A stretch of 21,239 nucleotides of DNA. It comes from a virus. Every line of letters starts with the position of its first letter. Position 1 is the stretch's first letter. Location: positions 1 to 21,239 of the IMG/VR virus record IMGVR_UViG_3300048584_000111; one strand, given 5' to 3'. The translations under genes were made by a program, and so were the position numbers. Below the pieces are notes generated by a model that made no database searches, was not told the DNA's origin, and saw nothing but the letters and a program-made list of their open reading frames with translations. Below, one piece after another: positions 1 to 21,239 of the stretch.

Positions 1-595
1 GAAAATACTTCGACATATCCTTTAGCTCGAACTGGCCGTCCTTGCCGGTTTTCGCCATCACATCGAGAGCTTTGCCGATCTCGGAAGGCAGCACCTTCAT
101 TTCCTTGATGAGCGTGACGGCCGAGTTTCCGAGATCGGCCGTTGACGCTTTTGTGGCAACGCTGGCGCGCGTGATCGCCGGTGTGATGTCGATGGCCGTC
201 TGTAGTGCCAAGCCACCTTTGGCTATTTCATCAAGGCCCTGCATGATCTCGAGGCTGTCGCGGTTCAGCCCCTTCGTCATAGCGCGGACGCTGTTGCCCA
301 GTTCCGCTGTTTTCTGTTTGGTCAGGTCATATTTCAGCGCGACGTCGGTCAGCGCGTCCTCATAGTTGTTCCATGCGGTGACGGCCTGCTGGATCGGTCG
401 GCCCACAGACGCCGCCGTGGCGGTCGCCGCCGCCATGCCGACCACCGCTTCCTGTTGCCGCTGCGCGGCCTTCTCCTGCGCCTTGGCGAACTGCTCGCTC
501 TTCGCCACGCCCTCGAGGCCGCGCGCGGCGTCGCGCACCTTGTTGATGACGCCGCTGGCCTTGTCGATGGCTTCAAGGATCAGCTCGACGCGCAC
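1..595 (-). CDS. Tail tape measure protein, N-terminal part (3' end outside window)
   Basis: The minus frame is open from a GTG at 595 to the window edge, giving about 198 residues. It begins MRVELILEAIDKASG and continues with a basic, alanine-rich helical stretch and then a segment (WNNYEDALTDVALKYDLT, followed by LGNSVRAMTKGL) typical of the N-terminal core of phage tail tape measure proteins. In the family this protein sets tail length inside the tube and is ejected with the DNA. An in-frame TGA lies six codons upstream, so GTG 595 is the only reasonable start; a GAGGAG lies about 11 bases before it. The position directly after the tail chaperone pair is the usual one in myophages. The rest of the gene lies to the left of the window. 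The family call is firm; the start codon less so. Confidence 0.88.
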   Translation of the reverse strand, partial: MRVELILEAIDKASGVINKVRDAARGLEGVAKSEQFAKAQEKAAQRQQEAVVGMAAATATAASVGRPIQQAVTAWNNYEDALTDVALKYDLTKQKTAELGNSVRAMTKGLNRDSLEIMQGLDEIAKGGLALQTAIDITPAITRASVATKASTADLGNSAVTLIKEMKVLPSEIGKALDVMAKTGKDGQFELKDMSKYF

Positions 596-661
596 GGCGT
601 GGTGGTCTCCTCATCTGATGCAGGCTTCAAACGTCAAAAAATCGAAAAATCGCAAACTGAC

Positions 662-693
662 CCGGATGCTTGTCTTCCCGGATGCTTGTCTTC
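662..693. repeat. Perfect tandem duplication of a 16-bp unit
   Basis: Bases 662-677 and 678-693 are the same 16-mer (CCGGATGCTTGTCTTC). The second copy touches the stop codon of the frameshifted chaperone extension (692-694), so the duplication lies in the short gap before the tape measure gene. It probably arose by replication slippage. No function is visible. Confidence 0.9.
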
Positions 694-1164
694 AGCGCCT
701 GTCCCGCGCCGCCTCGGCGAGGAACTTGTTCCGCTGGGCCTGCGCCTCGACCCAGAAGGCGAGCTCCTCGCAATCCATCTCCATCAATTCGCCGTAGCTC
801 CAGCCCTCGTTGACCATCGCGACGATCACGTCCGGCGTCGGCAGGAGACGGCGTATCAGTTTCCCGCCGCGTCCTCGCCGGGCTCGTCGTCGCCGAGGAT
901 TTCACCCGTGAGCTGCAGGTAGTCCGCGCCCGGCACCTGGTCGAGGATTTCGCCCGCCGTCAGTCGCTTGCCGTCGAATGTGGCGATGGACTGTGCGAGG
1001 TAGACGACGAAGGCACCGGTGTCCTTGCCTGCCGCCTTCTGGGCCAACATCGCGTCGCGCGCCGAATACAGCCGGTCATAGACTACCGTGATGCCGGAGC
1101 GCTTCAGCACGACTGTCCGCGCGGATTTCATGCCCTTCGTGCCGGTCGTGTTTGTCTCAGCCAT
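692..1164 (-). CDS. Tail assembly chaperone, predicted -1 frameshift product (G-T type)
   Basis: A second minus frame is open beyond the end of the short chaperone and ends at the TGA at 694-692. If ribosomes slip -1 on the G GGA AAC heptamer (865-859), the first 102 residues are joined to 55 more, beginning LIRRLLPTPDVIVAMVNEGW and ending in a charged helical tail, for a total of about 157 residues. This extension frame also contains its own ATG at 817 (41 codons), so a separate small protein cannot be excluded. In lambda (G/GT), P2 (E/E') and Mu-type tails the minor frameshifted product recruits the tape measure protein while the short form keeps it soluble. The tape measure gene starts 97 bases further on, as expected. 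Confidence 0.8.
856..1164 (-). CDS. Tail assembly chaperone, short form (Mu gp41 / P2 gpE-like)
   Basis: A 102-residue protein. Its central segment (TFDGKRLTAGEILDQVPGADYLQLTGEIL) has the 'F-G-K-x-L ... E-I-L-D ... GADYL-x-L' pattern of phage tail assembly proteins placed between tail tube and tape measure. The C-terminus is acidic (GDDEPGEDAAGN). The start ATG overlaps the end of the preceding 44-residue gene by eight bases (ATGGCTGA) and has GAGG just upstream. The protein is expected to bind the tape measure protein during tail assembly in the cytoplasm and not to be part of the virion. The last two codons, GGA AAC, are the slippery part of the frameshift site. Confidence 0.82.
   Translation of the reverse strand: MAETNTTGTKGMKSARTVVLKRSGITVVYDRLYSARDAMLAQKAAGKDTGAFVVYLAQSIATFDGKRLTAGEILDQVPGADYLQLTGEILGDDEPGEDAAGN
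859..865 (-). promoter_or_regulatory. Programmed -1 ribosomal frameshift site, G GGA AAC
   Basis: Read on the minus strand, the heptamer GGGAAAC sits in the zero frame as G GGA AAC, the canonical X XXY YYZ pattern, and is followed directly by the TGA stop of the short chaperone. The -1 frame (GGG AAA CTG ATA) then stays open for 55 codons. An SD-like GAGG lies about seven bases upstream, which can stimulate -1 slippage; I see only a weak hairpin downstream. Confidence 0.82.
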
Positions 1165-1291
1165 CGTCCTCGTCCTTTGCGATCTCCCTGACGATCTCGA
1201 GCGTGGCGACGATGGTGTCCGTCGTCAGGCCGGCCTTGCGCGCTGCGGCCACGAGATCGTTGAGGGCTGTTTCAAGCGCGCTCTGGTTCAT
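1157..1291 (-). CDS. Small hypothetical protein between tail tube and tail chaperone
   Basis: A 44-residue ORF starting MNQSALETALNDLVAAARKAG and ending in an acidic EIAKDEDDG tail. It is predicted to be almost entirely helical. The ATG lies two bases after the stop of the tail tube gene (TGA CG ATG) with no clear Shine-Dalgarno sequence, so translation is probably coupled to the tube gene. Its end overlaps the start of the chaperone gene by eight bases. Longer upstream starts in this frame would run inside the tube gene and read arginine-rich nonsense, so they were not used. I do not recognise the family; the tight coupling suggests a tail assembly role, which is inference only. Confidence 0.6.
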   Translation of the reverse strand: MNQSALETALNDLVAAARKAGLTTDTIVATLEIVREIAKDEDDG

Positions 1292-1293
1292 CG

Positions 1294-1815
1294 TCAGTAG
1301 GCCGGCCAGACATCCTGGCCATTGACGCGGTTGATGTTCTGGAAGACGTCGATCTCGCGGATGAACTGGCCCGTCTCGGTCGATTTGGTGACGAGGCGCG
1401 TCACCGAGCATTCATGCTCCAGCCCGATGGGGTCTTCGCCCATCTTGAACGCGCCGAGGCTCTGCTCGGTGAACAGCAGGTTCACCATGGTGATGATGCG
1501 GTAGCCTTCGGCCCTGATCACGCCGCCGGCGTCGAACACATCGACGAACTTCTCGAACTGCAATGGCATGGCGACGTTCGGCAGCGCTGTGCGCAGCCAG
1601 ATCTCCGTCTCGAGCCAGGCGAAGCTGATCTTGGCTTTCAGCGGCTCAAGCGCGCGGCCCGGCAATTCGGCCTTGCCGATCATCCCGAGCGCCTGATGGG
1701 TGACGACCTCATAGCCCACCTTGTCGAGCTCGAATTCGGTGACGCGGCCGATCAGGCGCGCGCCCTCCAGATAGACGTCGACATTGGTGGTCTGGCCGAT
1801 GCGGATCTCGCGCAT
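1294..1815 (-). CDS. Major tail tube protein (Mu gpM / P2 FII type)
   Basis: A 173-residue protein starting MREIRIGQTTNVDVYLEGARLIGR, with the alternating beta pattern and the segments LIGRVTEFELDKVGYEVVTHQ and INRVNGQDVWPAY typical of contractile-tail tube proteins of the P2 FII group. It forms the inner tube through which DNA passes. The length is close to that of P2 FII. AAGGAG stands seven bases before the ATG. It lies twelve bases after the sheath gene, and the sheath-tube order is diagnostic of a myophage. Confidence 0.92.
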   Translation of the reverse strand: MREIRIGQTTNVDVYLEGARLIGRVTEFELDKVGYEVVTHQALGMIGKAELPGRALEPLKAKISFAWLETEIWLRTALPNVAMPLQFEKFVDVFDAGGVIRAEGYRIITMVNLLFTEQSLGAFKMGEDPIGLEHECSVTRLVTKSTETGQFIREIDVFQNINRVNGQDVWPAY

Positions 1816-1827
1816 GTCTCAGCTCCT

Positions 1828-3141
1828 TCAGGTGTTGGTTTCGCCGCCGAGGGCGAGCGCGGTGCGGATGAGGCCGATGTCGATGTAGCTCTCGACCGTG
1901 ATGCGGTGCATCACGCCGACCGGCGCGGCGTCGAGCCGGTAATAGAAGCGGCCCTGGCCGAGGATTTCCTCCGGCGTGTTCTTGGCGCGGTCGAACTGGA
2001 AACGCCCGCCATAGAGCCAGCCATCCCGCTCCTTGCGGTTGATGTATTGCTGGATCTGGTCCTCGATGTATTCGACGCGCTGCGGCGTGCCGCGACGGTC
2101 GATATAGGGCATGAGGTGCCACTGGATCGTTTCGTGCAGGATGTCATACATCGAGCGGATGTGGAGCCATGCGGTCGGCAGCGGGCTTTCCGTCGCGCCC
2201 CAGCTGGAGGCGTGTGCGCCCCATGTCACGATCCCTGCGCCGAACTGGCCCATATTGGCGGTTGCGATGCCCGCCTCGTTCAGGAAATTCGTGTCGCTCG
2301 AATAGTCGCCGGGATAGAACTGCAGCGGCAGCTCAATTGAGGAGACATCCGGCATCTTTCGGTTGGAGGGCGAGGCGGCGGGGCCGCCATCATCGTCATT
2401 CTCCTCGCGGTTGACGAGCTCGTTCCACACACCGGCGAAATGCTGGCAGTAGGGCTGGAGCGTCTGCTCCGCCGTCACCGGGTCCAGCGCCCTCACATAG
2501 GGCGCGCAATAGACCAGCCGGTCATCGCCGAGCTGATAGGGCTGGTTGACGCCGCGCAGCTGCACGAGGCCCTGCTTGCTTGTGCCGAGCGGCATCGAGC
2601 AGATCGCGTGCGCCCTGATCTTGTTGGCGACGGCGAGCATCGCCTGCCGCACCGACAGCGTCGTCGAATAGCCCGGCGCGATGATGCGGCGCGGGAAATA
2701 CCCGAACTTGCCATAGGTGTATTTGGCGGCCTCCAGCCCCTTCGGCACGCCCTGGGCGTTCAGCCCACCGATGATGTCGGCGGCGGTGACGGCTGCGGGG
2801 TCGGCGACGTCCGAGACCTTGTGGGTGGCGGGATCGAACACATTGCGCACGATGATGGTGCCGACGCCCTTGCCGCGATCCTTCTTGAAGATCGAGAACA
2901 GGGCGCGGGGGATGGTGTAGGCGCCGGACGTATTGAACGGGCCGAACGCCGCGACGGCGTCCTCCTGCGTGCGGATGATGATGTCCGTCTCGATATGGGC
3001 CGCGCGCGCCTCGGACGTCGCATGCGCGAGCTGCACGGGCGCGGTGCCGATCAGATAGAGCGTGGCGGCCTTGATGTCGCGGACGACGCGCCCGGCCTCG
3101 AAATGCTCGATGACCTCTGGGCCGTGATGATACTCAGCCAT
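1828..3141 (-). CDS. Contractile tail sheath protein (Mu gpL-like)
   Basis: A 437-residue protein from the ATG at 3141 (MAEYHHGPEVIEHFEAGR). It has the N-terminal 'VKAATxYLIGTAP' type segment, the central ARAHAICSMP region and the C-terminal region (HETIQWHLMPYIDR, then VEYIEDQIQQYINRKERDGWLYGGRFQFD) common to phage tail sheath proteins. The sheath surrounds the tail tube and contracts on infection. GAGGAG lies about ten bases upstream of this ATG, and the start overlaps the stop of the preceding gene by eight bases (ATGGCTGA); an ATG six codons further upstream is less likely. The family assignment is firm. Confidence 0.94.
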   Translation of the reverse strand: MAEYHHGPEVIEHFEAGRVVRDIKAATLYLIGTAPVQLAHATSEARAAHIETDIIIRTQEDAVAAFGPFNTSGAYTIPRALFSIFKKDRGKGVGTIIVRNVFDPATHKVSDVADPAAVTAADIIGGLNAQGVPKGLEAAKYTYGKFGYFPRRIIAPGYSTTLSVRQAMLAVANKIRAHAICSMPLGTSKQGLVQLRGVNQPYQLGDDRLVYCAPYVRALDPVTAEQTLQPYCQHFAGVWNELVNREENDDDGGPAASPSNRKMPDVSSIELPLQFYPGDYSSDTNFLNEAGIATANMGQFGAGIVTWGAHASSWGATESPLPTAWLHIRSMYDILHETIQWHLMPYIDRRGTPQRVEYIEDQIQQYINRKERDGWLYGGRFQFDRAKNTPEEILGQGRFYYRLDAAPVGVMHRITVESYIDIGLIRTALALGGETNT

Positions 3142-3400
3142 TGTCGCTGTTCTCCTCATGCGCGGCGGCTTCGCGCCGGCTGCGTGGTTTCTCGGTGACG
3201 GGCGGGGCCTGGGGGACAGGAGCGGCCTCGATCAGGCCGAACGCCGCCCAGTTCTCGACCTGCGGGCTGTCCTCGTCGAGTTCGGCAGCAATTTCCGCGC
3301 CCGTGGCGACAAAGCCCGACCAGGCGGCGACGCCCTCAGCCTCGTCCCAGATCTCGATGGTGGTTGGCGGCCCGCGCCAGATGAAGCGTTTTTTGGTCAT
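3134..3400 (-). CDS. Small hypothetical protein in the tail operon (Mu gp38 position)
   Basis: An 88-residue protein (MTKKRFIWRGPPTTIEIWDEAEG). The first half looks like a small folded domain with several tryptophans; from about residue 62 it becomes proline-rich, then charged (PVPQAPPVTEKPRSRREAAAHEENSDNG) and probably disordered. AAGGAG sits six bases before the ATG, an excellent site. It lies where Mu carries gp38, between gp37 and the sheath, but I see no clear similarity to that protein (DUF2635). Its function is unknown; a minor tail or tail-completion part is plausible from position alone. Confidence 0.7.
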   Translation of the reverse strand: MTKKRFIWRGPPTTIEIWDEAEGVAAWSGFVATGAEIAAELDEDSPQVENWAAFGLIEAAPVPQAPPVTEKPRSRREAAAHEENSDNG

Positions 3401-3401
3401 C

Positions 3402-3941
3402 TCAGGCTCCTTGGGTGGTTGCGCCTCGTGGCATCAGCACGCCTGCACGACGCGCGCCGCCTGTCGTCACGAGGCCGGCCTCGAAATCGAATCGGTATTG
3501 GAACACCTGCTCGTCCTGCCGCTCCAGCTCGCGACGGAGCGGGCGCAGGGCGGTGGAGCCGGCCAGGCTCTCGCCTTGCAGCGCCAGCCTGATCTGCTCG
3601 AGCAGCTCATAGGCCCCGCCCGCACCGCGCAGCGACCGCACCAGAAGCACGACGCTCACCTGCATGGCGGCGCGCGAGCCCTGCTCGCCCCGGATGCCGG
3701 CTGCGTCGAACTGGTCTCCGTTCCAGAGCACCAGCGCGGCGGCGTCATAGCCCTCGAAGTCGAACTGCTCCGGGTTGTCCGGGAAATGGTCGACGATGAC
3801 CCGGCCCGAAATCTGCGCCCTGAGGAGCTCAACGGCGGCCTCGCACACGGCGTCGATCATCGACGGGCGCGGCTGCTCGCGGTTGCCCGGCGCGTCCGGA
3901 TGGCCGGGAGGGATGATGAAATCAGGCGCGCCGCCGCTCAT
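3402..3941 (-). CDS. Mu gp37-like tail/neck protein
   Basis: A 179-residue protein from the ATG at 3941 (MSGGAPDFIIPPGHPDAPG). The middle contains VIVDHFPDNPEQFDFEGYDAAALVLWNG, matching the 'FP-D-x-P-E ... ALLV-x-Y' pattern of the Gp37 family, followed by a beta-strand-rich region and helix (GGAYELLEQIRLALQG). An ATG two codons upstream has GGAGG only one base away, whereas 3941 has it about seven bases away and forms an ATGA overlap with the gp36 gene, so 3941 is preferred. The protein is expected to act at the head-tail connection or tail terminus. Confidence 0.8.
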   Translation of the reverse strand: MSGGAPDFIIPPGHPDAPGNREQPRPSMIDAVCEAAVELLRAQISGRVIVDHFPDNPEQFDFEGYDAAALVLWNGDQFDAAGIRGEQGSRAAMQVSVVLLVRSLRGAGGAYELLEQIRLALQGESLAGSTALRPLRRELERQDEQVFQYRFDFEAGLVTTGGARRAGVLMPRGATTQGA

Positions 3942-4390
3942 CGCCATCCCTCCAGCACCGCCCCGCGACGCGAGGGCGGGACTGCGCTGATGACGCGCTG
4001 CTCGTTCGCCGCCTCGGCGACGCCGGGCGCGCCGCTGGCGGGAGGGGACAGGTCGAGCGTGAGCCGGCCTGCGGCGATATCCTTCAGCCGCGCCACAGCC
4101 TCGTCATAGCGTTTCTGCACGGTCTCGTTCATGGCGCTGGCCTGCCCGCCGCGCCCGCGCAGTCGCCATCTTGCGATGTCGGCCGCGAAGCCGCGCAGCA
4201 TGGGCGTGCCGGCACCGGCCTGCGGCCAGCGGTCTCGCACATAACCAAGGACCATCGCGCTCGCCTGCGCCAGCGCGTCGTCGATGCGGGGCAGGTCGAC
4301 CTCCCGATGGTCGCGCGGCCCGACCCCGGCGATCTGGAGGCATTCCTCCTCGCCGAACATCTGCACGAACTGGTCCGCCGTCAGAAGCAT
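3938..4390 (-). CDS. Mu gp36-like protein (DUF1320), head-tail connection
   Basis: A 150-residue protein beginning MLLTADQFVQMFGEEECLQIAG. The pattern 'L-T-x-x-x-F ... E ... RIDDALAQASAMVLGYVRDRW ... L-R-G-F-A-A-D-I-A-R-W-R-L' followed by RYDEAVARLKDIAAGRLTLDL fits the DUF1320/gp36 family: helical proteins of about 140 residues just downstream of the Mu capsid gene. The C-terminal 35 residues are a low-complexity tail rich in alanine, proline and serine. It ends with an ATGA overlap into the gp37 gene. The ribosome binding site is weak. A 76-base gap with a small hairpin separates it from the capsid block. Confidence 0.84.
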   Translation of the reverse strand: MLLTADQFVQMFGEEECLQIAGVGPRDHREVDLPRIDDALAQASAMVLGYVRDRWPQAGAGTPMLRGFAADIARWRLRGRGGQASAMNETVQKRYDEAVARLKDIAAGRLTLDLSPPASGAPGVAEAANEQRVISAVPPSRRGAVLEGWR

Positions 4391-4429
4391 CGTTGTCCCC
4401 GCGCGTCCTCTGACGCCGATTGAATGGTG

Positions 4430-4445
4430 GCCGGTCTTTCCCGGC
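4430..4445. terminator. Weak hairpin in the gap after the capsid block
   Basis: GCCGG (4430-4434) and CCGGC (4441-4445) can pair across a six-base loop. On the minus strand there is no U-run after it, so it is not a standard terminator. It may mark an mRNA processing or attenuation point between the highly expressed capsid genes and the tail genes. The hairpin is short enough to arise by chance in this GC-rich DNA. Confidence 0.25.
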
Positions 4446-4466
4446 TGTCATGGGCAGTCAGCGCTC

Positions 4467-4700
4467 TCACGCGCCTTTCGGGTCGCCTGCCTTGTCCGGC
4501 TCCTTGGCCGGCTCCTTGGACGTGGCTTTTTCCTTGGACTGCTTCACGGGCAGCTCGCCCACGACGCCGAGCGCCTTGAGCTCGGCGGCCTCGTCCTCGG
4601 TCAGGTCGACCTTGACGATCTTGCCCTCGACCGGATCGAGCCGCTTCTCGCCAACCTTGAGCGGGGAGAGCACCTGATAGGCGGATTTTTCGTCAGCCAT
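4467..4700 (-). CDS. Small hypothetical protein after the major capsid gene
   Basis: A 77-residue protein, MADEKSAYQVLSPLKVGEKRLDPVEG, with a small N-terminal domain (to about residue 50, including VDLTEDEAAELKALGVVGE) and a lysine/proline/glutamate-rich disordered tail. The first part resembles the small SH3-like or 'FI-type' proteins often coded next to capsid genes, which is a weak resemblance. Two tandem ATGs (4703, 4700) follow GGAGG; the second has the better spacing of five bases. It lies seven bases after the capsid stop. A role in head completion is inferred from position only. Confidence 0.66.
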   Translation of the reverse strand: MADEKSAYQVLSPLKVGEKRLDPVEGKIVKVDLTEDEAAELKALGVVGELPVKQSKEKATSKEPAKEPDKAGDPKGA

Positions 4701-4710
4701 CATCCCCTCC

Positions 4711-5655
4711 TCACGCCACTGCAGACTGGAAGAGGAAGCCGGCGTCCGCGCCCACGAGATAGGGCCGTCGCTCGACCGTGGTGGGGTATTTCCACGACTT
4801 GATGTCACGGTCATACCAGGGGCTCTCGACGCTCGGATAGCCCTTGAGCCGGTAGCCATAGGCGAAGCTCGGCACCATCCAGTTCGATGCCTTGGGATAC
4901 CAGGCGAGGATGGCGTCATTGCCCCAGATGTCGACGCCGGCGGCGTCATCGGCCACGCCATCGGGCAGATAGACGCCCTTGCCGACGATGATCTCGTCGA
5001 TCTGCAGATAGCGGGCGAGCATGGCCTCGGTGATCGAGTCCGCGCTCGTGAACTTGAACTGCTCCTTGATCTTCGGATGGTTGGAAAGCGCCGCCATGAC
5101 GGTCGCCCCGAGGATCAGCTTGTTCGGATAGCGCCCGACGCGGCGGCGGATCGCCTCCTTGGCCGCATCGATGTCAGCCTTCGGGTCCGACGATGCGTCG
5201 GTCCAGCGCGCCGCGCCGGCGAGCGTCACCTTGTTGCTCGCGGCATAGCTCGCGGCATTCCGGACGATGTTGGCTGCGTCGATCTCATAGCCGAGGTCAA
5301 GCACATCCAGCACCATCTGCACGGCGCTCTGGCCAAGATCGACGCCGGGGACGCGCGCGGCCTCCTCCTGCGTCTCGACGGGCACCACGCCCTGCAGAGC
5401 GTCCTGGACAAGCGACACCGGATCGGAGGCGTAGCCATACTGGACGGTGAGGATCGGCGCGCCGGGGGCGCGGCGGGTGTTGAGCTTGCGGAACCCTTCC
5501 TTGCCGAATTTCAGCAGGCGCATGTTGCGCGCCGGCACATCGACGACGGGGAACACGCGGCCCGCGATGAACTCCTGATTGGAGTAGCCTCGGGCGTAGT
5601 TCGAGAGGACGACGTCGACGACGCCGGCTTGGCTCGTGGTCATGGCGCGGGTCAT
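4711..5655 (-). CDS. Major capsid protein
   Basis: A 314-residue protein (MTRAMTTSQAGVVDVVLSNY). Segments such as QEFIAGRVFPVVDVPARNM, KLILGATVMAALSNHPKIKEQF and DIWGNDAILAWYPKASNW match the style of Mu-type and related HK97-fold major capsid proteins. It sits straight after protease/scaffold and cement genes and before gp36, the position of Mu gpT. GGAG stands eight bases before the ATG at 5655; a second ATG at 5643 is possible. It forms the icosahedral shell. The role is well supported by position and length; the exact capsid subfamily cannot be fixed by eye. Confidence 0.87.
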   Translation of the reverse strand: MTRAMTTSQAGVVDVVLSNYARGYSNQEFIAGRVFPVVDVPARNMRLLKFGKEGFRKLNTRRAPGAPILTVQYGYASDPVSLVQDALQGVVPVETQEEAARVPGVDLGQSAVQMVLDVLDLGYEIDAANIVRNAASYAASNKVTLAGAARWTDASSDPKADIDAAKEAIRRRVGRYPNKLILGATVMAALSNHPKIKEQFKFTSADSITEAMLARYLQIDEIIVGKGVYLPDGVADDAAGVDIWGNDAILAWYPKASNWMVPSFAYGYRLKGYPSVESPWYDRDIKSWKYPTTVERRPYLVGADAGFLFQSAVA

Positions 5656-5669
5656 GCGCGGATCTCCGT

Positions 5670-6011
5670 TCAGCGGATGAGGATGAAGAGGGTCTGCCCC
5701 GCGCCGGTGACGGCGTTGAGCGCGAGGCCGACGCGGTTGGCCGCGACGCCATTGCTGGCGGTGGGATCGGTCACGCCGCGCCCCTGCGCATCAGGCGTCA
5801 CGCCTGCGGCGAGCGCCACCGCGCCGCCGCTCTCGACCGCGACGATGCCGGCGACATCGACGGCGAGCGCCTGGCCTGCCGCGAAGTCGGTCTGGGCGAT
5901 GCCCAGAACCATGTCGGCGGCCTGCGCCTGCGCGCCGGCGAACGTCACGAAACGCTGCTGGACGCCAGCGCCGCTGGCGGTGATCGAATGGGTGAAGGTC
6001 TGGGTTCGCAT
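5670..6011 (-). CDS. Capsid cement / decoration protein (DUF2190-like)
   Basis: A 113-residue protein (MRTQTFTHSITASGAGVQQR) made almost only of small hydrophobic and beta-prone residues. The order 'ADMVLGIAQTDFAAGQALAVDVAGIVAVESGGAVALAAGVTPDAQGRGVT ... NRVGLALNAVTGAGQTLFILI' is that of DUF2190 capsid cement proteins: a beta-rich fold that plugs gaps between capsomers and stabilises the shell. It lies eleven bases after the protease/scaffold gene and 15 bases before the major capsid gene. The longer reading frame upstream of this ATG is only a shadow of the protease gene. Confidence 0.82.
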   Translation of the reverse strand: MRTQTFTHSITASGAGVQQRFVTFAGAQAQAADMVLGIAQTDFAAGQALAVDVAGIVAVESGGAVALAAGVTPDAQGRGVTDPTASNGVAANRVGLALNAVTGAGQTLFILIR

Positions 6012-6021
6012 GATGCTGTCC

Positions 6022-6483
6022 TCAGCGGCTGACGGCGGCGACGGCCGCCATGTAATCGGTGCCCGGATGCGCGGCCTGATGGGCCATCGCCTTGTTGTGG
6101 ATGTCGGCCGAGGCGGGATCGACGGCCATGCCGGCCGGCACGGAGAATTCCACCGCGACGCCCGGACCCTCGCCGGTGTCGAGTGCGCCGAAGCTGATCG
6201 CCGGCTGCGCCGCAAGCAGGCTCTTGAGCAGATCCGCGCCAAGGCCGGTCTTGGTCTCGCCGCCCTCGGCGAACGACACTTCGAGGCGCGCCGCACCGAC
6301 CGGCGACAGCCCGTCGAGCAGCGCCACCGCCTTGTCCTTGAGCGCCGGCAGGAGCCGCCCCTCGGAGACGAGCCTCTCGGCGAAGGCGACGTTGTCGCCA
6401 TGGGCGAGCTCGCGCTCACGCCGGTCGAGATCAGCCGAGCGCGCGTCGAGCGAGGCGGCGTCCGCCGCAGGCCTCTGTGTCAT
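6022..6483 (-). CDS. Scaffold protein from an internal start within the protease gene (Mu gpZ-like)
   Basis: Inside the protease gene and in the same frame, the ATG at 6483 starts MTQRPAADAASLDARSADLDRRERELAH. Just before it is GGAGAGTGAC-ATG, a good ribosome binding site in mid-gene. The product would be 153 residues: a charged helical N-terminus with a coiled-coil look and a C-terminal part shared with the full protease. In Mu, gpI (protease plus scaffold) and gpZ (scaffold alone) are made from one gene in this way, so that the scaffold is in excess and is later cleaved away by the protease. The evidence is the ribosome binding site, the domain boundary (a proline/acid linker ends just before it) and the Mu precedent. 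Confidence 0.7.
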   Translation of the reverse strand: MTQRPAADAASLDARSADLDRRERELAHGDNVAFAERLVSEGRLLPALKDKAVALLDGLSPVGAARLEVSFAEGGETKTGLGADLLKSLLAAQPAISFGALDTGEGPGVAVEFSVPAGMAVDPASADIHNKAMAHQAAHPGTDYMAAVAAVSR

Positions 6484-7212
6484 GTCACTCTCCGTTTCGG
6501 GGGATGGGGCTTCGGGCGCAGCCGCGAAATCGGGCATGCGTCCATGATCGGGCGGGCCGCGGTCAGCCGCATCATCCACCCAGTTGATCGTCCAGGCCGG
6601 CAGCGCCTTGTCCGCCGCGTCGAGGCCGAATTTCTCGATGAAGAAATCGCGCATCGACCGGAACAGCCCGGCGACGTCGCGGAGCGCGGTCGCGTCGGCG
6701 AACTCGAAGGTCGCGACGCCGGCCTCGTCGCCGGCGAACTGCACGGGCCTGAGGCCGCTCACGGCGGGCGCGGCCGCGCCGAGAAATCCGATATGCTTCG
6801 GATAATACTGGCCGGGCCTCGGGTTGTGCGGCGCGTCGGGCGTGAACAGCGACAGCGACACGCGCTTGTATCGCCCCGCCGAAACCGCCTCGCCAAACGC
6901 CGGCTCGATCTCGCCGAGATCGGCGAGGAGCCGCAGCCTGTCCGCATCCCAGCGGAACGCCTTGGCCCATGCAAAGGCGGGGTCATCGGTCTTGGGGTGG
7001 CCGACGACGGCGGGCGCGGGATGAGCCTCGGCGTCATAGCCTTCGGCCAGCGCCTTCAGATCGTCGGACGTGAACGAAATAGGTGCTCCAGCCATCGGCG
7101 TGAACGTGCCAGGCCGGAACACCTCCACGGTGCGGATGGCTTCGCTGTTGGCTACATGGCCGCCTCCCGACATCTCGTCTCGCTCTCCGCGTGAAGGCCC
7201 CTTGGCGGGCAT
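6022..7212 (-). CDS. Prohead protease/scaffold fusion (Mu gpI-like)
   Basis: A 396-residue protein. The N-terminal half shows the marks of Mu gpI proteases: PAVVGHPKTDDPAFAWA (His72), KRVSLSLF (Ser119/Ser121) and KHIGFLGAAAPAVSGL (His140). Residues from about 165 on form a linker rich in proline and acid (to about 243), then the scaffold part. It cleaves the scaffold during head maturation. The start is uncertain: ATG 7212 gives MPAKGPSRG and lacks a clear Shine-Dalgarno sequence, while ATG 7173 (MSGGGHVANS) is closer to where the conserved sequence begins and has GGAG about 13 bases upstream. Its upstream neighbour on the plus strand is the cargo cassette, which separates it from gpG; in Mu the two are adjacent. 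Confidence 0.86.
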   Translation of the reverse strand: MPAKGPSRGERDEMSGGGHVANSEAIRTVEVFRPGTFTPMAGAPISFTSDDLKALAEGYDAEAHPAPAVVGHPKTDDPAFAWAKAFRWDADRLRLLADLGEIEPAFGEAVSAGRYKRVSLSLFTPDAPHNPRPGQYYPKHIGFLGAAAPAVSGLRPVQFAGDEAGVATFEFADATALRDVAGLFRSMRDFFIEKFGLDAADKALPAWTINWVDDAADRGPPDHGRMPDFAAAPEAPSPETESDMTQRPAADAASLDARSADLDRRERELAHGDNVAFAERLVSEGRLLPALKDKAVALLDGLSPVGAARLEVSFAEGGETKTGLGADLLKSLLAAQPAISFGALDTGEGPGVAVEFSVPAGMAVDPASADIHNKAMAHQAAHPGTDYMAAVAAVSR

Positions 7213-7469
7213 TGCACGGTGAGCTTTGAAAGGATTTCACGGGGGCGGTTAGGTGCGAGGTTCACACCGACGGGGCGCAAGGAAAAACGCCGCTTTTCTT
7301 TTGCCGCAACAGGTCGAGGGCGGCAAGCCTGCAGGCGAATGCTGCCATTCACGCCGGACAAGCGATCACTTGTGCATATCCCGGGCTTTTCCACAGGGCA
7401 AATTGCCTGTGTTAACTTCCGCCCCCGGCAATCTGCCTCACAATCTCCGCACAACTGGAGATGATTCGC
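7213..7469. promoter_or_regulatory. Divergent intergenic region between protease and cargo cassette
   Basis: This 257-base gap must hold promoters in both directions: one for the cargo genes, and perhaps the counterpart of the Mu late promoter PI, which in Mu lies between G and I. Two related 11-mers, GGCAAATTGCC (7397-7407, a palindrome around its central A) and GGCAATCTGCC (7427-7437), lie 30 bases apart just upstream of the cargo start and could be operator half-sites. The stretch around 7276-7300 is A- and T-rich compared with its surroundings. I could not identify a convincing -35/-10 pair. Confidence 0.4.
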
Positions 7470-8333
7470 ATGGATAGGCACTTCACGGCGCGTTTCTACA
7501 GAATTTCGCGCCTGAACAATGAACCCACTCTTATCGCGGAAGCCATCGAGCGGATTGAAACCGCTCCGTTGGCGGGCAGACGCCACGATACACGCTCTGG
7601 CTTGTCGATGCGGATGGAGACCGTCGAGCGCCGGAGAGGGGTGATCATTTGCGATATGTGCCGCATCCAAGGCGACGACAAGCCCGGCAATTTCAGGCCA
7701 CACGGAATCGAGCTGCTGGACGTTGATGAGTTGGGGCATGCGTTCAGCTTCGTCTATGATCCCCTGACGGACGTCATCACCATCATGCATGACGAGCGGG
7801 CGCGCATTGGCGCACTACTTGATTATTTGAGCGCGGCCGGATCGATTGGTCCTCTGGCCGCTCACTTGATCGCCGTTCGCGCCAACACCGCCGACCTCGA
7901 AGGCGCGCGCATCAAATCTTTGAAGGTCAAGCTCGCTCGGGCAGATCGTGTGCCGGACTTGTTTCAAAGCGGCAGTGACATTGAACGTGATATGCGAGGT
8001 TTGGCTGCCACTCTGGAAGCCCCCTATATCGAGATCAACGCCTCCATCGGCAGAGAGCGTGGAACCCTCTCGGTGGCGACAGTCAGGCGCGTGGTAAATG
8101 ATCTGCTGCAAGGCAGCGCGCCTGTCGTGGAACTCCAAGTTGGCGTGCAAGGGCAAGATGAAATGCTCGACTTCCTTGATCAGGTGCTTAAGTATACCGA
8201 TACGGTCAACATGCCCGGCGTCGATCAGCATGACAGCGCTGTCTGCGCCGTGCGGATGAGCTTCATTGAGAGGGCCTTTGAGCACCACCGCGACCACATC
8301 CGGTCAATCCACCGCGCGGCAGTCGCTGCATGA
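7470..8333 (+). CDS. Cargo gene 1: soluble protein of unknown function (possible defence component)
   Basis: A 287-residue protein (MDRHFTARFYRISRLNNEP) on the strand opposite to the phage genes. The ATG at 7470 is preferred over 7461 because GGAG (7457-7460) lies nine bases before it but touches the other. The N-terminal half alternates strands and helices, with a single CDMC at 61-64 and the stretch HAFSFVYDPLTDVITIMHDE near residues 90-110; the second half is mixed alpha/beta (KSLKVKLARADRVPDLF; APVVELQVGVQGQDEMLDFLDQVLKY). No membrane segment or signal peptide is visible. The style recalls proteins annotated DUF6731, which is a memory-level resemblance I cannot test. The DNA is more AT-rich than its neighbours. 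It overlaps the membrane-protein gene downstream, so the two are co-translated. Confidence 0.75.
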   Translation: MDRHFTARFYRISRLNNEPTLIAEAIERIETAPLAGRRHDTRSGLSMRMETVERRRGVIICDMCRIQGDDKPGNFRPHGIELLDVDELGHAFSFVYDPLTDVITIMHDERARIGALLDYLSAAGSIGPLAAHLIAVRANTADLEGARIKSLKVKLARADRVPDLFQSGSDIERDMRGLAATLEAPYIEINASIGRERGTLSVATVRRVVNDLLQGSAPVVELQVGVQGQDEMLDFLDQVLKYTDTVNMPGVDQHDSAVCAVRMSFIERAFEHHRDHIRSIHRAAVAA

Positions 8334-8808
8334 CCGCATCTGGGCGTGGCGATACGAATGGGCCGCCCTGGCGGTCGTTGCTGCCGGCTTCGCATATGGT
8401 GCCGACCTCGCGCTCCGCTTCAGTCCCGAGGGCGGCTGGAAGATTGACGCCCTTTATGCAGGCATCCTTGGTTGGGCTTCTATACAGGCGGGCGCTTTGC
8501 TGGCCGTCTACACCTTTGTCGCCGCCGGCGGGAATAGCTTCATCCGTGCGATAAGCCACACCGATGCGATCTCACGGTTTCACGCCTATGTGCTCCGGAC
8601 GACCTATCTGAGCCTCGCGGTGGCGGCGGCCGCGCTCATTCTTTCAGTGACAAACCCGGTGCCGCAACCTGACTTCGCGAGCAGGGCGCTGTTTGCGCTC
8701 TGGTACGGGGCCTGCACCTACATGACGCTGCGCATGTTTTCGATTGTTCGGATATTGCACACCATCGACCGTGCGGGGCTGCGCCGGCAGTCTATCAACC
8801 CGCTTTAA
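8278..8808 (+). CDS. Cargo gene 2: four-helix inner-membrane protein
   Basis: About 176 residues from a TTG at 8278, which has GAGAGGG three bases upstream; a TTG at 8266 in the same frame is an alternative and no ATG is available. It overlaps the end of the previous gene by 56 bases. Four hydrophobic segments are visible at roughly residues 28-46, 58-84, 108-126 and 134-157, separated by short polar loops (NSFIRAISHTDAISRFHAYVLR between the second and third). The C-terminus is basic (RAGLRRQSINPL), which suggests it faces the cytoplasm. I recognise no family. A soluble protein coupled to a small four-helix membrane protein is a common layout for phage exclusion and abortive-infection pairs, but no catalytic motif is seen. 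Confidence 0.7.
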   Translation: MSTTATTSGQSTARQSLHDRIWAWRYEWAALAVVAAGFAYGADLALRFSPEGGWKIDALYAGILGWASIQAGALLAVYTFVAAGGNSFIRAISHTDAISRFHAYVLRTTYLSLAVAAAALILSVTNPVPQPDFASRALFALWYGACTYMTLRMFSIVRILHTIDRAGLRRQSINPL

Positions 8809-8813
8809 TTCTG

Positions 8814-8842
8814 ACGCCCATCTGACGCCGCGTGGCGGGCGT
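8814..8842 (+). terminator. Possible hairpin after the cargo cassette
   Basis: ACGCCC (8814-8819) can pair with GGGCGT (8837-8842), with an inner GCC-GCGT-GGC stem. It begins six bases after the TAA of the membrane-protein gene, where a terminator is expected to stop transcription running into the convergent gpG gene. There is no T-run after it, so it is not a classical intrinsic terminator. Confidence 0.35.
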
Positions 8843-8904
8843 TCGCCATCGCGCCGGTAGGGGCATGGCCTGAGGCCTCTCGCGGGCGCTCCTGCGCCGC
8901 CGCA

Positions 8905-9474
8905 TCAACGCCCCTCGACCGCCAGCCATTGGGCCACAGCCCGGCGCGCCGCTGTCTCGTCCTTCGCGCCGAAACCGACGATGGGCCGTGGCGGAAGCGT
9001 CACCTGCCTTGCCATGACGACGCCGCCCTTATGCTTGTTGCTCGGCTTGCCGACGACAAGCCCGCCGCGTGAGCGCCCGATATTCGCGCCGCCCATGGGG
9101 ATCGCCAGCATCTTGCCATTCTTCGGCTTGATCACCGCGCCGTAATGCTGCGCGGCGGCATAGATGGTGTTGACGCCGACACGCAGCGTCCGGCCTGACA
9201 CCTGCCATGCGCCGGACTGCATGAGCCGACCAGACCGGCGCAGGATCGGCCCGCGCGCGCCGCGCAACAGCACGGTGAGCGGCTTGAGCGGTGCCCATTT
9301 CCGGCCGTCTGGATCTCTGCCGGTCTCGAACCGCCTGTTCTGCTCGCGCAGGAGCGCCCCGCCGATAATCTTGAGACCGCCAGACGGATTGCGCGCCTTG
9401 GCCGAAAGCTCCGCCAGCACGCTCTCGGCGCGGGCGAGAGAGGCGGCATCCAGGCGCATTCGGATGTCGGACAT
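8905..9474 (-). CDS. Virion morphogenesis protein (Mu gpG-like, tail completion)
   Basis: A 189-residue protein (MSDIRMRLDAASLARAESVLAEL). It shows the family pattern 'I-G-G-A-L-L-R-E-Q-N-R-R-F-E-T-G-R-D-P-D-G-R-K-W-A-P-L', then ILRRSGRLMQSGAWQVSGRTLRVGVNTIYAAAQHYGAVI and a C-terminal LPPRPIVGFGAKD, all typical of the phage virion morphogenesis family that includes Mu gpG and P2 gpS. It is needed to complete and join tails to heads. It follows the MuF gene after about 100 bases that hold a strong hairpin. On the left it is cut off from the protease gene by the plus-strand cassette. Confidence 0.9.
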   Translation of the reverse strand: MSDIRMRLDAASLARAESVLAELSAKARNPSGGLKIIGGALLREQNRRFETGRDPDGRKWAPLKPLTVLLRGARGPILRRSGRLMQSGAWQVSGRTLRVGVNTIYAAAQHYGAVIKPKNGKMLAIPMGGANIGRSRGGLVVGKPSNKHKGGVVMARQVTLPPRPIVGFGAKDETAARRAVAQWLAVEGR

Positions 9475-9553
9475 TGAAAAGACCCCGCTTGTCGGCTATT
9501 CAGAATATCTGCGCGGAAACCGCTGACCTCGGTATCCCAGCCGCGCGGACGTA

Positions 9554-9578
9554 AGGGCGGTCGGTCAGTGACCGCCCT
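9554..9578. terminator. Strong perfect hairpin at the MuF stop codon
   Basis: AGGGCGGTC (9554-9562) and GACCGCCCT (9570-9578) are perfectly complementary across a seven-base loop. The repeat overlaps the TAG stop of the MuF gene (9579-9577). On the plus strand it is followed by ATTTCGTTTC; on the minus strand, the transcribed direction here, there is no U-run. It could lower expression of gpG and later genes, protect the 3' end of a processed mRNA, or stop antisense transcripts. Confidence 0.55.
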
Positions 9579-10848
9579 ATTTCGTTTCGCGACGCCACAG
9601 CATCACGCCGGAACGTTGTCGGGCAAGATACGCTTGGTCCGGCTTGCCACCGTCCCCCTTTGTTGGGTTGAACGCCGTCGCGCCCTCCCATCCGATGGCA
9701 GACCATGCAAAGGCGGCGAACTCGGGACTGTCGCTGGAAAAACGCAGATACCTGCGGACAAGCCGTGGGCGACCGTCCGGCCCGTTCGCCCAATCAATCC
9801 AGATTTCGTCAGGGTCGCGGATCGCTTCGGCCAGCCTCAGCACATGCTGGTCACGAACGCCCTTTCCGAGTTTCAATCGCCCCTGGCCGGTGCGGAACAG
9901 GGCGTCACTGATGGCGAGCGCGTGACCGGCGGGATCGCGCCAGATCGCCGCGGCATCGCGGCTAGCGCCAAACTCGGCCAGGAATGCGTCGACATACTCG
10001 TTGGTCGACAGCCCCTCCGGCATCAGCCGCGATGACAAAGGGCGGCTGTTGATCGGCAAGGCTGGGGGCGGGAGGACAGGGCCGATGCTGGGCTTGAGCG
10101 GGTTTTGGAGCTGTGGCGGCACGAGGCCGCGCGCCCAGTCGCGCCCCGGCGCATGCGCCCAGCCGAAGCCGACGCCATTGGGCACGTTCACCAGCTCGTC
10201 CGTCCTCGGGTCGCGCACGTCGCGGGTGCCCAGATCCGGCGCGACCCCCGGTTTCAGGTCCGTATCGGCCAGGTCGTCATCGGTCAGCGACTCGACGCCG
10301 CAGGAACAGAACCAGTCATTGGGTGGGTAGTGCGTCTCCCAGAACGGATCATCCCATGCCAGGATCAGCCCATCCCATGTGACATGCTGCTCGCGCGGGT
10401 CTTTCGGCACCCGGTAATAGGCGTGGCGGTAGCGCCACCATTTATAAACCTTGACCGCATCAGGGTCGGTCATCTGCTTGTATCGGCCCGCCGCATAGGA
10501 GGTTGCGAGGTTGGTCTCGTAGATCACGCGGGTGCGCCATGCGCGTCCCTTCGCCGTGCCCTCGCCGGTCCAGCCGGTCCAGCCATTGCGGGCGACGATC
10601 TCCTCGAAGCTCGCCCGGAACATCTCCAGCGTCGATTTGCCCGCGATAGCCTTGTCGATCTCCCCCAGAAGATCCGAAAGCAGCGCCTCCTTGGTCGCGC
10701 CGGCGACCACGGCGGCACGATCATGCGAGCGCCCGTGCAGATCTCGCCAATGTTTCGTCGGGAGCGCGATCTTCTGGCGGAAATAGTCAATCGCCTCCTG
10801 GAAGGGGACGCCGAAATCGCCTTGTCCCTCCCCGGCGAATGCGTTCAT
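9577..10848 (-). CDS. MuF minor head protein (Mu gp30-like) fused to a C-terminal nuclease-like domain
   Basis: A 423-residue protein. Residues 1 to about 190 are the MuF head morphogenesis domain (AIDYFRQKIALPT; YETNLATSYAAGRY; REQHVTWDGLILAWDDPFWETHYPPNDWFCSCGVESL). A proline-rich linker (about 246-275) leads to a C-terminal domain (about 280-423) with AIWRDPAGHALAISDALFR, LAEAIRDPDEIWIDW, RLVRRYLRF, GWEGATAFNP and a final RSGVMLWRRE. This pattern fits the PBECR group (phage barnase-EndoU-colicin-RelE-like nuclease), which occurs at the end of MuF proteins and in polyvalent phage proteins. The head part is an internal capsid component near the portal; the tail domain may be an RNase or toxin injected with the DNA. 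His309 is a candidate active-site residue (inference). It overlaps the portal gene by four bases. Confidence 0.87.
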   Translation of the reverse strand: MNAFAGEGQGDFGVPFQEAIDYFRQKIALPTKHWRDLHGRSHDRAAVVAGATKEALLSDLLGEIDKAIAGKSTLEMFRASFEEIVARNGWTGWTGEGTAKGRAWRTRVIYETNLATSYAAGRYKQMTDPDAVKVYKWWRYRHAYYRVPKDPREQHVTWDGLILAWDDPFWETHYPPNDWFCSCGVESLTDDDLADTDLKPGVAPDLGTRDVRDPRTDELVNVPNGVGFGWAHAPGRDWARGLVPPQLQNPLKPSIGPVLPPPALPINSRPLSSRLMPEGLSTNEYVDAFLAEFGASRDAAAIWRDPAGHALAISDALFRTGQGRLKLGKGVRDQHVLRLAEAIRDPDEIWIDWANGPDGRPRLVRRYLRFSSDSPEFAAFAWSAIGWEGATAFNPTKGDGGKPDQAYLARQRSGVMLWRRETK

Positions 10849-12452
10849 CGGGCTTTGGGCCTTTTCCGGAGCGGCGAGGCGTCGGCGACATCGGCCCGGC
10901 CTGACAGTTCAGCCGTCGCCAGCGCCGGCGCAATGACATTGCCGAGCGGATCGAGCGTCAGATCGGGGTCGAGCGCCAGCAGCCGCTGACGGAAACTCTC
11001 GAGATCCTCACCCGCCGCGATGGCTGTGCCGATCTCGGAGCGCATCCTGTCCAGCCATGCGTCGATGGCTGGCTGCGCGTAGCCGTCGAGCTGGTCGGCG
11101 AGATCGGAGACGCCGTGGTCATGGCCTGCCGCGAACTGCATCTGCCTCTGGAGCGCGCGATCACCGGCGTCGGCCACATTGGCGCTCGGCACGCGCAGCG
11201 GGCCGCCAGCGGCGGCGGACGCCACATGGGCGAGCACGTCCTGAGGCAGTTCGGGCAGGAGGCCGGCGTCGCTCATGTCGGAGGCGGCGCGGGCGAATTC
11301 CTTGTCCCCGATGCGCGTCTTCAGGTCGAACAGCGCGTTGAGATGCGCGACGCCATTGGCGATGCGGTGTCGGCGGAGCAGCTCCTGTTGCACCGCGTTC
11401 TTCATGCGCTTGCGGCGAAGCGCCGGGGCCTGCGCGCCAGGCAGGTTGTAGTCGATGATCCACCGGAACAGCGTGTCGCGAAGCGTGTCCGAGAGCAGGT
11501 CGGCATCGCTGTCGATGATCTGCTCCTCGGCCTCCTTGTGCGTTTCCGACGCGGAGCGCGAGCCCTGCCCCTGCGTGTCGGTCGCGAGCGTCGAGCCGAA
11601 CACGCACAGGCTCATCTGGGTGTCCCAGTACTCGCACCACTTCTCGTATTCGGCGTTGCCGGCGCGGGTCGCCTCCAGAAATGCCAGTTCGGTGCCCAGC
11701 GGCACGACGATGGCGCCTGACTGGACCATCTCCTGGAGGCTGTTCAGCAGCCTGTCCTGGTCGGCCGGCAGCGTGCCTTGCGGATATTTGCCCACGGGCG
11801 TCGGCGAGGCGAATTTCTCGAGATAGGTGAGCCAGAACGCGACCCCCTCCCGCTTGAACAGCACTGGCCAGAACAGCTTGGAGCCCAGCCCCAGCCCGTA
11901 CGGGTTGTTGCCCTTGACGCCAAAGCGGTGGACGAGGAATTTGCGCTCCGGCAGGTCGATGCCTTTCGACGGCTGCTCGCGCGTCAGGAGGCGGGCGCGC
12001 CAGTCCGCATCGAACACGAACCGGCGCGGATCATGCGTGATGATCCTGTCCGGCCTGATCGCGCGCCCCTCGCGCACCCACGCGATCTCTGAAATGGCGA
12101 AGCCATAAAGCGTCGCGTCCAGGAGGTCGCGGCAGATGCGGTCGAAGGGCAGGCCTGACAGGATGCTCTCGATCAGCTCGGCGGCGGCCTGGTCGAGCGG
12201 CTCGTCGGATGCAGCCTCGATTGTCCATTCGCGCGCGATGAGCGCCAGCTTGCGCTTTTCCAGCACCGCATGGGCATGCGTGTCGCGCTCCACCTCCGCA
12301 TAGAGCGCGAGCCCCTTGCCGCCACCGCGCGTCAGCAGCGTCTCGTCGAGCGGCTGCAGCACATCCGAATAGAACGGGATGGTGATGTCGTTGCGCGCCG
12401 TGGCGATGAGCTGGCGCGCCTCCGCAGGCAAATTCTTCCGCTCGTCAGCCAT
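10845..12452 (-). CDS. Portal protein (Mu gp29-like, DUF935)
   Basis: A 535-residue protein from the second of two tandem ATGs (12455, 12452); GGAGG (12462-12458) is five bases from the second. It begins MADERKNLPAEARQLIATARNDITIPFYSDVLQPLDETLL. The segments DTHAHAVLEKRKLALIAREWTIEAA, ATLYGFAISEIAWVREGRAIRPDRIITHDPRRFVFD, RKFLVHRFGVKGNNPYGLGLGSKLFWPVLFKREGVAFWLTYLEKFASP and RWIIDYNLPGAQAPALRRKRM are those of the DUF935/gp29 portal family. The portal is the twelve-part ring at one capsid vertex through which DNA enters and leaves. The gene starts within the stop region of the large terminase gene and ends with an overlap into the MuF gene, the Mu order. Confidence 0.93.
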   Translation of the reverse strand: MADERKNLPAEARQLIATARNDITIPFYSDVLQPLDETLLTRGGGKGLALYAEVERDTHAHAVLEKRKLALIAREWTIEAASDEPLDQAAAELIESILSGLPFDRICRDLLDATLYGFAISEIAWVREGRAIRPDRIITHDPRRFVFDADWRARLLTREQPSKGIDLPERKFLVHRFGVKGNNPYGLGLGSKLFWPVLFKREGVAFWLTYLEKFASPTPVGKYPQGTLPADQDRLLNSLQEMVQSGAIVVPLGTELAFLEATRAGNAEYEKWCEYWDTQMSLCVFGSTLATDTQGQGSRSASETHKEAEEQIIDSDADLLSDTLRDTLFRWIIDYNLPGAQAPALRRKRMKNAVQQELLRRHRIANGVAHLNALFDLKTRIGDKEFARAASDMSDAGLLPELPQDVLAHVASAAAGGPLRVPSANVADAGDRALQRQMQFAAGHDHGVSDLADQLDGYAQPAIDAWLDRMRSEIGTAIAAGEDLESFRQRLLALDPDLTLDPLGNVIAPALATAELSGRADVADASPLRKRPKAR

Positions 12453-14110
12453 CATATCCTCCAGCCATCGGTGGCGCGGCCGCGCCGCCCGGCGCTCCTG
12501 ATCGACATCCCTGCTCCGCCGAGCGCCCCGCCATGGGAGACTGCGCCGGACCAGAGCATCTCGAGGCAATCCGGCCCGTCATCATGCGCGCCTGATGGCC
12601 ATTGCCGCAGCTGCTCGAGCAACGAGGTCTGCGATGAATGCAGGCGGATGAGGCCCGCCGCCATGGGCGGCTGCAAGCGCTGAATGCGCAAGCCCTTGTC
12701 CGCGATGGGCAGAACCGGGATCGCGGGCAGCGGCACCTCCTGCTTCACGGCGGCTTTCATGATCTCCGTCCGCAGGAACTCCTGAAACTGAACGGCCTCG
12801 ACGAACCAGAGCGCGGGCCGCCAGCGCTTCGCCATGGCGATGACATCGGCGATGATCACATCCGGCAGGCGGCGGCAGATCGAGGCCTCCACCACATCGA
12901 GCACGCCGGTCTTCGGATCGAGCCCGCCGACGATGATCGCTGACGGGTCGCGGTTCGCGCCATGCCGCCCGAGCGACGGGTCGACCGCACCGAAATAGAC
13001 AAGGCCCGGCTGCTTCTGCACCCAGAAGATGATCTGACGGAACGGGCTTTCCTCGCTGATCGGCTCGCCCTGCTTCTCTGACATGAAGGCGGTCTCTGAA
13101 GAGGCCCGCTCCACCATCAGCGTGTAGAGCGGCTCGACCTCCGGCCAGTTGACGACAGCGCCCTCATCCATCTGCGTGCGGTGCGCGTCATAGAATTGAT
13201 GGGCCTGCTCCTCGCCCTCGTTCAGAAAATGCTCCTGCCAGCGGTCCCACAGATCCATGCGATCCGGAAACCGCTCGACTGCCCTGAAATGCCGCGCCTC
13301 CCAGCCGGGCTGGCGGGACAGCCTCACCAGCACGGCGTCGTAATGCAGCACGGTGCCGAGCATCACCACATCGAGCGAGCCGTCGGCGGGGCCCAATTTC
13401 AGCACGGCCTTCTCGACCCAGTTCTGAAGCTTGTTGCGGTATTGCGGGCTCTCGACATTCACATCGTTCTCGATGTCGTCGAGGATGACGAGATCGGGCC
13501 GGTGCGGCCCGAAGCGCTTGCCGCGCAGCGCCTGCCTTGCGCCCGCGCCGAGGATCATCACGCGGTTGCGGGTGACGATCTCGCCCTCACGCCAGCGCCG
13601 TCCCGCTCCGGAGAAATCCGGATAGTCATAGGCGAGGCGCGGGTTGCTCTCGATCTCCACCTTGATCGCCTCCACCATGAGCGCGGCCTGCTCATAGGTG
13701 TCCATGCCGATGATGATGAAGCGCTTTTGCCCGCGAAGCGCGCACCACAGCGTGAACAGCTGCGTGGCGATGGTGGATTTCGCCGCGCCGCGCGGAGCGA
13801 TCCTCGCCTTGCGGTGGCCCTTCCGGCCCGCCGCCGCATCCTGCGTCAGCATCGCGGGCAGATCCTCGAAGAGATGCAGATGCAGCCGCGAGGGCGGCTT
13901 AGTCAGGTAGTGAGGGAAATAGGTCTCGCAGAAGAACCGGAACCCCTCAGGCGAGAGCGCCCGCGCGCGCCGCGCGTGACGCTCGGCCTCGTCTGCGGGA
14001 AATCCGTCGACATTGGCGTCGATGGCGGCGCGCAGGCTCGCACCCAGCTGCTCCAGCTGATCCTTGAACCCGCGCGGCGACAGCCGCTTGCCCTTGAGGT
14101 CGGGGATCAT
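12452..14110 (-). CDS. Terminase large subunit (Mu gp28-like)
   Basis: A 552-residue protein. The ATPase domain has a Walker A-like APRGAAKST (105-113) and a Walker B LVILDDIE (207-214). The nuclease domain starts around VYFGAVDPSLG (371-381), with Asp377 as a likely metal ligand. An adaptor/arginine region IIIGMDTYEQAALM lies between. It pumps and cuts DNA during packaging; Mu-type enzymes package by headful from an integrated copy. The start overlaps the small terminase gene by four bases (ATGA) and the stop overlaps the portal start by one. Length and motif order fit the family. Confidence 0.94.
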   Translation of the reverse strand: MIPDLKGKRLSPRGFKDQLEQLGASLRAAIDANVDGFPADEAERHARRARALSPEGFRFFCETYFPHYLTKPPSRLHLHLFEDLPAMLTQDAAAGRKGHRKARIAPRGAAKSTIATQLFTLWCALRGQKRFIIIGMDTYEQAALMVEAIKVEIESNPRLAYDYPDFSGAGRRWREGEIVTRNRVMILGAGARQALRGKRFGPHRPDLVILDDIENDVNVESPQYRNKLQNWVEKAVLKLGPADGSLDVVMLGTVLHYDAVLVRLSRQPGWEARHFRAVERFPDRMDLWDRWQEHFLNEGEEQAHQFYDAHRTQMDEGAVVNWPEVEPLYTLMVERASSETAFMSEKQGEPISEESPFRQIIFWVQKQPGLVYFGAVDPSLGRHGANRDPSAIIVGGLDPKTGVLDVVEASICRRLPDVIIADVIAMAKRWRPALWFVEAVQFQEFLRTEIMKAAVKQEVPLPAIPVLPIADKGLRIQRLQPPMAAGLIRLHSSQTSLLEQLRQWPSGAHDDGPDCLEMLWSGAVSHGGALGGAGMSIRSAGRRGRATDGWRI

Positions 14111-14607
14111 CCATAGACCCCGCCGAGTTGCTCGCCGAACGGCTCCAGCACCTCGAGCAGGGCCGGCGCGACATCCGGATGGTTGCGGCTCACGAAATCG
14201 GCGAGGCGGCGCAGCACATCCATGGCGACGCCCAGCTCCGAGATTTTCGGAGAGACGCGCCCGGCCGCGCTGACGGTCTTGTTGAAGCTGTCGGCGAGCG
14301 CCGCGAGGATCTTCGCCTTCTCAATCGGGGCGAGGCCTTCCGCCGTCTTCAGATCCTCGATGGTGGCCTGATGCAGCGCGACATAGTCCTGGATAACGCT
14401 GGCGACGACCGCCTCAAGCCCCTCGCCGGCGATGGTGGAGGAGGCGCGGGCGGCATCCCAATTGTCTCCGCGCTCGCCCGCCTCCGCCTTCCAGCGGCGG
14501 ATCGTCCGTTCCGGCACCGTCAGCGCCAGCGCGATCAGCGGCAGCGTCTGACGCTCATGCACATAGCGCTGGCGCGCGGCGCGCCTCGTCTGCTCGTCAT
14601 GGGCCAT
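14107..14607 (-). CDS. Terminase small subunit (Mu gp27-like, DUF1804)
   Basis: A 166-residue protein (MAHDEQTRRAARQRYVHERQTLPLIA). Residues 22-43 (LPLIALALTVPERTIRRWKAEA) form a helix-turn-helix, followed by DNWDAARASSTIAGEGLE and long helices (VVASVIQDYVALHQATIEDLKTA; LAPIEKAKILAALADSFNKTVSAAGRVSPK). This fits the DUF1804 small terminase family of Mu-like phages, which binds the packaging site and hands the DNA to the large subunit. It is directly upstream of the large subunit with a four-base overlap, and follows the XhlA-like gene after six bases. Confidence 0.88.
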   Translation of the reverse strand: MAHDEQTRRAARQRYVHERQTLPLIALALTVPERTIRRWKAEAGERGDNWDAARASSTIAGEGLEAVVASVIQDYVALHQATIEDLKTAEGLAPIEKAKILAALADSFNKTVSAAGRVSPKISELGVAMDVLRRLADFVSRNHPDVAPALLEVLEPFGEQLGGVYG

Positions 14608-14613
14608 GGGCGA

Positions 14614-14853
14614 TCACGCCGAGCCCTTCAGCTTCGCCGAGAGATAGGCGATGCCGACCGAGATCACGCCGCCCGCGACCGTGCCATACACGCCCGATTT
14701 GACCTCGACGGTGCGCATCCGGTCGTCCAGCTTGTCGAAGCGGGTGCCGAGCGCCCTGAAGCCCTCCTCGATCTTCTCCCCGTGGCCTTCCTGCCGCGTC
14801 TCGATCCGGGCGAGCCGTTCGCGGATGTCGACAACCTCCTTCATGTCAATCAT
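14614..14853 (-). CDS. XhlA-like small membrane protein (lysis accessory)
   Basis: A 79-residue protein (MIDMKEVVDIRERLARIETRQEGHGEKIEEGF). Residues 5-50 are a heptad-like charged helix (RLARIETR, then EEGFRALGTRFDKLDDRMRTVE), and residues about 55-74 (GVYGTVAGGVISVGIAYLSA) are a single membrane segment, with a short KLKGSA end. This coiled-coil-plus-tail-anchor layout is that of XhlA/haemolysin-type phage proteins, which sit on the inner face of the membrane and assist the holin. The ATG overlaps the nuclease stop by four bases. The function is inferred from shape and its place in the lysis block; other small coiled-coil membrane proteins look similar. Confidence 0.68.
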   Translation of the reverse strand: MIDMKEVVDIRERLARIETRQEGHGEKIEEGFRALGTRFDKLDDRMRTVEVKSGVYGTVAGGVISVGIAYLSAKLKGSA

Positions 14854-15374
14854 CGCGCTGCCCCCGCCTTGCACCATGGTTTCGTCTTGCGCCCGCCGCC
14901 ATAGGCGACGGCCAGCCCCTTTTCTTTCAGGTGGTCCGCCACGGCGCGCCAGCCGCCATCGGCAAACACCTCCAGCCTGCCGAGCACGCGGCCCGCATAT
15001 TTGTCGGGGCTGATCTGGCTGACCCGTGCGGCCCGCCCCTTGAGCAGGCGCCCCAGTTCGTCCAGCGCCTGCTTGCCCAGCCGCCATTCGGCGTCGCAGG
15101 CCGCGCAGCTATGGCCGCCCGACGCCCGCTGGCCCATGCGCCCCTGGCCGCAGCGATGGACCTCCGGCGCATCGATGCCGAGGATGCGCACGAGCACCTC
15201 CTGTCCGGGACAGGGCGCGCGGCCACAGGGCCCGTCGACGAAGCGCACATCCACTGTGTCGCCATCGCGTGCCGCCAGCACCTCAACCGGGAACGGGCCG
15301 GGCCACCGCGCCTTCGCTGCGTCCGCGAAAGTCGGCCACGACAGAAGCGCCATCACAGCGAGCAGGAAATGCAT
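14850..15374 (-). CDS. Secreted thermonuclease-like protein (SNase family)
   Basis: A 174-residue protein. Residues 1-19 are a signal peptide (MHFLLAVMALLSWPTFADA). The mature part has the staphylococcal nuclease pattern: ARDGDTVDVRF (37-40 DGDT), LVRILGIDAPE (Arg63, Asp68, Glu71), DKYAGRVLGRLEV (Arg129) and EKGLAVAYGGGRKTKPWC. These correspond to the metal-binding and catalytic residues of SNase. An insertion with five cysteines (C50, C55, C75, C90, C93) suggests disulfide bonds in the periplasm. It lies two bases after Rz1 and overlaps the XhlA-like gene. It probably cuts DNA or RNA in the periplasm or after lysis, perhaps host chromosomal DNA released at burst, or DNA of competing phages; the target is inference. 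Confidence 0.85.
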   Translation of the reverse strand: MHFLLAVMALLSWPTFADAAKARWPGPFPVEVLAARDGDTVDVRFVDGPCGRAPCPGQEVLVRILGIDAPEVHRCGQGRMGQRASGGHSCAACDAEWRLGKQALDELGRLLKGRAARVSQISPDKYAGRVLGRLEVFADGGWRAVADHLKEKGLAVAYGGGRKTKPWCKAGAAR

Positions 15375-15375
15375 C

Positions 15376-15636
15376 TCAGTCCTCCCATGCGCGGGCCGCC
15401 GCCGCGCGGCGCGCCTCGCAGATCCGGAGGGACACGCGGTCGCGGCCCCAGAAATTGACGATCTCCCCCGCCGCCAGACTGCGGTCAGGCAGCGGAACGG
15501 GAGATGAACAGGAGATCAGCGCCGCAGCGGGGAGCGGGGGCCTGACCAGATGCGTCGCCACGACCGGCTCAGCGGGCGAGGAGGCGCACCCGCTCACGGC
15601 CAAGGCCGCAAGCGCCAGCGCCGGGAAGCGATGCAT
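15376..15636 (-). CDS. Outer-membrane spanin lipoprotein (Rz1-like)
   Basis: An 86-residue protein from the ATG at 15636 (MHRFPALALAALAVSGCASSP). Residues 1-16 are a lipoprotein signal and LAVSGC is a lipobox with Cys17. The mature part contains RPPLPAAALISCSSPVPLPDRSLAAGEIVNFWGRDR and ends in a basic/acidic helix, the layout of Rz1-like spanins. It starts inside the Rz gene in another frame and overlaps it by 68 bases, a nested arrangement diagnostic for spanin pairs. It bridges to Rz through the periplasm and fuses the membranes at the last step of lysis. Confidence 0.82.
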   Translation of the reverse strand: MHRFPALALAALAVSGCASSPAEPVVATHLVRPPLPAAALISCSSPVPLPDRSLAAGEIVNFWGRDRVSLRICEARRAAAARAWED

Positions 15637-15934
15637 TGGCTTTCTCCATGTCGGAAACCTGGCCCGCGAGGCGCTCGATCTGGTCGCGCGCGGCGGCGTC
15701 GGCGGCGGATGAATTGAGCGCGAGCCGGGCGCGTTCAACCTCTGCCTCGGCATTCGCCTTCGCGATCTCGCCCCGCCAATGGGCATCGCGCCCGGCGCGC
15801 GCCTCCGTTCGGGCCGTCTCGATCATCGCATCGATGCGCCTGATCCCTTTCATGAACCAGTAGCCGCCCAAGCACACGAGAAGGGCGACTAGGACAGCGC
15901 GTCCGGAGAACCTGGCCAGCATCGCGCCGATCAT
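15569..15934 (-). CDS. Inner-membrane spanin (Rz-like)
   Basis: A 121-residue protein. A single N-terminal membrane anchor (about residues 10-30, FSGRAVLVALLVCLGGYWFMKGI) is followed by a long charged helix (RIDAMIETARTEARAGRDAHWRGEIAKANAEAEVERARLALNSSAADAAARDQIERLAGQVSDMEKANA) likely to form the periplasmic coiled coil. This is the i-spanin design. It overlaps the holin-like gene by four bases upstream, and the Rz1 gene is embedded in its 3' end. Sequence similarity between spanins is low, so the call rests on the architecture and the nested partner. Confidence 0.82.
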   Translation of the reverse strand: MIGAMLARFSGRAVLVALLVCLGGYWFMKGIRRIDAMIETARTEARAGRDAHWRGEIAKANAEAEVERARLALNSSAADAAARDQIERLAGQVSDMEKANASLPGAGACGLGRERVRLLAR

Positions 15935-16215
15935 CCCGCGCCCCCCTCAGGCTTGGGCGCGCGGCGACGCTCGGAGGCACCCTTCGCCGGGCGGCCCGCA
16001 AGCTGCGCCAAGGCGCGCAGGTCAAAATGCCCGATGGCCTGATAGACGCCGAGCAGGGCGGCGATCAGCGTCGCCATGATCGGCACGACGATGGCGGCCA
16101 TGTCGCGGCCAAGCCACATCGATGCGGCCAGCGCCGCCCAGCAGGCCACGATGTTGGTGGTGGTCCAGCCCTTGGAAAAGCGCCGCGACGGCTTGTCGGG
16201 GAGGGACGCGCTCAT
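15931..16215 (-). CDS. Holin-like small membrane protein
   Basis: A 94-residue protein (MSASLPDKPSRRFSKGWTTTN). Two hydrophobic segments (about 21-35 VACWAALAASMWLG and 40-60 AAIVVPIMATLIAALLGVYQAI) are separated by RDM and followed by a basic, probably cytoplasmic tail (GRPAKGASERRRAPKPEGGAG). Such two-helix proteins between endolysin and spanins are typically holins, which open the inner membrane at a set time. GGAGG stands four bases before the ATG, and the start overlaps the Acb2-like gene by four bases. The call rests on topology and context. Confidence 0.7.
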   Translation of the reverse strand: MSASLPDKPSRRFSKGWTTTNIVACWAALAASMWLGRDMAAIVVPIMATLIAALLGVYQAIGHFDLRALAQLAGRPAKGASERRRAPKPEGGAG

Positions 16216-16451
16216 GCGTCCTCCGGCAGCGACACGCGTCCCGGCCGGAAGACCGCGCGGTTGAGCGCCATGAACGACTGCTCGATGCCGGTGCGGGCGA
16301 TGGCGAGCCAGCGCTGGTCTATCTCGGGATCGCCGCCATACTGATCGAGCACGCGCAGGGCCTGCTCCTCCAGCGCCTTATGGGCATTCACGAGCGCGAC
16401 CTTGTGATCCGACTGGGCGGAGTAGCCGGCGACAGGCAGACCTTTGTGCAT
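16212..16451 (-). CDS. acb2: Acb2/Tad1-like cyclic nucleotide sponge (predicted anti-CBASS protein)
   Basis: A 79-residue protein, MHKGLPVAGYSAQSDHKVALVNAHKALEEQALRVLDQYGGDP, then IDQRWLAIARTGIEQSFMALNRAVF. The N-terminal 'GY-x-x-Q-S', the helix 'VALVN-x-x-K-x-x-E-E-x-x-L-R-x-L-D' and above all 'DQRWLAI-x-R-T-x-I-E-Q-x-F-M-A-x-N-R-A-V-F' match the Acb2/Tad1 helical hairpin family (earlier DUF7681) as I remember it. In Pseudomonas Mu-like phages Acb2 forms a hexamer that binds cyclic di- and trinucleotides and so blocks CBASS immunity; the related Tad1 binds Thoeris signals. A good GGAGG is five bases from the ATG. It lies directly behind the endolysin gene (two-base gap before its start) and would therefore be made late. 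The family call is strong; the ligand and target system are inferred. Confidence 0.85.
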   Translation of the reverse strand: MHKGLPVAGYSAQSDHKVALVNAHKALEEQALRVLDQYGGDPEIDQRWLAIARTGIEQSFMALNRAVFRPGRVSLPEDA

Positions 16452-17027
16452 TCACGCCTCCCGCGTCTTGGCGGCGGCGGAGGCGCGCTTCTCATGCGGC
16501 AGCGAGGGACGCGTCAGGCGATAGGCGGCGTTCCACGGCGCGGCGAGCTCCGGCTGGCCCTTCGGCCAATAGAAACCGATGAATTCCTTCTTCCTGAATG
16601 CCGAGATGTTCACCTCGTCATTCTGGTTGCCCCCGAGCAGATAGACGAACAGACCATCCTCGCCGACATAGAAACCGACATGGCCGGAGGCCGGGCCACG
16701 ATTGCTGCTCTTGACCGCGATGCAGCCCAGAGCGGGCTGGGAAAGCCTGCGAAACGCGCCGCTAGACACATAGGAGCGCGCCATCGCGGAGCCGGAGCCG
16801 GAAACGCCCACCGTCTCCATCATCGCGTTGGTGAAAATCGCACACCATGGCACCGCGCCATCGTCGCCGCCGAGCGGGGTCTTGCCCATCCTGCGATACT
16901 GGATGATGCGCGGATTGGACGCCGCGCCGCTGACCTCGCGCTGGCCAAGCTCGTCGATGCCTTTCATGAGCCAGCCGGGCTTGGGCGCTGCCTTCAGATG
17001 AGCAAAACGGGCGGGAATGGCTGACAT
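16452..17027 (-). CDS. Endolysin, TIGR02594 type (NlpC/P60- or CHAP-like fold)
   Basis: A 191-residue protein (MSAIPARFAHLKAAPKPGWLMKGIDELGQREVSG). It shows the TIGR02594 pattern: N-terminal 'W-x-x-x-A-x-x-E-L-G-x-x-E-x-x-G', then VPWCAIFTNAMMETVGVSGSGSAMARSYVSSG with the likely nucleophile Cys62, GHVGFYVGED with the likely His116, and LLGGNQNDEVNISAF. It is predicted to cleave the peptide part of the cell wall at lysis. No signal peptide is seen, so it needs a holin. GGAG stands eight bases before the ATG. It is the first gene of the late block, after a 77-base gap that may hold the late promoter. Confidence 0.86.
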   Translation of the reverse strand: MSAIPARFAHLKAAPKPGWLMKGIDELGQREVSGAASNPRIIQYRRMGKTPLGGDDGAVPWCAIFTNAMMETVGVSGSGSAMARSYVSSGAFRRLSQPALGCIAVKSSNRGPASGHVGFYVGEDGLFVYLLGGNQNDEVNISAFRKKEFIGFYWPKGQPELAAPWNAAYRLTRPSLPHEKRASAAAKTREA

Positions 17028-17104
17028 GGCGCGGCTCCGGTCACAGCGGATATCCGCGAGACGGTGCCCTACATGGCGCGCCGATCTACCGTGCGCCGTT
17101 CACG
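17028..17104 (-). promoter_or_regulatory. Candidate Mor/C-dependent late promoter region
   Basis: This gap separates the activator gene from the first lysis gene and is the only sizeable non-coding stretch on this transcript. It contains a 12-bp perfect palindrome GCGGATATCCGC (17046-17057), the 8-bp palindrome GGCGCGCC, and an inverted repeat ACGGT/ACCGT about 22 bases apart. Mor and C of Mu bind dyad sites just upstream of middle and late promoters, so a site is expected here. No strong -35 is visible, as is usual for activator-dependent promoters. The placement is inference. Confidence 0.4.
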
Positions 17105-17566
17105 TCACTCGGCCGCATTGCGGCCAATCCAGTTTTCGATATCCATCTGCCTGTCGTCGGCTGGCCGGCCCTTTCGGGAGGCCGGGTGCATCTGGCCGCT
17201 GAGCGCCTTGTTGACGGTGCGCCATGACAGATCGAGCAGGCGGGCGATATCATTGACCGGCAATCCGCGCGCGCGCAACTCCCCCGATATGCGGATGATG
17301 GCTGCGGGGAGCCAGGGGCATTTGGGCACGTCGATCAGCTCGCCGCCGAACATCCGGCACAGGCGCTGGGCCGTCTCTTCGCCAAGCACGGCGATGGGCA
17401 GGCCCTCGCGCCAGCGCGAATGCACATAGAGCCGCGTCCCCCCGAAATGACGCGCGACGTCCAGCGCGACGTCAACGCTGATCTGCTCGGCGATGCCGGC
17501 GAGGGTGTCGCTGATGTCCTCGACCGTGATGACGATCACGTCGGCCAGTTGCGGCAGCGCGCTCAT
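17105..17566 (-). CDS. Mor/C family transcription activator
   Basis: A 153-residue protein. The N-terminal dimerisation part (residues 1-60) includes ISVDVALDVARHFGGTRLYVHS, which closely follows the Mor pattern 'A-x-x-I-A-x-x-F-G-G-x-x-x-Y-V-P'. The C-terminal helix-turn-helix is LPVNDIARLLDLSWRTVNKAL (about 102-122), followed by a basic tail. In Mu, Mor turns on the middle operon and C the late operons. Here the gene is the last before the lysis block, so it likely activates the late promoter directly downstream. Its ATG overlaps the stop of the preceding gene by four bases. Whether it plays the role of Mor, C or both cannot be told. Confidence 0.86.
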   Translation of the reverse strand: MSALPQLADVIVITVEDISDTLAGIAEQISVDVALDVARHFGGTRLYVHSRWREGLPIAVLGEETAQRLCRMFGGELIDVPKCPWLPAAIIRISGELRARGLPVNDIARLLDLSWRTVNKALSGQMHPASRKGRPADDRQMDIENWIGRNAAE

Positions 17567-17805
17567 GACTGCCTCCGGTAGAGCCTGGCCTGGAGCGCCA
17601 GCATTTCGCCGACCTTGGGCCTCAGCCGGTCCTCCAGCACGAGGCGGCGATGGGCGCTCGGCCGGTAGAGCGCGATGTCGGCGCGCAGGGCCGCGATCTC
17701 GCCGGCCAGATGCCTGAGGCGCGCCAGCTCCGGCGCGACCAGCAGGGGCGCGGCCTCCACGAGAGAGAGCGGGGCCCGGGCGGCAGGCGGCTGGCGGCGG
17801 CGCAT
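17563..17805 (-). CDS. Hypothetical 80-residue helical protein before the Mor gene
   Basis: From the ATG at 17805 the protein reads MRRRQPPAARAPLSLVEAAPLLVAPELARLRHLAG and is rich in leucine, alanine and arginine. A probable coiled coil covers residues 28-75 (LRHLAGEIAALRADIALYRP, then HRRLVLEDRLRPKVGEMLALQARLYRR). The ATG shares one base with the stop of the previous gene (TGATG). A longer upstream reading would run through the previous gene and was rejected. I do not recognise it. Its place in the middle region suggests an early or regulatory role at most. Confidence 0.66.
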   Translation of the reverse strand: MRRRQPPAARAPLSLVEAAPLLVAPELARLRHLAGEIAALRADIALYRPSAHRRLVLEDRLRPKVGEMLALQARLYRRQS

Positions 17806-18047
17806 CACAGACCGCCCCGCCGCGTCGGGTCGAACGCGCCTGTCGTCACGGTGACGGCGGCGTTGTTTTTCACGATGTAGGAGCACCCGTCCGCCGTGAT
17901 GACATATTCGGATGCGCCGATGCGCGCCGCCGCCTCGACCGAGCGCGTGAGGGAGCGGGAAAGGGCGGCGCGCAGCCCCTCCACATCGAGCCCGCCGGCG
18001 CGCTCGAGGAACCTCACGAGGGCATGATCGGTGACGCGCAGGGTCAT
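17805..18047 (-). CDS. Hypothetical 80-residue protein (small RelE/DUF4258-like layout)
   Basis: From the ATG at 18047: MTLRVTDHALVRFLERAGGLDVEGLRAALSRSLTRS. Two helices come first ('H-A-x-x-R-F-L-E-R'), then a beta part with ASEYVITADGCSYIVKNNAAVTVTTGAFD. The order helix with H/R/E, then strands ending in V-T-V, recalls small DUF4258- or RelE-fold proteins, but I see no proven catalytic set. The upstream codons in this frame (to 18092) are less likely coding because they run into the divergent region of the plus-strand gene. The ribosome binding site is weak (CGGAA). It is followed by an 80-residue gene with TGATG coupling. Confidence 0.62.
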   Translation of the reverse strand: MTLRVTDHALVRFLERAGGLDVEGLRAALSRSLTRSVEAAARIGASEYVITADGCSYIVKNNAAVTVTTGAFDPTRRGGL

Positions 18048-18106
18048 GTTCCGCCCCGCGCCAGAATCATGTTTCTGTCCGCCCCGTCGCAATCGGGGGT
18101 GCCAGC

Positions 18107-18640
18107 ATGATCGAGACCAAGCTGCTTCAGGAGGTGATTGAGGCGGTCGGAGGCATCAAGGGGGTATCCGACGCCGTAGATGTCGCCAAGAAGCTCAAGG
18201 ACCTCTTCGCCAAACCGGATAGAGGCGGTGCCGCCACGCCCGCGCAGCAACAGATATTGCAGCTGATCGGCGAACTTTCGACAGAGGCTGTATCGGCGAA
18301 GCTGGACGCGGCGTCGGCGCGCGCAGATCTCTTGAAGCTCCAGCGCGAGCTGGACGCGATACGTCAGTTTAAGGATTGCTCGAAAGATTATGCCCTTGTG
18401 GAACTGCGGACCGGGAGCTTTGCCTATAAAAAGAAGAGCGCGGTTGGCGGCAACGCCCCAGCGCCCAGCTATTGCGCCCATTGTTTCGAGCAGTCGCAAC
18501 GGGTTGTGACGCTCCAGCTCAAGAAACCGGATTTCAACGTCGACACGTTTCACTGCACGGCGTGCGGCTCTGAGGTCTTCCAGACGAACGACGAGCGTCC
18601 GCGATACATCAGTGTGAAGCAGAACCGGTCGCTCGACTGA
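18107..18640 (+). CDS. Cargo gene: helical protein with C-terminal zinc ribbon
   Basis: A 177-residue protein on the strand opposite to the phage genes. Residues 1-35 (MIETKLLQEVIEAVGGIKGVSDAVDVAKKLKDLF) and 50-95 are amphipathic helices, the second a likely coiled coil. The C-terminal part holds YCAHC (about 126-130) and HCTACGSEVFQT (about 155-166), a four-cysteine zinc ribbon, with beta strands between (RVVTLQLKKPDFNVDTF). The DNA is visibly more AT-rich than the flanks. Only a weak GGGGG precedes the ATG. The stop lies two bases from the stop of the convergent HTH gene. It looks like a moron with its own promoter; the function is unknown. The opposite strand is also open, but reads arginine-rich. 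Confidence 0.74.
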   Translation: MIETKLLQEVIEAVGGIKGVSDAVDVAKKLKDLFAKPDRGGAATPAQQQILQLIGELSTEAVSAKLDAASARADLLKLQRELDAIRQFKDCSKDYALVELRTGSFAYKKKSAVGGNAPAPSYCAHCFEQSQRVVTLQLKKPDFNVDTFHCTACGSEVFQTNDERPRYISVKQNRSLD

Positions 18641-18642
18641 CA

Positions 18643-19035
18643 TCACGCGCCTCCCTTGGCGAACGCCTCGCGCAGGCAAAGGCCGCCGATCACCATGATC
18701 CGCGCCGTGGCGGCGGGCGTCTGGTTGTCGGCGCGGGCGGCGGCGATCAGCCGGGCAAAATCGGCATCAGACAGATGCAGCTCGACGAGGCGGGTGGGCG
18801 CGGGCTCGGTCTCGCGGTGGAGCACCTGCCCGGCCTGTGTGGCCAGCATGATGCCGGAAAGATCGTTCTGGCGGCGCTCCGTCGCTGCAGCGCGGTTCGT
18901 GAACAGGCCGTTCACACTGCTCGCGGGCAGGCCCAGCCGCTCGCCGATCTCGTGATGCTTCAGTCCCTGCGCCTTGAGCGCCATCGCCGCCGCGGTGCGG
19001 CTCGCATAGCCCAGTGTCGGTTTCGGCGCGCCCAT
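18643..19035 (-). CDS. Small helix-turn-helix protein of the early region
   Basis: A 130-residue protein from the ATG at 19035 (MGAPKPTLGYASRTAAAMALKAQGLKHHEIGERLG). Residues about 14-46 (AAAMALKAQGLKHHEIGERLGLPASSVNGLFTN) are a helix-turn-helix of the kind that reads 'K-A-x-G-x-x-x-x-E-I-G-x-R-L-G-L-x-x-S-S-V'. The second half (VELHLSDADFARLIAAARADNQTP) looks like a small strand-helix segment related to ribbon-helix-helix proteins. The start overlaps the stop of the preceding gene (GTGATG) and carries the repeated junction sequence. It probably binds DNA and regulates early functions; the target is not known. Confidence 0.72.
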   Translation of the reverse strand: MGAPKPTLGYASRTAAAMALKAQGLKHHEIGERLGLPASSVNGLFTNRAAATERRQNDLSGIMLATQAGQVLHRETEPAPTRLVELHLSDADFARLIAAARADNQTPAATARIMVIGGLCLREAFAKGGA

Positions 19036-19047
19036 CACGCGGCCCTC
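19032..19047. repeat. 16-bp gene-junction repeat, copy 1
   Basis: CCATCACGCGGCCCTC. Read on the minus strand it codes for the end of the upstream gene (R-A-A-stop), supplies GAGG as ribosome binding site and contains the GTGATG stop/start overlap. The same 16 bases are found at 20935-20950 and 21189-21204, and a degenerate form at 18641-18654. Confidence 0.85.
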
Positions 19048-19961
19048 CGTCTGGCGTCATCCGCCGTGGCCTTGCGGATGGCGATGAGGAGGCGGGCGGC
19101 GACATGCTCTGGCGAGCATCGGTTGTGCAGCGCCGTGCCCTCAAGCCAGCGATAGAGCGCCTCGGAGACGGGGATGGTGACGTGGCGCGGGCTGAGCGCG
19201 ACGGGTGTCTCGCGGGCTGGTTCCGCATTGACGTTTCCGTTGGCACTGGCCTCGCGCTCGGCCTTCAGCCGCGCCTTCAACGCCTCTTCAATTCGCGCGG
19301 CGAGCTCGGCGTTGCGGTCATTGGCGGCGGCGAGGGAGGCTTTCGCGTCGGCCAGCTCCGCTCTGGTGTAGTCGAGCTGCCGCTGGATATCGGCGCGGAG
19401 CCCGTCCGCCGCCTCGCGCACGGTGTCGACCGCCGCCTCGGCGGTGGCGAGGTCGGCCCATGCGCGGTCGCGCTCGGCCTCAAGCTCGGCGATGCGCTCG
19501 GCGTCGGCGTCGCGCGCCGCCAGCAGATCGACATGGACATCAGCGACGACGCCGGCGATCACGGCACGCCCGGCGAGGTCATCCGCCCCTGAAATTTCCG
19601 CCGCCGCATTTGAGGGCGCGGAAATTTCAGGCTCCACATGGCGGACCATGGCGACCGGGCACCCCTCCCCGTCGACATGATGCAGGTCGATGCGGTCGGC
19701 GTCGCCGACGAGCGGCGCGACGCCGAGCCTGGTCATGACAGTGGCGAGCCTGTCCCATTGGCCGCGCACCCATTCTGCGTCGACCGTCTCCCACAGATCC
19801 GCGCAGCAATAATCGAGCGTCGGCTCGGTGTATTCGTCGGAGAGCCATTCGAGCAGCATCGCCTGCGTCGCGGTGAGCTTGATGCTGCGGCCCTCGCGGC
19901 TGATGGTGCGGGCCGGCACGTCGAGCGCCAGCCCGAAGGCGGCGAAATCAACTCTTGGCAT
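19035..19961 (-). CDS. Winged-helix / coiled-coil protein of the early region
   Basis: A 308-residue protein from the second of two tandem ATGs (19964, 19961); GGAGG is five bases before the second. Residues 1-95 (PRVDFAAFGLALDVPARTISREGR, then LTATQAMLLEWLSDEY) resemble the OmpR/ToxR-type winged helix: strands, then 'L-T-x-x-E-x-x-L-L'. Residues about 150-245 are a long charged coiled coil (AERIAELEAERDRAWADLATAEAAVDTVREAADGL and so on). The C-terminus (RHVTIPVSEALYRWLEGTALHNRCSPEHVAARLLIAIRK) looks like a ribbon-helix-helix DNA-binding unit. A protein with two DNA-binding ends joined by a coiled coil may bridge sites; this is inference. The gene overlaps the GemA gene end by 14 bases. Confidence 0.72.
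   Translation of the reverse strand: MPRVDFAAFGLALDVPARTISREGRSIKLTATQAMLLEWLSDEYTEPTLDYCCADLWETVDAEWVRGQWDRLATVMTRLGVAPLVGDADRIDLHHVDGEGCPVAMVRHVEPEISAPSNAAAEISGADDLAGRAVIAGVVADVHVDLLAARDADAERIAELEAERDRAWADLATAEAAVDTVREAADGLRADIQRQLDYTRAELADAKASLAAANDRNAELAARIEEALKARLKAEREASANGNVNAEPARETPVALSPRHVTIPVSEALYRWLEGTALHNRCSPEHVAARLLIAIRKATADDARRRAA
19588..19631. repeat. 14-bp perfect inverted repeat inside the winged-helix gene
   Basis: CCTGAAATTTCCGC (19588-19601) and GCGGAAATTTCAGG (19618-19631) are exact reverse complements across a 16-base spacer. The A/T-rich core stands out in this GC-rich DNA. In the protein it yields two E-I-S repeats at the linker between winged helix and coiled coil. 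It may be an operator or an mRNA hairpin. Confidence 0.85.
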
Positions 19962-20373
19962 CATCCCCTCCCTTCACGCGTCTGATCCACAATTTGAGCG
20001 CCTCGGCGCATTTGCCGGCCTGCTCCACCGTCAGAAACTCGGGCGCGCTCGCCCCGGTCTGACGGTTGATCCATGCGCGCAGCGCGGGTTTCCCGCGCGC
20101 GCCCTTGACCACCGCGCCGCGTGTCTGCAGATCGCCCCACAGGGCGTAGATGAGCCGCACATGGGCGGGTCGCTGGGTGCGCGGCCTGTCCGCACGTGCG
20201 GCGGGCTGGAACCCCAGCGCGACGAACCCCTCGAGCGCGGTGGCGCGCTCGGCCTCGCTCATGTCCGCCGCCGAGCGTTTGCCGGTGCGGGCCTCCAGAA
20301 CCGCGCGATACTCCTCGACCGAGAGGCCAAGCCTTGCGCGGGCGATATGCAACTGTGCGGTGAGGCGGCTCAT
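19948..20373 (-). CDS. gemA: GemA / gp16 family regulatory protein
   Basis: A 141-residue protein (MSRLTAQLHIARARLGLSVEEYRAVLEARTGKRSAADMSEAER). The pattern 'L-x-x-I-H-I-A-R-x-x-L-G-L-x-x-E-x-Y-R-x-x-L-x-x-x-T-G-x-x-S-x-x-x-M-x-x-x-E', followed by QRPAHVRLIYALWGDLQTRGAV and TGASAPEFLTVEQAGKCAEALKLWI, identifies the Mu gp16/GemA family (DUF1018). In Mu, GemA alters host gene expression and DNA supercoiling; it is an early or semi-essential gene. It overlaps its upstream neighbour by four bases (ATGA), with GAGGAG nine bases before the start. It is the strongest single early-region Mu marker in the window. Confidence 0.9.
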   Translation of the reverse strand: MSRLTAQLHIARARLGLSVEEYRAVLEARTGKRSAADMSEAERATALEGFVALGFQPAARADRPRTQRPAHVRLIYALWGDLQTRGAVVKGARGKPALRAWINRQTGASAPEFLTVEQAGKCAEALKLWIRRVKGGDDAKS

Positions 20374-20678
20374 GGGGTTTCGCTCCTCGCAATGTGAGGG
20401 GCGGGGTCGGCGGTGGCGGTGTCGAGCCCCTCGGACGTGATCTCCGGCTCGGCGGCGAGATTGGTCCGCCAGAATGCGTCCCGCTCGAAGATGATCACGC
20501 CGGGCTGCTCAGCACCGAGCCGCCAGGCGATCCATGCCAGCAGCGCGCCGACGAGGCCCGCCATGATCATCTGGCCGAGATGGCCGATGCTCGCCCCCCA
20601 GACGATAAGCCCGAGGCAGACGCCGGCCAGCGCGACGCAGGCCAGCGCCATGGGATCGAGAATGCAGACGCGCTTCAT
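20370..20678 (-). CDS. Small membrane protein of the early region
   Basis: A 102-residue protein (MKRVCILDPMALACVALAGVCLGLIVWGASIGHLGQMIMAGLVGALLAWIAWRLG). Two hydrophobic segments lie at about residues 9-28 and 35-53. The remaining half is soluble and acidic, with IIFERDAFWRTNLAAEPEITSEG. GAGGAG is six bases from the ATG, which overlaps the previous stop (ATGA). The family is not recognised. Small early membrane proteins in phages often act in superinfection exclusion, which is only a possibility here. Confidence 0.68.
   Translation of the reverse strand: MKRVCILDPMALACVALAGVCLGLIVWGASIGHLGQMIMAGLVGALLAWIAWRLGAEQPGVIIFERDAFWRTNLAAEPEITSEGLDTATADPAPHIARSETP
20381..20394. repeat. 14-bp gene-junction repeat, copy 1
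   Basis: CGCTCCTCGCAATG, identical to 20683-20696. On the minus strand it gives CATTGCGAGGAGCG: the codons for I-A-R-S near the end of the upstream gene, with GAGGAG as ribosome binding site for the next gene. Confidence 0.8.
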
Positions 20679-20938
20679 GATGCGCTCCTCGCAATGCTCG
20701 GAGCGGGGGCGGCGTCATTGATCGCAGCCAGAACCTTGCGACCCTGCTCGGTCACGGTTGGATAGATGCCGTGATCGATGCTGATCAGTCGCTGTCGCGT
20801 GGCCAGCGAGCGGAGCGTGGACGCGCCGTGGTTGTCCCAGTTGAACGCCCCTGCGCTGATCGAGCGCAGGGCGAGCACCTGCGCATCGCTGAGGCGCGGC
20901 TCGCCATAGAGCACGGGACGATTGTCGAGCCTCGCCAT
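20675..20938 (-). CDS. Hypothetical early protein, possibly winged-helix
   Basis: An 87-residue protein from the ATG at 20938 (MARLDNRPVLYGEPRLSDAQVLALRSISAGAFNWDNHG). The part LSDAQVLALRSISAG (helix), STLRSLATRQRLISIDHGIYPTVTEQGRKVLAAI reads like the 'L-x-x-L-x-x-R-x-L-I-x-x-x-x-x-x-Y-x-x-T-x-x-G' of small winged-helix (MarR-like) domains, with the last strand pair and helix. It may therefore bind DNA. The start overlaps the previous stop (GTGATG) and carries the 16-bp junction repeat. The end carries the 14-bp junction repeat. The specific function is unknown. Confidence 0.65.
   Translation of the reverse strand: MARLDNRPVLYGEPRLSDAQVLALRSISAGAFNWDNHGASTLRSLATRQRLISIDHGIYPTVTEQGRKVLAAINDAAPAPSIARSAS
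20683..20696. repeat. 14-bp gene-junction repeat, copy 2
   Basis: CGCTCCTCGCAATG, the same as 20381-20394. It provides the GAGGAG ribosome binding site for the small membrane protein gene and the I-A-R-S near the end of the gene before it. Confidence 0.8.
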
Positions 20939-20950
20939 CACGCGGCCCTC
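20935..20950. repeat. 16-bp gene-junction repeat, copy 2
   Basis: CCATCACGCGGCCCTC at the junction of the 84-residue and 87-residue genes, identical to copies at 19032-19047 and 21189-21204. Confidence 0.85.
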
Positions 20951-21192
20951 CTGCGCTTGCCGCCCTCGAGCCGCGCGGCGAACGCCTTGACCGCCGCGAG
21001 TTTCTCGGCCTCCGTCTCCGCCTCGGGCACGCCGGGCACGAGCAGGCTCTTGCCGTCATAGGCGTGGCGCGCATGGGTGATGAGCCGGCGCTCCAGCGCG
21101 TGCCGGGCACCTTGCATGAGGCTGATCGCCCCGTGGGGCTTGTCGTCGGCGACCTCGACGAGGCCGCTCTGCCAGCAGATGATGTGAGCCAT
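20938..21192 (-). CDS. Hypothetical early protein, 84 residues
   Basis: From the ATG at 21192: MAHIICWQSGLVEVADDKPHGAISLMQGARHALERRLITHARHAYDGKSLLVPGVPEAETEAEKLAAVKAFAARLEGGKRRRAA. The first part has short strands and IICWQSG, the middle a helix with several basic residues and HARHAYDG, and the end a charged helix with a basic tail. Small proteins of this sort are common in the early regions of Mu-like prophages of alphaproteobacteria, but I cannot name the family. The ATG overlaps the stop of the gene upstream (GTGATG), and its ribosome binding site lies in the 16-bp junction repeat. Confidence 0.62.
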   Translation of the reverse strand: MAHIICWQSGLVEVADDKPHGAISLMQGARHALERRLITHARHAYDGKSLLVPGVPEAETEAEKLAAVKAFAARLEGGKRRRAA

Positions 21193-21204
21193 CACGCGGC
21201 CCTC
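21189..21204. repeat. 16-bp gene-junction repeat, copy 3
   Basis: CCATCACGCGGCCCTC at the junction of the partial gene and the 84-residue gene, identical to copies at 19032-19047 and 20935-20950. Confidence 0.85.
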
Positions 21205-21239
21205 GCCTTGGCGAGGGTGGCGTCGCAGCCAAGCTCGAT
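21192..21239 (-). CDS. C-terminal end of an early gene (5' part outside window)
   Basis: The minus frame reads IELGCDATLAKARAA and stops at the TGA at 21194-21192, sharing one base with the ATG of the next gene. Only 15 residues are inside the window, too few to name it. Its last codons are part of the 16-bp junction repeat, and the GAGG in them serves the next gene. The coupling shows that the early operon continues to the right. Confidence 0.5.
   Translation of the reverse strand: MELGCDATLAKARAA

Follow-up and report, generated by a model that had tools for sequence, protein, structure and literature searches.

A pair of overlapping plus-strand genes in the head operon of a Mu-like phage probably encodes a Rex-like two-component exclusion (abortive-infection) system that the phage carries as a moron. 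We infer this function because of the predicted fold of the first protein, the order of the two genes, their constant pairing, a lambda-like synteny in one relative and the location of the cassette in a defence hotspot.

An overlapping gene pair in the head operon of a Mu-like phage

The window (the whole stretch of DNA that was analysed, 21,239 nt, positions 1 to 21,239 of IMGVR_UViG_3300048584_000111) covers the head region of a Mu-like phage in which Pfam names the portal protein (Portal_Mu), gpF (Phage_Mu_F) and gpG (Phage_tail_S), all on the minus strand. The cassette and its surroundings are organized as follows, with L002 denoting the closest relative:

6022..7212, minus strand: protease/scaffold protein (gpI-like), left boundary of the slot; no Pfam hit, assigned from its synteny beside the major head protein in relatives
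7213..7469, divergent genes on both sides: protease-Orf1 intergenic region, defined by position
7213..8904: insertion slot between gpG and the protease, defined by the census of 62 Mu-like phages and by its contents
7457..7460, plus strand: ribosome-binding site of Orf1 (GGAG), 9 nt upstream of the ATG at 7470, conserved in L002
7470..8333, plus strand: Orf1, 287 aa, soluble, DUF6731 (via L002), predicted RexA-like sensor
8268..8274, plus strand: ribosome-binding site of Orf2 (GAGAGGG), within Orf1, identical in L002
8278..8808, plus strand: Orf2, 176 aa, four-helix membrane protein, predicted RexB-like effector
8905..9474, minus strand: gpG-like virion morphogenesis protein (Phage_tail_S, E 2.7e-19), right boundary of the slot

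The first-pass annotation had described two overlapping plus-strand genes between gpG and the protease, and both ORFs are present there. They are not chance ORFs, because L002 carries both genes at the same site with 84–87% identity and distant homologues exist. The ATG of Orf1 at 7470 corresponds to the residue at which its homologues start. For Orf2 a TTG start inside Orf1 had been proposed; the TTG start and the overlap stand, with the TTG at 8278 preferred over the in-frame TTG at 8266, which is less well placed relative to the ribosome-binding site. The stretch from the Shine–Dalgarno motif to the TTG is base-for-base the same in L002, and the overlap amounts to 56 nt (start at 8278) or 68 nt (start at 8266). 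The cassette is also more AT-rich than its flanks, as had been noted, with a GC content of 0.58 and 0.62 and a GC3 of 0.68 and 0.74 in Orf1 and Orf2, respectively, compared with 0.65–0.70 and 0.78–0.87 in the neighbouring head genes. The view that the operon is otherwise entirely on the minus strand is inexact, given another plus-strand gene at 18107-18640. This AT-rich gene matches phrog_1244 (E 4e-22), has a possible C-terminal zinc ribbon and is a second moron candidate. Among the head genes, the gpF-like protein (9577-10848, minus strand) has a PBECR2 nuclease-like domain at its C-terminus (E 6.7e-27), which makes it a fusion of a MuF protein with a toxin-like domain.

Because the pair lies on the strand opposite to the late operon, its expression in a lysogen is possible. 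The intergenic region at 7213..7469 is expected to hold the promoter of the cassette together with a late promoter similar to P_I of Mu; a scan of this region for the sigma-70 consensus gave no promoter match, and alphaproteobacterial promoters may differ from that consensus.

The slot between gpG and the protease is a defence hotspot

The comparison covered 62 distinct Mu-like phages in which gpF, gpG and the protease follow in this order, and an insert was defined as at least 600 bp. The gpG–protease junction was empty in 45 phages, carried an insert in 15 and was intermediate in two, whereas three further junctions within this operon carried such inserts in 2/62, 0/59 and 1/60 cases. An empty slot is the usual state among the relatives, and the pair is not part of a core operon. 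In L003 (5001-6290) the cassette is half replaced: codons 1–90 of Orf1 and the last 47 codons of Orf2 flank foreign DNA. This foreign DNA contains ORFs on the opposite strand, one of them HTH-like, so that turnover of the slot is seen directly. The same slot in L005 (4405-6000) is occupied by a different two-gene cassette that encodes a 66 aa protein with a single transmembrane segment and a 346 aa soluble protein. The motif GG..IQ..RD..I occurs at the end of the first and at the start of the second of these proteins, which suggests that the two may assemble together.

Among the occupants of the slot in other phages are PD-Lambda-4 A over its full length (E 3e-236), PDC-S42 (E 3e-80), a SIR2-like gene whose partner is PD-T7-4-like, a GmrSD-N/NsnA-like protein accompanied by HEPN and PIN genes, and a large protein with TPR repeats. 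Overall, the gpG–protease slot of Mu-like phages is a defence hotspot. Single unnamed genes for soluble or membrane proteins are found in the same slot at L032:7350-8231, L039:7888-8319, L083:7767-8249 and L077:7746-8213 and are candidate defence genes.

Phage Mu has four late promoters, one of which drives gene I (PMC4461284). The slot may correspondingly be a boundary between transcription units, where genes would enter without cutting the head operon. The location between gpG and the protease could also be taken to mean that the two proteins are virion or assembly factors with a late head-related function that came to lie in the head operon by chance. The opposite strand, the different base composition, the absence from 45 of the 62 relatives and the presence of homologues at unrelated sites and in bacterial chromosomes leave this explanation with a practically negligible probability; neither protein matched a virion family in the profile searches.

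The two genes are conserved as a unit

Orf1 and Orf2 form a mobile module that is conserved as a unit. All 17 intact loci with a DUF6731-type gene (the window and 16 others) have a membrane gene that overlaps this gene or lies directly downstream, compared with a chance background of 3 such neighbours among 181 ORFs of 250–340 aa at unrelated loci. The partner genes encode 118–178 aa, with 3–4 predicted transmembrane segments in all partner loci. The loci span Mu-like, other tailed and tailless phages as well as bacterial chromosomes, and the sequence identity of homologues beyond L002 is about 15–29%. The two genes had been annotated as a pair, and these loci bear that out: homologues are not always single genes.

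An Orf1 profile search of 397 genomes (the order to which a Rhodoblastus MAG with a related prophage belongs) identified two distant homologues, each with an overlapping Orf2-like gene downstream and one located beside an integrase-like gene. Scans of viral sequences yielded L118, L124 and L129, all of them paired, and the pairs of L118 and L124 lie directly before terminase genes. A search for PF20505 (DUF6731) in 299 Pseudomonadota genomes gave four loci, each with a gene for four transmembrane segments after it. In Pseudomonas AUS531phi the partner is 118 aa long as annotated, with three predicted transmembrane segments, and the gene order is cI repressor, DUF6731-like gene and membrane gene, as in lambda. 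Further paired named phages are a tailless Vibrio phage, Aeribacillus AP45, a Listeria phage, Streptococcus Javan1 (where the partner gene is unannotated) and Escherichia vB_EcoS-733R5, in which the pair (L138:1483-2871) lies between antiterminator Q and the holin. The annotation of the RexA-like gene of vB_EcoS-733R5 as a portal protein is apparently an error. The toxin-carrying phage cdtI gave a further match that was left out of the locus set.

When Orf1 was searched directly against named phages and plasmids, no match resulted, and a first scan of genome contigs was equally negative. A PF20505 search of 385 Alphaproteobacteria was likewise blank, implying that the sub-branch of the window is rare or too divergent for the profile. 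Weak genome matches (L112-L117) were taken as false, with L112 and L113 corresponding to NusA-like and HslU-like frames and the rest showing similar short matches.

Orf2-type genes persist at two places where Orf1 is decayed or absent. In a single phage lineage (L125-L127) Orf2 is kept after a remnant of Orf1 (L125:4850-5462), and at L128:4989-5468 it is kept beside a transposase-like gene with Orf1 decayed or absent. The Orf2-type membrane protein may be useful, or harmless, on its own.

Sequence family and predicted fold of Orf1

The DUF6731 model (PF20505, gathering cut-off 27) recognised Orf1 of L002 with 28.8 bits (E 1.2e-6) and the more distant homologue L106 with 32.7 bits. DUF6731 was not reported by hmmscan for Orf1 of the window, which is 84% identical along its length to the passing L002 protein, and neither Orf1 nor Orf2 of the window had a profile match. 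Through L002, the membership of Orf1 in DUF6731, which the first-pass annotation had suggested with reservation, is supported at the level of sequence. The Pfam model of lambda RexA (PF15969), which finds lambda RexA itself with E 1e-97, matched neither Orf1 of the window nor the relatives tested; by profile, Orf1 is filed under DUF6731 and not under the lambda RexA family. A literature search found no paper on DUF6731.

Confidence in the structural model of Orf1 is low (pLDDT 58, pTM 0.50, five sequences). A comparison of this model by VIA-align placed lambda RexA (8TWQ) first, with Z 10.8 and an rmsd of 3.2 over 139 residues at the stated pLDDT of 58. The next matches were largely CENP-N/Chl4 and Iml3 (Z up to 6.6), followed by RdgC (2owy, Z 5.8) at the same level as some unrelated folds, e.g., phosphoglucomutase. 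RdgC, Iml3 and Chl4 are relatives reported for RexA (PMC11077077). An hhalign comparison of the 16-member Orf1 family with RexA was collinear over 143 columns (E 2.4e-4, probability 44%), and the score climbed as the alignment was widened (16, 22, 24, 35), against a score of 13 (E 0.5) for a capsid control with the 14-member version of the family. A match to V-ATPase subunit C (hmmsearch) was gone with the wider alignment.

RdgC belongs to the same DNA-clamp fold class as RexA and was the best Foldseek match to the Orf1 model (E 8e-6). Orf1 might accordingly be read as a DNA-binding protein of the RdgC/RexA fold that tunes expression or recombination and thereby modulates the lysogeny switch, with Orf2 as its membrane anchor; lambda RexA alone biases the lytic switch (PMC11077077). 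Several observations make such a modulator very unlikely: RexA scores about 5 Z units above RdgC in VIA-align, the pair is missing from most relatives, its slot is shared with recognised defence genes, and its location is the head operon rather than a regulatory region. RdgC itself is a chromosomal housekeeping gene without a membrane partner.

The membrane protein Orf2

The model of Orf2 consists of four long helices, and its fold search returned generic helix bundles only and was not used as evidence. The PADLOC RexB profile gave weak matches to three partners only (L119, L121 and L122, E 2e-4 to 4e-3) and none to Orf2 of the window. An hhalign comparison with RexB gave E 3e-4 to 3e-3 over 45–66 columns.

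Temperate phages commonly encode small membrane proteins that act in exclusion. It is conceivable on these general grounds that Orf2 alone stops the injection of DNA at the membrane, with Orf1 as an accessory, and the Orf2-like genes that persist without an intact Orf1 in two phage lineages are consistent with this. Superinfection exclusion by such an entry block is nevertheless extremely improbable, as Orf1 is kept in every intact locus and the RexA fold suggests that DNA is detected inside the cell.

Comparison with known exclusion systems

The pair appears to be a divergent variant of the known RexAB kind. Lambda RexA/RexB (PF15969/PF15968) have the same gene order, the same combination of a soluble and a four-helix membrane protein and similar sizes (279 and 144 aa, compared with 287 and 176 aa). 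They differ in that Orf1 falls into DUF6731 without a RexA Pfam match, in that 15 bp lie between rexA and rexB whereas Orf1 and Orf2 overlap, and in that the lambda genes lie behind cI (a placement that is not universal) whereas the pair of the window belongs to the late region, where it lies within the head operon but on the opposite strand. RexABpp of Pseudomonas putida prophage P1 (PP_5643/PP_5644) is likewise a prophage-borne pair of a protein with a RexA-like model and a four-transmembrane protein that BLAST does not recognise (PMC12894663), although its prophage is cryptic and its location is not known as a Mu-like head operon. There, RexA binds DNA, RexB oligomerises, and overexpression of RexA leads to RexB-dependent growth arrest and membrane leakage, with no interaction between RexBpp and RexApp by two-hybrid (PMC12894663). 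The actinophage pairs Sbash gp30/gp31, CarolAnn gp44/gp43 and Butters gp30/gp31 also combine RexA-like and RexB-like proteins in temperate phages that exclude other phages (PMC11077077, PMC12894663). Compared by description, their RexA proteins are longer where a length is stated (Sbash 372, CarolAnn 370 residues), and the CarolAnn genes lie at the immunity region.

Two further systems were compared. Kiwa (KwaA/KwaB) also joins a soluble and a membrane protein in one operon. It had been offered as a comparison, wrongly: PADLOC scans gave no match to the KwaA or KwaB profiles, and the membrane gene (KwaA) comes first in Kiwa whereas the soluble gene comes first in the window. The overlapping exclusion genes of phage Fc02 (PMC9936078), which is Mu-like too, were set aside, since the active gene product is small (7.9 kDa) and is encoded in the regulatory region.

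By analogy with lambda RexAB and P. putida RexABpp, Orf1 would be a soluble protein of the RexA fold, probably a DNA-binding dimer, that responds to the DNA or the replication complexes of an infecting phage. Triggered Orf1 would activate Orf2, a predicted four-helix inner-membrane protein, which would oligomerise and permeabilise or depolarise the membrane, so that growth of the infected cell stops and a second phage is not produced. Through the gene overlap, sensor and effector would be made in a fixed ratio. Counting against the Rex reading are the weak model of Orf1, the modest hhalign support, the position of the pair away from a repressor and the negative two-hybrid result for RexBpp and RexApp.

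The roles of the two proteins could also be reversed, with Orf1 as a toxic antiviral effector that Orf2 restrains until infection. Such an arrangement is described for gp30/gp31 of mycobacteriophage Butters (discussed in PMC12894663), and it is consistent with the constant pairing and with the survival of Orf2 at L125 and L128, as expected of an antidote. RexABpp, CarolAnn and Sbash, the three other Rex-like systems set beside lambda in that paper, use the membrane protein as the effector; moreover, nothing in Orf1 is enzyme-like and its predicted fold is a DNA-binding one, so that a reversed pair is unlikely.

The preferred Rex-like reading agrees with the first-pass annotation in its main points. 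A prophage-borne defence or exclusion pair is supported by the pairing, the variable slot and the recognised defence genes that occupy this slot in other phages, and a sensor inside the cell with an actor in the membrane fits the fold and the gene pair when these are read as Rex-type. The suggestion of an undescribed system holds in part: the branch is divergent, but a system that appears RexAB-like is not wholly undescribed. It is possible, if rather doubtful, that DUF6731 proteins and their four-helix partners make up a class of two-component exclusion systems that is both large and separate and is present in chromosomes, in a tailless phage and in tailed phages that infect Gram-negative as well as Gram-positive hosts. 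In such a class the triggers of the sensors would differ from that of lambda RexA and the membrane mechanism of the effector would be one not yet described.

Implications for Rex-like systems

Some 70 years after RexAB became known, only five Rex-like systems are counted as described (PMC12894663). If the DUF6731 pairs are Rex-like, the kind would be far more widespread than profile searches show, because none of the members tested is recognised by the RexA models of PADLOC and Pfam. With inserts in about one quarter of the relatives, several of them unnamed, the gpG–protease slot is a ready place to seek new defence genes. The DUF6731 pairs, if Rex-like, would also provide many natural variants for finding the trigger by which RexA detects infection.
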